A DNA stretch of 64,000 bases from Sphingomonas sp. 8AM (GTDB lineage Bacteria; Pseudomonadota; Alphaproteobacteria; Sphingomonadales; Sphingomonadaceae): contig NZ_LR733844.1 of NCBI RefSeq assembly GCF_902506455.1, forward strand, positions 2,871,303 through 2,935,302. Direction: 5' to 3'. The position numbers and the translations under genes are program-made. Under the pieces are notes generated by a model. That model saw only the letters and a list, made by a program, of their open reading frames with translations, was not told the origin of the DNA and made no database searches. Shown here piece by piece: positions 1 to 64,000 of the stretch; the stretch's first letter is position 1; every line of letters starts with the position of its first letter.

Positions 1-836
1 ACGCGCCCGACGATCGCGTTGAAGTTCGCACCGTCGCAATAGACGTACCCGCCCGCCGCATGGACCGCGTCGCTGATCTCCTTGAGATCACGCTCGAACA
101 AGCCGCAGGTGTTCGGATTGGTGATCATCACCGCTGCGACGTCCGGTCCAAGCCGCGCCTTGAGCGCGGCGGTGTCGACGCGGCCGTCGGCGGTGGCGGG
201 GATGTCCTCGACCGAGAAGCCCGCGAACGCCGCGGTCGCCGGGTTGGTGCCGTGTGCGCTTTCTGGCACCAGCACGACCTTGCGATGGCCCTCGCCGCGC
301 TTCTCCAGCGCCGCCTTGATGCACAGGATGCCGCACAGCTCGCCATGCGCGCCCGCCTTGGGGCTCATCGCGACGCCGTACATGCCGGTCAGCTTGATGA
401 GCCACACGGCCAGTTCGTTGATGACGCCCAGCGCGCCCTGCACGGTATCGACCGGCTGGAGCGGGTGGATGTCCGCGAAGCCGGGCATCCGCGCGACCTT
501 CTCGTTCAGGCGCGGGTTGTGCTTCATCGTGCACGAACCGAGCGGGAACAGCCCGAGGTCGATCGCATAATTCTGGCGGCTGAGGCGGGTGTAGTGGCGC
601 ACCGTCTCCTGCTCCGACAGGCCGGGCAGCCCGATCGCGCTCTTGCGGGTCAGATCGCCGAGGCGCGAGCCAGCGACATCGCCGTCCGCGAAGTCGACGC
701 CGGTCGTCCCGGTCGAGCCGATCTCGAAGATCAAAGGCTCTTCGAGCATCAGCGCCTTGTTGCCGGTGAAGGTCGGCGCGGCGTTGCCACCCGCGACCGG
801 CGTGGTCGGCTTCCAGCCGCTTGCATTGATGCTCAT
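1..836 (-). CDS. gcvPB: Glycine dehydrogenase (decarboxylating) subunit 2, N-terminal part; 3' end beyond window
   Basis: This is the second half of the P-protein of the glycine cleavage system, which with subunit 1 decarboxylates glycine using pyridoxal phosphate and passes the aminomethyl group to lipoyl-H protein. About 278 residues are visible, starting [16 protein letters not shown]. The family stretch [18 protein letters not shown] is present, as is a conserved PLP-fold region ending in ANFNAIVG at the window edge. The PLP-binding lysine lies further on, outside the window. The ATG at 836 overlaps the gcvPA stop in an ATGA, so the two subunits are probably translationally coupled. Recognition is by family sequence; the C-terminal half cannot be judged. 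Confidence 0.93.
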
Positions 837-2191
837 GCCAGTGCCTCCTGAAGCGCAGTCGCCAGCGCCTCGATATCCTCTCCGGTTGCCGTTTCGGTGA
901 CGGCGACGATCAGCCCGTTTTCGAGCGCACCCTCGCCCGGATACAGCCGCCCGAGCGAAACGCCCGCGAGCACGCCCTTGTCGGCGAGATCGCGAACGAT
1001 CGGCCGCGCCTCCTTGCCGATGTCGAGCGTGAACTCGTTGAAGAAGGTGTCGTTGACGACCTTGACGCCCGGCACCTTCGCCAGCCGGTCGGCCGCACGG
1101 CACGCACCCGCGTGGTTGAGCGCTGCCAAGCGCCGCAGCCCCGCCTCGCCCAGCAACGTCATGTGGATCGAGAAGGCCAGCGCGCACAGCCCGGAATTGG
1201 TGCAGATGTTGCTGGTCGCCTTCTCACGGCGGATATGCTGCTCGCGCGTCGACAGCGTCAGCACGAAGCCGCGTCGGCCCTCGGCATCGACGGTCTGCCC
1301 GCACAGCCGGCCCGGCATCTGGCGGACGTACTTTTCCTTGCAGCCAAACAGCCCGACATACGGTCCGCCGAACTGGAGTCCGACGCCGAGCGACTGGCCC
1401 TCGCCCACGACGATATCCGCGTCCATCTCACCGGGCGAGCGCAGCGCGCCGAGCGCGACCGGCTCGGTGACGACCGCGATCAGCAACGCCTTCTTCGCGT
1501 GGCAGGCGTCGGCGAGCGGGGTCAGATCGGCGATGCGGCCGAGGATGTCGGGGTATTGGACGACGACGCACGAGGTATCGTCGTCGATCCTGGCGATCAG
1601 CGCGTCGAGATCGGTGTCGGCGGTCAGCGTCGGCAGCGCGGTGTCGAGCACGTCGCCGGTATATTTCGCCATTGTCTTCGCGACCGAGACGTAATGCGGG
1701 TGCAGCCCGCCCGACAGGATCGCCTTGCAGCGCCGGGTGATGCGCCGCGCCATTCCGATCGCTTCCCAGCACGCGGTCGAGCCGTCGTACATGCTGGCGT
1801 TCGCGACGTCGGTGCCGAGCAAGGCGGCGACCTGCGTCTGGAACTCGAACAGCATCTGGAGCGTGCCCTGCGCGATCTCCGGCTGATAGGGCGTATAGGC
1901 GGTCAGGAACTCGCCGCGCTGGATCAGGTGATCGACGCTGGCGGGAACGTGGTGACGATACGCCCCGGCTCCCAGGAAGAACGGCACCTCGCCCGCGACG
2001 GTGTTCCGGCGCGCGAGTGCGGCCATGTGGCGCTCGACCGCCAGCTCGCTGGCATGGTCGGGCAGATCGTGGATCGGGCCATCGAGCCGCGCGGCTTCTG
2101 GCACGTCGGCGAACAGATCGTCGATCGACGATGCGCCGATCACGGCCAGCATGTCCTGGCGGTCGGTGGGGGTCAGGGGCAGGTAGCGCAT
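833..2191 (-). CDS. gcvPA: Glycine dehydrogenase (decarboxylating) subunit 1
   Basis: First half of the split P-protein (about 452 residues, the usual size). It forms the heterotetrameric glycine decarboxylase with GcvPB. Family signatures are the N-terminal [15 protein letters not shown], the [11 protein letters not shown] stretch, and [13 protein letters not shown]. The start chosen is the ATG at 2191, with GGAGGAG a few bases upstream; a TTG one codon earlier is less likely. The start codon and ribosome site lie inside a 47-bp perfect inverted repeat, and directly upstream is a truncated IS5-type transposase instead of the gcvT-gcvH genes often found there in relatives. The reading frame itself is intact. 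Whether it is expressed depends on that odd upstream junction. Confidence 0.95.
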
Positions 2192-2261
2192 CAAGTGCTC
2201 CTCCCCTCCCTTTCAAGGGAGGGGAGGAGCACTTGATGCGCTACCTGCCCCTGACCCCCAC
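2166..2261. repeat. Perfect 47-bp inverted repeat (fold-back) over the gcvPA start
   Basis: Bases 2166-2212 are repeated in perfect reverse complement at 2215-2261, with only 2 bases between. The left arm is native: it holds the first gcvPA codons, the ATG at 2191 and its GGAGGAG ribosome site. The right arm is an inverted copy of the same bases and abuts transposase sequence. The core resembles the short CCCCTCCC/GGGAGGGG repeats seen elsewhere in the window (for example around 21032-21129), so a pre-existing hairpin may have seeded the fold-back. Such palindromes can also be library or assembly artefacts. Confidence 0.95.
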
Positions 2262-2415
2262 ACCAGTGCGCTCCCGAACGCAGCACCCACAAACATCCGT
2301 TCACGAACAAGCGGTTATCGAAGCCCGTCCGGCCCGGGTCAGCTGTCTTGCCCGGAACCAGCGATGCAATCCGCGACCATTGCGCCTCACTCAACTCGTA
2401 CCGCTTAATCCCCAT
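2262..2415 (-). pseudogene. Truncated IS5-family transposase, N-terminal fragment only
   Basis: Reading from the ATG at 2415 on the minus strand gives about 51 residues beginning MGIKRYELSEAQWSRIA and running to CLWVLRSGAHWC. This is the recognisable N-terminal DUF4096-like part of IS5-group transposases. At about 2262 the similarity stops and the frame runs into the inverted copy of the gcvPA 5' end, so the DDE catalytic domain is absent. The fused frame continues to a stop at 2191-2193. An upstream GTG codon gives the same frame. The fragment is non-functional. Its left terminus probably lies near 2465, where sequence like the AAGGCTGATTCA ends of such elements appears on the minus strand. 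Confidence 0.85.
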
Positions 2416-2465
2416 CACTCGCTCCGAGCCTCGACACGGATGCCTATGAATCAGCCTTCACGGCG
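2262..2465 (-). mobile_element. IS5-group insertion sequence remnant (one end plus transposase start)
   Basis: The remnant comprises the short leader and the first third of an IS5-group transposase. The outer end is inferred near 2455-2465 from the terminal-like GAAGGCTGATTCAT on the minus strand; no flanking target duplication can be checked because the other end is missing. It lies between divergent gcvPA and the AST operon and is joined to the gcvPA fold-back at 2261/2262. The remaining bases up to 2568 (the leader of the M20 hydrolase gene) hold no other gene that I can see. Confidence 0.7.
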
Positions 2466-2568
2466 TTTGGGAATCCTGAATGTCGATCCGGCCTAGGGCG
2501 ATCCGGTCTCACGCAACAGTGACAAGGCCCGTGTTCCGTTTCGGTGATCGTGCCGCTACGGTACCGGA

Positions 2569-3771
2569 ATGAACAAACTTTCGCCCGCCGAACGGGCATC
2601 TCTGGAGAGGATCGACGCCGGCGCAATGCTGGCACGGGTCGAGCGCTGGGCCGCGATCAACAGCGGGACGCGCAACGTCGCCGGCTGCCTAGCGATGGCG
2701 AGAGAACTCGCCGATGCGTTCGCCGCGCTGCCGGGTACGGTGGAGCTGGTGGAGCCGACCGCGACCGACAGTGTCGCCGCGGACGGACGCGTCGAGCCAC
2801 TGGCACATGGGCCGCATCTGCGGGTGTCAGTGCGTCCCGCGGCGTCGGTTCGGCTGCTGCTGACCGGGCATATGGACACCGTCTATCCCGCAGGTCACGC
2901 TTTCCAGTCCTTGCAGTGGCGCGAGCCCGGCGTGCTCAACGGCCCGGGTGTCGCGGACATGAAAGGGGGGCTGTCGCTGATGCTCGAAGCCCTGCTGGCG
3001 ATCGAAGCGGGTGGTTCGCAGCTCGGCTATGACGTCATCATCAACTCCGACGAGGAAACCGGGTCGTTGTCGTCCGCCGCACTATTGGCGGAAGCGGCGC
3101 GGGGCAAGGTCGCGGCCCTGACCTATGAGCCGGCCCTGCCGGACGGCACGCTGGCCGGCGCACGTGGCGGGACGGGCAATTTCTCGATCGTCGTTCGCGG
3201 TCGCGCCGCCCATGCCGGGCGCAATCCCGAGGACGGACGAAACGCGATCGTCGCGGCCAGCGCGCTGGCGGTGCGGCTGCATGCGGAGCGCTCGCCCCGA
3301 CTGGCGGTCAATCCCGCCCGGATCGAGGGCGGCGGCCCCAACAATGTCGTGCCCGATCTGGCGGTGCTCCGCGTCAACTTCCGCCCGGCCGATGACGCCG
3401 AGATCACGCGCGCGCAAACCGCAATCGATGCCGCGGTCGCCGCGGTGCAGGCGGCACATGACGTGTCGATCGCGGTGCATGGCAGCTTCAACCGCCCGCC
3501 CAAGCCGATCGACGCGGGCGCGGCGCGGTTGTTCGAGCTGGTGCGCAGCGCGGGTGCCGATCTGGGGCAGCCGATTGCGTGGCGCGACACCGGGGGCGTC
3601 TGTGACGGCAACAACATCGCGGCATGCGGCGTGCCGGTGGTCGACACGATGGGCGCGCGGGGCGGCGCGATCCACTCGAACGACGAATTCCTGATCGTCG
3701 ACAGCCTGGCCGAGCGGGCCGCGCTGTCGGCAGTGACAATGCTGCGACTGGCCGAAGGAGCGCTGGCATGA
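2569..3771 (+). CDS. M20-family metallohydrolase of the AST operon (possible desuccinylase)
   Basis: A 400-residue zinc hydrolase of the M20 peptidase/deacylase superfamily (glutamate carboxypeptidase, ArgE/DapE type). The metal-site blocks are visible: TGHMDTVYP (about residues 103-111), GPGVADMKGG (about 125-134), the catalytic-type NSDEETGS (about 163-170), and a C-terminal MGARGGAIHSNDEF stretch. The dimerisation domain around residues 200-310 carries GRAAHAGRNPEDGRNA. Its stop overlaps the astA start (ATGA), so it is the first gene of an astA-astB operon. No AstE is seen here. By position it may hydrolyse N-succinylglutamate or a related acyl amino acid, but that is inference; the sequence alone supports only an M20 amidohydrolase. 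Confidence 0.9.
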   Translation: MNKLSPAERASLERIDAGAMLARVERWAAINSGTRNVAGCLAMARELADAFAALPGTVELVEPTATDSVAADGRVEPLAHGPHLRVSVRPAASVRLLLTGHMDTVYPAGHAFQSLQWREPGVLNGPGVADMKGGLSLMLEALLAIEAGGSQLGYDVIINSDEETGSLSSAALLAEAARGKVAALTYEPALPDGTLAGARGGTGNFSIVVRGRAAHAGRNPEDGRNAIVAASALAVRLHAERSPRLAVNPARIEGGGPNNVVPDLAVLRVNFRPADDAEITRAQTAIDAAVAAVQAAHDVSIAVHGSFNRPPKPIDAGAARLFELVRSAGADLGQPIAWRDTGGVCDGNNIAACGVPVVDTMGARGGAIHSNDEFLIVDSLAERAALSAVTMLRLAEGALA

Positions 3772-4784
3772 CGTTCGTGATCCGCGCCGCCGACGCGCAC
3801 GATCTGGCGCATCTGTACGAGATGGCGAAGCTGACCGGCGGCGGTTTCACCAACCTGCCCCCGGATCGCAATGCGCTGACCGCGAAGCTCGAGCGGAGCG
3901 CGCTGGCGTTCGGGCATGACGATACGTCGATGTCCGACGAGCTGTTCGTGCTGATGCTGGAGAACAACGTCACCGGCGACGTGCGCGGGACGGGCCAGTT
4001 GTTCACGCATGTCGGGCAGAAACATCCCTTCTACAGCTATCGGCTGGGGACGCTGGCCCAGCACAGCCGCGAATTGTCGCGGACGTTCCGGGCCGAGATG
4101 CTGTCGCTGACCACCGATCTGGAAGGGGCGAGCGAGGTCGGCGGGCTGTTCCTCCACCCCGGCGAGCGCGCGGGCGGCCTCGGATTGCTGCTGGCGCGGA
4201 GCCGGTACCTGTTCATCCGCACGCATCGTCCGCGCTTCGCCGACCGGACGCTCGCCGAACTGCGCGGCGTGATCGACGAGGCGGGCGGGTCGCCGTTCTG
4301 GGACGGGCTGGCCGGGCGGTTCTTCGGGATGGGCTTCCAGGAGGCCGATGAATTCAATGCCGTGCACGGGCACCAGTTCATCGCCGACCTGATGCCCAAG
4401 CATCCGATCTACACCGCGATGCTCTCCGACCATGCGCGTGCCTCGATCGGGCTGCCGCATCCCTCCGGCCGCGCCGCGATGCGGATGCTGGAAAATGAAG
4501 GGTTTGCGTACGAGAATTACATCGACATCTTCGACGGCGGCCCGACGATGACGGTCAAGACCGACCAGATCCGCACCGTTCGCGATGCGCAGGATGCGGC
4601 CGTCGTGGCGGTGCGCGAGGGTGGCACCGAGGAAGCGCTCGTGGCTACCGGGCGGCTGGCGGCGTTCCGCTGCGCCTATGCCCGGATCGGGACGGTCGAC
4701 GGGGGTGTGACGCTGGACCCCGCTGCGGCGACGGCGCTACGGCTGCGCGAGGGCGACCGCGTGAGCTGGATCGGACGGATATGA
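3768..4784 (+). CDS. astA: Arginine N-succinyltransferase
   Basis: This enzyme catalyses the first step of the arginine succinyltransferase pathway, moving succinyl from succinyl-CoA to the alpha-amino group of arginine. The product is 338 residues, the usual AstA length. Family stretches include MTFVIRAADAHDLAHL at the N-terminus, KTGGG-like LTGGGFTNLP (about residues 18-27), EVGGLFLHP, GLGLLLARSRYLF, and HPIYTAMLSDHARASIG. The start at 3768 gives an ATGA overlap with the hydrolase stop, and the stop at 4784 overlaps astB in the same way, which indicates coupled translation of the three enzymes. Confidence 0.96.
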   Translation: MTFVIRAADAHDLAHLYEMAKLTGGGFTNLPPDRNALTAKLERSALAFGHDDTSMSDELFVLMLENNVTGDVRGTGQLFTHVGQKHPFYSYRLGTLAQHSRELSRTFRAEMLSLTTDLEGASEVGGLFLHPGERAGGLGLLLARSRYLFIRTHRPRFADRTLAELRGVIDEAGGSPFWDGLAGRFFGMGFQEADEFNAVHGHQFIADLMPKHPIYTAMLSDHARASIGLPHPSGRAAMRMLENEGFAYENYIDIFDGGPTMTVKTDQIRTVRDAQDAAVVAVREGGTEEALVATGRLAAFRCAYARIGTVDGGVTLDPAAATALRLREGDRVSWIGRI

Positions 4785-6034
4785 TACGCGAGATCAACTT
4801 CGACGGGATCGTCGGCCCCAGCCACAATTATGCCGGGCTCAGCCCCGGCAATCTCGCCGCCACCGCCAATGCCGGACAGGTTGCGCATCCGCGCGCGGCG
4901 GCGTTGCAGGGGGTGGCGAAGATGCGCGCCAATCTCGCGCTCGGGCTGGTGCAGGGCGTGCTGATCCCCCCGCCCCGCCCCGACCACGACTGGCTGGCGC
5001 GGCTGGCGATCGATTACGATGCAGCGCCGGCGCACCTGAAGGCGCAGGCGTTGTCCGCCTCCTCGATGTGGGCCGCCAATGCCGCGACCGTTTCTCCCGC
5101 GCTCGATACCGCGGACGGTCGCTGCCACCTGACCGTCGCCAATCTGGTGACGATGCCGCATCGCAGCCATGAGTGGCGCGCGACGCTGGCGCAGTTGCAG
5201 CTCGCCTTCGCCGACGCCGCGCATTTCGTCGTGCAGCCGCCGGTGCCGCCGCCGTTCGGTGACGAGGGCGCGGCGAACCACATGCGGCTGTGTGCCGCGC
5301 ATGATGCGCCGGGTGTCGGGGTGTTCGTCTACGGCGTGGCGGGCGGCGCGTTTCCGGCGCGGCAGCATGTCGAGGCCAGCCGTGCGATCGCGCGGCATCA
5401 TGGGCTCGACCCGGCGCGGACGCTGTTCGTTCAGCAATCGGTCGAGGCGATCGCCGCTGGCGCTTTCCACAACGACGTGGTCGCGGTCGCCAACGAGCGC
5501 ATCCTGCTGGCGCACGAACAGGCGTTTGCGGACCGTGACGGCTTCTACGCCGACCTTCGCCGCTTGCTGCCCGAGGTCGAGATCGTCGAGGTGCCGGCGG
5601 CGGAGGTGAGCCTGACCGACGCGATCGGCTCCTACCTCTTCAACGCGCAACTCGTCACCCCGCCCGACGCCGTACCGACGCTGATCGTGCCCGAGGAAGC
5701 ACGCGCCAACCCGCGCGTGTGGCAATGGATCGAGGCGCATCTGGCGGGCAACGGGCCGATCCGGCGCATCGAGGTGGTGGACGTTCGCGAGTCGATGGCC
5801 AATGGCGGCGGGCCGGCGTGCCTGCGCCTGCGCGTCGTCTGCGATCCCGCGACGGTCGATCCGCGTTTCCTGGTCGACGAACAACGGCTCGACCGGATCG
5901 CGGCGGTGATCGAACGGCATTGGCCCGAGGCGATCGCGCCGGACGATCTTGGCGACGGCGCCTTGCTGGAGCGGATCGCCGCCGCCCGCGCGTCGCTCGT
6001 CGAGGAATTGGGCCTGCCGGAGTTACAGGGATGA
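4781..6034 (+). CDS. astB: N-succinylarginine dihydrolase
   Basis: Second step of the AST pathway: it converts N2-succinylarginine to N2-succinylornithine, two ammonia and CO2. The 417-residue product begins with the typical EINFDGIVGPSHNYAG. It carries the amidinotransferase-fold motifs MPHRSHEWR, FVYGVAGG, and the histidine/cysteine active-site regions AFHNDVVAVAN (about residues 228-238) and NGGGPACLRLRVV (about 342-354). It sits between astA and a small membrane protein with ATGA overlaps on both sides. Confidence 0.96.
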   Translation: MIREINFDGIVGPSHNYAGLSPGNLAATANAGQVAHPRAAALQGVAKMRANLALGLVQGVLIPPPRPDHDWLARLAIDYDAAPAHLKAQALSASSMWAANAATVSPALDTADGRCHLTVANLVTMPHRSHEWRATLAQLQLAFADAAHFVVQPPVPPPFGDEGAANHMRLCAAHDAPGVGVFVYGVAGGAFPARQHVEASRAIARHHGLDPARTLFVQQSVEAIAAGAFHNDVVAVANERILLAHEQAFADRDGFYADLRRLLPEVEIVEVPAAEVSLTDAIGSYLFNAQLVTPPDAVPTLIVPEEARANPRVWQWIEAHLAGNGPIRRIEVVDVRESMANGGGPACLRLRVVCDPATVDPRFLVDEQRLDRIAAVIERHWPEAIAPDDLGDGALLERIAAARASLVEELGLPELQG

Positions 6035-6270
6035 CCGCGCGGTTGCAGCGCTGGTGGCGCGGGTTCGCGCGACTGTTCGTCGTCAAGACGAAGTTCGAGG
6101 CGTTCATGCTGATCTACGCGATCGCCACCGGCGCGGTCGAACGGGGGATGACCTATCTGCATCGCTTCCCCGGCACGTCGGGCTGGATCATGTTCGGCGC
6201 CTGCACGATCGTCGTGTTCATGGCCGGTGGCAAGATCATCGACGGCGTGGAGCGTGACGCCAACACCTGA
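6031..6270 (+). CDS. Small membrane protein at the end of the AST operon, function unknown
   Basis: A 79-residue protein that starts in an ATGA overlap with the astB stop. The first 20 residues are basic and aromatic (MTARLQRWWRGFARLFVV). Two hydrophobic stretches follow, at about residues 24-41 (FEAFMLIYAIATGAVERG) and 50-70 (GWIMFGACTIVVFMAGGK), so it is probably an inner-membrane protein. I do not recognise a named family. Its coupled position suggests a link to arginine catabolism or simply read-through expression. Confidence 0.75.
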   Translation: MTARLQRWWRGFARLFVVKTKFEAFMLIYAIATGAVERGMTYLHRFPGTSGWIMFGACTIVVFMAGGKIIDGVERDANT

Positions 6271-6284
6271 GCGGATCGGCTATT

Positions 6285-6302
6285 GATATGTTGTAACATG
6301 CC
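6285..6302. promoter_or_regulatory. Candidate Zur-type operator upstream of a ZnuD-like receptor gene
   Basis: The sequence GATATGTTGTAACATGCC contains a near-perfect palindrome ATGTT-GT-AACAT centred at 6293/6294, about 40 bases before the receptor start. It resembles the AT-rich GTTAT/ATAAC Zur boxes described in alphaproteobacteria. The neighbouring gene encodes a zinc-receptor-like protein, which fits zinc repression. The assignment is by resemblance only. Confidence 0.5.
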
Positions 6303-6332
6303 GCTAATGGGAGACCCATAAGGGAGTCGCCC

Positions 6333-8459
6333 ATGAAGACCATGTTGTTTGCCGCGGTCGCGCTTGCACCGCTCACCCTGCCCGCCGCCGCCCAGACCGC
6401 CGACCCGGCGCGACAGTCCGACCCGCATCGCTCGGACGAGGTGATCGTCACCGCGCCGATCCAGACGAGCGAGACCGATGTGCTGCAGGGCACGTCGGTG
6501 CTGACCGGCGCGAACCTGACCCGCGAGCTTCGCCCGACGATCGGCGAAACCCTCGCGCGGCTGCCGGGCGTGTCGGCGACCTCGTTCGGGCCGAACGCGT
6601 CGCGGCCGATCCTGCGTGGTTTTCAGGGCGACCGTATCCGGGTGCTGACCGACGGGATTGGCTCGATCGACGTGTCGAATACGTCTGTCGATCATGCGGT
6701 GGTGATCGATCCGCTGCTCGCCGAGCGCGTTGAGGTGCTGCGCGGGCCGGCGGCGCTGCTGTATGGGTCGTCGGCGGTGGGCGGTGTGGTCAATGTCGTC
6801 GACCGGCGGATTCCGCGCGCGCTGCCGCAGAACGGCTACCGCGCCGATGCGATCGGCACCTATGGCAGTGCGGCAAACGAGCGCTCGATCGGCGGCGCGG
6901 CGGACGTCACCGCTGCTGGACCACTCGTGCTGCACGTCGACGGATCGTACCTGAAGGCGGACGATCTGCGCACCGGCGGGTTCATCCTGTCCCGCGCCGC
7001 GCGCCGCGCCTCGCTGGCGCTGGCAGGCGCGCCGCAGAACGGCGACGAGCCGATCGACTTTGCGGCGAACGCGGCGCTGAGCGGCAAGCTGCCCAACAGC
7101 GGGGCGGAGACGTGGACCGCTGGCGCGGGTGCATCGATCATCACCGATGGCGGGATGCTGGGCGTCTCCTATGGCCATTACGACAGCCTGTATGGCGTCC
7201 CGGTCCGCTATGCGACCGCACTGGGGCAAGAGCAGGAGGCGCCGCGGCTCGACGTGGTGCAGAACCGCTATGATTTGCGCGCCGAGGTGACGCCGCACGG
7301 CTCGCTGATCGATACCATCCGCATCCGCGCCGCTCACGCCAATTACCGGCATTTCGAGCTGGAGGAAGACGGTTCGATTGGCACCGCCTTCTACAACAAG
7401 GGGCTGGAGGGACGGCTCGAGCTGGTGCAGGCCAAGCGCGGGGCGTGGCAGGGTGCCAGCGGCGTGCAATATTTCAGCCGCGCCTTCGACGTGGTCGGCG
7501 ACGAGGCATTCCTTCCGCGTAACCAGACCGAGCAGACTGGGCTCTTCACGCTCCAGCAATATGAGGACGGCCGGTTCAAGGCGGAGGGCGGGCTACGCTA
7601 CGAACGGACCCGGCTCACCGCCGATCCCGGCTTCCGCGAAGGGACCGAGCGGTTCACCGGCGCGGATCGCAGCTTCGGGACATGGTCGGGGTCGCTGGGC
7701 GCGGCCTACACGCTGGCGGACGGTGTGCGGGTCGGGTTGAACGGATCGCGTACCGCGCGCGCACCGTCCGCAGAGGAGTTGTTCGCCAACGGGCCGCACG
7801 CTGGGACGCAGGCGTATGAGCTGGGGAACCCCAACTTTCGTGCGGAAACGTCATGGGGTCTGGAGGCGACACTTCACGCGCACAATCAGATCTTCAGCCT
7901 TGATGCGTCGGCCTATTACAACTGGTTCGACAATTACATCTATGAGTCGCAGGTCGCCGGAGCGGCGTGCGTAACCGCGGCGCAGGGCGAGGTCGACTTG
8001 CCGTGCTTCCGATACGATCAGGCGAAGGCGCGCTACTACGGCTTCGAAGCGGATGCCTCGGCGCGGCTGGCGACGATTGGCACGCATGTCATCACCGCCG
8101 ATCTGCTCGGCGATTACGTCCATGCCGAGGTGGTGGATCGCGGTCCGGTGCCGCGCATCCCGCCGCTGCGACTGCTCGGCGGGATCGAGGCGCGCAGCGA
8201 CACCAGCGCCGCGCGCGTCGAGGTCGAGCGCGCCTTCGCGCAGAACCGCACCGCGCCCTTCGAGACACGGACCGACGGCTATACGATGGTCAATGCCTCG
8301 CTGTCGTTCCATCCGTGGGGCGGCAGCGACCGGCGCAGCATCCTGCTGGCCGCGAATAACATCTTCGATGTCGAGGCGCGGCGCGCCGCGAGCGTGCTGA
8401 AGGATTTCGCGCCGCTGGCCGGGCGAGACGTGCGGGTGACGTTCCGCGTGGGTATCTAG
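6333..8459 (+). CDS. TonB-dependent receptor, ZnuD-like (probable zinc uptake)
   Basis: A 708-residue outer-membrane receptor. It has a signal peptide (MKTMLFAAVALAPLTLPAAA), a plug domain from about residue 35 (SDEVIVTAPI, then IGETLARLPGVSATSFGPNAS and the VEVLRGPAALLYGSSAVGG block), and a beta barrel ending in a C-terminal VRVTFRVGI. The plug text RPILRGFQGDRIRVLTDG, the DHAVVIDPLLAERVEVLRGP block, and the barrel text FRYDQAKARYYGFEAD resemble the ZnuD family of zinc/heme receptors. Two cysteines (in AACVTAA and LPCFRYD) flank an extracellular loop as in that family. A Zur-like palindrome upstream supports zinc. GGGAG-type ribosome sites precede the ATG. Substrate is inferred. Confidence 0.85.
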   Translation: MKTMLFAAVALAPLTLPAAAQTADPARQSDPHRSDEVIVTAPIQTSETDVLQGTSVLTGANLTRELRPTIGETLARLPGVSATSFGPNASRPILRGFQGDRIRVLTDGIGSIDVSNTSVDHAVVIDPLLAERVEVLRGPAALLYGSSAVGGVVNVVDRRIPRALPQNGYRADAIGTYGSAANERSIGGAADVTAAGPLVLHVDGSYLKADDLRTGGFILSRAARRASLALAGAPQNGDEPIDFAANAALSGKLPNSGAETWTAGAGASIITDGGMLGVSYGHYDSLYGVPVRYATALGQEQEAPRLDVVQNRYDLRAEVTPHGSLIDTIRIRAAHANYRHFELEEDGSIGTAFYNKGLEGRLELVQAKRGAWQGASGVQYFSRAFDVVGDEAFLPRNQTEQTGLFTLQQYEDGRFKAEGGLRYERTRLTADPGFREGTERFTGADRSFGTWSGSLGAAYTLADGVRVGLNGSRTARAPSAEELFANGPHAGTQAYELGNPNFRAETSWGLEATLHAHNQIFSLDASAYYNWFDNYIYESQVAGAACVTAAQGEVDLPCFRYDQAKARYYGFEADASARLATIGTHVITADLLGDYVHAEVVDRGPVPRIPPLRLLGGIEARSDTSAARVEVERAFAQNRTAPFETRTDGYTMVNASLSFHPWGGSDRRSILLAANNIFDVEARRAASVLKDFAPLAGRDVRVTFRVGI

Positions 8460-8463
8460 ACCA

Positions 8464-8586
8464 TGATGACGTGAGGTCGACCGTATCGTTCGTCAATGCG
8501 AGCGTAGCGAAGCAATCCAGGGCCGGACCAGGACGCCCTGGATCGCTTCGCTACGCTCGCAATGACGGATCAGGCTGACGTCATCA
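8464..8586. repeat. Intergenic inverted repeat with CGAAGC core (copy 1)
   Basis: A large imperfect hairpin fills the gap after the receptor gene. The main arms run from 8492 (GTCAATGCGAGCGTAGCGAA) to 8566 (complementary arm ending AATGAC). Outer arms TGATGACGT (8464-8472) and ACGTCATCA (8578-8586) extend it. A close relative lies at 43800-43873. It looks like a dispersed REP/MITE-type element that could also act as a bidirectional terminator between convergent genes. Confidence 0.85.
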
Positions 8587-8631
8587 CGTTTGAAGATTGT
8601 CGTCGCCCGGCTGAATTGCGGGACGACGCGA

Positions 8632-9147
8632 TTATATCGCGCGCGCGTAGATCAGATCGTCGTGCCACGTTGCGCCAACGCGGAAGCGGCGGGTGCCCGC
8701 TACCGTAAAGCCCTGCTTTTCGTAGAAACGCTGCGCACGCTTGTTGCGGCCGTAGACGCCGAGCAGCAGTCGCCGACAGCCCCGCATCCGCGCATCTTCT
8801 ATCGCGCGGGCCATCAACGCCGGCCCTAGACCCGTGCCGTGGGTGGGGAACAGAGCATAGATGCGCTTGAGCTCGACATCACCGGCTTCCGGCCCGACCG
8901 GCAGGTCGGGCGTGGTCAGCAGGGTGTAACCGATTGGCGCACCGCCCGCTTCGGCCTCGGCCAGCGTCGCAATCGCGCCATCGGCCAGATACGCCTCGAA
9001 CGCCGCCACGCTGCTGTTGCGCGACACATGCGCAACGATATCCGGGCCGTCGAGAATGCCCGCGAACGCTTCGAGAAAGGTGGCGCCCGCTACCAGCGAG
9101 AGCGCGGCGGCCTCCGCCGGCCCCGCACGGCGCAGGCGCCAGTCCAT
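8632..9147 (-). CDS. GNAT-family N-acetyltransferase
   Basis: A 171-residue acetyltransferase of the GNAT fold. The start chosen is the ATG at 9147 (MDWRLRRAGPAEAAAL), one base downstream of the ndk stop; a longer frame upstream would overlap ndk. The acetyl-CoA loop region is seen as LFPTHGTGLGPALMARAIEDA (R/Q-x-x-G-x-G/A-like HGTGLG), followed by LLLGVYGRNKRAQRFYEKQGF, the conserved beta-4/alpha-4 block of small-molecule acetyltransferases. The substrate cannot be told. Adjacent ndk suggests joint transcription. Confidence 0.88.
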   Translation of the reverse strand: MDWRLRRAGPAEAAALSLVAGATFLEAFAGILDGPDIVAHVSRNSSVAAFEAYLADGAIATLAEAEAGGAPIGYTLLTTPDLPVGPEAGDVELKRIYALFPTHGTGLGPALMARAIEDARMRGCRRLLLGVYGRNKRAQRFYEKQGFTVAGTRRFRVGATWHDDLIYARAI

Positions 9148-9148
9148 A

Positions 9149-9571
9149 TCAGCCGACGATTTCTTCCGGCTTGAAGAAATAGGCGATCTCGATCTCGGCA
9201 TTTTCGTCCGAGTCCGACCCGTGCACGGTGTTCGCCTCGATCGACTCGGCCAGTTCCTTGCGGATCGTGCCCGGTGCGGCGTTCTCGGGGTTGGTGGCGC
9301 CCATGATGTCGCGGTTGCGCTGCATGGCGTTCTCGCCTTCCAGCACCTGCACGACGACCGGGCCCGAGATCATGAAGCCGACCAGATCGTTGAAGAACGG
9401 GCGCTCCTTGTGGACGGCGTAGAAGCCCTCGGCCTGCTCCCTGGTCATCTGGATGCGCTTGGACGCGACGACGCGCAGGCCGGCCTCCTCCAGCATCTTG
9501 GTGACTGCGCCGGTCAGGTTGCGGCGCGTGGCATCGGGCTTGATGATCGAGAAGGTACGGTTCGCGGCCAT
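9149..9571 (-). CDS. ndk: Nucleoside diphosphate kinase
   Basis: A 140-residue enzyme that balances NTP and dNTP pools by phosphate transfer from ATP through a phospho-histidine. It begins [18 protein letters not shown] and contains [17 protein letters not shown] and [14 protein letters not shown]. The active-site histidine is His117 in [16 protein letters not shown]. The start at 9571 matches the family. It is followed one base after its stop by the GNAT gene. Confidence 0.98.
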
Positions 9572-9651
9572 GACGGTCACGGGCTCCTGAAATGAATAGG
9601 ATGGAAGTGGCGTCGCCCTAGGCGGACGCGCGCGGTGATGCAAGCGAGCGC

Positions 9652-10092
9652 TCAGGCGGCCTGTTCCCAGCGCCCCGCGTCATTCTGCTTCCAGTAGCGC
9701 CGCTCGACGCCGTCGCGCGCCGCCAGTTCCTTCCACGCCCCGCGGGCGGCACGGATGTGTTCCTCGTCGAAAAAGTGGAAGGCGCGGTCGAAGTCGAGCG
9801 CGGCATCACGCCACTCGCCGTCAACCAGCGCGATGTAGCGCGCGCGATTGGCGGGGTTGACGTCGGCGGCGATCAGGATCGGCTGGCGCTCGTCTGCCGC
9901 ACCGCCCTGCTGGGCGTGCGGCAGGAAGCTGTCGGGCGCGTAGTTCCACAGCAGCCGGTCGAGCGCCGCGCGCCGCTCTTCGTCGGCGGCAACGATCAGC
10001 AACCGCGCGCCCGACGCCACCACCTTCGCCGCGATCTGCGGAAGCGCACGCTCCAGCGGCATGCGGGTCAGGTGGTAGAAGTCGACCTGCAT
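9652..10092 (-). CDS. holC: DNA polymerase III chi subunit
   Basis: A 146-residue HolC protein, which links the clamp loader to single-strand binding protein. Family features are the start [20 protein letters not shown], the stretch [15 protein letters not shown] (about residues 46-60), and the [11 protein letters not shown] block, then a C-terminal aromatic/basic tail. It lies just downstream of pepA with a small gap, the pepA-holC order common in proteobacteria. Confidence 0.93.
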
Positions 10093-10101
10093 CGCCCGGC
10101 C

Positions 10102-11544
10102 CTAGCGCTCGCAGGTGTCGGCGACGAAGCGGTCGAGGACGCGCACGCCATAGCCGGTCGCGCCCTTCGCCCAGGTCGGACCGTCCTTGTCCGCCCACAC
10201 CATCCCGGCGATGTCGAGATGCGCCCAGGCGACGCCCTCGTCGACGAAGCGCTGCAGGAACTGCGCCGCGGTGATCGATCCCGCGCCGCGCGGTCCAACG
10301 TTCTTCACGTCGGCAATCGGCGAGTCGATCAGCTTGTCGTACGCCTCAGAGAGGGGGAAGCGCCACAGTTTGTCGCCGGTGCTGAGGCCCGCCGCCAGCA
10401 GCTGCCCGGCCAGCGTGTCGTCGTTGCTGAACAACCCGCCAAATTCGTTACCGAGCGCAACGATCATAGCCCCGGTCAGCGTCGCAAGGTCTACGATCCG
10501 CGTCGGCTTATGGGTATTTTGGACCCAGGTGATGCAATCGCATAGCACCAACCGCCCCTCGGCGTCGGTGTTGATGACCTCGATCGTCTGGCCCGACATG
10601 CTGGTGACGACATCCCCCGGCCGCTGTGCATTGCCGTCCGGCATGTTCTCGACGAGCCCCATCACCCCGATAACGTTGGCTTTCGCCTTGCGCGCAGCGA
10701 GCGTCAGCATCGCGCCGGCCACCGCCGCCGCGCCGCCCATGTCCCACTTCATGTCTTCCATTCCGGCCGCTGGCTTGATCGAAATGCCGCCGGTATCAAA
10801 GGTCACGCCCTTGCCGACCAGCGCGGTCAGCGGCACGTCGCTTTCCGCCCCGCTCCACTTGAGCGCGAGGACGCGCGCCTCCCGCCGCGAGCCCTGCGAG
10901 ACGCCGAGCAGCGCCCCCGCGCCCAGATCAGCAAGTTCTTTCTCGCCGAGGACGGTAACCTCGAGTCCGAGACCGTCCACAGCCTCCAGCACCCGCTCGA
11001 CGAAGCTCTCCGGGTAGAGGATGTTCGGCGGCAGCGTCGCCAGCGTCCGCGCGAGCTCCAGCCCGCGCGTCACCGCCTCACGACCCGGCCACTCGGCATC
11101 GTCGCCGACGATCGTGATCGCGGTCAGCGTCGGCTTCTGCTTTTCGGGAAGTTTGGTGCGATATTCGTCAAAGCGCCACGCGCGCTGCGCCACCGCGGCC
11201 GCGAAGCGCGCGGCGGCGAGCGCCGGCTCGCCGTGCAGATCCGCGACCGCAGTGGTGACGCCCGAGGTGAGCAGCCGGGCGGTCAATGCGCCGCCCGCAC
11301 GCTCGAACGCAGCATCATCGCCGTTGCCGACACCCAGCAGGAGCACGCGCTGCGTGCCCTGCGCGGCGGTCACGAACACTTCCGCAACGCTGCCCACCTC
11401 ACCGGTGAAACGCTGTCCCTCCGCTGCAGCAGCGAGCAACGTGTCGGCGCCCGCGATCAGCCCGGCGGTGCCCGTGTCCTTGCGCACCGGCAGCGCCAGC
11501 ACCGCGGCATCGGCGGGGCGTTCGGCGGTGAAGGCGATCTGCAT
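10102..11544 (-). CDS. pepA: Leucyl aminopeptidase (M17)
   Basis: A 480-residue cytosolic dimanganese/zinc aminopeptidase that removes N-terminal residues from peptides. The C-terminal catalytic domain shows GKGVTFDTGGISIKP (about residue 246 on), MKWDMGGAAAV, and the M17 signature NTDAEGRLVLCD. The start chosen is the ATG at 11544 (MQIAFTAERPADAA), with GGAAGAGG upstream; an in-frame ATG seven codons earlier is possible. The protein is full length and no key residue seems missing. Confidence 0.96.
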   Translation of the reverse strand: MQIAFTAERPADAAVLALPVRKDTGTAGLIAGADTLLAAAAEGQRFTGEVGSVAEVFVTAAQGTQRVLLLGVGNGDDAAFERAGGALTARLLTSGVTTAVADLHGEPALAAARFAAAVAQRAWRFDEYRTKLPEKQKPTLTAITIVGDDAEWPGREAVTRGLELARTLATLPPNILYPESFVERVLEAVDGLGLEVTVLGEKELADLGAGALLGVSQGSRREARVLALKWSGAESDVPLTALVGKGVTFDTGGISIKPAAGMEDMKWDMGGAAAVAGAMLTLAARKAKANVIGVMGLVENMPDGNAQRPGDVVTSMSGQTIEVINTDAEGRLVLCDCITWVQNTHKPTRIVDLATLTGAMIVALGNEFGGLFSNDDTLAGQLLAAGLSTGDKLWRFPLSEAYDKLIDSPIADVKNVGPRGAGSITAAQFLQRFVDEGVAWAHLDIAGMVWADKDGPTWAKGATGYGVRVLDRFVADTCER

Positions 11545-11693
11545 TCGTGTATCCTCTTCCAGCATGCCGCCTACCTAGGCACCGCACCACCAAATGGCAA
11601 AGCGTTGCAGGCTCGACGTGGCGATGCGATAGGCGGCAAGGGCGTGGCCGCCATTCCGGTCGGTCGCGCAAACGGGGCAACGACGACGACGTG

Positions 11694-13922
11694 ATGCGTT
11701 TCGATCTTCTCGCCGGCGGTGCGCTGTGCCTGGCGCTCGCCGGACCGGCCGCTGCGCAGTCGCTTTTGGGTCGCGCGGGCGGCGCCCCCGCCCCGGCGGC
11801 GGAGGCATCCGCCGCCGACGACCAGGTGCAGTTCAGCGCCGGCGCGCTCGAATACGACTATAACGACGATGTCGTCACTGCGACCGGCGAAGTGCGCATG
11901 TCGCGCGCCGGTGAGCGGCTGCGCGCCGAGAAGGTGCTGTGGAACCGCAAGAGCGGCAAGGTCGTCGCCACCGGCAACGTCGCGGTGACCAACCCGCAGG
12001 GCGATATCGCCTATGGCGATTCGATCGAACTGACCGATACGCTGAAAGACGGCGTGGTCGACAATTTGCTCGTCGTGCTCGAACAGGGCGGCCGGCTGGC
12101 GGCGGTCCGCGGCGTCCGCAATGCCGACGGGACGATGAATCTCGACCGTGCCGTCTATTCGCCGTGCGCGGTCACCGGATCGGATGGTTGCCCGCGCGAG
12201 CCGTCATGGAAGATCACTGCGGTGAAGGTCGTCTACCGCCCTGACAAGAAGCGCGTCTATTATGAGGGCGCCCGCTTTCATCTATTCGGAATGACCAGCC
12301 CGGCGCTGCCACGCTTCAGCAATTCGGTCGTCGCGAGCAACGACACCGGATTGCTGACCCCGTCGATCGGATTGACCCGATTGAACGGCGCCGAGCTGGT
12401 GCTGCCGTTCAATCTGGCGCTCGGGCCCAGTCAGTCGCTCGTGCTCGCTCCCCACATTTTCACGTCCGAAGTCCCGATGATGGAAGCGCGTTACAGCGGG
12501 TTGAACGAGCTGGGTGCCTATACCATCCGGGGCTTCGCGACGAGCAGCCGACGCACGCAGAACCTTACCGATCTGGCCACCAGCGATACGGAGCGCGCGT
12601 TTCGCGGCTATCTCGATGGGGCGGGCCGGTTCCAGTTCGACCCAAATTGGAGCCTCTCTGGCTCGTTACGGCTGGTGACGGACCGGACTTTCCTGCGCCG
12701 TTACGACATCTCGAACGAGGACCGGCTGCGCACAACGCTGGCGCTCGAGCGTGTCGATACGAATAGCTACCTGTCCATTGCCGGTTGGGCGGTGCAGACG
12801 CTACGCGTCGGCGACCGGCAAGGGATGCAGCCCGTCGCGTTGCCCGAACTCGACTATCGTCGCCGCGTGCCGGACGCGCTGCTCGGCGGGACGTTGCAGT
12901 TCCAGCTCAACTCGCTGGCGATCGGCCGCAAGGCCGGACAGGATACGCAACGTGCGTTCGGCAGCGCGCGGTGGGACTGGCGCGGGATCACCGTGCTCGG
13001 GCAGGAAGTGACGCTGACCGCTTTCGGGCGTGCAGACGCCTATGATACGCAAAACGTCGCGGCAACCTCGATCGCCAGCTATCGCGGCATCGAAGGCTTT
13101 CAGACCCGCTTCATCGGCGCCCTGGCGGCAGACGTTCGCTGGCCGTTCGTCGGCGAGCTGTTCGGCGGCTTCCAGCGCTTCACGCCGCGCGTGCAGATCG
13201 TGGCGACGCCGAAAACCCGCAACATCCAGGTGCCCAACGAAGACGCTCGCGCAGTCGACCTAGAGGATTCTAACCTCTTCGCGCTCAATCGCTTCTCCGG
13301 TTACGATCGCTGGGAGGACTCGAGCCGCGTCACTTACGGCGCCGAATGGGCGCTCGACCTCGACCGGATCGCGATTTCGGCAAACGTCGGGCAAAGCTAT
13401 CGCCTCAACGAACGGCCGAGTATCCTGCCCGACGGCACCGGGCTGTCGGATCGCTTCTCCGACATCGTCGGCCGCACCAACATCCGCTTCGGCGAGTTGG
13501 TGACGCTGACGCACCGTTACCGCATCGACAAGGACAATTTCGCGATCCGCCGCAACGAAGTGGACGCGACGGTCGGCACGCGCCAGACTTACGCCACGGT
13601 TGGCTACCTGCGGCTCAATCGCGACATCAACGTGCTGGAGGATCTGCAGGATCGGGAGGAAGTACGCGTCGGCGGCCGCGTCGGGATCACGCGTTTCTGG
13701 TCGGTGTGGGGCTCGGCAATCGTCGATCTCACCAATCGCGCCGAGGACCCGCTGTCGACCTCGGATGGCTTTTCTCCCATCCGCCACCGCGTCGGCGTCG
13801 CCTATGAGGACGATTGTCTCAATCTGGGGCTGGCATGGAAGCGCGATTATCGCAACGTCGGCGATGCGCGGAGTGGCAACAGCTATCTCTTGACGCTTTC
13901 CTTGAAGAACCTCGGTCGCTAA
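11694..13922 (+). CDS. lptD: LPS-assembly protein LptD
   Basis: A 742-residue outer-membrane beta-barrel protein that, with LptE, inserts lipopolysaccharide into the outer leaflet. It has a signal peptide (MRFDLLAGGALCLALAGPAAAQ), an OstA-like N-terminal jellyroll (about residues 45-150, with YDYNDDVVTATGEVRM and GDIAYGDSIELTD), and a long LptD C-terminal barrel (about 230-742). The ATG at 11694 is preferred because it begins the signal peptide; upstream frame is not signal-like. It starts the run lptD-surA-pdxA-rsmA, a gene order widely conserved in proteobacteria. Confidence 0.95.
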   Translation: MRFDLLAGGALCLALAGPAAAQSLLGRAGGAPAPAAEASAADDQVQFSAGALEYDYNDDVVTATGEVRMSRAGERLRAEKVLWNRKSGKVVATGNVAVTNPQGDIAYGDSIELTDTLKDGVVDNLLVVLEQGGRLAAVRGVRNADGTMNLDRAVYSPCAVTGSDGCPREPSWKITAVKVVYRPDKKRVYYEGARFHLFGMTSPALPRFSNSVVASNDTGLLTPSIGLTRLNGAELVLPFNLALGPSQSLVLAPHIFTSEVPMMEARYSGLNELGAYTIRGFATSSRRTQNLTDLATSDTERAFRGYLDGAGRFQFDPNWSLSGSLRLVTDRTFLRRYDISNEDRLRTTLALERVDTNSYLSIAGWAVQTLRVGDRQGMQPVALPELDYRRRVPDALLGGTLQFQLNSLAIGRKAGQDTQRAFGSARWDWRGITVLGQEVTLTAFGRADAYDTQNVAATSIASYRGIEGFQTRFIGALAADVRWPFVGELFGGFQRFTPRVQIVATPKTRNIQVPNEDARAVDLEDSNLFALNRFSGYDRWEDSSRVTYGAEWALDLDRIAISANVGQSYRLNERPSILPDGTGLSDRFSDIVGRTNIRFGELVTLTHRYRIDKDNFAIRRNEVDATVGTRQTYATVGYLRLNRDINVLEDLQDREEVRVGGRVGITRFWSVWGSAIVDLTNRAEDPLSTSDGFSPIRHRVGVAYEDDCLNLGLAWKRDYRNVGDARSGNSYLLTLSLKNLGR

Positions 13923-14000
13923 GCCGCGGTTCAGTTGTTTTCCGGCACAAGCGCCGCGGCGGCGACAGGCGCACCTCATCGGGATTTCGAAACGGACGTG

Positions 14001-15353
14001 ATGATGAAGACGAATGGCGCGGCGCTGACCCGCCGGTTGCTGGCAACGATCGTGGCGCTTGGCGTGACGGGCGTTGCGCTGGCGCAGGATGCCGACAGTG
14101 CGCGCGACGCCACCGGGCTCAATCTGCCGAAGGATCTCCAGATCTTCGGCAAGGTCGATCCGAACATCCGCAAGGCGACCGCGATCGTCAACGAAGCGAT
14201 CATCACCGGAACCGACGTCGATCAGCGTGTGAACTTCATCGCGGCGGCGAATAGCGCCAAGCTGAACGCCGAAGAGCGCGAGAAGCTGCAATTGCAGGTG
14301 CTGCGCCAGTTGATCGACGAGACGCTGCAGATCCAGCAGGCCAAGGTCGCGGATATCACCGTGACGAAGGGCGAGATCGACCAGGCGTTTGCCGGGGTCG
14401 CGCGCAACCTGCAGAAGACACCGGCTCAGCTGACGACGTGGTTGCGCGAGCAGGGCTCATCGGATCGCTCGCTGCGTCGCCAGATCGAGGGCGAGCTGGC
14501 GTGGAACCGCTATCTGAGCAAACGCGTCGAGCCGTTCGTCAACGTCGGTGATGAGGAGGTGAAGGCAATCCTCGACCGGCTGGAGGCCGCCAAGGGCACC
14601 GAGGAATATCACCTCAACGAAATCTATCTGGCCGCGACCCCCGACCGTCAACAGCAGGTGTTCGATAACAGCAAGCAGCTGATTGCGGAGATCAGCAAGG
14701 GGCAGGCGCCATTCAGCTATTTCGCGCGTAACTTCTCCGAGGCATCGACGCGCGGCGTCGGCGGCGATCTGGGCTGGGTGCGGGCCGCGCAGCTGCCCGG
14801 ACCGCTCGCCGAGACCGCACAGATCATGCAAATCGGGCAGGTCGCCGGCCCGGTCTCGACGCCGGGCGGTTTCTCGATCCTCTACCTGGTCGACAAGCGG
14901 CAGGTGCTGACCGCTGACCCGCGGGACGCGCGGCTCAGCCTCAAGCAGCTGACGATCAAGTTCCCGGCTGGCACGACGCAGACGCAGGCCACGGCGCGCA
15001 CCAGCGCCTTCGCCGAGGCGATCCAGAAGCTGCAAGGCTGCGGCTCGGTCGCGAAGGTCGCCGCGTCGCTGAACGCCGAGGTGGTCGACAATGACGCCAT
15101 CCGCATCCGTGACCTGCCGCCGCCGTTGCAGGCGATCATGCTGAAGTTGCAGGTCGGCCAGGCGACACCGCCGTTCGGCTCGCCGAGCGAGGGCGTCCGT
15201 ACCCTGGTGATGTGCGGACGCGACGAAGCGCAAGGCGGGCAGCTGCCGGGCGCGCAACAGATCCAGAACCAGCTCGAACAGCAGCGCGTCAACTTGCGCG
15301 CGCAGCAAGCGCTGCGCGATCTGCGGCGTGATGCGGTGATCGAATATCGCTGA
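14001..15353 (+). CDS. surA: Periplasmic chaperone / peptidyl-prolyl isomerase SurA
   Basis: A 450-residue SurA-type protein that escorts outer-membrane proteins such as LptD. It has an N-terminal signal (RRLLATIVALGVTGVALAQ), a SurA N-domain with KATAIVNEAIITGTDVDQR, and a parvulin (rotamase) domain around residues 205-310 (YHLNEIYLA, then SEASTRGVGGDLGWVRAAQL). A second, weaker parvulin-like part follows up to the C-terminus. Two adjacent ATG codons (14001 and 14004) could start it. Placement between lptD and pdxA supports the name. Confidence 0.93.
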   Translation: MMKTNGAALTRRLLATIVALGVTGVALAQDADSARDATGLNLPKDLQIFGKVDPNIRKATAIVNEAIITGTDVDQRVNFIAAANSAKLNAEEREKLQLQVLRQLIDETLQIQQAKVADITVTKGEIDQAFAGVARNLQKTPAQLTTWLREQGSSDRSLRRQIEGELAWNRYLSKRVEPFVNVGDEEVKAILDRLEAAKGTEEYHLNEIYLAATPDRQQQVFDNSKQLIAEISKGQAPFSYFARNFSEASTRGVGGDLGWVRAAQLPGPLAETAQIMQIGQVAGPVSTPGGFSILYLVDKRQVLTADPRDARLSLKQLTIKFPAGTTQTQATARTSAFAEAIQKLQGCGSVAKVAASLNAEVVDNDAIRIRDLPPPLQAIMLKLQVGQATPPFGSPSEGVRTLVMCGRDEAQGGQLPGAQQIQNQLEQQRVNLRAQQALRDLRRDAVIEYR

Positions 15354-15360
15354 GGCAGCA

Positions 15361-16362
15361 ATGATGGATGGGCCGATCGTCATCTCGATGGGGGATCCTG
15401 CGGGGATCGGGCCGGAGACGATCGCCAAGGCATGGGACGCGCGTGTCGAGCGCGCGCTTCCTCCATTCGTCGCGGTCGGTGACCGGCGCGCCATCGCACG
15501 CGTCTGGAACGGGCCGGTTGCGGCGGTGTCGGACCTGAACGCGGTGGCCGACGTCTTCGCTGCGGCACTTCCGGTATTGACGGTGCAGGATGCCGGCGAG
15601 ATCGTTCCCGGCGTACCGGACATCGATGGCGCGCGCTGCGCGGTTCGCGCGCTGGAGCTGGCGACGGGACTGGTGCGATCCGGCGCGGGGCGTGCGCTGG
15701 TGACCGGGCCGGTGTCCAAATCGCAGCTCTACCAAACCGGTTTCACCTATCCCGGACAGACCGAATTTGTCGCTGAGCGCTGCGGGATCGCGCGCGACAA
15801 TGCGGTGATGATGCTCGCCGGGCCGGGGCTGCGGGTGGTGCCGATAACGACGCATGTGCCGCTGGCGGCGGTGCCTGGGTTGCTGACCGCCGAGCTGATC
15901 CTCGCCAAGGCGCGGGTGACGGCGCGCGCCATGATGCGCAATTTCGGCATCGAACGTCCGCGGCTCGCCTTCGCCGGGCTCAATCCGCATGCGGGCGAGT
16001 CCGGGGCGTTGGGGCGCGAGGAGATCGATGTGATACAGCCGGCGATCGAGCAGCTGCATGCCGAGGGCTTCGACGTGCGCGGGCCGCTGGCGGCGGATAC
16101 GATGTTCCATACCCGGGCGCGCGCCACTTACGACGTCGCACTGTGCCCTTACCACGATCAGGCGCTGGTGCCGTTGAAAACCCTGTTCTTCGACGATGGC
16201 GTCAATATCACGCTCGGGCTGCCGATCGTGCGGACCTCGCCCGATCACGGCACGGCCTTCGGGATCGCCGGCAAGGGTCAGGCGCATCCCGGCGCGACGA
16301 TCGCAGCGATCCTGATGGCGGCCGAGGCGGCGACACATCGTGCGCGCTCAGCAATCGCATGA
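15361..16362 (+). CDS. pdxA: 4-hydroxythreonine-4-phosphate dehydrogenase
   Basis: A 333-residue enzyme of pyridoxal phosphate synthesis; it oxidises 4-phosphohydroxy-threonine with NAD(P). It begins with the family start [19 protein letters not shown]. Metal-site regions are [31 protein letters not shown] and [19 protein letters not shown], with the C-terminal [20 protein letters not shown] lies 5 bases before the ATG at 15361 and 8 before the next ATG at 15364, so either may be used. Its stop overlaps rsmA in an ATGA. Confidence 0.96.
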
Positions 16363-17180
16363 GCGCCGCTGAGTTGCCGCCGCTGCGCGATGTGATCGCG
16401 CGGCATGGTCTGTCGGCGTCGAAAGCGCTGGGGCAGAACTTCCTGTTTGACGCGCAATTGCTGGCACGGATCGCGCGGATACCGGGTGATCTCACTGACG
16501 CCGAGGTGCTGGAGATCGGCCCCGGCCCCGGCGGGTTGACGCGGGCGTTGCTGGCGAAGGGCGCGCGGGTGACCGCAATCGAGCGCGATCGGCGCTGCAT
16601 CCCGGCGCTGGCCGAGCTGGAGGCGGCGTATCCCGGCAAGCTGCGCGTGATCGAGGGCGATGCGACCGAGATCGAGGCGCGGACGCTGTTCGACGGCGCA
16701 CCGCACATCGTTTCCAACCTGCCCTATAACGTCGGCACCGCTTTGCTGATCGGCTGGTTGTCGGCCGATTGGCTGCCGTGGTGGACGTCGCTGACGCTGA
16801 TGTTCCAGCGCGAGGTCGCGGAGCGGATCGTCGCGCCGGTCGGGGGTGATGCTTACGGGCGACTGGCAGTGCTGGCGCAGTGGCGGTCGACGGCGCGGAT
16901 CGCGATGCCGGTGCATCGCTCCGCCTTTACCCCGCCGCCCAAAGTGATGTCAGCGGTAGTGCACATTACCCCCACCGAAGCGCCGGGAGATGTCGCGCTA
17001 TTCGTCCTCGAACGAGTGACCGCGGCGGCGTTCGGGCAGCGGAGGAAGATGTTGCGGCAGTCGCTGCGCGGGGTGCCGGGCGCGCTGGAAGCGCTGGAGG
17101 CCGAGGGGATCGAGGCGACCCGGCGGGCAGAGACAGTGAGCGTCGCCGAGTTCGTCGCCGTCGCCAGGCGGCTGAGCTGA
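16359..17180 (+). CDS. rsmA: 16S rRNA (A1518/A1519)-dimethyltransferase
   Basis: A 273-residue RsmA/KsgA enzyme that dimethylates two adjacent adenines near the 3' end of 16S rRNA. It shows [11 protein letters not shown] (about residues 19-29), the SAM-binding [19 protein letters not shown], the IEGDATEIE stretch, and the catalytic [11 protein letters not shown]. The start at 16359 overlaps the pdxA stop. It ends 4 bases from the convergent TPR gene. Confidence 0.97.
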
Positions 17181-17184
17181 CGCC

Positions 17185-17709
17185 TTAATCATCCGATGTC
17201 GGCGCCGCCCCCGTCGCGGCAGTGGTGGTGTTCGCGCCGACCTGCGCCGTGGTGACCGGTGGACCTTTCGCGATCACTGCCGCGAGCGTCGTCGCCTGCG
17301 GGCAGCCGCCCTTGCACAGTGACCGTACCTTGGCGAGATTCTGCCGCGCGCGCTCGACCGCGCCCTTGGCGACCATCGCCTCGCCCTGCCCGGCCAAAGC
17401 GTTGACGTCATTGGGTTCGAGCAGCAGCGCCTCGCGATAAAGACGGATCGCCTTCCCCGGCAGGCCACGCGCCTCCGCCACATCGGCCAGCGCGACGAAA
17501 GCCTGACGGTTGCGCGGGTCGACCGTCACCGCGGTTTCGAGCAGATCGGTCGCACCGTCGAGATTGCCCGCCGCGCGCGCCGCCTTGCCCTGCTGCAATA
17601 GCGCCATGCTGCGCGCATCGATCTGGTCGTCAGGCCGCTGCCCGTGGAGCGCGGTGGAGATCGACACCAGCGCCAGCGAGGCGGCCATGGCGACGGCGGT
17701 GAAACGCAT
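17185..17709 (-). CDS. Secreted or periplasmic TPR-repeat protein
   Basis: A 174-residue protein with an N-terminal signal-like segment ([23 protein letters not shown]) and about three tetratricopeptide-type helices pairs (roughly residues 35-130, with [38 protein letters not shown] and [19 protein letters not shown]). Cys residues in SLCKGGCPQ may form a disulphide. The tail is Ala/Thr-rich. The ATG at 17709 has GGAG 8 bases before it; a GTG at 17730 is a weaker option. Likely a scaffold protein; no partner is evident. Confidence 0.8.
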
Positions 17710-17742
17710 GAACGGCTCCAGCTTCGACACGATCCGGCCCGG

Positions 17743-18894
17743 TTAGCATGGCGCCCGCAGCCGTGCGACGAAAAAACCGTCGGTATCGTCACCCGCAGGG
17801 GTCAGGCGGGTGCCGGCATGATGCGGGCGGCCGAACGGCAGGACGAGCGGCTCGGCCTGCCAGCCCGGATAGGCCGCGAGAAAGGCGTCGACCTGCGCCG
17901 CGCCCTCGCCCTCGAGCAACGAACAGACGATGTAGACGAGCGCGCCGCCGGGCTTCACCGCCCCCGCGCCAATCGAGAGAACGTGGCGCTGAGTTTCGAT
18001 TAGCCGGTCGAGCCGCGCCGGGGTGAGGCGCCAGCGCGCCTCGGGGTTGCGCCGCCACGTGCCGGTGCCCGAGCACGGCGCGTCGATCAGCACCACGTCC
18101 GCCTGCACGTCCGCCAGCGCTTCGGCTTCGTGGTTTGGATCCAGCAGCCGCGTTTCGATGATCGTGGCGCCGGCCTTTTCGGCGCGCGGGGCGAGTCGCG
18201 ATAGGCGGGCGCGGTCGATGTCGCTGGCGATGATGCGGCCTTCGTTCGCCATCTGCGCCGCCAGCGCGAGGCTTTTGCCGCCAGCGCCGGCACAGAGGTC
18301 GAGCACGGTCATGCCGGGCGCGACCGCCGCGGCGAGCGTGACAGTCTGGCTCCCGGCGTCCTGTACCTCGAGCGCGCCCGCGTGCGCGGCGATGTCGCTG
18401 CCGGCGGGAAGCCGGCGCGCGAGCGGAAGGCCGGGGATCGGCTCGGCACCCGGCAGGTCGAGATCGGCGTGATCGGGGTGGAGGCGAATGTCGAGGGGCG
18501 CACGGTCGATCAGCGCCGCCTGCTCTGCGTCGTCGATGCCGGCAGCGGCGAGCCGCTCGCTCAGCCAACGCGGATGGAGGCCCTCGGCGGCGGGGGCTTC
18601 GTCGCCGATCGGTGCGGGGCCGTGGGTCGAGCCGTCGAAGGTGGCGGCAAGCGACGGATCGGTCGCCGCGAGCGCGAGCATCGCGGCGCGGCCGTCGGCG
18701 GGACGCTCGCCGAGGCGGCGGACCGCGGCATAGACGAGTTCGCGCACGGCGCGGCGGTCCTTGGAGCCGGCGTAGCGGCGTTGCGCGAAATAGCGGGAGA
18801 TCAGCGTATCGGCGGCCGCCCCGCCCTCACGCGCGGCGGTGACGATCGCATCGAGCAGGTCGATCGCGGCTTGGGTGCGGGCGGCGGGGGTCAT
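17743..18894 (-). CDS. RsmB/NOP-family rRNA (cytosine-C5) methyltransferase
   Basis: A 383-residue SAM-dependent RNA m5C methyltransferase. The N-terminal NusB-like helical part spans about residues 1-75. The methyltransferase domain holds the SAM motif VLDLCAGAGGKSLALAAQM, the proline-cysteine catalytic block DAPCSGTGTWRRNPEARWR, and VCSLLEGEGAAQVDAF (the second cysteine, in the IVCSL motif). The target is most likely 16S rRNA C967 or an equivalent, but paralogues of this family differ in target, so I give no symbol. Confidence 0.9.
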   Translation of the reverse strand: MTPAARTQAAIDLLDAIVTAAREGGAAADTLISRYFAQRRYAGSKDRRAVRELVYAAVRRLGERPADGRAAMLALAATDPSLAATFDGSTHGPAPIGDEAPAAEGLHPRWLSERLAAAGIDDAEQAALIDRAPLDIRLHPDHADLDLPGAEPIPGLPLARRLPAGSDIAAHAGALEVQDAGSQTVTLAAAVAPGMTVLDLCAGAGGKSLALAAQMANEGRIIASDIDRARLSRLAPRAEKAGATIIETRLLDPNHEAEALADVQADVVLIDAPCSGTGTWRRNPEARWRLTPARLDRLIETQRHVLSIGAGAVKPGGALVYIVCSLLEGEGAAQVDAFLAAYPGWQAEPLVLPFGRPHHAGTRLTPAGDDTDGFFVARLRAPC

Positions 18895-18940
18895 TGCAAT
18901 GCTTTCGGCAGGAGATGCGGCGCGGTGGTGGCGAGCGGCC

Positions 18941-18989
18941 CTTCGAGACGCGGCTTCGACAGGCTCAGCCGTTCCGCAGGGCGAACGGT
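18941..18989. repeat. Short dispersed-type inverted repeat with GGCTCAG core
   Basis: The segment contains CTTCGACAGGCTCAG followed by GTTCCGCAGGGCGAAC, which can fold locally (GTTC...GAAC arms). Similar text occurs between genes in many Sphingomonas-type genomes; this is recalled, not tested. Confidence 0.6.
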
Positions 18990-18997
18990 GGGTGGAA

Positions 18998-19020
18998 GCG
19001 AATGTTGCGAATATTGAGAC
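18998..19020. repeat. 23-bp direct repeat, copy 1
   Basis: Begins GCGAATGTTGCGAAT and differs from the copy at 19215-19237 at three positions near its end. It includes an internal GCGAAT-GTT-GCGAAT duplication. Confidence 0.8.
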
Positions 19021-19100
19021 GCGGGTGGGGTGTTGATGAGGCGGATGGTGGGGTGAACGGGGACGCGCTTGCGGTTTGGCACTCTGCGTCCGTCGCTTCC

Positions 19101-19192
19101 GTCACCCCGGCGCAAGCCGGGGTCCAGTCGGGAAAACGCCCGTGGCTGCCACGGCCGTTCCGTTGCTGGACCCCGGCCTGCGCCGGGTTGAC
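19101..19192. repeat. Inverted repeat, CCCCGG family
   Basis: The arms GTCACCCCGGCGCAAGCCGG and the complementary CCGGCCTGCGCCGGGTTGAC enclose a loop with GGTCCAG/CTGGACC. It belongs to a dispersed intergenic family also seen near 47367-47450. Confidence 0.85.
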
Positions 19193-19214
19193 GATGAGGA
19201 GAGGAGTAGCGCGT

Positions 19215-19237
19215 GCGAATGTTGCGAATGCTCAGAC
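19215..19237. repeat. 23-bp direct repeat, copy 2
   Basis: Matches the copy at 18998-19020 with three mismatches. The two copies flank the inverted repeat at 19101-19192, as if the element had inserted between or carried them. Confidence 0.8.
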
Positions 19238-19280
19238 CGTCGCGCGGTGTCGATGGCGTCCTCGCCCGGCCAGGACTAAG

Positions 19281-19310
19281 AAGCGGGATCCCGGCTTTCG
19301 CCGGGATGAC
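19281..19310. repeat. Partial copy of the CCCGG inverted-repeat family
   Basis: Contains GGGATCCCGGCTTTCGCCGG followed by GATGAC. It corresponds to one half of the elements at 19101-19192 and 47367-47450. Confidence 0.75.
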
Positions 19311-19434
19311 GGCGTCGGGGCCGGACGTGAGCGCCACGCCGCCACGTCGGCGCTGCCCGCAATCTTGCGCGATCGTCATTCCGCCAATCTGCCAGACGCG
19401 CGCCGCGTAGGACAGCGGCGCGCGCCTCGGCGCC

Positions 19435-20955
<1,521 letters not shown>

Positions 20956-21031
20956 CTAGTACCCTGCCCACGCCGAAGCCCCAATCCGTGTCGTCGCCCC
21001 GAAGGATGGCCAGGCTTTACGGCGTCGCTAG

Positions 21032-21129
21032 CCCCTCCCCTTCAGGGGAGGGGTTGGGGTGGGGCTGTTACAAACGACTGTCTCGGTGAGACACGCCCCA
21101 CCCCCGACCCCTCCCCTGAAGGGGAGGGG
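21032..21129. repeat. Large inverted repeat, CCCCTCCCC family
   Basis: Left arm CCCCTCCCCTTCAGGGGAGG (itself a hairpin) plus GGTTGGGGTGGGG pairs with the right arm from 21095 to 21129. The loop contains a smaller hairpin TGTCTC-GGT-GAGACA at about 21079-21093. It lies between the guaB promoter side and the pckA 3' end. The gcvPA fold-back core is a similar sequence. Confidence 0.85.
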
Positions 21130-21138
21130 TGAACACCT

Positions 21139-22749
21139 TCAGGCGTCGGCCCTTACCGCCTTCGGCGCGGCTTCACGAACGCCCTGGTCGACGTGCTCGG
21201 CGAATTGTGCGAAATTGTCGTTGAACAGGTCGACCAGCTTCGCCGCGGTCGCATCATACTCGGCCTTGTCGGCCCAGGTCGCGCGCGGATCGAGGATCGC
21301 GCTGTCGACGCCGGGCACCGACACCGGCACCTTGAACCCGAAGTTCGTGTCGGTGCGGAAGTCGGCGTGGTTGAGGCTGCCGTCGAGCGCGGCGTCCAGC
21401 AGCGCGCGGGTCGCCTTGATCGGCATCCGGTGGCCGGTGCCGTATTTGCCGCCGGTCCAGCCGGTGTTGACCAGCCAGCAATCGACCCCGCCCTTGGCGA
21501 TCCGCTCCTTGAGCAGATTGCCGTAGACCGACGGATGACGCGGCATGAAGGGCGCGCCGAAGCAGGTCGAGAAGGTCGCATCCGGCTCGGTGACGCCGAT
21601 CTCGGTGCCCGCGACGCGCGCGGTGTAGCCCGAGAGGAAGTGGTACATCGCCTGATCGGGGGTCAGCTTCGCGATCGGCGGCAGGATGCCATAGGCGTCG
21701 GCGGTCAGCATCACGATGCTGCGCGGCGTGCCACCCATATTCTCCTCCGACGCATTGGGAATGAAGTCGATCGGATAGGCACCGCGGCTGTTCTCGGCGA
21801 GGCTGTTGTCGTCGAGGTCGAGCTGACGGGTCACCTCGTCCATCACGACGTTTTCGAGCACGGTGCCGAAGCGCTTGGTGGTGGCGAAGATCTCGGGCTC
21901 GGCGTCGGCCGAGAGGCGGATCATCTTGGCGTAGCAGCCGCCCTCGAAATTGAAGACCGCGTCGTCGGACCAGCCATGCTCGTCATCACCGATCAGCATG
22001 CGCTTCGGATCGGCGGACAGCGTGGTCTTGCCGGTGCCCGACAGGCCGAAGAACACCGCGGTGCGCCCGTCCGCGCCCATGTTCGCGGAGCAGTGCATCG
22101 GCATCACGCCGGTCGGCGGGAGCAGATAGTTGAGGATGCCGAACACCGACTTCTTCATTTCGCCGGCATAGCGCGTGCCGCCGATCAGGATCAGCTTCTC
22201 GGTCATGTTGACCGCGATCACCGTCTCGCTGCGGCAGCCGTGGCGCGCGGGATCGGCGCGGAAGCTGGGCAGGTCGATGATCGTGTAATCGGGGACGAAG
22301 CCCTTGAGATCCTTCTCCTCGGGGCGGACCAGCATCGTGCGGATGAACAGATTGTGCCACGCCAGCTCGTTGATGACGCGGACGCGAACACGGTGCGACG
22401 GCTGCGACCCGCCGAACAGGTCCTGGACGAACAGGTCGCTCTTCGACCCGAGCGCGGTGAGGAAATCGGCCTTGAGCGCGGCGAAATGCGCCGGGTCCAT
22501 CGCCTTGTTCGACTTGCCCCACCAGACGGTCGTTTCGGTTTCGGCGTCGCGGACGATGAACTTGTCCTGCGCCGAGCGGCCGGTGTGTGCGCCGGTTTCG
22601 ACGACCAGCGGGCCGTCGGCGGAGAGCTTGCCCTCGCTGCGCGCGACGGCGGCTTCGGTCAGGCGCGCGGTGACGAGATTCCAGTGCAACGTGGCGCGGG
22701 TTTCGATGCCCTGCGTCTCCAGCCCGGCGTCGGGAATGCGATGGCTCAA
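21139..22749 (-). CDS. pckA: Phosphoenolpyruvate carboxykinase (ATP)
   Basis: A gluconeogenic enzyme that turns oxaloacetate and ATP into PEP and CO2. With the start chosen it has 536 residues, normal for the family. The P-loop is GLSGTGKTT (about residues 235-243), and the metal/oxaloacetate region follows in [20 protein letters not shown]. The start is taken as a TTG at 22749 (MSHRIPDAG) because GGAGG lies 8 bases upstream; an earlier in-frame TTG at 22764 overlaps that ribosome site. It is divergent from chvI, the arrangement known from rhizobia and Agrobacterium, where ChvGI affects pckA. Confidence 0.96.
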
Positions 22750-22918
22750 GGGTCCGTCCTCCAAAGTGCGCCGTCATGGGCGCGTTCGATAACGGCGAAA
22801 TACGCCGGTCCGTCGGCTGCGTCAAACATGTTAAACACACCGTTGTCCTGTTGTACTTGCCATTGAGCGACGCCGCGCTTTGGCTTACCCCGAACGTCGT
22901 GATGCACGGGACCAATCC
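22750..22918. promoter_or_regulatory. Divergent pckA / chvI regulatory region
   Basis: This 169-bp gap must hold promoters for both directions. It contains the palindrome AACATGTT (22825-22832) followed by TTAAACACAC, and an AT-richer stretch around 22820-22865. I cannot assign -35/-10 boxes confidently. Confidence 0.5.
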
Positions 22919-23623
22919 ATGACCGCCACGATCGCGCTGGTCGACGACGATCGCAACATCCTGACCTCGGTGTCGATCGCGCTGCAGGCCGAGGGGTTCA
23001 TGACCCGGCTGTATTCGGACGGCGAGGCGGCGTTGAAGGCGCTGACCGACAATCCGCCCGATCTCGCGATCTTCGACATCAAGATGCCGAAGATGGACGG
23101 GCTGGAGCTGCTGCGGCGGCTGCGCGAAAAGAGCCGGCTGCCGGTGATCTTCCTGACCAGCAAGGATGACGAACTCGACGAGGCGTTGGGCCTTGCGATG
23201 GGTGCCGACGATTATATTGCCAAGCCGTTCAGCCAGCGGCTGCTGATCGCCCGCATCCGCGCGATCCTGCGCCGCACCGAGCCCGCCCAGGCCGGCGCCG
23301 AGGGGCAAGCCGACGCGGAAGGTCCGATCGAGCGCGGGCGGCTGGTGATGGACCCCGCGCGGCACCGCGTCACCTGGGACGGCAAGCCCGTCACGCTGAC
23401 CGTCACCGAATTCCTGATCCTCGAGACGCTGGCGCAGCGTCCCGGCATCGTAAAGACCCGCAACCAGTTGATGGATGCGGCCTATCAGGATGACATCTAC
23501 GTCGACGATCGCACGATCGACAGCCATATCAAACGCGTGCGCCGCAAGTTCCGCGAAGCCGACCCCGCCTTCGATTCGATCGAGACATTGTATGGCGCCG
23601 GCTACCGCTTTTCGGAGGAGTGA
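22919..23623 (+). CDS. chvI: Response regulator ChvI (OmpR family)
   Basis: A 234-residue two-component regulator. The receiver has the acidic pair in ALVDDDRN (residues 9-11), the phosphoacceptor Asp53 in [11 protein letters not shown], and the YIAKPF lysine. The C-terminal winged helix (about 130-234) has [20 protein letters not shown] and [29 protein letters not shown]-type wing text (quoted in part). The ATG at 22919 is preferred over the upstream frame as it gives [13 protein letters not shown]. Its end overlaps chvG by 32 bases. Position beside pckA and hprK supports the ChvI name. Confidence 0.93.
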
Positions 23624-25157
23624 CGCCGCCGAGCAGGCGCGCGCGTGGTCGGGCAAGGTCTCGCTCACGCCGCGCATTCTGGCGGTCAACGTCCTCGCGC
23701 TGCTGTTGCTGGCAGGCGGGTTCTTCTACCTTGAATCGTTCCGCAGCCGCATTCTCGACCAGCGCTCGACGCAGGCCGGGCGCGAGGTGCGGCTGATGAC
23801 CGAGGCGCTGACGCCAATCGCGCTGGATGCGCGCGACGCGACGATCGCGCGGCTGGCGCGGGAGACCGGGACGCGCGTGCGGCTGTACGATCGGGGCGGC
23901 GCGCTGCTGGCCGACAGCCGTGCGCTCGGGATCGGCAATTTCCGCCTCGACGATCCCGACGACGACCCGCTCGCCCGGCGCAGCGCGCGCTGGCTCGACG
24001 CCGCGATCGACCGGATCGTCCGCGCCCCGCTCGCGCCCGGCTATCGCGAGCAGCGCGACGGCCGGCGCTGGCCCGACGTCAGCGCGGTCTTCACAGGCGC
24101 GGCGAGCGCGCAGACGCTGTGGCGCGCGCCCGACCGCACCCCGGTCATCACCGCCGCCGCTCCGCTGGGGCCGCACCTTGCGCTGCTGACCGCGGTCAAC
24201 GCGCGCGACGTGACCGAACGCGTGCGCGCCGAGCGTTACCGGCTGAGCGTGGTGGTGCTGGTGGCGAGCGCGATCTCGATCGGGCTGTCGCTCTACCTCG
24301 CCCGGACGATCGTGGTGCCGCTGCGGCTGCTGGCGCGCGCGGCGGTGCGGGTGCGGCTGGGGCGCGCACGCGAGGTGACGGTGCCGCGGCTGCCCGAACG
24401 CCGCGACGAGATCGGGATGCTGGCGCGCGCGCTGTCCGACATGACGCTGGCGCTGCGCGCGCGGATCGACGCGACCGAGGCGTTCGCGGCCGATGTGACA
24501 CACGAGCTGAAGAACCCCCTCGCCTCGTTGCGCTCCGCCACCGATGCGCTCAGTCGCGTCGAGCAGCCCAAACTGCGCGCCAGATTGCTCGCGATCGTCA
24601 ACGACGACGTCCACCGGCTCGACCGGCTGATCAGCGATATCTCCGACGCCTCGCGGCTCGACGCGCAATTGAGCCGCGCGACCTTCGAGCCCGTCGACGT
24701 CGCGGCGATGCTGGCGGCGATGGTCGCGGAGCGTGAGGCGCGCGGGCCGGCGCATCACGTTCGCGTGCGCTTCGATCCGCTCGACGACGAGCTGGTCGTG
24801 GCGGGTGAAGGCGCGCGGCTGGAGCGCGTGTTCGCCAATCTGATCGACAATGCGATCTCCTTCTCGCCAGACGGCGGGACGGTGACGATCGCGGCGCGGC
24901 GTGACCGCTCGATGCTCGAGGTCTGGGTCGAGGACGAGGGTCCCGGCGTGCCCGAGGAAGCGCGCGAGGCGATCTTCCGCCGCTTTCATTCGGTGCGCCC
25001 GTCGCAGGAGACGTTCGGGCAGCATTCCGGGCTGGGGCTGGCGATCGCGCGGACGATCGTCGAGGCGCACCAGGGCGAGATTGGCGTTGAATCGCGCGAG
25101 GACCGGCTGAGCGGCGCACGCTTCGTGGTGCGGTTGCCGCTGGCGACGCGCGCATGA
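23592..25157 (+). CDS. chvG: Sensor histidine kinase ChvG
   Basis: A 521-residue membrane kinase paired with ChvI. One transmembrane segment lies at about residues 29-47 and the second at 217-237, enclosing a periplasmic sensor domain of about 165 residues. A HAMP linker follows (about 238-290), then HisKA with the phosphorylated His304 in [18 protein letters not shown]. The ATPase has [24 protein letters not shown] and [16 protein letters not shown]. No good ribosome site precedes the ATG at 23592, which lies inside chvI, so translation is probably coupled. In relatives ChvG senses acidity or envelope stress. Confidence 0.92.
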
Positions 25158-25585
25158 CCGCGACCATCCATGCGACCTGTGTCGCGATCGGCGCGCGGGG
25201 CGTGCTGCTGACCGGGCCCTCGGGCGCGGGCAAAAGCGACCTCGCGATGCGACTGATCGACCGCGGGGCCGTTCTGGTCGCCGATGACTACACACTCCTT
25301 TCGTGCGAAAACGGCATGTTGATCGCGCGCTCCCCCGCCACGATCGCCGGCCGGATGGAGGTGCGCGGCATCGGGATCGTCGCGCGCCCGGCGTGTGCGG
25401 CGGTATCGGTGGCACTGTCGGTGGTGCTCGCGACCGAGGACGAACGGCTGCCCGAGCCCCGCACGATCATGCTCGACGGCGTTGCCGTGCCGGAGATCGT
25501 CATCGACCCGCGCTGGCCCTCCGCCCCGATCAAGGTGGAATGGGCGCTGGCCGGACAACCGCCTGTCAGGGAGGCCGAGCGATGA
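25154..25585 (+). CDS. hprK: HPr kinase/phosphorylase, short C-terminal-domain type
   Basis: At 143 residues this protein consists only of the catalytic domain; Gram-positive HprK has an extra N-terminal domain. It carries the P-loop GPSGAGKS (about residues 21-28), the catalytic aspartates in LVADDYTLL (about 42-50), and the family signature EVRGIGIV. It should phosphorylate the serine of HPr encoded just downstream. It overlaps chvG and rapZ by ATGA, as in the alphaproteobacterial PTS cluster. Confidence 0.95.
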   Translation: MTATIHATCVAIGARGVLLTGPSGAGKSDLAMRLIDRGAVLVADDYTLLSCENGMLIARSPATIAGRMEVRGIGIVARPACAAVSVALSVVLATEDERLPEPRTIMLDGVAVPEIVIDPRWPSAPIKVEWALAGQPPVREAER

Positions 25586-26478
25586 ACGAAGTGCTGCTGG
25601 TGACCGGCATGGCCGGGGCGGGCGTCTCGACAGTGTTGAAGACGCTGGAGGATCTCGGCTGGGAAACGATCGACAACGTGCCGCTGTCGCTGTTGCCGCG
25701 GGTCGTCGCGCCGCCCGCCGACCCCGACGAGACCCCCCGCCCGCTGGCGATCGGCTTCGGGACGCGGACGCGCAACTTCGACGCCGACACCGCGCTGCGC
25801 CGCTTCGAGGAATTGCGCCAGCGCGGCGACAATGTCGGGCTGCTGTTCCTCGACTGTTCGGGCGAGGAGCTGACGCGGCGCTTCGCCGAGACGCGCCGCC
25901 GCCATCCGCTCGCCGACGATCGCCCCGCCGTCGAGGGTATTCAGCGCGAGCGGCGCCTGCTCGCGCCATTGCGTGAGCGCGCCAACCGCCTGATCGACAC
26001 GACAACGTTCAAGGCCAATACGTTGGCGCAACAGGTGCGCGAGATGTTCGCGCGCGACACCGGAGTCGGTACGACGCTGACGATCGAGTCGTTCGGCTTC
26101 GCACGCGGCATCCCGGCCGGGGTGGATATGGTGTTCGACATGCGCTTCCTGCGGAACCCGCATTGGGACCCGGCGCTGCGTCCCCATACGGGACAGGACC
26201 CGGCGGTCGCGGCCTATATTGCCGCCGACCCGGCGTACGAGGAAGCGGTGGGCAGGATCGAGGACCTGCTGCTGTTGCTGCTGCCGCGCTACCGTGCGGA
26301 GGGAAAACCCTACGTCACGGTGGCGTTCGGGTGCACGGGGGGCAAGCATCGCTCGGTTCATGTCGCCGAGCGCGTCGCTGGACGGTTGCGCGATGCGGGT
26401 TTATGCCCCACCATCGTGCATCGGGACCTTGCGGCGGCCCCGCAGGATGCGCTCGAGGGACGCCCACACGGTCAATGA
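25582..26478 (+). CDS. rapZ: RapZ/YvcJ-family nucleotide-binding protein with altered Walker A
   Basis: A 298-residue RapZ-type protein (RNase adapter in E. coli, involved in PTS/cell-envelope control). The C-terminal signature VAFGCTGGKHRSVHVAERVA is intact, as are LEDLGWETIDNVP and FLDCSGEELTRRFAETRRRHPL. The Walker A motif reads GMAGAGVST (residues 9-17), with valine at position 15 where family members have lysine (GxSGxGKS). ATP/GTP binding by the N-domain may thus be lost or altered. It starts by ATGA overlap with hprK and ends by ATGA overlap with the EIIA gene. In relatives the lysine is normally present. Confidence 0.92.
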   Translation: MNEVLLVTGMAGAGVSTVLKTLEDLGWETIDNVPLSLLPRVVAPPADPDETPRPLAIGFGTRTRNFDADTALRRFEELRQRGDNVGLLFLDCSGEELTRRFAETRRRHPLADDRPAVEGIQRERRLLAPLRERANRLIDTTTFKANTLAQQVREMFARDTGVGTTLTIESFGFARGIPAGVDMVFDMRFLRNPHWDPALRPHTGQDPAVAAYIAADPAYEEAVGRIEDLLLLLLPRYRAEGKPYVTVAFGCTGGKHRSVHVAERVAGRLRDAGLCPTIVHRDLAAAPQDALEGRPHGQ

Positions 26479-26915
26479 ACGGATTGTCGAAGCAAATGTC
26501 GGGGCCAGTGATCGGATTGGTGCTCGTCACCCATGGGCGGCTTGCTGATGAATTCGTGGTCGCGATGGAGCACGTCGTCGGCCCGCAGCGACAGGTGCGG
26601 ACCGTCGCGATCGGGCCGGAGGACGATATGGAGGCGCGCCGTGCCGACATCGCCGCCGCGATCGCCGAGGTTGACGAAGGCCGCGGCGTGATCGTGCTGA
26701 CCGACCTGTTCGGCGGCACACCCTCCAATCTCGCCATCTCGCTGATGGAGCGCGGGCGCGTCGAGGTAATCGCGGGGATCAACTTGCCGATGCTGATCCG
26801 GCTGGAATCGGCACGCAAGGCGATGACGGTGGTTGCCGCGGTCGCCGCCGCGCGCGAGGCGGGGCGGAAGTATATCTCGGTCGCGTCCGAGGTGCTGGGC
26901 GAGGCCGCGGCATGA
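26475..26915 (+). CDS. PTS EIIA component, mannose/fructose type
   Basis: A 146-residue EIIA-Man-like domain. The phosphoacceptor is His20 in VLVTHGRLADEF, and the fold-specific VLTDLFGGTPSNLA is present. The start at 26475 overlaps the rapZ stop; a start at 26496 (MSGPVIG) is an alternative. No EIIB, EIIC or EIID is seen, so this is a regulatory rather than transporting PTS, and EI (ptsP) must be elsewhere. Confidence 0.93.
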   Translation: MNGLSKQMSGPVIGLVLVTHGRLADEFVVAMEHVVGPQRQVRTVAIGPEDDMEARRADIAAAIAEVDEGRGVIVLTDLFGGTPSNLAISLMERGRVEVIAGINLPMLIRLESARKAMTVVAAVAAAREAGRKYISVASEVLGEAAA

Positions 26916-27181
26916 CGGTGTCGCGCACGGTCGAGGTCACCAATCGCCGCGGGCTGCATGCGCGCGCCAGCGCCAAGTTCGTGACGCTGGCCAGCGGCCA
27001 GCCTGCGCCGGTCAAGGTCGCCAAGGGCGATTCGGAAGTGATCGGGACATCGATCATGGGTTTGATGATGCTCGGCGCTGCAAAGGGCGATCACATCACC
27101 ATCTCGGCCGACGGCGAGCAGGCCGAGCATGTGGTCGAGGCGATGTGCGCGCTGGTCGAGGGCAAGTTCGGCGAGGACTGA
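26912..27181 (+). CDS. ptsH: HPr phosphocarrier protein
   Basis: An 89-residue HPr. It has the phosphorylated His16 in RRGLHARASAKF and the serine substrate of HPr kinase (about Ser47) in GTSIMGLMMLGA. It starts by ATGA overlap with the EIIA gene. Together with hprK and EIIA it forms a signalling PTS chain. Confidence 0.96.
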   Translation: MTVSRTVEVTNRRGLHARASAKFVTLASGQPAPVKVAKGDSEVIGTSIMGLMMLGAAKGDHITISADGEQAEHVVEAMCALVEGKFGED

Positions 27182-27201
27182 TCCTCCGCCGTTTGCTTCC
27201 T

Positions 27202-27999
27202 ATGCCCAAAGTCATCACCTCCTTTTCCAATCCGCTGGTCAAGCGCGTGCAGGCGTTGCGCGACAAACGCCATCGTCGTGAGGAAGGGCTGTTCCTCGCC
27301 GAGGGGCTGCGAATCCTGACCGAAGCGCTGGAAACCGGGCGCATCCCGCGCATCCTGTTTTTCGCGGCGGCGAGCGCGGGGCATCCGTTGGTCCGCGCGT
27401 TGATCGACGCGGTCGAGGGGGATTATGGCGAAGCGGTCGAGACGACACCCGACATCCTCTCCAAATTGTCGGGCAAGGACAATCCGCAGGCGGTGGTCGG
27501 CGTGTTCGACACGTTCGAGACGGTGCTCGGCGAGCTGGACCGCAGCGCTGCGCCGATCTGGCTGGTGGCGGAGCGGCTGCGCGATCCGGGCAATCTCGGA
27601 ACGATTTTGCGCACCGGCGACGCGGTCGGCGCGGGCGCGCTGATCCTCGTCGACGAATGCGTCGATCCCTTCTCGACCGAAGCGGTGCGCGCCAGCATGG
27701 GGGCACTGTTCACCGTTCCGATCGTGCGCGTGATCTGGCCGGAGTTCCTGTCGTGGCTGCGCGAGGGGCCGGGGCAGCTGGTCGGGCTGAGCCTGCAGAC
27801 CGAGAACGGTTACCGCGACGCGCCCTACGCCGCGCCGACCTTCCTGCTAACCGGCAACGAGGCGCAGGGGCTGCCGGAAGAATATGAGTCGGAGTGCGAT
27901 CTGCTGGTGAAGATGCCGATGCTGGGCAAGGCGGACAGCCTAAACGCGGCGGTGGCGACGGCGGTGATGGCGTATGAGGTGCTCGCGCGGCATCGGTGA
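27202..27999 (+). CDS. TrmH/SpoU-family RNA 2'-O-methyltransferase
   Basis: A 265-residue SPOUT methyltransferase. The N-terminal substrate-binding part has SNPLVKRVQALRDKRHRREE and LAEGLRIL. The C-terminal knot has the three motifs RLRDPGNLGTILRTGDAVGA, FLLTGNEAQGLP and MPMLGKADSLNAAVATAV. The target, 23S rRNA or tRNA, cannot be told. It follows HPr by 20 bases and could be cotranscribed. Confidence 0.9.
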   Translation: MPKVITSFSNPLVKRVQALRDKRHRREEGLFLAEGLRILTEALETGRIPRILFFAAASAGHPLVRALIDAVEGDYGEAVETTPDILSKLSGKDNPQAVVGVFDTFETVLGELDRSAAPIWLVAERLRDPGNLGTILRTGDAVGAGALILVDECVDPFSTEAVRASMGALFTVPIVRVIWPEFLSWLREGPGQLVGLSLQTENGYRDAPYAAPTFLLTGNEAQGLPEEYESECDLLVKMPMLGKADSLNAAVATAVMAYEVLARHR

Positions 28000-28011
28000 G
28001 GTGGTGGCGGG

Positions 28012-28776
28012 TCATCCGTCCGTCAGCGCCTCGACCGTTCCGACAGGATCGAGCACGAACTCGCGGTAGAGGCGGTAATGGTCGGTATCCTCCAGCCGGA
28101 TCGGATCGATACCGGCGCGGGTCATCGACAGCAGCCGAACGTCCGGCGTCGCCATCAGGATCGGCGAGTGGGTGACGACGATCACCTGCGCCACGCGGGC
28201 TTCGGCAATGGCACGCAGTAAGGTGACGAACTCGAACTGTCGTCGCGGCGACAGCGCCGACTCCGGTTCGTCAAAGAGGAAGATACCGGGATTTAGGCAG
28301 CGTTCGGCAAAGAATCTCAGGAAGCCCTCGCCATGCGAGTGCGAAAGGAAGTCCGGTGGTGCGGCCCCAACGTCGAGCGCAGCCTGGTCCAGATAACGCG
28401 ATACGCCGAAGAAGCTTTCGGCGCGGAAGAACCAGCCCTGCCCCATCTTCGGTAACCAGCTCGCGCGCAGGACGTCCTGCAGGCGATCGCCATTCTGCTC
28501 GACCGCCGTGCTATGATCGAGGGGGCGATATCCCGGGCCGCCGCCGGCGTGATCGAAGCCCGCCAGCGCGCCAATCCCTTCGAGCAGCGTGGATTTGCCG
28601 ACGCCGTTCTCCCCGACGATGATCGTCACCGCGCGATCGAAGTGCAGGACGAAATCCTCGTCGCGGAACAGCGGCAGATTGAAGGGATAGGTCGAACGAT
28701 CGAGCGTGACATCGTCGCGCAGCCGCACCTGCTTGAGATAGGGCGGCGCAAGCTTCGTCCGATAACCCCGTGCCAT
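28012..28776 (-). CDS. AAA-type ATPase of the SMC/ABC-like class, function unknown
   Basis: A 254-residue ATPase. It has a Walker A GENGVGKSTLL (about residues 54-64), Walker B FLFDEPESALSPRRQ (about 167-181), and a following VIVVTHSPILMATPD (the H-loop). This is the compact AAA_21/AAA_23-like arrangement, with no long coiled coil. It is 2 bases downstream of rmuC. Related genes occur singly in many bacteria; a role in DNA maintenance is possible but not shown. Confidence 0.82.
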   Translation of the reverse strand: MARGYRTKLAPPYLKQVRLRDDVTLDRSTYPFNLPLFRDEDFVLHFDRAVTIIVGENGVGKSTLLEGIGALAGFDHAGGGPGYRPLDHSTAVEQNGDRLQDVLRASWLPKMGQGWFFRAESFFGVSRYLDQAALDVGAAPPDFLSHSHGEGFLRFFAERCLNPGIFLFDEPESALSPRRQFEFVTLLRAIAEARVAQVIVVTHSPILMATPDVRLLSMTRAGIDPIRLEDTDHYRLYREFVLDPVGTVEALTDG

Positions 28777-28778
28777 CG

Positions 28779-30158
28779 CTATTCCGCCGCATCCTCCACC
28801 GCGACCAGCTTGGTCAGCGGACGTGCGGCCTGTTCGCCGACCGGCAAAGTCTCAATTGACTTGTTGCCGGTGTCAATGTTGAGCGACTCGAACCGCCGCG
28901 CGCTGGTCAGCACCTGACTTTCGAGGCTACCGACAAAGCTGTTGTACGCGCCCATCGCGGTGTCGAGGTTCTTGCCGAGCCGTGCGACGTGCCCACCCAT
29001 CACGGCGAGCCGCTGGTACAATTCCTTGCCGAGCGCGCCGATCTCCTGCGCCTCGCGCGCCAGTTTCTCCTGTCGCCACACCGCCGAGACGGTGCGCGCG
29101 ATCGCGATCAGGTTGGTCGGGGTGGCGAGCAGCACGCGGCGCTCGAAGGCGTAATCCCATAGCCCGGCGTCATGTTCGAGCGCGGCGGAGAGGAAATGCT
29201 CGCCGGGGACGAACATCACGACATATTCGGGCGTATCGTCGAACTGCGTCCAATAGGCCTTGGCGCCGAGCGCGTTGACGTGCGCGCGCATCGAGGCGGC
29301 ATGCGCGGCGAGCCCCAGCTGCCGCTCGGCCTCGTCAACCGCGCCGAATGCGTCCTGATAGGCGTTGAGTGACACCTTGGCGTCTACGATCAGCGACTTG
29401 CCGCCGGGGACGCGGACGATCGCATCGGGACGCAGCCGCGCGCCTTCGTCGCCGGTGACGCTGACCTCCATGCGGAAATCGGTGTGTTCGGCCAGCCCGC
29501 ACGATTCGAGGACGTTGCGAAGCTGTTGCTCGCCCCAGCGGCCGCGCGCCTTGGGGGCGTTGCGGAGTGCGTTGACCAGCTTGGCCGCCTCGCCCGAGAC
29601 ACGCTCCTGCCCGACGCGCATCGCCTCGATCTGGCCCTTGAGTTCACCGAAGGCATCGCGGCGCTCGGCCTCGACCCTGGCGACGCCCTCCTCGTAGCGG
29701 AGCAGACGGTCGTTGACCGGCTGGAGCAAGGCGCGCAGTCCCTGCCCCGATTGCTCCTCGGCCTGGCGGAAGCGCGCCTCGGCGCGTTCGAGGAACTGCT
29801 TCTGTGCCTCACCCAGCGCGTTCTGCGCGACCTCGCGGAAGCGCAGGCTCATCTCGTCAGCGGCGGCGCGCAGGTCGGCGATGCGTTGCTCGGCAGCCCG
29901 GCCCTCCGCCTCCAGCCGTGAGACCTGCAAGCGCGCGGCCTCGCGCTCGTCGCGCGCCTGCGCCAGCTCGGTGCGGAGCGTCTCGGCAGCCCGGGCGCGC
30001 TCCTCGGCGCCGGCGAGGTCGGTGATCGCGCGCTTGAACTGTTCGGCGTGCGCGTCGCGCTCGCGGCGGAAGCCATCCGCCCCGCGCTTCCCGGCCAGCC
30101 ATCCGAGCAAGGCGCCGAGCGCGAGCGCGATCAGCGCGACGAGGATATATTCGACCAT
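28779..30158 (-). CDS. rmuC: DNA recombination protein RmuC
   Basis: A 459-residue RmuC-family protein. An N-terminal membrane segment (EYILVALIALALGALLGWLAG) is followed by a long coiled coil to about residue 180 and the RmuC nuclease-like core. Core motifs are GRWGEQQLRNVLESCGLAE, RPDAIVRVPGGKSLIVDAK, and YVVMFVPGEHFLSAAL, with LLATPTNLIAIARTVSAVW. The family limits DNA inversions at repeats in E. coli. Confidence 0.95.
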   Translation of the reverse strand: MVEYILVALIALALGALLGWLAGKRGADGFRRERDAHAEQFKRAITDLAGAEERARAAETLRTELAQARDEREAARLQVSRLEAEGRAAEQRIADLRAAADEMSLRFREVAQNALGEAQKQFLERAEARFRQAEEQSGQGLRALLQPVNDRLLRYEEGVARVEAERRDAFGELKGQIEAMRVGQERVSGEAAKLVNALRNAPKARGRWGEQQLRNVLESCGLAEHTDFRMEVSVTGDEGARLRPDAIVRVPGGKSLIVDAKVSLNAYQDAFGAVDEAERQLGLAAHAASMRAHVNALGAKAYWTQFDDTPEYVVMFVPGEHFLSAALEHDAGLWDYAFERRVLLATPTNLIAIARTVSAVWRQEKLAREAQEIGALGKELYQRLAVMGGHVARLGKNLDTAMGAYNSFVGSLESQVLTSARRFESLNIDTGNKSIETLPVGEQAARPLTKLVAVEDAAE

Positions 30159-30222
30159 CTATGGAACATAGATCGAACGGGGCAGTGGCGACAACCGCTA
30201 ATTGCCGCCCGCTCGCCTGCGA

Positions 30223-30753
30223 TCAGCCGCGGCGGAGCTTGTCGAGCTTCTTGAGCAACATGCCGCGCTTCAGCCGCGAAATGTGGTCGATGAACAGGAC
30301 GCCATTCAGATGATCGATCTCATGCTGCATACATGTCGACATCAAACCGTCGAACTCGGCCTCCTGCCGCGCACCGTCGGTGTCGAGCCATGTGACGCGA
30401 CAGCGGGTCGGACGCGTGACTTCGGCATATTGCTCCGGGATCGACAGACAGCCTTCGTTGTAGCTTGCGGTTTCCTCGCTAACCCACGTGAGTTCGGGGT
30501 TGATGAAGGCGTGCGGGTCACGCGCCGCCTCGCGCGGCTCGTCCTCCCCCAGCTCACGTTCCTGCAGGTCGATGACGACGATCCGCTGCATGATGCCGAC
30601 CTGCACCGCCGCCAGCCCGATGCCATGCGCGTCGTACATGGTGTCGAACATGTCGGCGACGATCGCGCGGACAGCGTCGTTTACGTCCGGCGCCGGCGCG
30701 GCGGTTTCGCGCAGACGCGCGTCGGGAACTTCTACGATCGGGAGAATGGCCAT
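30223..30753 (-). CDS. def: Peptide deformylase
   Basis: A 176-residue iron/zinc enzyme that removes the formyl group from new proteins. The three family motifs are present: GIGLAAVQVG (residues 44-53), EGCLSIPE (100-107) and HEIDHLNG (144-151), giving the metal ligands Cys102, His144 and His148. Fmt, its partner enzyme, is encoded about 0.7 kb away on the other strand, with recR in between. Confidence 0.97.
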   Translation of the reverse strand: MAILPIVEVPDARLRETAAPAPDVNDAVRAIVADMFDTMYDAHGIGLAAVQVGIMQRIVVIDLQERELGEDEPREAARDPHAFINPELTWVSEETASYNEGCLSIPEQYAEVTRPTRCRVTWLDTDGARQEAEFDGLMSTCMQHEIDHLNGVLFIDHISRLKRGMLLKKLDKLRRG

Positions 30754-30784
30754 GGCGCGGGGCTAGAAGCGCGTCGCCGGCCCG

Positions 30785-31381
30785 TCAAGCGACCGGGCGG
30801 CGCGCGCGCAGCGCCTGCGCCAGCGTGCCCTCGTCGAGATAATCGAGCTCGCCGCCGACCGGCAGGCCGTGCGCGAGCTGCGTAAGCCGGACCGGATAGC
30901 GCTCCAGCCGCTCCGCCAGATAATGTGCGGTGGTCTGTCCCTCCAGCGTGGCATTCATCGCCAGCACGACCTCGTCGACCACGCCGCCGGCGACCCGCGC
31001 GATAAGGCCCTCGATCGCGAGATCCTCGGGCCGGACGCCCTCCAGCGCGGACAGTCGCCCGCCAAGCACATGGAACCGGCCCGGAAACAGCCGCCCGCGT
31101 TCGAGCGCCCACAAGTCGCTGACATCCTCGACCACGCACAGGCTGCGCGCGTCGCGGCGCGGATCGGCGCAGATCTGGCAGGGATCACTGGTGTCGACAT
31201 TGCCGCACAGGCCGCAGGTTGCGAGTCGTTCCTCCACCGCCGTCAACGCTGCGCGCAACGGCGCGAGCGACGCCTCGCGACGCTTGAGCAGATGGAGCAC
31301 CGCGCGTCGCGCCGAGCGGGGGCCGAGACCGGGGAGCCGCGCCAGCGCGCTCGTCAGCGCCTCGATCTCGGGTGATGCCAT
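30785..31381 (-). CDS. recR: Recombination mediator RecR
   Basis: A 198-residue RecR that works with RecF/RecO in gap repair. The helix-hairpin-helix [20 protein letters not shown], the zinc finger (Cys56, Cys59, Cys68, Cys71 in [16 protein letters not shown]), the Toprim start [13 protein letters not shown], and the C-terminal VTQL-like [19 protein letters not shown] are all seen. The ATG at 31381 gives the family length. Confidence 0.96.
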
Positions 31382-31433
31382 GCGGAACAGATAGGGGGTT
31401 GCGCGGCGCGCCGCCAGCGTGTCGAGAGAGGCG

Positions 31434-32339
31434 ATGCGGATCATCTTCATGGGAACCCCGGCGTTCGCGGTGCCGACGCTGGAGGCGCTCGTCGCAGACG
31501 GACACGAGGTAGTCGTGGCGTACAGCCAGCCGCCGCGGCCGGGTGGGCGGCGCGGACGCGAGCTGGTGCGCGCGCCGGTGCATATCCGGGCGGACGAACT
31601 CGGCATACCGGTCGTGACGCCGATGACGTTGCGCAACGCTGCAGCGCAGGCCGCGTTCTCCGCGCACCAGGCGGACGTCGCAGTCGTGGCGGCCTACGGG
31701 CTGATCCTGCCGCGCGCGGTGCTCGAGGCGCCGCGGCTCGGGTGTTTGAACGTCCACGGATCGCTGCTGCCGCGCTGGCGCGGAGCCGCGCCGGTACAGC
31801 GCGCGATCCTTGCCGGGGACGCGGAGACCGGTGTCGGGATCATGCAGATGGAAGCCGGTCTCGATACCGGGCCGGTCCGGCGCGAGGCGCGGACGCCGAT
31901 CGATGGCAAGAATGCCGGACAACTGACTGACGAGCTGGCCTTGATGGGCGCACGGTTGATGGTGGAGGTGTTGCGCGATCCGGACGCCTGCCCACCCGTC
32001 GCGCAGCCGGTTGAAGGCGTCACTTATGCCGAGAAAATCCGCAAGGACGAGGCGCGGATCGACTTCGGTGCGGATGCCGCGCAGGTCGTGCGGCAGGTCG
32101 CGGCCTTTTGTCCGGTGCCGGGTGCCTTCTTCGAGCGTCAGGGCGAACGGGTGAAGGTGCTCGAAGCCGAACTGGCGGAGGCTCACGGTCCGCCGGGCGA
32201 GGTATTCGACGATACCTTGACGATCACCTGCGGGAAAGGCGCGATTCGACCGGTACGGGTGCAGCGGGCGGGTCGCGGCGTGATGAGCGTTGCGGAGTTG
32301 TTGCGCGGGTTCCCGATCCCGGTCGGCACGCAGCTGTGA
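31434..32339 (+). CDS. fmt: Methionyl-tRNA formyltransferase
   Basis: A 301-residue enzyme that formylates initiator Met-tRNA. It begins [19 protein letters not shown] and holds the 10-formyl-THF site with [20 protein letters not shown] and the [16 protein letters not shown] stretch. The C-domain begins around residue 205. GAGAGAGG precedes the chosen ATG. truA starts inside its stop (GTGA), so the two are coupled. Confidence 0.96.
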
Positions 32340-33127
32340 CGCGTTTCGCGCTGACTGTCGAGTTCGATGGCCGGCCGTTCATGGGCTGGCAGCGGCAGGC
32401 GCATGGGCCGAGCGTCCAGCAGGCGATCGAGGAAGCAGCGCTGGCGGTGACCGGCGAGCAGGTCGTGGTACATTGCGCCGGACGCACCGATGCCGGCGTC
32501 CATGGACTGGGCATGCGCGCGCATCTGGAGATCGCCAAGCCGATCGGCGCGTTCCGGCTGAGCCAGGCGCTCAACGCACGGCTGCGCCCCGCACCGGTCT
32601 CGATCCTCGATTGCACCGAGGTCGGCGAAGAATTTCACGCGCGTTTTTCGTGTCTTGCGCGCGCTTATGAATATCGGATCGTCAATCGTCGCGCCCCGCT
32701 GACTTTCGAGAAAGGGCTGGCGTGGCAGATCCCGCAACCGCTCGACGCGGCGGCGATGCACACAGCGGCGCAGCGACTGGTCGGCACGCACGACTTTACC
32801 ACCTTTCGCTCGGCGCATTGCCAGTCGGCGAGCCCGCTCAAGTCGATCGACTGGTTCGAGGTGGTGCGAGACGATGAGCGGGTGACCGCACGGGTCGAGG
32901 CGCGCTCGTTCCTCCACCATCAGGTGCGTTCGATGGTCGGCTGCCTGGCGCTGGTCGGCACGGGGCGTTGGTCGACGGACGATCTCGGCGACGCGCTGCG
33001 CGCCGCCGATCGCGGGCGGCTGGGGCTGAACGCACCACCGGACGGGCTGTTCTTCGTGAAGGCGCTCTATGCAGGCGACCGGCTGAAGCGCGACGCCAGT
33101 TCGACGTGCGTCGACCAGCGGAACTGA
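32336..33127 (+). CDS. truA: tRNA pseudouridine(38-40) synthase TruA
   Basis: A 263-residue synthase for pseudouridine at tRNA 38-40. The catalytic Asp52 is in [14 protein letters not shown]; other family parts are [13 protein letters not shown] and the [15 protein letters not shown] block. The start is a GTG overlapping the fmt stop. Its last 61 bases overlap the convergent RlmD-like gene. The C-terminal part after [12 protein letters not shown] (about 18 residues) may be a run-on beyond the usual family end. Confidence 0.95.
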
Positions 33128-34245
33128 CCGACCGGCTGGACCCAATCGAGCGTGTAGCCGGCTTTGCACAAATCCTGCGCATCCCGCGCGAAGCTGCCGG
33201 GATTGCAGGAAACATAGCCGATCGTCGCGACCTTTGACGCGGCGAGTTGCAGCACCTGCTCGCGTGCGCCCGCGCGCGGCGGATCGAGCACGACCGCGTC
33301 GAAGCGATCGAGCTCGGCAGTGGTCAACGGTCGGCGAAAAAGGTCGCGTTGCTCGGTGAACACCGGCCGCTGCGCGCGCCCTGCCGCCGCCTTGAGCGCC
33401 ATGATCGCGTCGCGCGCGCTCTCGGCCGCATAGACGCGCGCGTCGAGCGAAAGCGCGAACGTACCGAGCCCGGCGAACAGATCGGCGACGATCCGCGCGC
33501 CTTGCACCGCTTCGCGTGTCGCAGCGACCAGCGCGGCCTCGCCTTCGACGGTCGCCTGCAGGAACGACCCCGGCGGCAGCGGCACCGCGACGCCGCCGAG
33601 CGTGATCGTCACCGGCTCCGGCTCCCAGTGCGTTTCCGGTCCGATGCCGTCGTCGAAGGCAACGCGAGCAACGCCATGCGCCTGCGCAAGGGCGGTGAGC
33701 GCATCGTGGTGGGCGAGCCCCTCGGGCGCCACGCCCCTGACCAGCACGTCGACGCCCTGGTCGGCGAGCGTCAGATGAACGTCGAGGCGGCGCTTGGCCT
33801 TTAAGCTCGGCAGCAACCGCTTGAGCGGGCGGACCAGCGCGAACAGTTCGGGCGCAAGCACATGGCACTCGTGAAGGTCGACGATCTGGTGGCTGCGCTC
33901 GGCGGTGAAGCCCATCCGTCCCGATGGCTCGACGTGGAGCGAGGCACGACGGCGCGTGCGCGGCGGCGACAGCGCGGGCGGGCGGATCGGTGCGGGCACG
34001 CCATGTGCATCGAGTACGGAAGCGATCCGATCGGTGATGAATGCCGACCAGCTTTCGTCGTCGAGATGCTGGAGCTGGCAGCCGCCGCATTCGGGATAGT
34101 GGCGACAGGCCGGATCGATATGGTGCGGGCCGGCGATGATCGCACCGTCGTCGGTCAGCGTGTCGCCGGGGGCGGCGAGCGCGACATGCCGGCCGTCCCC
34201 GGCGATCCCTTCGCCACGCGCGGCGACGCGGACGATCACGCTCAT
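33067..34245 (-). CDS. RlmD/RumA-like 23S rRNA (uracil-C5) methyltransferase
   Basis: A 392-residue SAM-dependent methyltransferase of the TrmA/RlmD group. It has an N-terminal TRAM-like part, an iron-sulfur ligand set (Cys47, Cys53, Cys56 in [14 protein letters not shown], and a fourth near residue 132 in DLHECH), the SAM motif [15 protein letters not shown], the DPPRAG motif and catalytic Cys in [13 protein letters not shown]. The four cysteines place it with RlmD/RlmC rather than TrmA. It overlaps the NAD(P)HX gene by ATGA. Confidence 0.9.
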
Positions 34246-35615
34246 GCGCGGGCTCCGGCAAGCGCAACGGCGAGATCGTCGGCGATGAACGCGGGGCCGA
34301 GCCGCCGCGCGGCCTCCGCGTGCAGCCACACACCGGCCGAAGCGCCGTCGAGCGCAGTGCGACCGTCGGCGAGCATTGCGGCGATCGCGCCGGCCAGCAC
34401 GTCGCCGCTGCCGGCGGTCGACAGCCAGGACGTCGCCTCCCCGGCGATGATCGCGCGGCCATCAGGCGCGGCGATGACGGTGTCGGGCCCCTTGAAGACA
34501 ATCGTCGCATCCGCGCGGGCCGCAGCATCGCGCGCCGCGGCGAGCTTGCTGCCGGCCGGCGCGCCGAACAGCGCCGCGAACTCGCCCGCGTGCGGGGTCA
34601 GGATCAGCGGTGCACGCCGGTCGCGGAGCCGCTCGGGGGTGACGAGATGGAGCGCGTCGCCGTCGACGACCAGCGGGTGGTCGGTGGCGAGCGCCTGTTC
34701 GAGCAGCGCGCGGGCGTCGTCGTCGCGTCCAAGGCCCGGGCCGACCAGCAGCGCGCCGATCCGCGGGTCGGCGAGCGCTTCCGCGTCGCAGCGGCGGCGG
34801 ACCAGTGCGTGCGGCGCGCCGGGTATCGTCGGCCCGAGCAGCTCCACATACCCCGCGCCCGCGTGCATCGCCGCGCTGGCGGCGAGCTGCGCCGCGCCTG
34901 CCATCCGCCCGCGCACCACCGCGACCATGCCGCGCGTGAACTTGTGCGCGTCGACCGGCGGCGCGGTGGGGTCGGGGTGCGCAAGGACCTGCGTGGCGCT
35001 GTCCGTGGCGACGCCGATCGGGATCACGCGGACCGCGCCGCAGCGCGCCGCGGCGGGCTGGAGCAGATGCGCCGGCTTGGCGGCGCCGAGCGCGAGCGTG
35101 ACATGGTACGGCGGGACGTCGCCGAGCAGTGCCCCATCATCGGTGGCAACGCCGCTCGGCACGTCGACTGCAATAGCCAGATTAGCTTGTCGAATCAGTT
35201 TGTTGAGGAACGAACTTGTGTCTTCTTCGAGCGCGCGCGTCAGCCCGGTGCCGAACAACGCGTCGACCAGCACCGGCGCCGGCGCGGCGGTGGCGAGCTG
35301 CTCGACCGGGCCGCCCCAGAGCGCGCGTGCGGCGATCGCGGCGGGTGTGCGCGGCTCAACCGCTGCGGCGACGCGAACCAACCGCCCCGCGGCGTGGAGA
35401 CGGGCCGCTGCGACATAGCCGTCTCCGCCATTGTGGCCCGGGCCGCACAGAATCAGCACGTCGTTGACACCCGCGAGCCGCCGGACCGCGCCGGCGATCC
35501 CGGCCCCGGCACGCTGCATCAGCGTGTCGACACTGGTGCCAGCGGCGATGGCGGCCGCTTCCGCCGCACGCATCTCGGCGGCGGTGAGCACGGCGGTTCC
35601 GGCGATCGGGATCAT
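34242..35615 (-). CDS. Bifunctional NAD(P)HX epimerase/dehydratase
   Basis: A 457-residue fusion that repairs hydrated NADH and NADPH. The N-terminal YjeF domain (epimerase) has LILCGPGHNGGDGYVAARL-like text (ILCGPGHNGGDGYVAAARL). The C-terminal ribokinase-like ADP/ATP-dependent dehydratase (about residues 220-457) has LILTPHAGEFAALFG and the TAGSGDVLAG nucleotide motif. This two-domain form is widespread (Nnr). Confidence 0.94.
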   Translation of the reverse strand: MIPIAGTAVLTAAEMRAAEAAAIAAGTSVDTLMQRAGAGIAGAVRRLAGVNDVLILCGPGHNGGDGYVAAARLHAAGRLVRVAAAVEPRTPAAIAARALWGGPVEQLATAAPAPVLVDALFGTGLTRALEEDTSSFLNKLIRQANLAIAVDVPSGVATDDGALLGDVPPYHVTLALGAAKPAHLLQPAAARCGAVRVIPIGVATDSATQVLAHPDPTAPPVDAHKFTRGMVAVVRGRMAGAAQLAASAAMHAGAGYVELLGPTIPGAPHALVRRRCDAEALADPRIGALLVGPGLGRDDDARALLEQALATDHPLVVDGDALHLVTPERLRDRRAPLILTPHAGEFAALFGAPAGSKLAAARDAAARADATIVFKGPDTVIAAPDGRAIIAGEATSWLSTAGSGDVLAGAIAAMLADGRTALDGASAGVWLHAEAARRLGPAFIADDLAVALAGARA

Positions 35616-35648
35616 GACCGCCGCGCCTATGCCACCTCCCCGCTGCCG

Positions 35649-37370
35649 TCAAATATCGGCGAACACGTGCCGTTCGGCCTTTGCTCCCGGGTGGGTCACC
35701 GCGCCCTTGTACGCCGGGCCGACGTTCTGCGCATAGCGCCACAAGGCGCCCGCGCCGTAATCGTTCTGGCGCGCCTGCCAGCGCGAGCGCCGCTCGGCGA
35801 GCAGCGCCTCGTCGACGAGCAGGTCGATCGTTCCCGCCTCGGCGTCGATGCGGATCGAGTCGCCATCCTCCACCAGCGCGATCGGGCCGCCATCGGCGGC
35901 CTCCGGGCCGACATGGCCGATGCAGAAGCCGCGCGTCCCACCCGAGAAACGCCCGTCAGTGATGAGCGCAACCTTCTCGCCCATCCCGAGCCCGTAGAGC
36001 GCGGCGGTGGTCGAGAGCATCTCACGCATGCCGGGTCCGCCCTTCGGCCCTTCGTAGCGGATGATGATGACTTCGCCCTCGTTGATCCGGCGCGCCTCGA
36101 CCGCCGCGAAGGCGTCCTCCTCGCAATCGAAGCAGCGCGCCGGCCCTTCGAATTGCAGGCGGTGCATTCCCGCGACCTTGACGATCGCGCCATCGGGAGC
36201 GAGCGACCCGCGCAAGCCGACGACGCCGCCGGTCGGCGTGATCGGGGTCGCGACGTCGTAGATGACCTTCTGGTCGGGGTTCCACGTCACCTCGTCGATG
36301 TTCTCGCCCAGCGTCTTGCCCGTGACGGTCAGGCACTCGCCATCGAGCAGCCCGCCGGCCAGCATCGTCTTCATCAGCATGTAGACGCCGCCCGCCTCGT
36401 ACATGTCCTTGGCAACGTATTGGCCACCCGGCTTGAGATCGGCGATGTAAGGCGTTGATTTGAACGCCTCGGCAACGTCGAACAGGTCGAAGTCGATCCC
36501 CGCCTCGCTCGCCATCGCGGGCAGGTGCAGCGCGGCGTTGGTCGAGCCGCCGGTCGCCGCGACGACCCGCGCGGCGTTGATGAACGCGCTGCGGGTGCAA
36601 ATGTCGCGCGGGCGCAGGTTGCGCGCGACCAGCTCCATCACTTGCGCGCCGGCCGCGACCGCGATCTGCTCGCGCGTGGTATAAGGCGCGGGGACCATGT
36701 TGCTGTTGGGGAGCGACAGGCCGATCGCCTCGCCGACGCAGGCCATCGTGTTGGCGGTGAACTGCCCGCCGCACGCACCGTGGCCGGGACACGCGACCTT
36801 TTCCAGCTCGTGCACCTCGGACAAGGGGCACGCGCCCGCGGCATATTTGCCGACCACCTCAAAGACATCGACGACGGTCACGTCGCGATCGTGGAAGCGG
36901 CCGGGGAGGATCGAGCCGCCGTAGACGAAGATCGACGGCACGTTGAGCCGCAGCATCGCCATCATCATCCCGGGTAGCGACTTGTCGCATCCCGCGAAGC
37001 CGACCAGCGCGTCATAGCAATGGCCCCGCACCGACAGTTCGACCGAGTCGGCGATCACCTCGCGGCTGACCAACGAGGATTTCATCCCCTGGTGCCCCAT
37101 CGCGATCCCGTCAGTGACGGTGATCGTATTGAAGCGGCGCGGCATCCCGCCGCCCTGCTCGACCCCGCGCCGCGCAGCGTCGGCCTGCGCGTTCAGGGTC
37201 GTGTTGCACGGTGCACTGTCATTGCCTGCGGAGGCGAGCGCGACGAACGGGCGCGCGATCTCCTCCTCGGTCAGCCCCATCGCATAATAATAGCTGCGGT
37301 GCGGCGCGCGTTCGGGGCCGACCGACACGTGGCGGCTCGGCAGGCGGGACTTGTCGAAGGTCTGGGTCAT
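35649..37370 (-). CDS. ilvD: Dihydroxy-acid dehydratase
   Basis: A 573-residue iron-sulfur enzyme of branched-chain amino acid synthesis. Cysteine ligands are within the [10 protein letters not shown] (about residue 56), [13 protein letters not shown] and [16 protein letters not shown] parts. The C-terminus has the FDCEEDAF and [18 protein letters not shown] text. The start at 37370 ([14 protein letters not shown]) fits relatives. Confidence 0.96.
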
Positions 37371-37420
37371 GATGCGCACGCCTATGTCGCCGAAGGCGGG
37401 CGTTGCGCAAGTATTATGCG

Positions 37421-37768
37421 TCAGACGAGTTGGCTGAGCGCCTTGTCGACCCCGTCGATCGTGAACGGCTTGGCGAGACGCGGACGTTGACGGTGGGTCG
37501 GCGCGATCTCCTCGCCGCCACCGCCCGTGGCGAAGACGAACGGGATGTTGCGCTCGGCCAACGCGTCGGCGATCGCGAAGCTCTTCTCGCCGCCACGCAG
37601 GTTGACGTCGAGGATAGCGGCGTCGAAGCCACCCGCCTCGACCATCGGCAATGCCGAGGCGACGCTGTCGGCGGTGCCGGCATGCGTCTTGTCGAGTGCG
37701 TCGAGAAAATCCTCGAGCATCATCGCGATCAGGGGTTCGTCTTCGACCAAAAGCACACGCATCGTCAT
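37421..37768 (-). CDS. Single-domain response regulator of the FAT GUY type
   Basis: A 115-residue receiver domain with no output domain. It has the acidic pair in VLLVEDEP (residues 5-12), Asp54 in [11 protein letters not shown], the [13 protein letters not shown] stretch (about 75-87), and the KPF lysine (about residue 100). The PFxFATG pattern is the one named for the FAT GUY family, of which SdrG in Sphingomonas is a member tied to the general stress response. It sits 42 bases after cckA on the same strand. A start at 37762 is also possible. Partner kinase is unknown. Confidence 0.87.
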
Positions 37769-37810
37769 GGCAAAACGCCATAGCGCGCTCGCGCGCTCGC
37801 GCAACAGCTG

Positions 37811-40228
37811 TCAGGAGTCGGCGCGGGCGCCTTCCTCCTGCGCAACGAGCACGTCGCGGGTCGCCTCCGCCAGTTGCTGTACCGAGAAGGGCTTGGGAAG
37901 GAAGGCGACATTGTCGAGGTCGATCGAGCGGCGCAATTGCTCCTCCGCATAGCCCGACATGAACAGGATCGGGATTCCCGGGTGGATCTTGCGCAGCTGG
38001 CGCGCGAGCGTCGGGCCGTCCATCAGCGGCATCATAACGTCGGAGATGACCAGCGCCGGACGGTCGACGCCCTGCATCAGCTCCATCGCCGCCTCGCCGT
38101 TTTCGGCGGCAAGCACGGTATAGCCCTGCCGCGCCAGCGCGCGCTCGGCCACCGCGCGGACCATGTCCTCGTCCTCGACCAGCAGAATCGTCCCGCTGCC
38201 CCAGAGGTCGCCCGAGCGATGTCGCGCCGCCTGCTTGACCTGCGCCGCGACGGTCACGGCATCGGTAACTCCTGCGGTATGGACCGGCAGATAGATGGTG
38301 AAGGTCGCGCCGCGGCCGGGCCGCGAGTCGGCGAAGATGAATCCGCCCGACTGCTTCACGATGCCGTAGACGGTCGACAGCCCGAGGCCGGTGCCCTTGC
38401 CGACCTCCTTGGTGGTGAAGAACGGCTCGAAGATCTTGGGCAACACCTCCGGGGGGATGCCGGTGCCGGTGTCGGAGATTTCGAGCGCGGTATAGTCACC
38501 GCTCGGGATGATGTCGCCGCGACGGCGGATTTCGGCGATCGGCACGGAACGGGTCTGGATCGTCAGCTTGCCGCTGTTGCCGGTGCTGAGCATCGCATCG
38601 CGCGCGTTGACCGCAAGGTTGACCACCACCTGCTCCAGCTGCCCCGGATCGGCGCGCACCGGGCCAAGATCGCGGCCGTGCTTGACCTCCATCGTCACCG
38701 TCTCGCCCATCAGGCGGCGGAGCAGGTTCGACACTTCCGAGACGACATCGGGAAGTTGCAACACCTGCGGACGCAAGGTCTGCTGCCGCGAGAAAGCGAG
38801 CAATTGCCGCGTCAGGCTGGCGGCGCGGTTGGAGTTGGCGCGGATCTGCTGGATGTCGTCGTAATCGCTGTCGCCGGGCGAATGGCGCATCAGCATCAGG
38901 TCGCAATGGCCGATGATCGCGGTGAGGATGTTGTTGAAGTCGTGCGCCACGCCACCCGCAAGCTGGCCGACCGCCTGCATCTTGGTCGCCTGCGCCACCT
39001 CGCGCTTCAGGCGATTCTCCTCGCCATTGTCCTTCAGGCTGAGCAGTACCGCGGCATCGCCGAGCCCGCGCGCCGCCGCAATGGACAGCGCGACCGGCTC
39101 ATCGGGGTGATCCTTCAGCCGCACCGCCAGGTCGGTCGAGCGCGCCGCGGTGCTGGTGAAGCGGCGGATCGCGTCGGCGACCGCGCTCTTGTCCTCGCGC
39201 ACCACCAGATCGCCCGGATAGATCGGCGGCGCAGCGGTATCGACATCCGCCGCCCGCGCGAAGGCGCTGTTCATCTGCAGGAACCGCCCCTCACGATCGA
39301 CGAGCGCGACTCCGAACGGCATCAGCATCAGCAGCGCCTCGATCCCGTCGCCCGACCCACCGCCCAGCGATGGATCGCTGTCAACCAACGCGACGAGGAT
39401 CGCCGCCTCGGGATCATCGGCAAGCGGGATTTGCACCAGCCGCAACGGGTTCGCGGTGCTGCCCTCCGCAACGAAACGCACCAGCCCGGCCCGATCCTCG
39501 GCCAGAAAGCGTGCAAGATCCTCGCCGATGATCGGCTGGTCAGCGGACGCGCCCGCACGCGTCCTCAAGACGGCGTTGGCGGAAATCACATAGCCTTCGG
39601 CGGTGATCAGCGCCGCCATCACGCCCGCCGCGCCAAGCTGCGTGCCCAGCGCACCGTCGAGCGCCTCCATTAACCGCGCCGGCAGACCGGGTGACACGGT
39701 ACGCGCAGCGAACCGCCAGACCAGCACGTCCTGCTGCTGCCCCGCGCGGGTGATCGTCGCCTCGATCGCGCCGACCGCACCCTTCAGCGTGACGCTCGCC
39801 CGACCGTCGCGCCACGCCGTACGCCCCGCCACTTCCAGCTCGCCCGCGCCATCGCCGGCCAGTGGCAGCGAAGGCGGGGTCGGGAAGCCGGCGAACAGTT
39901 GTTCGTAATGGTCGTTGGCGCACACCAGCCGACCGCTGCGATCGGTGATCGCGACGCCTTCGGGACTCGACTCCGCCATGACGCGCAGCAATTCCCAGTC
40001 ATAGGTGACCGAGATCGGCTCGCCGGTCGCCCGCCGCAACCGGACGATCGCGATCCCTGCGCCGCCCAATACCAACGCTGCGGCGAGGAACCCGCCTGCG
40101 ACGGTCGCGTCGCCGACCAGCCACAGGATCAGCGCGGCCGCCGCCAGCCCGGCGATCCCCGCGATCGCCAGCGCGGCGACCCCGCCGTCGAGCCACCGGC
40201 GCTTTCCCTCGATCGTGGCGAGCCGCAT
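37811..40228 (-). CDS. cckA: Hybrid sensor histidine kinase CckA
   Basis: An 805-residue kinase that in alphaproteobacteria feeds phosphate to CtrA and CpdR through ChpT. Two transmembrane segments lie at about residues 19-65, then PAS-like domains (about 85-400). The phosphoacceptor is His429 in [20 protein letters not shown]. The ATPase has [22 protein letters not shown] and [14 protein letters not shown] receiver follows with Asp730 in [14 protein letters not shown]. The ATG at 40228 is used; a GTG one codon earlier could also start it. Domain order matches CckA. Confidence 0.95.
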
Positions 40229-40245
40229 CACCGTCGTTCAGCCGA

Positions 40246-42306
40246 TCACCAGATCCGCACCCGCGCATCGGGCGCGAGATACAGCTTCTGCCCCGGCTGC
40301 GGATTGAACGCCGGATACCACGGATCCATGTTGCGAACGATATTGCCGCGCTGCTCCGAGGGCGCATGCGGATCGGTGAGCAGGCGCTGGCGGAGGTTCG
40401 CCTCGCGATAATTGCGACGCCAGACCTGCGCCCAGCCGAGATAGAAACGCTGATCGCCGCTGAAGCCGTCGATCACCGGCGCCGGCTTGCCGCCGAGCGT
40501 GGCGACATAGGCGTCATGTGCCGCGGCAAGCCCGGCGAGATCCGCGGAGTTTTCGCCGAGCGTCAGCTCGCCCTTTACATGCATCCCCGGCAACGGTTCG
40601 TAGGCGTCATATTGCTTGGCGAGCCGTTCGCTAAGCGCCTTGAACTTCTGGACGTCGCCGTCGGTCCACCATTGCGTCAGCCGGCCCTTGCTGTCGTATT
40701 TCGCGCCCTGGTCGTCGAAATGATGGCTGATCTCGTGCCCGATCACCGCGCCGATCCCGCCATAATTGACCGCCGGATCGGCCTTGGGATCGAAGAACGG
40801 CGGCTGGAGGATCGCGGCCGGGAAGGTGATCGCGACCAGCCCGAAATTGGCCTGTGCGTTCACCGTCATCGGCGCCATGCCCCATTCCCAGCGATAGATC
40901 GGCTTGCCGAGCTTGGTGACGTTGTAATCGTGCCGCCACTGGTTGGCGCGCAGCATGTTGCCGAACGCGTCGTTGCCGCGGACCTCGAGGTTCGAATAAT
41001 CGCGCCACTGGTCGGGGTAGCCGATCCGCGGGGTGAAGGCGGCGAGCTTGGCAAGCGCCTTCTGCTTGGTCTCGGGCGCCATCCAGTCGAGCTTTTCGAC
41101 GCGCTGGCCGAGCGCGGCGAGCACGTTCTTGACCATCTCGTCCGCCGCCGCCTTGGTCTCGGGCGGGAAGTAGCGCGCGACATAGACCTTGCCGACCTCG
41201 TCGGTCAGCGCCTCCGAGGTGAAGGCGACACTGCGCTTCCAGCGCTCGCGCTGCTGCGGGGTGCCGCTCAGCACCGTGCCGTTGAACGCGAAGCTCTCCG
41301 CGTCGATGGCCCTGGGCAGCACGTCGGCGAAGCCGTCGAGGCTGCGCACCAGCAACTGGTCGCGCAGCACCGCGATCGGCGTGGCCGCGATCAATCTGGC
41401 GGTGCCGGCGATCGCGGTCGGCTGTGCGACGATCAGCGTCGGCGCGCTCGCCTTTTCGGCCTTGAGGAAAGTCGCGAAATCGAAGCCGGGCGCGCTCTGG
41501 CGCAATTGCTCGAGCGTCATCTTGTTATAGGTCTTGTCGGCGTCGCGGCTGTCGATGCGGGTCCAGTGGACGCGCGCCAGCTCGGTCTCGAACGCCACCA
41601 GCGCGGCGGCGCGCGCCTCGCCGTCCGGCTCACCCGCCAGCGTCAGCAGCTTGGCGAGATGCGCCTGATAGGCCGCCTTGGTCTGCATCAGCTTGGCGTC
41701 GGTCGACAGGTAATAGTCGCGGTCGGGCATCCCCAGCCCGTTCTGCATCAGGTTCACCGCATAGGTGTCCGGGTCCTTGTCGTCCTGCCCGACGTACAGG
41801 CCGAACGGGATGTCGACGCCGTTGCGATCGGCCTCGGCGAGAAGCGCGGGATAGCCGGCCTTGTCGACCTTGCGGATCTTCGCCAGCCACGGCTGGATCG
41901 GCTTCAACCCGGCATTCTCGATCGCGTTCGTGTCGAGGAAGGCGGCATAGGCGGCGCCGATCTTCGAGCGCGGATCTCCCTTCGCCGCCTCGAGGATGGT
42001 GCGGGTGCGGTCGCGCGACAGATCCTGCAACACGTTGAACGCGCCGTAGTTCGACTCGTCGGCGGGGATCGCGGTGTTCTTCGCCCAGGTGCCGTTGGCG
42101 AAGCCGTAGAAATCGTCGCCGGGCTGGACGCTGCGGTCCATGCCCGCGGCGTCGAACCCGAACGTGCCATAGGTCGGGCGGTCGCCGGAAGCCGACACGC
42201 CAGGGGCCGGCGCGCCCGGCGCCGCCTGCTGCTGCGCGGACTGGGCGAGCAACGCGGCGGGGACCAGCGCGAACAGCGAAGTAACGGTGACGGCAAGAAA
42301 ACGCAT
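40246..42306 (-). CDS. M13-family zinc metallopeptidase (neprilysin/PepO type)
   Basis: A 686-residue secreted peptidase. The signal peptide MRFLAVTVTSLFALVPAALLA is followed by the peptidase M13 N-domain, which starts with FDAAGMDRSVQPGDDFYGFAN. The catalytic site is VIGHEISHHFDDQGAKYD, with the downstream zinc ligand in GENSADLAGLAAA. The C-terminus carries the typical DPHAPSEQRGN block and ends PDARVRIW. The ATG at 42306 is chosen over a TTG at 42312. Confidence 0.94.
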   Translation of the reverse strand: MRFLAVTVTSLFALVPAALLAQSAQQQAAPGAPAPGVSASGDRPTYGTFGFDAAGMDRSVQPGDDFYGFANGTWAKNTAIPADESNYGAFNVLQDLSRDRTRTILEAAKGDPRSKIGAAYAAFLDTNAIENAGLKPIQPWLAKIRKVDKAGYPALLAEADRNGVDIPFGLYVGQDDKDPDTYAVNLMQNGLGMPDRDYYLSTDAKLMQTKAAYQAHLAKLLTLAGEPDGEARAAALVAFETELARVHWTRIDSRDADKTYNKMTLEQLRQSAPGFDFATFLKAEKASAPTLIVAQPTAIAGTARLIAATPIAVLRDQLLVRSLDGFADVLPRAIDAESFAFNGTVLSGTPQQRERWKRSVAFTSEALTDEVGKVYVARYFPPETKAAADEMVKNVLAALGQRVEKLDWMAPETKQKALAKLAAFTPRIGYPDQWRDYSNLEVRGNDAFGNMLRANQWRHDYNVTKLGKPIYRWEWGMAPMTVNAQANFGLVAITFPAAILQPPFFDPKADPAVNYGGIGAVIGHEISHHFDDQGAKYDSKGRLTQWWTDGDVQKFKALSERLAKQYDAYEPLPGMHVKGELTLGENSADLAGLAAAHDAYVATLGGKPAPVIDGFSGDQRFYLGWAQVWRRNYREANLRQRLLTDPHAPSEQRGNIVRNMDPWYPAFNPQPGQKLYLAPDARVRIW

Positions 42307-42370
42307 GTACAAGGCATCCTTCGGGAAAGCCGCTGAATGCCGGGTTTGTAACGAGCCGTGACCGCGTGTG

Positions 42371-42931
42371 CTAGTTACCGTGGTGACGGTGTCGCCACTT
42401 GCGCGCGATCCACAGCCGCCACATCAGCGCCGCCAGCCCGTAGCCGAGCAGCGCACCGATTACCGAACAGACGACCATCCCGACCGCCGTGGCGGGGCCG
42501 ACGTCCTGCAGCAGCCAGTCGACCCAGCCCGGCGCGGCCTGCACCGCATCGCCCAGCGGCTGCCCGGGCACCGCCCGGTCGACGTGCAGCAACCAGCCGC
42601 CGACCTTATAGTACATGATGAACAGCAGCGGCGTGGTCAGCGGGTTGGTGAAGAAGGTGGTGAGCGCGGCCGCCGGCACGTTGGCGCGCAGAGGCAGCGC
42701 GAGCACCGCGGAGGCCGGGATCTGCCCAAGCGGAATCAGGATGCCGGTGAACATCCCCAGCGCCACGCCGCGCGGGACCGAGCGGCGGGTGAAGCGCCAC
42801 AGTTCCGGCGCGAGTACGCGGTGCGCGACCGGGCGCAGCACGCGGCTGTTCTCCATCGATTCGCGCGTCGGCAGGTTGCGGCGGCTCCACGCCGCGAGAC
42901 GTTCCCACAGGGTCACGGGCCGCGTCGCCAC
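42371..42931 (-). CDS. DUF2062-family membrane protein
   Basis: A 186-residue inner-membrane protein of the DUF2062 family, recognised by FTRRSVPRGVALGMFTGILI and FFTNPLTTPLLFIMYYKVG. Hydrophobic segments lie at about residues 55-70, 85-115 and 150-175. The GTG at 42931 begins 3 bases after the smpB stop, so it is cotranscribed with smpB. Its role is not known. Confidence 0.85.
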   Translation of the reverse strand: MATRPVTLWERLAAWSRRNLPTRESMENSRVLRPVAHRVLAPELWRFTRRSVPRGVALGMFTGILIPLGQIPASAVLALPLRANVPAAALTTFFTNPLTTPLLFIMYYKVGGWLLHVDRAVPGQPLGDAVQAAPGWVDWLLQDVGPATAVGMVVCSVIGALLGYGLAALMWRLWIARKWRHRHHGN

Positions 42932-42934
42932 GGA

Positions 42935-43417
42935 TCAGCCGTGATCGCGCAGGATGCGCCCGGCCTCGCGCTTCCAGTCACGCTCTTTGATATGCTCGCG
43001 CTTGTCGTGCGCCTTGCGCCCCTTGGCGAGTGCCAGTTCCACTTTCGCGCGACCCTGCCCGTTGAAATAGATCATCAACGGCACCAGCGTCATGCCGTCC
43101 CGCGCGACGGCGCCGTGCAGCTTGTTTATCTCACGCTCATGAAGCAGCAGTTTACGGGGCCGCTTGGGTTCGTGGTTGAAGCGATTGCCGTGGCTGAATT
43201 CGGGGATGTTCGAATTGACCAGCCACACCTCGTCGCCCTTCACCTCGGCATAGCTCTCCGCAATCGAGCCCTCGCCGAAGCGCAGCGATTTCACCTCGGT
43301 ACCGGTGAGTACGATCCCCGCCTCATAGGTGGTGTCGACCGCATAATCGAAGCGGGCGCGGCGATTCTCGGCGACGATCTTCTTCTTGTCGAAGGTGGCG
43401 GGTTTGGGACGCGACAT
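42935..43417 (-). CDS. smpB: SsrA-binding protein SmpB
   Basis: A 160-residue tmRNA partner needed for trans-translation. It has [40 protein letters not shown], and the family end [15 protein letters not shown]. The [10 protein letters not shown] region is the basic tmRNA-binding tail. Downstream DUF2062 gene follows after 3 bases. Confidence 0.97.
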
Positions 43418-43456
43418 GCGGGCGATGTAGGCGCGACCGGCGTGAGGGGCAAACGG

Positions 43457-43777
43457 CTAACGCCGAGATTTTCCGAGCGGGATCTTGAGCCGGATCATCG
43501 CGCGGTTGCTCTGCACACCGCCGACTGTCGCGGCCTCGGCCTCCGCGACCAGTGCGGCGCGGCCGCCAATGATGCCGGTTTCGGCTTTCGGAAATGCCGG
43601 GGCGTCGGGGTCGTAGCGGTCGGTCAGCGGGCGGAGGCGGTAGCGGTCCGGATCGGGGCGACGGCCGCAGACGACGACATCGTTGCCGGTCGGCGCGCGG
43701 CATGGATCAGCGACCGCGGGCTTGTCGAGCAATGGACCGGCGACGACGGACTGGAAGAAGAACCAGAGCGCCGTCAT
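43457..43777 (-). CDS. Small hypothetical protein typical of sphingomonads
   Basis: A 106-residue protein with an N-terminal hydrophobic segment (MTALWFFFQSVVAG) and the motif PCRAPTGNDVVVCGRRPDPD with paired cysteines, then RYRLRPLTDRYD. I have seen similar motifs in unannotated Sphingomonas proteins but know no function. It may be exported. It lies between dapA and smpB on the same strand. Confidence 0.75.
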   Translation of the reverse strand: MTALWFFFQSVVAGPLLDKPAVADPCRAPTGNDVVVCGRRPDPDRYRLRPLTDRYDPDAPAFPKAETGIIGGRAALVAEAEAATVGGVQSNRAMIRLKIPLGKSRR

Positions 43778-43799
43778 GTCCTAGCTCCGAAGAGAGGCC

Positions 43800-43873
43800 G
43801 TCATCGCGAGCGCAGCGAAGCAACGAGGGCGTCCTGATCCGAAGCTGGATTGCTTCGCTGCGCTCGCAATGAC
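43800..43873. repeat. Intergenic inverted repeat with CGAAGC core (copy 2)
   Basis: The arms TCATCGCGAGCGCAGCGAAG (from 43801) and the complement ending CGCTCGCAATGAC form a hairpin. It is the same family as 8464-8586: both share GCGAGCG...GCGAAGCAA and its reverse complement and end with AATGAC. Confidence 0.85.
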
Positions 43874-43885
43874 GGAGGGGTCACG

Positions 43886-44767
43886 TCAGAGCCCCGCGCG
43901 TTGCAGCCCGAGGTCGACCGCCGCGCGGCTCGCTTCGGACGGCCAGGTCATCGGCAGGCGCAGCCCGTCGGGGAAGCCGGGACGCATTTTGGCCATCGCA
44001 TGCTTGACCGGGCCGGGCGACGCGTCGGTGAACAGCGACGTGTGTAGCGCGAACAGCCGGTCGTGGAGGTCGCGCGCGGTCGCATAATCGCCCGCCGCAC
44101 AGGCACGCTGGAAATCGGCGCACAGCCGCGGCGCGACATTGGCGGTCACCGAAATGCACCCGACCCCGCCGTTGGCGTTGAAGGCGAGGCCGAGATCGTC
44201 ATTGCCCGACAGCTGACAAAAACCGGCGCCGAGCCCGGCGCGGTGCTGCGTCACGCGGGTCAGCACGCCCGAGGCGTCCTTGACCGCGACAAACACGTTC
44301 GGGAACGCCGACACGATGCGGATCAGCGTTTCCGGCTGGATGTCGGTCACGGTACGCGCCGGCACGTTATACAATACGATGGGTAAGGGTGTTTCGGCGG
44401 CGAGGGCCTCGAAATGACGGTAGATGCCCTCCTGCGAGGGGCGGTTGTAATAAGGCGGCACCATCAGCGCGGCATCCGCCCCCGCCGCGCGCGCGGCGTG
44501 CAGGTTCGCCGCAGCGACGCGCGTGTCGTTCGATCCGGCGCCGGCGATCACCGGCACGCGCCCCTTCGCCTGATCGACGCAGACGCGGACGATCGCGAAC
44601 TGCTCCTCCTTGGTCAGCGTCGCCGCCTCGCCGGTGGTGCCGCACGGCACGAGCGCAGACGAGCCCTCGGCGATCTGCCACTCGATCAGATCGCGATATG
44701 CCGACTCGACGAAATCGCCCTGCGCATCGAACGGCGTGACCAATGCGGGGATGGAACCTGAGAACAT
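43886..44767 (-). CDS. dapA: 4-hydroxy-tetrahydrodipicolinate synthase
   Basis: A 293-residue TIM-barrel aldolase of lysine/diaminopimelate synthesis. The Schiff-base lysine is Lys163 in VAVKDASGVL; Tyr133 in VLYNVPARTV and the GTTGEAATL pyruvate loop are present. The ATG at 44767 is preferred (MFSGSIPALVTPF), with CAGGAG upstream. The family length agrees. Confidence 0.97.
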   Translation of the reverse strand: MFSGSIPALVTPFDAQGDFVESAYRDLIEWQIAEGSSALVPCGTTGEAATLTKEEQFAIVRVCVDQAKGRVPVIAGAGSNDTRVAAANLHAARAAGADAALMVPPYYNRPSQEGIYRHFEALAAETPLPIVLYNVPARTVTDIQPETLIRIVSAFPNVFVAVKDASGVLTRVTQHRAGLGAGFCQLSGNDDLGLAFNANGGVGCISVTANVAPRLCADFQRACAAGDYATARDLHDRLFALHTSLFTDASPGPVKHAMAKMRPGFPDGLRLPMTWPSEASRAAVDLGLQRAGL

Positions 44768-44865
44768 GAGACGAATTTGCTCCTGACGCGCGTTTGGGGG
44801 ACGCCGTTCAGCGCAGATACGGCTACGGCTGCTATGCTGTCCACCACGGGCGTCGGTCAAAAACA

Positions 44866-46842
44866 GTGAAGGCGGGTGCGTTGATCCTTTTCGTTGCAGC
44901 AGCAGGAACCCTGGCGGCGGTCGCCGGGCAATATGGCGCGGTGCCCGCGACGCAGCCGGTACAGCCGCCGATCGCGACGACCGCGCTGCCGGGCATGGCG
45001 CAGCCGGTCGCGCAGTGGAAGGCGCTGCAACAGACCGATGCGCTGCCGTTCGACAGCTATTTCTCGTTCATCAGCGCGCATCCGGGCTGGCCGGGCGAGG
45101 CCGGGTTTCGGCGGACGCTGGAGCGCAAGGCGGCGACCGACCCGAACACGCCGGTAACCAGCGTCGCGGCGTTCTGCCGCCGCTGGAAGCCGCTGACCGC
45201 AGCAGGCTGGATCGCCTGCGCGCGCGCCTATCAGGCGACCGGCGCGAGTGTAGACGCGCAGGTGGCGGCGCGGACCGGCTGGCGACTCGGCAACCTGTCG
45301 CCGCAGGACGAATCGACCGTGCTGACCCAGTTCGCCAGCGCGCTGTCGCCCGCCGATCACGACGCGCGCACCGATGCACTGCTGTGGCAGGGCGCGACCG
45401 GCAGCGCGCAGCGGATGCTGACCTATACCAGCGCGGCGGCGCGCTCGCTGTTCACCGCGCGGCTGGCGTTCCGCAGTAATGCCGAGAACGCCTCGGCGCT
45501 CGCCGCCAGCTATGACGCGATCGGCGCCAGCGACGCCGGCTATATCGCCGACAAGGCGATGTGGCTGCGCAACTCGGGCGCGAGCCCCAGCGCGCGCGGC
45601 TGGCTGGCGCGCACCCGCACCGGCATGACCCGACCGGGCAATGTCGAAAAATTCTACGAGGCGTTGCTGGTCAATGCGCGCGCGGCGGCGGCGGACGGGC
45701 AATGGCAGACCGCCTATGACATCGCGCGGCAGATCGACGACGCCTACCCCGCGGGTACCGACGTCTCGACCAAGCCCTATGGCGAGCGCGACGATTATAC
45801 CTCGCTGGCGTGGCTGGCGGGTCAGGCGGCGCTGAAGCTGGGGCGGCCCGCCGATGCGCGCGCGATGTTCGAGCGCTACGGGCTCGGCAGCCAGTCGCCG
45901 CAGACGCGCGCCAAGGGGCTGTATTGGGCGGCGCGCACCGCCGAGCAGGCGCGACAGCCCGACGCCAATGCCTTGTTCGAGCGCACCGCGGGCTATCGCG
46001 ACCAATATTACGGGCAGTTGGCGATCGAGCATCTCCGCCGCCCGCTGACCGCGCCCCCTGCCCCCCCGACGCCGGTGATCGCCGCGACCGCGCGCTCGGC
46101 TTTCTACGGGCGTGAGGTGGTGCGCGCGGCGCAGTTCCTCGGCCAGGCCGGGCAGTATCAGGACCAGACCGCGTTCGTGAAGCAGATCGCCGCCGACGCG
46201 ACCAGCGACACCGACCATTATCTAGCCGATGAATTGTCGCGCGCGCTCGGCCGCCCGGATCTCGGCGTGTTGCTGGGGCGCAGCGCGATGCAGAACGGGC
46301 TGACCGAATATAGCGCCACCGGCTTCCCGACCGTCGCGGTGCCGAGCGGGTACGAGGCGGAATGGCCGATGATCCACGCGGTCGCACGGCAGGAAAGCCA
46401 GTTCGACCGCATGGCGCGCAGCCCGGTCGGCGCGAGCGGGCTGATGCAGCTGATGCCCGGCACCGCGCGCGAGCAGGCGGGCAAGCTCGGGCTCGGCTAC
46501 GATCCGCTGCGGCTGACCAGCGACACCAATTACAATATCCAGCTCGGCTCGAGCTATTTCCAGCGCATCTTCGCGCTATACGGCAGCTATCCGCTGGCGA
46601 TCGCGGCGTACAATGCCGGGCCGGGCAACGTGAACAAGTGGCTGCGCGCCAACGGCGACCCGCGCACCGGCGCGGTCGACGCGGTCGATTGGGTCGAGGC
46701 GATCCCGTACAGCGAGACGCGCAATTACGTGCAGCGCGTGCTGGAGAATGCGGTCGTCTACGACCTGATGAATCCGGCGCGTGCCAAGAGCCGCGGACCT
46801 GCCAACCTCAGCTGGTATCTGGGCCGGGCGCGCGGCGCATGA
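44866..46842 (+). CDS. Soluble-type lytic murein transglycosylase
   Basis: A 658-residue periplasmic enzyme that cleaves the glycan backbone with formation of 1,6-anhydro ends. The signal is MKAGALILFVAAAGTLAAV, starting at a GTG. A long helical superhelix region follows (about 60-470), and the C-terminal SLT domain has the catalytic glutamate in HAVARQESQFDRMARSP, then GASGLMQLMPGTA and AIAAYNAGPGNVNKWL. This is the Slt70-like layout. The stop overlaps greB in an ATGA. Confidence 0.91.
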   Translation: MKAGALILFVAAAGTLAAVAGQYGAVPATQPVQPPIATTALPGMAQPVAQWKALQQTDALPFDSYFSFISAHPGWPGEAGFRRTLERKAATDPNTPVTSVAAFCRRWKPLTAAGWIACARAYQATGASVDAQVAARTGWRLGNLSPQDESTVLTQFASALSPADHDARTDALLWQGATGSAQRMLTYTSAAARSLFTARLAFRSNAENASALAASYDAIGASDAGYIADKAMWLRNSGASPSARGWLARTRTGMTRPGNVEKFYEALLVNARAAAADGQWQTAYDIARQIDDAYPAGTDVSTKPYGERDDYTSLAWLAGQAALKLGRPADARAMFERYGLGSQSPQTRAKGLYWAARTAEQARQPDANALFERTAGYRDQYYGQLAIEHLRRPLTAPPAPPTPVIAATARSAFYGREVVRAAQFLGQAGQYQDQTAFVKQIAADATSDTDHYLADELSRALGRPDLGVLLGRSAMQNGLTEYSATGFPTVAVPSGYEAEWPMIHAVARQESQFDRMARSPVGASGLMQLMPGTAREQAGKLGLGYDPLRLTSDTNYNIQLGSSYFQRIFALYGSYPLAIAAYNAGPGNVNKWLRANGDPRTGAVDAVDWVEAIPYSETRNYVQRVLENAVVYDLMNPARAKSRGPANLSWYLGRARGA

Positions 46843-47330
46843 ACGAGCGCCCCAATTACATGACGCCGGCCGGCTATGCGAAGCTGCGCGCGGAATATGA
46901 ACAATTGTTCGCGAAGGACCGGCCGGCGCTGGTCGAGACGATCAGCTGGGCGGCCGGAAACGGCGACCGCTCCGAGAACGGCGATTACATTTACGGCCGC
47001 AAGAAGCTGCGCGAGATCGACCGGCGGCTTGGCTGGCTGTCGAAGCGGATGAAGGCCGCCAAGGTCGTCGATCCGGCGCAGCAGCAGGATCGCTCGCGCG
47101 TGTGGTTCGGCGCGACGGTGACGATTGCGGACGAGGACGACAACGAACGCGTGCTCACGCTGGTCGGCGACGACGAGGCCGAAGCGGGCGTCGGCCGCGT
47201 CGGCTGGAACGCGCCGATCGCCCGGGCCTTGCGCGGAGCGGCAGTCGGGGATTTGCGACGGGTGACGCTGCCGGCGGGGGAGCGCGAATATGAGATCGTC
47301 GCGATCGGGTATCCGGCTGCGGAGAAATAG
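46839..47330 (+). CDS. greB: Transcription elongation factor GreB
   Basis: A 163-residue GreA/GreB-type factor that rescues backtracked RNA polymerase. It is assigned to GreB by the coiled coil with GNGDRSENGDYIYGRKKLRE and IDRRLGWLSKRM and the C-terminal FKBP-like part (VWFGATVTIADEDD). The acidic tip residues (DRSENGD) are conserved. Coupled to the lytic transglycosylase by ATGA. Confidence 0.94.
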   Translation: MNERPNYMTPAGYAKLRAEYEQLFAKDRPALVETISWAAGNGDRSENGDYIYGRKKLREIDRRLGWLSKRMKAAKVVDPAQQQDRSRVWFGATVTIADEDDNERVLTLVGDDEAEAGVGRVGWNAPIARALRGAAVGDLRRVTLPAGEREYEIVAIGYPAAEK

Positions 47331-47366
47331 CAAGCTGCGCGGCTGGCCGAGCCCCCGCCTCATACC

Positions 47367-47450
47367 GTCATCCCGGACTTTGATCCGGGATCCCGCTTCT
47401 TACCTCCGGGGCCAAGAAGAAGCGGGGCCCCGGATCACGTCCGGGGCGAC
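47367..47450. repeat. Inverted repeat, CCCGG family
   Basis: GTCATCCCGGACTTTGATCC pairs with GGATCACGTCCGGGGCGAC, with the loop holding CCGCTTCTT and AAGAAGCGGGG. It is related to the elements at 19101-19192 and 19281-19310. It fills the gap after greB and may terminate transcription. Confidence 0.85.
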
Positions 47451-47569
47451 GGACGACGGGTAGCTGGATCGATCGGGTAAAATCCGGCATGAAGGTGTCA
47501 TCTCGCTCGTTTCCAGCTCTCCTGACGGTTGCGATTGACCCCGCCCCTTTCGCAGTCGATGCAGCGGAC

Positions 47570-48364
47570 ATGGCTTCCGACGACAATCCCAATCGAAACA
47601 TCGCCCTGCTGATCGACGCCGACAACGCGTCGTGGCAGGCGCTCGACCCCGTGCTGACCGCGCTCGCCGAATTCGGCCGCGTCAACGTGCGACGCGTCTA
47701 CGGCAACTGGTCGAAGGAAGGGCTGAAGGGCTGGCGTGACATGAGCGTCATGCACGGCATCGAACCGCAGCAACAATTCGACCTGACGCGCGGCAAGAAC
47801 GCCACCGACATGAAGATGACGATCGATGCGATGGACCTGCTCCACCGCGGCCGCGTCGACGCGTTCGGGATCATGTCGTCGGACAGCGACTTCATGCCGC
47901 TCGCCACGCGCATCCGGCAGGACGGGCTCGACGTCTACGGCTTCGGCAACAGCAACACGCCCGCGGGATTCCGCAACGCCTGCACGCGCTTCATCGACGT
48001 CAATGCGCTGATGGAGACGACCAAGCCCAAACGGGCGCGCCGGGTCGAGGTGCCGATCGGCGAATCGGTACCGCCGCCGATCGGCATGCCGTCCGCCGCC
48101 CCGGCGCCCGCCGCCGTATCAGCGGCGACGCGGCCGGCCGACGATCCCGAATTGCTGCAACTGCTCCACGACGCCTATGACTCGCTGAAGCCCGACGCCA
48201 AGGGCTTCGTACGACTTTCGGCATTGGGGCAGCGTGCAGCCAACCGGTCGAGCTTCGACGTGCGTAACTACGGCTACAAGCGGCTTTCGGATCTGGTCGA
48301 TGCAATCGGGTCGATCGATGTCGACCGCCGCGAAAATCACGTGCTGGTCCGTTGGAAGGATTGA
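47570..48364 (+). CDS. NYN-domain protein with C-terminal OST-HTH/LOTUS domain
   Basis: A 264-residue protein of the LabA/MARF1-like type. The N-terminal NYN (PIN-fold) domain has acidic residues expected for a metal-dependent ribonuclease: LLIDADNAS (residues 14-21), Asp80 in GKNATDMKMTIDAM, and the SSDSDFMPLA block (about 103-111). A Pro/Ala-rich linker follows, then a LOTUS domain (about 185-264, with GFVRLSALGQRAANR and NYGYKRLSDLVDA), which binds RNA in relatives. An RNA-processing role is likely. It overlaps the next gene by one base. Confidence 0.88.
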   Translation: MASDDNPNRNIALLIDADNASWQALDPVLTALAEFGRVNVRRVYGNWSKEGLKGWRDMSVMHGIEPQQQFDLTRGKNATDMKMTIDAMDLLHRGRVDAFGIMSSDSDFMPLATRIRQDGLDVYGFGNSNTPAGFRNACTRFIDVNALMETTKPKRARRVEVPIGESVPPPIGMPSAAPAPAAVSAATRPADDPELLQLLHDAYDSLKPDAKGFVRLSALGQRAANRSSFDVRNYGYKRLSDLVDAIGSIDVDRRENHVLVRWKD

Positions 48365-49995
48365 TGATGCGGCTTTCTCTCGCGCTGGCGCTGGCCGCAA
48401 CGATCGCCTCCCCGGTGCTGGCGGAAGATGCCGCGCCGCAGCGGTTGTCCGAAGACGTGCGCGTGCTCGCCTCGCCCGAATATGGCGGACGCGCGCCGGG
48501 TACCCCGGGGGAGAAGAAGACGCTCGACTGGCTGATCGCGCGCTTCACTTCACTGGGGCTACAGCCCGGCGGGCCGGACGGTCAGTGGCTGCAGAAGGTG
48601 CCGCTGGTCCACACCCGCGTCGCGCCTGACGCGATGATGACGATCGGCCGAACGACGCTGACGCAAGGCAAGGAGGTCGCGGTCACCACGGTGTGCGCCG
48701 CGCCGACGGTCGCGATCACCGACTCGCCGATGGTGTTCGTCGGCTACGGCGTGTCCGCCCCCGAGGCCGGATGGGACGACTTCAAGGGCGTGGATCTGCG
48801 CGGCAAGACGGCGGTCTTCCTCGTCAACGATCCCGATTTCGAGGCCGCCCCCGGCGACGACGCCAATGGCAAGTTCGGCGACCGTCGCATGACCTATTAC
48901 GGACGCTGGACCTACAAATTCGAGGAAGCCGCGCGGCGGGGGGCGGCCGCGGCGCTGATCGTCCACGATACCGGCGGCGCCGGCTATCCATGGTCGACGG
49001 TCAACGCCTCGAACGGCGAGAACTACGACATCGTCCGCACGGCGAGCGATCCGCGCGTGCCGTTGCAGGGCTGGATCGAACATGCCGCGGCCGACCGGCT
49101 GTTCGCCGACGCGGGACTCGATCTGGCCAGGCTGCGCATCGCAGCGCGGTCGAAGGCGTTCCGCCCGGTTGAGATGAAGCCGCGCTTCTCGGCGTCGGCA
49201 CGTGTTGCGGTCGAGCGGATCGAGAGCGCCAATGTGCTGGCGAAGATCCCGGGCACCAGGCATCCCGACGAGACCGTGATGTTCGCGGCGCATTGGGACG
49301 CCTATGGCGAGGGCCCGGCGGATGCGTCGGGCAAGACGCTGCGCCCCGGCGCGAACGACGATGCGCTGGGGACGGCGGGCGTGGTCGAGCTGGCGCGGCT
49401 GTTCAAGGCGGCACCGGCTCCGGAGCGGACGCTGGTGTTTGCGCTGTGGACCGGCGAGGAACGCGGGCTGCTCGGCTCCGAACATTATGCGGCGCATCCG
49501 GTCTATCCGCTTGCCAAAACCGCCGCGAACCTGACGCTCGACATCCTCCAGACCGCCGGCCCGGCGAAGGACGTGGTGTTGGTCGGTCAAGGGCAGTCGT
49601 CGCTAGACGGACTGCTGACGGAGGCGGCGCGGGCGCAGGGACGTGCGGTGACGCCAGAGACGTTCAGCGAGCGCGGGCTCTTCTATCGCGCCGATCATTT
49701 CTCGGTGGTGCGGCGGGGGGTGCCCTCGCTGCTGCTGATGGCGCTGGGCGGTGCGGCGGACCTGCGCGACGGCGGCCGCGCGGGCGGGCAGAAGTGGCTC
49801 GACGATTACATGGCCTGTTACCACAAGACGTGCGACGCGTGGGATGCGGGGTGGAACCTGCAGGGCGCTGCGGCGGATGTCGACCTGTTCCATACGATGG
49901 GGGACCGGCTGTCTAAGGCAGGCGTGTGGCCGACATGGAGCGCCGGGAGCGAGTTTCTGGCGCTGCGTGACAAGAGCGCGGGCGAGCGGCGATAG
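48364..49995 (+). CDS. M28-family metallopeptidase with PA insert, secreted
   Basis: A 543-residue zinc aminopeptidase-like protein with a signal peptide (MMRLSLALALAATIASPVLA). Zinc-site parts are VMFAAHWDAYGEG, GANDDALGTAGVVELA and LWTGEERGLLGSEHY, in the M28 order; a PA domain (about 130-250) lies before them. The ATG overlaps the NYN gene stop by one base. A further ATG follows one codon later. Likely periplasmic peptide degradation. Confidence 0.9.
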   Translation: MMRLSLALALAATIASPVLAEDAAPQRLSEDVRVLASPEYGGRAPGTPGEKKTLDWLIARFTSLGLQPGGPDGQWLQKVPLVHTRVAPDAMMTIGRTTLTQGKEVAVTTVCAAPTVAITDSPMVFVGYGVSAPEAGWDDFKGVDLRGKTAVFLVNDPDFEAAPGDDANGKFGDRRMTYYGRWTYKFEEAARRGAAAALIVHDTGGAGYPWSTVNASNGENYDIVRTASDPRVPLQGWIEHAAADRLFADAGLDLARLRIAARSKAFRPVEMKPRFSASARVAVERIESANVLAKIPGTRHPDETVMFAAHWDAYGEGPADASGKTLRPGANDDALGTAGVVELARLFKAAPAPERTLVFALWTGEERGLLGSEHYAAHPVYPLAKTAANLTLDILQTAGPAKDVVLVGQGQSSLDGLLTEAARAQGRAVTPETFSERGLFYRADHFSVVRRGVPSLLLMALGGAADLRDGGRAGGQKWLDDYMACYHKTCDAWDAGWNLQGAAADVDLFHTMGDRLSKAGVWPTWSAGSEFLALRDKSAGERR

Positions 49996-50005
49996 GCGCT
50001 GATAC

Positions 50006-50023
50006 ATGAGACGATTGTCTCAT
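50006..50023. repeat. Short hairpin ATGAGAC-GATT-GTCTCAT
   Basis: Perfect 7-bp arms with a 4-base loop lie just after the M28 gene stop, with no U-run. It may serve as a 3'-end structure. A similar GAGACA hairpin lies in the loop of 21032-21129. The rest of the gap up to 50162 shows no gene. Confidence 0.6.
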
Positions 50024-50162
50024 CGCCCATCCCGCCTCCTGTCTTCGCGGACAGGAACCGAAGGTCCGCGAGGGGCCGGCGCTGCGACGAAGCCGGATCG
50101 CTGATCCATTCGGGCGCGGGCTGGTACAAATCTCCAGCTCAACCTGTTGTGCAAATCGCCCG

Positions 50163-50639
50163 CTATCGTCGGCTCCGACCAGCCGCGCACCCGACGAGAT
50201 CGAACATCTGCCGAACATGAAAAACGTCGTCCTGCGAACCGCCAGTCGTCGGCAGCAGGAAATGGGCAGGAGCAGCGCCACCCCGATGTGGCGCACCGAA
50301 GGCCACCCAATAATGTGCATCCATACCGATGAATTCTCGATCGCCGTGCGGCCTCGGCCCGCCGTCCGGATCTGGCGGTTGCCAGCCGGGCGCATCCGGA
50401 TTTTCGGTCGAGCTGATATTCTGAAGTTCGTCCGTCCCGCCGTTCCACGGTAACCACCAAGACGTCGTCTTCGTCTTTGCGTCGCGCACCATCAGCACGA
50501 CCCCGTTCGGCCAGTCGTCGCCGCTATCCACCGCATGGAAGATCGCGGTCACCTCCGGGTGGTGCCGTAGCGTGTAGCGTGCCCGTTCGACCGGGCACGT
50601 TCCGATCGCAGCCGCGGCCAGCGCGAACAAAACGATCAT
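50163..50639 (-). CDS. Hypothetical secreted protein
   Basis: A 158-residue protein with a short signal-like start (MIVLFALAAAAIGTCPVERA). Middle text YTLRHHPEVTAIF and TSWWLPWNGGTDELQN is Trp/Gly-rich; cysteines occur in GTCPV and LVGCAAG. GGAGG lies upstream of the ATG, which supports translation. I know no function; similar proteins occur in Sphingomonas to my recollection. Confidence 0.7.
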   Translation of the reverse strand: MIVLFALAAAAIGTCPVERARYTLRHHPEVTAIFHAVDSGDDWPNGVVLMVRDAKTKTTSWWLPWNGGTDELQNISSTENPDAPGWQPPDPDGGPRPHGDREFIGMDAHYWVAFGAPHRGGAAPAHFLLPTTGGSQDDVFHVRQMFDLVGCAAGRSRR

Positions 50640-50780
50640 CAGCTGAACCCTCCTGCGCCATCAGCAGATGGCGACCGGCATGATCCTATGATGCGGTCGG
50701 CCGCGCCTCAACGTCCGCTCGCCGATCCGGGTCATCCGACCAACAGGACGGAGCGCACCCACGCCCCGCCCCTTACCCGG

Positions 50781-52460
<1,680 letters not shown>

Positions 52461-52569
52461 CTGGCGCGCGGCTCCGTGTAAAGAGGGTGCAGCGAAAAAA
52501 TCGTCGGCGCGCATGTAAGCGCAGCCCACGCCGTTGGCAAACCGCGCGGTGCCGGTTACGCCCCCGGCC

Positions 52570-53967
52570 ATGAAGCATCTTTCCTCGCTGACGATCGCCT
52601 TGCTCCTCGCCACGCCTGCCGCCGCGCAGCGAACCGCGCCGCCGACACCGGCTGCGGTCGATCCGCAGGTCGCGGCGTTGCGCGACGCCGCACTGAAGGA
52701 CGATATCGCTTACGATATCGTCGAGGGACTGACGACCGAGGTGGGGCAGCGGCTGGCCGGCACCGAGGCGGAGGCGCGCGCACGCGACTGGTCGGTCAAG
52801 AAGCTGACCGCGCTCGGCTTCAGCAACGTCCGCGCCGAACCATACCGGATGCCGGTGTGGGTGCGCGGCGACGAAGCCGCCGAGATCGTCGCGCCGGTGC
52901 CCCAGAAGCTGACGCTCGCCGCGCTCGGCAATTCGGCGAGCACCGGGCCGCGCGGGTTGACCGCCGAGCTGGTCGTGTTCCCCTCCTACACCGAATTCGC
53001 CAACGCCCCGAACGCGGCGGTCCGCGGCAAGATCGTCTATATCGGCAATGCCATGCAGCCGACGCAGGACGGGTCGAGCTACGGCAGCAGCGGCCCGGCG
53101 CGCTTCACCGGCCCCGCAACCGCCTCGCAAAAGGGCGCGGCGGCGATCGTGATCCGGTCGATCGGCACCGATACGCACCGACTGCCGCACACCGGCGTCA
53201 CCACTTTCCCGGCCGGCGTGAAACCGATCCCGGCCGCCGCACTTTCCGCCCCGGACGCGGCGTTGATCGAGCGTCTGGCGAAGCGCGGTCGGCCTATCCA
53301 GCTGAAATTGCTGCTCACCCCGAAGATGATCGGCGAGCGCGAGTCGGGCAACGTCATCGCCGAGGTGCCGGGTACCGACCCGACGGCGGGCGTGGTGCTG
53401 GTCGGGGGGCACCTCGACAGCTGGGATCTCGGTACCGGCGCGATCGACGATGCCAGCGGCGTCGCGATCAGCGCCGCCGCAGCGAAGCGGATCATGGACA
53501 GCGGGCAGCGTCCTCGCCGCACGATCCGCGTGGTGTGGTTCGGTGCCGAGGAAGTCGGCGGGTTCGGTGGCGCGGAATATTCCAAGCGCCATGGCGCCGA
53601 GCGTCACGCCACTGCCTCCGAGAGCGACTTCGGTGCGGATCGTATCTGGCGGTTCGAGACGCAGTTCCCCGACAGCGCCACGGCGGTGACCGCGCGGCTC
53701 GCCAGCGCGCTCGCCCCGCTCGGGATCGTCGCGGGCGGCGGCCGCGCAGGCGACGGCACCGACATCGCCCCGACGATCGCGACCGGCGTGGCGGGCGTCG
53801 ACCTCAACCAGTCGGGGCTGCGCTATTTCGATACGCATCATACGCCCGACGACACGCTGGAACGCGTCGATCCCGAACAATTGCGACAGAACGTCGCGGC
53901 CTGGACCGCGATGCTCGCGATCGTTGCCAACGCGCCGGAGGAAATCGGGCCGGTAAAGCGGCCGTGA
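52570..53967 (+). CDS. M28-family metallopeptidase, secreted
   Basis: A 465-residue protein with a signal peptide (MKHLSSLTIALLLATPAAAQ). The zinc centre is spelled by VLVGGHLDSWDLGTGAIDDA, WFGAEEVGGFGGAEY and the later YFDTHHTPDDTLERVDP. A PA-like domain lies between about residues 140 and 250. The protein is similar in design to, but distinct from, the one at 48364-49995 (about 465 against 543 residues). Confidence 0.92.
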   Translation: MKHLSSLTIALLLATPAAAQRTAPPTPAAVDPQVAALRDAALKDDIAYDIVEGLTTEVGQRLAGTEAEARARDWSVKKLTALGFSNVRAEPYRMPVWVRGDEAAEIVAPVPQKLTLAALGNSASTGPRGLTAELVVFPSYTEFANAPNAAVRGKIVYIGNAMQPTQDGSSYGSSGPARFTGPATASQKGAAAIVIRSIGTDTHRLPHTGVTTFPAGVKPIPAAALSAPDAALIERLAKRGRPIQLKLLLTPKMIGERESGNVIAEVPGTDPTAGVVLVGGHLDSWDLGTGAIDDASGVAISAAAAKRIMDSGQRPRRTIRVVWFGAEEVGGFGGAEYSKRHGAERHATASESDFGADRIWRFETQFPDSATAVTARLASALAPLGIVAGGGRAGDGTDIAPTIATGVAGVDLNQSGLRYFDTHHTPDDTLERVDPEQLRQNVAAWTAMLAIVANAPEEIGPVKRP

Positions 53968-53984
53968 AACCTGCATGAAAGGTG
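53968..53984. promoter_or_regulatory. Possible operator, AACCT-N5-AAAGGTG site 1
   Basis: AACCT (53968-53972) and AAAGGTG (53978-53984) form an inverted pair, starting one base after the M28 stop codon. The same spaced pattern recurs at 54011-54027. The regulator is unknown. Confidence 0.35.
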
Positions 53985-54010
53985 CGCCGCGGCGGGTCAC
54001 CATTCGTCGC

Positions 54011-54027
54011 AACCTTTCGCAAAGGTG
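54011..54027. promoter_or_regulatory. Possible operator, AACCT-N5-AAAGGTG site 2
   Basis: AACCT (54011-54015) and AAAGGTG (54021-54027) with ACCTTT-CGC-AAAGGT as a 6-bp perfect palindrome. It lies just before the possible promoter TTGACC (54039)-16-TATTGC (54061). Confidence 0.4.
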
Positions 54028-54038
54028 AATTTTGCTTA

Positions 54039-54066
54039 TTGACCCCCCCGGTTGGTAGGGTATTGC
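54039..54066 (+). promoter_or_regulatory. Candidate sigma-70-type promoter for the lipoprotein pair
   Basis: TTGACC (54039-54044) and TATTGC (54061-54066) with 16 bases between. It precedes a short leader ending in a run of seven T (54101-54107), about 65 bases before the first lipoprotein start. Confidence 0.35.
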
Positions 54067-54071
54067 GAGGG

Positions 54072-54107
54072 TTCGCGACGGCGCTGGGGTCGGGCGCGAG
54101 TTTTTTT
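54072..54107 (+). terminator. Hairpin plus T7 in the leader of the lipoprotein gene (possible terminator or attenuator)
   Basis: TTCGCG (54072-54077) can pair with CGCGAG (54095-54100, one G-T pair), followed directly by TTTTTTT. It may end upstream transcription or control read-through into the lipoprotein genes. Confidence 0.35.
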
Positions 54108-54130
54108 ATGTAATGCTTGGGAGCATTCCG

Positions 54131-54394
54131 ATGAAGAAGATCCTGCTCGTTGCCGCCGCCGCTGGCCTGATGTCGGTCGCCGCTTGCTCGAAGTCGCCTG
54201 AGGCTTCGGCGGTCGAGAACAATGCCGACATGATGGCGGACAACATGGACGCGATGGCGGCCAATGTTGCTGACATGTCGAACACCACCGCGAACCCGTT
54301 CGCCGAGGACAACGCCGAGGCGGTTGCCGAGAACGTTCACTCGGCCGCGGACAACGTCCGTGACGCCGGCGAGGACGCCGCGAAGAACATGTAA
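54131..54394 (+). CDS. Small lipoprotein, first of a tandem pair
   Basis: An 87-residue protein with a lipoprotein signal (MKKILLVAAAAGLMSVAAC, lipobox SVAAC). The mature part is acidic and rich in Asn, Asp and Ala with NNADMMADNMDAMAANVADM, predicted as one amphipathic helix, and ends with SAADNVRDAGEDAAKNM. GGGAG lies 8 bases before the ATG. Function unknown. A similar gene follows after 24 bases. Confidence 0.8.
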   Translation: MKKILLVAAAAGLMSVAACSKSPEASAVENNADMMADNMDAMAANVADMSNTTANPFAEDNAEAVAENVHSAADNVRDAGEDAAKNM

Positions 54395-54418
54395 TCGACG
54401 GGAGCCGTGCCGGTGGTC

Positions 54419-54679
54419 ATGAGGAAGTTGCTTCCCCTGCTTGCGATTGCGCTTTGCGGCGTGTCGGCGTGCAGTGACCGTTCCGGCACGGCTTCGATCG
54501 GTAACAATGCCGAGGCGGTGGCCGATGCGCTGGAGCGCAAGGCCAATGACCTCGACGCGATGGCCGAAGCCACCGCCAACGACAGCGCCGCCGCAATGCT
54601 GGAGGGTGCTGCCGACAATCTTGCGGATCAGGCGGACAATGTCCGAGATCTGGCCGAGGAAAGTACCGCCACGCGCTGA
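54419..54679 (+). CDS. Small lipoprotein, second of a tandem pair
   Basis: An 86-residue protein with a lipoprotein signal (MRKLLPLLAIALCGVSAC, lipobox GVSAC). The mature part again begins with asparagines (GNNAEAVADALERKANDLDAM) and has NLADQADNVRDLAEES, echoing the first gene (SAADNVRDAGEDAA). The ATG at 54419 begins the signal; a GTG at 54407 is upstream in frame. Likely a diverged paralogue; role unknown. Confidence 0.8.
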   Translation: MRKLLPLLAIALCGVSACSDRSGTASIGNNAEAVADALERKANDLDAMAEATANDSAAAMLEGAADNLADQADNVRDLAEESTATR

Positions 54680-54715
54680 GCGACCGGCGGTTTGGCGGCG
54701 GTGACGTCGCGTTTC

Positions 54716-54742
54716 GGGGCGCCCGCGGGCGCCTCTTCTTTT
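54716..54742 (+). terminator. Probable rho-independent terminator after the lipoprotein pair
   Basis: GGCGCCCGCGGGCGCC (54718-54733) is a palindrome that folds into a strong GC stem, followed by TCTTCTTTT. It is about 40 bases after the second lipoprotein stop. Confidence 0.55.
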
Positions 54743-54810
54743 GTACGAGACTTCGATACGGAGCTTGCGCGCGCTGTACGTGCGGCCTAGGTCGATCCTC
54801 ATACCCGCGT

Positions 54811-54888
<78 letters not shown>

Positions 54889-54900
54889 CATTTCGACACA

Positions 54901-56064
54901 TCAAGCGGCAAGCGCCGCCGCGCCTGGCCGGCGTCGTAACGCCAGCAGCAGCACGAGCGCCAGCGCCGCCATCCCCGCGCCCGCCAGCGAGACCATCGGC
55001 AGCTGCAGCCCCGCGCTGATCACCCCGCCGCCCACTGCCGCACCGATCGCATTGCCGAGGTTGAACGCCCCGATATTGACCGCGGACGCGAGGTTCGGTG
55101 CGTCGGCCGCAGCGTCCATCACGCGCATCTGCAAGGGTGGCACGATGGCGAAGCTGGCAACGCCCCAGAGCAGGATCGCGACGGCCGCCGTAACGGGCCA
55201 GTGCATTGCGGCCGCGAACACGATCAGCACCACGACCAACCCCGCGAAGCTGCCGGCGAGGGTCCGTTCGATCGATCGATCAGCCCATCGACCACCGAGC
55301 ATGTTCCCGATCGTCAGCCCGATGCCGTAAAGCATCAGCATCGCCGTGACGAAGGTGGTGGAGGCGTGTGTTTCCGTGCGCAGGATCGGAACGATATAGG
55401 TGAAGACGGTAAACATCGCACTCGCCCCGATGACGGTCAGCACCAGCGCCGTCAGCACAGTCTTGCGCGCCAGCACGCGCAGCTCCGCGCGCATGTTGCC
55501 CGCCTCGGACGGCGGTAGCGGGGGGACGGCAAGCCGCAGCGCGACCATCGCGACCCCGCCGACGCCTGCGATCCCTGCGAAGGCGCTGCGCCAGCCGATC
55601 GTCTCCCCGACCCAGGTCGCCATCGGTACGCCACCGATCGTTGCGACGGTCAGCCCGGTGAACATCGCGGCCAGCGCGCCGGCGCGCCGCTCCGGCGGCA
55701 CGAGCTCGGCTGCGACGACCGATCCAACGCCGAAGAAAGCGCCATGGTTGAGCGAGGTGACGAGCCGTGCCGCCAACAGCATCCAATATCCGTGCGACAC
55801 CGCCGACAACAGGTTGCCAAGCGTGAATATCGCCATCAACCCGATCAGCAGCGTCCGGCGGTCGAGGCGTGCCGTGGTGAGCGTCATCAGCGGCGCACCG
55901 ATGAGCACCCCCATCGCATAGCCGCTGACCAGCAACCCGGCGGCGGGGATCGAGACACCCAGATCGGCCGCGATCACCGGCAACATGCCCGTCGGGGCGA
56001 ATTCGGTAACGCCGATGCCGAACGCCCCGATCGCGAGCGCGAGCAGCCCAGGATTCAATTTCAT
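54901..56064 (-). CDS. MFS transporter, DHA1 (AraJ/YdhP-like) type
   Basis: A 387-residue protein with about 12 transmembrane helices. It has the MFS motif A-like RLDRRTLLIGL after helix 2 and GGRWADRSIERTL in the second half, and starts GLLALAIGAFGIGVTEFAPTG, typical of arabinose-efflux-like drug/H+ antiporters. It lies directly after the aldo-keto reductase on the same strand. Substrate unknown. Confidence 0.9.
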   Translation of the reverse strand: MKLNPGLLALAIGAFGIGVTEFAPTGMLPVIAADLGVSIPAAGLLVSGYAMGVLIGAPLMTLTTARLDRRTLLIGLMAIFTLGNLLSAVSHGYWMLLAARLVTSLNHGAFFGVGSVVAAELVPPERRAGALAAMFTGLTVATIGGVPMATWVGETIGWRSAFAGIAGVGGVAMVALRLAVPPLPPSEAGNMRAELRVLARKTVLTALVLTVIGASAMFTVFTYIVPILRTETHASTTFVTAMLMLYGIGLTIGNMLGGRWADRSIERTLAGSFAGLVVVLIVFAAAMHWPVTAAVAILLWGVASFAIVPPLQMRVMDAAADAPNLASAVNIGAFNLGNAIGAAVGGGVISAGLQLPMVSLAGAGMAALALVLLLALRRRPGAAALAA

Positions 56065-56076
56065 GCGACCAGCTCC

Positions 56077-57111
56077 TCAGACCAGCGGCGGCGCGAGACG
56101 ACGAAAGCCCTCCTGCTGCCGGTACGGTGTGTGTGGGTAAGGCGGGAGCATTTCGCTCGCCGCATCAAGCGTCGCGACCTGCGCGGCTGTCAGCGCCCAG
56201 CCGACCGCGCCGAGATTGTCGCGCAGCTGCGTCTCGTCGCGCGCGCCGATGATGACCGATGACACCGTCGGTCGCCGCAGCAGCCAGTTGATCGCGATTT
56301 GCGGGACGGTCCTGCCGGTCTCGGCCGCCACGGCCTCCAGCGCGTCGACGACACGGTAGAGATGATCGTCGGCCACCGGCGGCGCCCACTGGATGGTCTC
56401 GTGCAGCCGGCTGCCCGGTGGGATCGGCCGCCCCCGCCCGATCTTGCCGGTCAGTCGCCCCCAGCCGAGCGGACTATAGACCAGCGCACCGATCCCCTGG
56501 TCTGCAGCAAGCGGCAGCAGGTCCGCTTCGTAGCCCCGGCCGATCAACGAATAATAGACCTGATGCGCGACGAGCCGTGGCCAGCCGTGCCGCTCGGCGA
56601 GCGCCTGCGCCTTCATGATCTGCCAGCCGGGATAGTTGGAGACGCCGGCGTAAAGGACCTTGCCGTCAGCGATCAGCCGGTCGAGCGTGGCCATCACCTC
56701 CTCGGTCGGGGTGGACGCATCGAAGGCATGAAGCTGGAGCAGGTCGATGCGATCGGTGCCGAGCCGCCGCAGTGCCGTCTCGACCGCGCCGATCAACCGT
56801 TTGCGCGAAACGCCCCAATCCTGCGGACCGTCACCGGTCGGCAGGCCGGTCTTGGTCGAAATCAGCACGGCATCGCGGCGCCCCCTGATCGCCGCGCCGA
56901 GCACCGTCTCGGACGCGCCGTCCGAGTAGACGTCGGCGGTGTCGAACAAGGTGACGCCAGCATCGAGGCAGATATCAAGCATTCGCCGCGCCTCGGCGGC
57001 GTCGCTGGTGCCCCATGCGCCGAAGAGAGGCCCCGTACCGCCGAACGTCCCCGCGCCGAACGACAAGGCGGGCACCCGCAGCCCGGATGTACCCAATTGA
57101 CGATATTCCAC
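56077..57111 (-). CDS. Aldo/keto reductase
   Basis: A 344-residue NADPH-dependent oxidoreductase. It begins with a GTG at 57111 (MEYRQLGTSGLRVPALSFG). The catalytic tyrosine is in DTADVYSDGASETVLG, the lysine in LISTKTGL, the His in LLQLHAFD, and the cofactor block is near VSSVIIGARDETQLRDNL. Longer frames upstream would run across the LysR gene. It belongs to a group with the MFS gene downstream and divergent LysR. Confidence 0.9.
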   Translation of the reverse strand: MEYRQLGTSGLRVPALSFGAGTFGGTGPLFGAWGTSDAAEARRMLDICLDAGVTLFDTADVYSDGASETVLGAAIRGRRDAVLISTKTGLPTGDGPQDWGVSRKRLIGAVETALRRLGTDRIDLLQLHAFDASTPTEEVMATLDRLIADGKVLYAGVSNYPGWQIMKAQALAERHGWPRLVAHQVYYSLIGRGYEADLLPLAADQGIGALVYSPLGWGRLTGKIGRGRPIPPGSRLHETIQWAPPVADDHLYRVVDALEAVAAETGRTVPQIAINWLLRRPTVSSVIIGARDETQLRDNLGAVGWALTAAQVATLDAASEMLPPYPHTPYRQQEGFRRLAPPLV

Positions 57112-57203
57112 GATGCTGCCCTTTGCGTGTCTGCTTGCCGCACGCATAGATGGACCACGCCTCCAGCCGCCGGAAGTCCGATCATGAGCAAAGGATCTAT
57201 GCC

Positions 57204-58133
57204 TTGAACGCAAAGATTACCGGCAATGACGATCGTGCCCGATCGCTGGCGTTCTTCTCCAGCGTCGTGGAGGAAGGCAGTTTTTCCGCCGCCGCCCGCG
57301 CGCTGGGCCTGACGCCATCGGCGGTGGCCCGCACGATCGACCGGATCGAGGCGCGGCTCGGCGTCCGGTTATTGCTTCGTTCCACGCGCGCGCTGACGCT
57401 GACCGCCGAGGGACGGGCGTATCTTCTCGCCGCGCGCCGTATCCTTGCCGATCTTGACGATGCCGAACAGCAGATCGCCGACCAGGGAGCGCCGCGCGGA
57501 CGGCTGCGGATCAGCGCGGCACTGGCGCACGGGCGGCTGTGCGTTGTGCCGCTGCTCGGCCACTTCGCATGCGCTTTCCCGCACATCCTGATCGACGTCG
57601 CGCTGACCGACACCCTCGTCGATGTCGCGGCGGGACAGGCGGATGTGGCGATCCGCTTCGGCCCGCTCGCCGACAGCGGACTGACCGCGCGAAAGCTTGG
57701 CGAGTCGCGGCGCGTGATCGTCGCGGCACCGGATTATCTCGCGCGGGTCGGTACGCCGACGGTCCCGGAGGACCTGCTCGCCCACCACTGCCTCAACTTC
57801 AACTTTCGCCGTGCCGAGCCGATCTGGCCGTTCCGCCGCGAAGGTCGTGATTTCTCGCTGTCCGTCGAAGGTCCGATCGTCGCCAACAACGGCGAGACAC
57901 TCGGCCAGCTCGCCGCCGCCGGGGTCGGCGTTACGCGGGTCGGCCGGTTCAGCGTCGCGGCCGAAATCGCCAGCGGCCAGCTCGTGCCCTTGCTGGAGGA
58001 CTATAATCCCGGCGATGTCGAGCTGATCCACGCCGTATGGGTCGGGGGTGCGACAACTCCCGCCCGCGTCCGGGTGTTCGTCGACTTCCTCGTCGAACGA
58101 CTAGCCGGACACGGCGTCGCGGAGAAAGGCTGA
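57204..58133 (+). CDS. LysR-family transcriptional regulator
   Basis: A 309-residue regulator. The winged helix is residues about 12-70 (FFSSVVEEGSFSAAARALG, LTPSAVARTIDRIEARLG), then the LysR substrate domain. A TTG at 57204 with AAGGA 8 bases upstream is chosen; an ATG at 57150 gives 18 more residues. It is divergent from the aldo/keto reductase and probably controls it and the MFS gene. Its 3' end overlaps the MocR gene by 33 bases. Confidence 0.86.
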   Translation: MNAKITGNDDRARSLAFFSSVVEEGSFSAAARALGLTPSAVARTIDRIEARLGVRLLLRSTRALTLTAEGRAYLLAARRILADLDDAEQQIADQGAPRGRLRISAALAHGRLCVVPLLGHFACAFPHILIDVALTDTLVDVAAGQADVAIRFGPLADSGLTARKLGESRRVIVAAPDYLARVGTPTVPEDLLAHHCLNFNFRRAEPIWPFRREGRDFSLSVEGPIVANNGETLGQLAAAGVGVTRVGRFSVAAEIASGQLVPLLEDYNPGDVELIHAVWVGGATTPARVRVFVDFLVERLAGHGVAEKG

Positions 58134-59492
58134 TAGCCGGTCATCGTCGCTCATCGCGACGTTGAAGCGCATATGATCGCGCCAGCCGCCGCTGGTGCTG
58201 AACACCGGCCCCGGCGCCAGCACGATCCCGGCCGCGAGCGCGCGGCGTGCGAGATCGACCGCGTCGATGCCGTCCGGCAACCGCGCCCAAAGGAATATTC
58301 CCGCCGCCGGCTCGATCCACGGCTCGACCCCGACCGCGCGAAGTCGGGCAGCGACCTTGGCAGTGGCGCGCGCCAGCCGGGTCCGCACCGCCTCGACGTG
58401 GCGACGGTAGCTGCCGTCGGTAAGCACCGCGTGGAGCAGGCTGGCGGCGAGCGGGCTGCCCGCCATCGAGGTCGCGATCCGCAGATCGGCCAACGCCTCG
58501 ATCCAGTCGGCGCGCGCCGCAATATGCCCGCAACGCACCGCGGCCGACAGTGACTTGGAAAAGCTGCCGATGCGGATCGTCCGGTCGAGGCCGTCGAACG
58601 CCGCCAGGCGCGGCGCGGGCGTATGTTCGAAATCGGCGAAGATATCGTCCTCGACGATCACCATATCGTGCGTCTCGGCGACCTTCAGCAGGCGGTGTGC
58701 TGAGGCAGCACCGAGCGAGGCACCGGTCGGATTGTGGACGCCGGCGTTCGTCAGGTAAAAGCGCGGGCGATGCGTCGCGGCAGCGGCGGCAAAGGCGGTG
58801 ACCTCCGGTCCGGTTGCGGTCACCGGCACGCCGATCGCGGTGGCACGATGGGCACGCAACAAGGCGAGAAAATTGAAATAGCAGGGATCATCGACCAGCA
58901 CCGTGTCGCCTGGCTGGAGCAGGAAGCGACAAACCAGATCGAGCGCATGGGTTCCGCTGTCAGTCAGCAGGATCTGGTCCGGACCCGCATCGATGCCCTG
59001 CACCGCCATGCGCCGCGCCAGCAGCGCGCGTAATGGTGGCGAGCCGCGCGGCGAGGCATAGCCGGCCAGCATGCCGTCGTCGCCGGCCCGCGCCGTCGCG
59101 CGCAGCGCCTTGCGAAGCGCATCGCCGGCCAGCCAGGCGTCGGGCAGCCAGCCACAGCCCGGCATCAGGTCATGCCGCCGCTCGCCAAGCGACTGGCGCA
59201 ACATCCACAATGGATCGACCTCGCGTTCGGGCGGCGCCACCAGCCGGTCGAGCGTCAGCGGCGCAAGCGGCGCGGCGACATAGAAGCCCGATCCGGGCCG
59301 GGCGCGGATCACCCCCTCCGCTGCCAGCCGATCATACGCATCGACCACGGTCGAGCGCGCCACGCCGCTCGTCGACGCCATCGCGCGGATCGACGGCAGC
59401 CGCGCGCCCGGCGTCAGCGTACGCGCAACGATCCGGTCGCGGATCGTCCGAACCACCATGCCCGTGCGCGTCTTCTCGCCAGGATCGGTCAT
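58101..59492 (-). CDS. MocR-type regulator (GntR helix-turn-helix plus aminotransferase domain)
   Basis: A 463-residue fusion. The N-terminal GntR winged helix (about residues 10-75) has GARLPSIRAMASTSGVARST. The aminotransferase class I domain has the PLP aldimine lysine Lys313 in SFSKSLSAAVRCG and the NPTG motif in AGVHNPTGASL. It resembles PdxR and related MocR regulators. It is divergent from the PhzF-like gene and likely regulates it. Confidence 0.9.
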   Translation of the reverse strand: MTDPGEKTRTGMVVRTIRDRIVARTLTPGARLPSIRAMASTSGVARSTVVDAYDRLAAEGVIRARPGSGFYVAAPLAPLTLDRLVAPPEREVDPLWMLRQSLGERRHDLMPGCGWLPDAWLAGDALRKALRATARAGDDGMLAGYASPRGSPPLRALLARRMAVQGIDAGPDQILLTDSGTHALDLVCRFLLQPGDTVLVDDPCYFNFLALLRAHRATAIGVPVTATGPEVTAFAAAAATHRPRFYLTNAGVHNPTGASLGAASAHRLLKVAETHDMVIVEDDIFADFEHTPAPRLAAFDGLDRTIRIGSFSKSLSAAVRCGHIAARADWIEALADLRIATSMAGSPLAASLLHAVLTDGSYRRHVEAVRTRLARATAKVAARLRAVGVEPWIEPAAGIFLWARLPDGIDAVDLARRALAAGIVLAPGPVFSTSGGWRDHMRFNVAMSDDDRLSAFLRDAVSG

Positions 59493-59509
59493 CGTATCGT
59501 TGTTCTCAC

Positions 59510-59535
59510 CAGTACAGTTTGCTGCAATCGTACTG
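59510..59535. promoter_or_regulatory. Candidate MocR operator between the divergent genes
   Basis: CAGTAC (59510-59515) and GTACTG (59530-59535) form an inverted repeat, with a related GTACAGT at the left arm. They lie in the 106-bp gap between the MocR and PhzF-like genes, where such regulators bind. Confidence 0.4.
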
Positions 59536-59598
59536 CACCGTATCTTTCGACGCCATCACCCTCGCGCTAGGTCGCGCCATCATCAGCAGGAGACGCCC

Positions 59599-60441
59599 GT
59601 GACCCGCCCTTTCCACCTCGTCGACGTGTTCGGCACCGATCCGCTGACCGGCAACCCGCTCGCCGTGATCGCCGACGCCGAAGGGCTGGATACCGCGGGG
59701 ATGCAGGCGATCGCCGGGTGGCTCAACTTCTCGGAGACCACCTTTCTGCTGCCGCCGACCGATCCTGCCGCTGACTACCGGGTTCGCATCTTCACCATGG
59801 CGCACGAATTGCCGTTCGCCGGTCATCCGACGCTGGGGAGCGCGCATGCATGGCTCGAGGCGGGCGGCCGGCCGCGCCGGGACGGCGTCATCGTGCAGGA
59901 ATGCGGCGTCGGCCGGGTGACGATCCGCCGTGACGCCGACCGGCTCGCTTTCGCCGCTCCGCCGCTGCTGCGCGGCGGCACGCCGAGCGAGGCGGAGATC
60001 GCCGCGGTTGCCGCAGTGCTACGGATCGAACGCGCGGCGATCATCGACGCGGCCTGGGCGGATAACGGCCCGGGCTGGATCGCGGTCATGCTGGAATCGG
60101 CGGAAGCGGTGCTTGCGGTCGAACCTGCGCGGCATCATCCCGGCCGGATCGATATCGGCATCGTCGGCGCGCACGCACCGGGCGGCTCGGTGGCGTTCGA
60201 GCTGCGCGCGCTCTTCACCGATGCGCATGGTGGATTGATCGAGGATCCGGTGACCGGCAGCCTCAACGCGTCGGTAGGACAATGGCTATTCGCGACCGGT
60301 CGGGCGAGCGGCAGCTATGTCGCCGCGCAGGGCACACGGCTGGGGCGCAGCGGCCGCATCCATATCAGGCAGGATGGCGATGGACAGACATGGGTCGGCG
60401 GCGCGACACGGACGCTGTTCACTGGCCGGACGGACGCGTGA
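59599..60441 (+). CDS. PhzF-family isomerase-like protein
   Basis: A 280-residue protein of the PhzF/diaminopimelate-epimerase fold. It begins with a GTG (MTRPFHLVDVFGTDPLTGNP), has the catalytic Glu46 in NFSETTFLLPP, the FAGHPTLGSAHAWLE block and a second-half EDPVTGSLNASVGQWL. CAGGAGA precedes the start. It is unlikely to make phenazines here; family members have varied substrates. Its stop overlaps the DJ-1-like gene by one base. Confidence 0.92.
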   Translation: MTRPFHLVDVFGTDPLTGNPLAVIADAEGLDTAGMQAIAGWLNFSETTFLLPPTDPAADYRVRIFTMAHELPFAGHPTLGSAHAWLEAGGRPRRDGVIVQECGVGRVTIRRDADRLAFAAPPLLRGGTPSEAEIAAVAAVLRIERAAIIDAAWADNGPGWIAVMLESAEAVLAVEPARHHPGRIDIGIVGAHAPGGSVAFELRALFTDAHGGLIEDPVTGSLNASVGQWLFATGRASGSYVAAQGTRLGRSGRIHIRQDGDGQTWVGGATRTLFTGRTDA

Positions 60442-61046
60442 TGCAGATCGCGATCCTGACCTTCGACGGTTTCAACGAACTCGATTCGTTCGTCGCTGCG
60501 GCGATCCTCAACCGGCTACGTCCGCACGGCTGGCACGCGCATATCACCGCCCCGACCCATACCGTGACGTCACTGAACGGCGTCACCGTGCATCGCCAGC
60601 GCCCGCTATCGTTCGTGGCGGAGGCCGATGCGGTGCTGATCGGCAGCGGCGTCCGCACGCGTGAGATTGCCGCCGACACGGCGCTGCTCGCCCGCCTGCG
60701 GCTCGATCCGGCGCGCCAGTTGATCGCCGCGCAATGCTCGGGGACACTGCTGCTGGCAAAGCTCGGGCTGCTCGGCACCCTGCCCGCCTGCACCGACCTC
60801 ACCAGCAAGCCGTGGGTGATCGAGGCGGGCGCGACCGTCATCGAGGCGCCGTTCGCCGCACATGGTAACGTCGCCACCGCCGGTGGCTGCCTCGCGGCGC
60901 CCTATCTCGCCGCCTGGCTGATCGCGCGCGGCGGCGGCATCGGACTGGCGCGCGAGGCACTGCATTATGTCGCACCCGTCGGCGAGAAGACGCGCTTCGT
61001 GGACCATGCGATGGCGATCGTCACCGCGGAACTGACGATCGCCTGA
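60441..61046 (+). CDS. DJ-1/PfpI-family protein
   Basis: A 201-residue protein of the DJ-1/PfpI superfamily. The nucleophile is Cys99 in IAAQCSGTLLLAKLGL (the elbow), and the N-terminal MQIAILTFDGFNELDSF matches the group that includes regulators such as GATase1-like proteins. It overlaps the PhzF-like gene by one base, so the two act together, possibly on an aldehyde or amide substrate. The target is not known. Confidence 0.88.
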   Translation: MQIAILTFDGFNELDSFVAAAILNRLRPHGWHAHITAPTHTVTSLNGVTVHRQRPLSFVAEADAVLIGSGVRTREIAADTALLARLRLDPARQLIAAQCSGTLLLAKLGLLGTLPACTDLTSKPWVIEAGATVIEAPFAAHGNVATAGGCLAAPYLAAWLIARGGGIGLAREALHYVAPVGEKTRFVDHAMAIVTAELTIA

Positions 61047-61098
61047 GCGACGGTGCCGCGCCGGTCGTGTAGCGCGGCATCGCCCTGCGTTCCGTCGA

Positions 61099-64000
61099 TC
61101 AGAATTGCAGCCGCGCTTCGGCGTAGAGCACCCGGCCCCTGATGTCGTACCGCGACGCGTCGAACGGGCGGCTGTCGATCAGCGCGAACGGCGGCCGGGC
61201 GTTGAAGATGTTGCGTCCGCCGATGCTCGCCGAAAGGCTGCGCACCGGCTGCCAGCGGACGTTCAGGTCATAGGTGGCGAGGCTGTGGATCGGGAACGGC
61301 CGGTCCGGCACGCCGTCGAAGTCCGAGTCCTCCGCCTTCCCCTCGTCGTAGGAGACGCCATAGGTATTGTCATAGGCCGGTATGAACCGCCTCGCGAGAC
61401 GCGCGGACAGCGTCGGGGTCATCACCGTCAGCCCGAGTTCGTAGCGATAACGATCGAGCCCCAGCGACGTGCCGAGCATATTGCTGATGACATGGCCCTG
61501 ATAGTCGAATTGCTGACGCAGGTTGCGGCTATAGTTGACGAACGGCGTGACCGTTGCCGTCCCGAGCTGGAAAGCATAGCTGGCGGCGACATCGATCGAC
61601 TCGCTCAGCACCGAGCCGACGTTGATCGGACGGATCTCCTTGCGGACGATGTAGCCGTCGGCATCGCGGATCCAGACGTTCTTCAGGCCCATATAATCTC
61701 GCCTGGGCATCAGAATGGCGAGGTCATCGGTCGAACCGATACGATCGTGGACGACGGTGTTGTAGTAATCCACCAGAACACTGAGGCCTTGAAATACATG
61801 ATGCGGCTCGAACAAGGTGCCGAAATGGTAGCTGCTCGACGTCGATGGCCGCAGCCTGGGGTTGGCCAGATAGATGTATTGGTATTCCGTGCCCTGCAGC
61901 TCATTTCCGTCCGGTGCATAGGGGTCCCAGACCAAGATGTCGGTGAACGTCTGTCCGGCACGAACGTTGTAGAGATCGGTGAAGCTGGGCGGTGAGAAGG
62001 ACGACGACCATGAGCCGCGGAACAGCAGCCCTGGCGTCGGCGACCAGGATGCGCCGACATCCGGGCTGATCCGCGAGAAGCTCGCTTTTCCGCGGACGAT
62101 CTTGCCCCCGTCTTCGTAAGGCACGTTATCGACCGTGGCGACCGGGCCGCGCGTGACATAGCTGTTGAACCGGCCCTTCAGCGACAGGTCGAACGCGTTG
62201 ATTAGCGGTACGTGCATCGCCGCGTTGACCAGCGGGACGCGTGCCTCGGCATAACCGGCCGCCGTGACTTCGTGAACGTCCTCCTCCGTCTTTTCGCGAA
62301 TACGCTCACCGGTGGTGCCGAACGAGAAGCTCTCCGTTCCGATTGCCACCTTCACCTTGCCGGCCGGCAGCTTGAGCGGGGCGAACGTCAGCAGGATGTC
62401 CTTGCTGCGGTTGAAGGCCTTGTTCGACAGGTTCTGAATATGGACGAAGAAGATATCCGCCGGTGCCCCAACCCTGCTTGAGCCGTCGTTGAGCACGTTG
62501 AAGGCGACCGCCGGGTCGCTGCTGGTCAGGGCAGCGCATTGCCTCGCGACCACCTGTTCGAGGTTCCGCACCCCTTTCTTCGGCTTTTCTCCCACGCCGC
62601 ACAGGCCGGTATGCCGGTCGATCTCGTAAACGGCCTGGAGACCTTCTTCGGTCGCAAGGGCCTGATTCTCGGAATAGGAGTAATTGGCACGCAGCTCCGC
62701 ATCCGGACCGAACCGGTATTGCAGCCCCGTGGTCACGCTGGTCGACCAGATCGTCGAGTCCTGGAATCCCGGCTTCAGTCGCCCGTCCGCATACTCGCGG
62801 CGCGGATCGTAGTAGACGTCGAAGAACGGCTTGAGCGCGTTCGAGGGCAGATCGCTTGCCTTGAACGGGCTGTAGGCCTGCGTCAGCGGCACCTCCGAAA
62901 GCCGGATGATGTCGTGGGACTCGCGGAGATACATATGGTTGCGCGAACCGAAATAATCGATCGTCAGATGGAGGCGGTCAGTGATCTTCTGGTCCAAGCT
63001 CACTGACACGCCGAGGCTGCGCTGGTGTTCGCCCGCATCCGGGGGAATGCCCATTGACAGCGTATCCAGATTGACCGGCCCCAGATCGCCGATGCCCGGT
63101 TGGGCGACCGCGTTGCCGCCATGGTATTGATAAAAGAAGCGCTTTGGATCTTCCGGCCCATCCGGCCGCGTCGGCGGCAGCGCGTAACCAAGCACGAGCG
63201 CGGCCGGTTGCCCACCCGAGAGCGGTGATCGCTGATCGCGGTGGAATTTGGATCGGCCGGCGGCGATGATCTGCGCCGCGCTGATATACTCCCGGTAATC
63301 GTGCGTCACATAGCCGAGCCTGGCATTGGAGACCGGCTCGAGCATCGTATAGGACAGGGTCGCCGTCACCGACCCGCTTCGCCAGCCGGTGGCAGCGGTC
63401 ATCGTCGACTGGCGGGTGTCGGCGCCCGTACTCGACAATTCCTGCCGCGCCGTGGCCGAGAAACCACGATAGTTCTTCTTGAGAACGAAGTTGATCACGC
63501 CGCCCAGCGCGTCCGCGCCATAGACCGCGCTGTTTCCGCTCAGGCTGATCTCGACCCGCTCCACCGCGGCGAGCGGAATGGTGTTGATGTTGGCAAACCC
63601 TTCCTCGACGCCCGCCGCCCCGGCGATGCGTCGGCCGTTGACCAGCACCAGCGTGTTCCTCGTCCCCAGCCCGCGCAGATTGACCCCGGCGACGCCCAGC
63701 CCGCCCAGCCCGCCGCCGTCGAACTTCACCTCGGTCTTTTGCCGGTTGTTGAGGCCATAGCCGACCGATGCCTGGTTGAGCGGCAGGCTGCGGATGAAGT
63801 CCTGCACGTTGGACACGCCGAGCGACTTGATGTCTTCGGCGGTATAGATCTTGAGGTCAGAGGTCGGATCGCTGCCACGGATCTGGGAGCCGGTGACGAC
63901 GATATCACTGGCGGCCTCCTCGCGGGCCGGCTTTTTCGCCCCTGCCGCAACCGGCATGTGCTCGTCGTTCGCGATCCGCGCCGCGTCGCTCTCCGCCGGC
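61099..64000 (-). CDS. TonB-dependent receptor, large type; 5' end beyond window
   Basis: At least 966 residues. The gene is open to the window edge on its 5' side (upstream of the MPVAAGAKKPARE methionine), so the signal peptide is not visible. The TonB box/plug starts at SDIVVTGSQIRGSDPTSD and includes GGVINFVLKKNYRGF; the barrel ends with the family aromatic terminus LYAEARLQF. This resembles the sphingomonad large TonB receptors for carbohydrates or polypeptides. Substrate unknown. Confidence 0.92.
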   Translation of the reverse strand, partial: PAESDAARIANDEHMPVAAGAKKPAREEAASDIVVTGSQIRGSDPTSDLKIYTAEDIKSLGVSNVQDFIRSLPLNQASVGYGLNNRQKTEVKFDGGGLGGLGVAGVNLRGLGTRNTLVLVNGRRIAGAAGVEEGFANINTIPLAAVERVEISLSGNSAVYGADALGGVINFVLKKNYRGFSATARQELSSTGADTRQSTMTAATGWRSGSVTATLSYTMLEPVSNARLGYVTHDYREYISAAQIIAAGRSKFHRDQRSPLSGGQPAALVLGYALPPTRPDGPEDPKRFFYQYHGGNAVAQPGIGDLGPVNLDTLSMGIPPDAGEHQRSLGVSVSLDQKITDRLHLTIDYFGSRNHMYLRESHDIIRLSEVPLTQAYSPFKASDLPSNALKPFFDVYYDPRREYADGRLKPGFQDSTIWSTSVTTGLQYRFGPDAELRANYSYSENQALATEEGLQAVYEIDRHTGLCGVGEKPKKGVRNLEQVVARQCAALTSSDPAVAFNVLNDGSSRVGAPADIFFVHIQNLSNKAFNRSKDILLTFAPLKLPAGKVKVAIGTESFSFGTTGERIREKTEEDVHEVTAAGYAEARVPLVNAAMHVPLINAFDLSLKGRFNSYVTRGPVATVDNVPYEDGGKIVRGKASFSRISPDVGASWSPTPGLLFRGSWSSSFSPPSFTDLYNVRAGQTFTDILVWDPYAPDGNELQGTEYQYIYLANPRLRPSTSSSYHFGTLFEPHHVFQGLSVLVDYYNTVVHDRIGSTDDLAILMPRRDYMGLKNVWIRDADGYIVRKEIRPINVGSVLSESIDVAASYAFQLGTATVTPFVNYSRNLRQQFDYQGHVISNMLGTSLGLDRYRYELGLTVMTPTLSARLARRFIPAYDNTYGVSYDEGKAEDSDFDGVPDRPFPIHSLATYDLNVRWQPVRSLSASIGGRNIFNARPPFALIDSRPFDASRYDIRGRVLYAEARLQF

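What the first reader, a model, noticed from the sequence alone, without database searches (positions are those of the whole stretch)
2569..3771. M20 hydrolase coupled to astA-astB as a candidate non-AstE desuccinylase
The AST pathway ends with removal of succinate from N-succinylglutamate, usually by AstE. This operon carries an M20 amidohydrolase, translationally coupled to astA, and no AstE. M20 enzymes cleave similar acyl amino acids, so it could be a replacement.
Basis: partly seen in the sequence, partly recalled or inferred. Interest (0 to 1): 0.55.

Follow-up and report, generated by a model that had tools for sequence, protein, structure and literature searches.

The report
Alternative final enzyme of arginine breakdown
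A gene that databases call only 'hydrolase' sits directly before two arginine-degradation genes and, in the genomes sampled, occurs only where the pathway's first enzyme occurs and never together with the usual last enzyme (AstE), so it very probably does AstE's job in many alphaproteobacteria.

Summary
ORF 2569-3771 (+) is an M20 metallohydrolase (NCBIfam NF005602/PRK07338, named only 'hydrolase'); its stop overlaps the astA start by 4 bases, and astA overlaps astB likewise. The window's genome has astA, astB and astD but no AstE. In 347 evenly drawn genomes of the phylum, AstA occurs in 123; PRK07338 over cut-off in 39, all AstA+; AstE in 83, 82 of them AstA+. No genome has both; 2 of 123 AstA+ genomes have neither. 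In 290 genomes of the class, all 11 PRK07338 genomes are among the 14 AstA+ ones, and no AstE passes its cut-off. PRK07338 lies directly upstream of astA in 38 of 42 loci, and three clusters read astC-M20-astA-astD-astB. Outside the class, the three AstA+ genomes without AstE are exactly the three with PRK07338. The family is one clade (100/99), keeps the M20 catalytic residues, and has invariant basic residues (R218, K312) absent from 19 paralogues. Most likely it hydrolyses N-succinyl-L-glutamate to glutamate and succinate, replacing AstE. No earlier report appeared in the papers searched; priority is not settled.

The parts
2569..3771 (+). M20 metallohydrolase, family NF005602/PRK07338; proposed N-succinyl-L-glutamate desuccinylase replacing AstE
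   Evidence: co-occurrence; model pLDDT 94.2
3768..4784 (+). astA, arginine N-succinyltransferase (338 aa, ATG at 3768 overlapping the M20 stop)
   Evidence: PF04958 417 bits; TIGR03243 350.6 bits over cut-off
4781..6034 (+). astB, N-succinylarginine dihydrolase (417 aa, start overlapping the astA stop)
   Evidence: PF04996 560 bits; NF009789 521 bits over cut-off

Best explanation
The gene encodes a cytoplasmic di-zinc M20 amidohydrolase that does the last step of the arginine succinyltransferase (AST) pathway: N-succinyl-L-glutamate + water -> L-glutamate + succinate. It is a non-orthologous replacement of AstE. Likely working order (AST chemistry recalled): AstA succinylates arginine; AstB releases ammonia and CO2 to give succinylornithine; a transaminase (ArgD-type here, a gene inside the ast cluster in some relatives) and AstD give succinylglutamate; the M20 enzyme removes succinate. 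Shown here: gene, operon-like overlap, no AstE found, AstD present, exclusivity with AstE in the sample, conservation of the M20 catalytic residues. Inferred: the substrate, the ArgD step, zinc binding, cytoplasmic location, co-transcription.
For: Phylum sample of 347 genomes (tallied in 46): AstA 123; PRK07338 over cut-off 39, all AstA+, 0 of 224 AstA- genomes; AstE (E <= 1e-8) 83, of which 82 AstA+; both 0; AstA+ with neither 2. Outside the window's class, 82 of 85 AstA+ genomes have AstE and no PRK07338 over cut-off, and exactly the 3 without AstE (G426, G495, G585) have PRK07338 (1 in 98,770 if genomes were independent). Class sample of 290: PRK07338 11, all among the 14 AstA+; AstE over cut-off 0. 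Named controls: Caulobacter vibrioides has PRK07338 over cut-off, AstA, AstB and AstD, and no AstE match; E. coli has AstA and AstE over cut-off and no PRK07338 at E <= 1e-78. Position: within 250 bases upstream of astA in 38 of 42 loci; astD in 20 of 29 long neighbourhoods; clusters astC-M20-astA-astD-astB (L044, L047, L073) and astC-M20-astD-astB (L074). In 18 loci with astA from AstE+ genomes, no M20 hit. AstD in 17 of 17 PRK07338+ genomes of the window's family. H101, D103, D130, E162, E163, E187, H369 invariant in 28 aligned members; R218 and K312 in 130 of 130 rows (121 distinct sequences), 0 of 19 paralogues.
Against: No activity data. In the phylum sample 36 of 39 PRK07338 genomes are of the window's class and all 83 AstE genomes are outside it, so the exclusivity is largely taxonomic and the p-values overstate it; the AstA tree needs only 2 changes for the AstE label and 4 for the M20 label. 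Three AstA+ genomes have neither enzyme: G082 (which also has no AstD at E <= 1e-100), G227 and G087 (both with AstD and AstB), so a third solution may exist. Weak AstE-model matches (at most 61 bits, mostly partial) occur in 32 of 290 class genomes, three of them PRK07338+ (G181, G125, G188). Eight AstE+ genomes hold M20 relatives below the PRK07338 cut-off (265-285 bits). In the window's genome the operon itself holds neither astC nor astD. AstD also occurs in G402 (over cut-off) and G562 (below it), which lack AstA and PRK07338, so AstD presence is weak evidence. G264 has its PRK07338 gene away from its astA-astD-astB cluster. One AstE genome (G489) lacks AstA.
Confidence: 0.85

Rival explanations
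1. The M20 enzyme desuccinylates N2-succinylornithine (or succinylarginine), releasing free ornithine and short-cutting the AstC and AstD steps, as ArgE does with acetylornithine.
For: M20 relatives include ArgE; in the window's genome and most sphingomonad loci seen the operon is only M20-astA-astB, with astD elsewhere and, in the window's genome, no AstC over cut-off.
Against: astD lies with the M20 gene in 20 of 29 long neighbourhoods and is present in 17 of 17 PRK07338+ genomes of the window's family, which a shortcut would make needless; the profile is complementary to AstE; in G558 the cluster is M20-astA-astD and no AstB was found in the genome, against succinylarginine. Weakening this: AstD also persists in two family genomes without AstA or PRK07338.
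Confidence: 0.08
2. A broad N-acyl-amino-acid or folate-type glutamate carboxypeptidase (CPG2-like) that happens to be co-transcribed with astA and recycles acyl-glutamates in general.
For: Nearest solved structure is carboxypeptidase G2 (E 2e-27; VIA Z 44.6 at rmsd 3.9 over 380 residues, 26% identity); the next NCBIfam model is glutamate carboxypeptidase PRK06133 (178 bits, below its 349 cut-off).
Against: Strict co-occurrence with AstA (39 of 39 and 11 of 11 PRK07338+ genomes) is not expected of a general salvage enzyme; the family is a separate clade (100/99) with its own signature residues.
Confidence: 0.05
3. The genomes have an unrecognised AstE elsewhere (too divergent for the profiles) and the M20 gene does something else in arginine metabolism.
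For: 19 of the 83 AstE genomes score below the curated cut-off, so AstE does diverge; 32 of 290 class genomes have weak matches to the AstE model.
Against: Those 19 still score about 265-298 bits, whereas the best match in the class sample is 61 bits and most are partial; the window's genome has none at E <= 1e-3.
Confidence: 0.02

Closest known systems
AstE, succinylglutamate desuccinylase (TIGR03242; PF04952 hybrid domain)
   Same: Proposed reaction and place in the AST pathway; the gene sits in ast clusters as astE does in some AstE+ genomes.
   Different: Different protein family: neither AstE profile matches the window's genome. AstE belongs to the AstE/AspA zinc-carboxypeptidase-like fold (recalled), not M20.
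Carboxypeptidase G2 / PRK06133 glutamate carboxypeptidase (M20)
   Same: Same fold and the same metal-site motifs in the alignment; CPG2 releases glutamate from N-acyl-glutamates (recalled), chemically the same kind of cut.
   Different: 26% identity; below the PRK06133 cut-off; no signal peptide evident by eye (no predictor run); own signature R218, K312, C345, N349, T360, I368 against 19 paralogues.
DapE, N-succinyl-diaminopimelate desuccinylase (M20)
   Same: M20 enzyme that removes succinate from an amino group; Foldseek E 6e-25 with the product complex 5vo3.
   Different: About 20% identity; DapE models score 87 bits or less, far below their cut-offs; different genomic context.

Membership tests
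M20 metallopeptidase/amidohydrolase family | PF01546 catalytic and PF07687 dimerisation domains over gathering score | tested here: met
   79.3 bits (cut-off 24.6) and 62.1 (cut-off 21)
M20 metallopeptidase/amidohydrolase family | Metal ligands and catalytic Glu (H..D..D..EE..E..H pattern; roles recalled) | tested here: met
   H101, D103, D130, E162, E163, E187, H369 invariant in 28 members and conserved in at least 90% of 19 paralogues
NCBIfam NF005602 / PRK07338 'hydrolase' | Score over the curated 357-bit cut-off | tested here: met
   551 bits
AstE (TIGR03242) | Sequence membership in AstE/AspA family | tested here: not met
   No AstE or AspA model among the hits shown for the protein (best 25 of 35); no AstE match in the genome
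AstE (TIGR03242) | Hydrolysis of N-succinylglutamate | not testable with these tools
   Needs an enzyme assay
Glutamate carboxypeptidase (CPG2, PRK06133) | Score over PRK06133 cut-off | tested here: not met
   178.3 vs 349 bits
DapE / ArgE | Score over a DapE or ArgE equivalog cut-off | tested here: not met
   Best 86.8 vs 304.2 (TIGR01900) and 53.8 vs 297.7 (TIGR01892)

The most novel reading that the evidence does not exclude
The whole PRK07338 family is a second, evolutionarily unrelated succinylglutamate desuccinylase (an 'AstE2') that replaces AstE in AST-pathway Alphaproteobacteria, including Caulobacter and sphingomonads, and has spread to other classes. In at least one genome of another class (G495) it is paired with an AstA that groups, with moderate support, with the AstE-type.
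Probability: 0.82. Interest if true: 0.55.

Novelty: new variant of a known kind. Interest (0 to 1): 0.52.

Why it matters
It would close the last gap of the arginine succinyltransferase pathway in a large bacterial class, give a function to a conserved family that NCBIfam calls only 'hydrolase', and show that the last step of a textbook pathway is done by an unrelated enzyme. Metabolic reconstructions that look only for AstE would wrongly call arginine catabolism incomplete in these bacteria.

Tried and rejected
Considered and rejected: a hidden AstE in the window's genome; membership in DapE, ArgE or CPG2-type models; using AstD co-occurrence as proof of the substrate, because AstD is also in G402 and G562 without AstA or PRK07338. 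The idea that loci lacking astB nearby serve ornithine only was dropped for most: AstB is elsewhere in G478, G560, G595, G227 and G082, and was not found in G558.

Led nowhere: promoter and terminator scan of 2150-6400, nothing above chance; phage collection, one 30%-identity hit. Ten paper searches gave no paper holding 'PRK07338' and, in the listings seen (titles and starts of abstracts), none that assigns an M20 enzyme to succinylglutamate; some listings were capped (20 of 1,183, 12 of 15). The library lacks most subscription journals and all bioRxiv preprints, so priority is not settled. In PMC9007349 (passages from a term search) 'succinylglutamate', 'astE' and 'desuccinylase' do not occur in the main text; PMC11378808 (term search) has none of the six terms. 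Substrate docking was not possible: no model coordinates were among the files.

Sample notes: both samples were limited to genomes at least 95% complete. In one search eight genomes with matches below the cut-off (265-285 bits, all AstE+) were not counted as PRK07338. In one search AstE was counted at E <= 1e-8, which includes 19 genomes below the curated cut-off. The AstA tree used 54 rows: 26 from PRK07338 loci, 25 from 18 of the 82 AstA+ AstE+ genomes, 3 from genomes with neither. The 130 rows hold 121 distinct sequences. A2 for the model used 39 of the 80 genome contigs proteins plus the window's.

The three genomes outside the class are unnamed, so I no longer call them gammaproteobacterial.

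Full report
What is there. The ORF at 2569-3771 (+) is a 400-residue M20 protein that belongs to NCBIfam NF005602/PRK07338, an equivalog-type model whose only name is 'hydrolase' (551 bits, cut-off 357). The next model, PRK06133 glutamate carboxypeptidase, scores 178 bits against a cut-off of 349. The stop codon overlaps the astA start as ATGA at 3768-3771, and astA overlaps astB in the same way. In 80 of 80 loci from genome contigs (the best 80 of 589 confirmed; Sphingomonas, Sphingobium, Sphingopyxis, Novosphingobium, Erythrobacter and others; nearest Sphingomonas phyllosphaerae, 89% identity) astA follows directly, 69 of 80 with the 4-base overlap and the other 11 at -1 to +8 bases.

The rest of the pathway in this genome. 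AstD is present next to SelO, with no other ast gene near it (TIGR03240 625 bits, over cut-off). At E <= 1e-30 the AstC model finds two proteins: an ArgD-type one at 414 bits, below the cut-off of 610 and followed by what looks by eye like ornithine carbamoyltransferase, and a weaker one at 165 bits. That ArgD covers the AstC step is inference. AstE is absent by both profiles. So the pathway appears complete up to succinylglutamate and lacks a recognised last enzyme.

Co-occurrence. In 347 genomes drawn evenly from the phylum, AstA is in 123, PRK07338 over cut-off in 39 and AstE at E <= 1e-8 in 83. PRK07338 is in 39 of 123 AstA+ genomes and 0 of 224 AstA- genomes; AstE is in 82 AstA+ genomes and one AstA- genome (G489); no genome has both; 2 AstA+ genomes (G082, G227) have neither. 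Eight AstE+ genomes hold M20 relatives below the PRK07338 cut-off, at 265-285 bits. In 290 genomes of the window's class, PRK07338 is in 11, all among the 14 AstA+ genomes; AstE over cut-off is in 0 of 290, although 32 have weak matches of at most 61 bits, three of them PRK07338+ (G181, G125, G188); G082, G227 and G087 have AstA and neither enzyme. The score gap in that sample is wide: members score 552 bits or more, the next protein 255 bits. The named controls agree: Caulobacter vibrioides holds AstA, AstB, AstD and PRK07338 over cut-off without an AstE match; E. coli holds AstA and AstE and no PRK07338 at E <= 1e-78.

How independent is this? In the phylum sample 36 of 39 PRK07338 genomes are of the window's class and all 83 AstE genomes are outside it, so Fisher p-values (3e-20 and 5e-30) overstate the case. 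The useful test is outside the class: of 85 AstA+ genomes there, 82 have AstE, and the three without it (G426, G495, G585; unnamed) are exactly the three with PRK07338 (1 in 98,770 if independent). In the AstA tree G426 and G585 group with the M20-type AstA, so there the enzyme probably came with the operon; the AstA of G495 groups with the AstE-type (support 90/87) although its ast cluster is astC-M20-astD-astB.

Position. In 42 loci from 41 genomes, PRK07338 lies within 250 bases upstream of astA in 38. The exceptions are G459 (624 bases between), G495 and G432's second locus (both still inside ast clusters) and G264 (away from the cluster). Full clusters astC-M20-astA-astD-astB occur in G125, G188 and G426. 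In 18 loci with astA from AstE+ genomes there is no M20 hit. A Legionella adelaidensis plasmid record (Gammaproteobacteria) shows hydrolase-astA-astD-astB and a Sphingomonas parapaucimobilis record hydrolase-astA-astB; both use the bare name 'hydrolase'. Of five plasmid records with the protein, the other three have no listed gene under the match; whether the Legionella strain has AstE was not tested.

The protein. The AlphaFold2 model is confident (mean pLDDT 94.2, pTM 0.90) and closest to carboxypeptidase G2 (Foldseek E 8e-33; VIA Z 44.6, rmsd 3.9 A over 380 residues, 26% identity), then other M20 enzymes including DapE bound to its products. The M20 catalytic set H101, D103, D130, E162, E163, E187, H369 is invariant in 28 aligned members (roles recalled). 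Against 19 M20 paralogues, R218, K312, C345, T360 and I368 are found in 130 of 130 family rows (121 distinct sequences) and N349 in 129 of 130, each in 0 of 19 paralogues. Two extra invariant basic residues fit a substrate with three carboxylates, such as N-succinylglutamate, but this is a plausibility argument: no coordinates were at hand to place them in the pocket. Twenty-seven members form one clade against the paralogues (100/99).

Which substrate? Complementarity with AstE points to succinylglutamate. A shortcut at succinylornithine would make AstD needless, yet astD lies with the gene in 20 of 29 long neighbourhoods and is present in 17 of 17 PRK07338+ genomes of the window's family. 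Against leaning on AstD too hard, two genomes of that family keep an AstD match without AstA or PRK07338.

What it is not. By sequence it is not a member of AstE, DapE, ArgE or the CPG2-type model. It works like AstE by inference, and like CPG2 in chemistry by fold.

Verdict. A probable non-orthologous replacement of AstE: a new variant of a known kind. The inference is strong but purely genomic. I found no prior assignment in the searches listed under Tried and rejected, but public fitness data and most subscription literature were out of reach, so it may be known to specialists.

Noticed in passing
window 2166-2261: Perfect 47-nt inverted repeat (arms 2166-2212 and 2215-2261, 2 nt apart) that duplicates head to head the 5' end of the gene at 833-2194 (-), which looks like a glycine dehydrogenase subunit (by eye, no profile run), just upstream of the operon.
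   Followed up: partly
G087 (L041), G227 (L043): Genomes of the same class with AstA, AstB and AstD but neither AstE nor PRK07338 over cut-off; a third desuccinylase may exist.
   Followed up: partly
G082 (L048:8527-10800): AstA beside an ArgD-type transaminase in a genome with AstB elsewhere but no AstD (E <= 1e-100), AstE or PRK07338; AstA may serve another purpose there.
   Followed up: partly
L078 (G432:C5) and L077 (G432:C1): One genome of the window's family carries two PRK07338 genes, three AstA and three AstD matches: a window-type operon and a second cluster with M20, astC, astD, astB, astA.
   Followed up: no
G489 (L090): AstE beside an AstC-like transaminase in a genome without an AstA match.
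   Followed up: no
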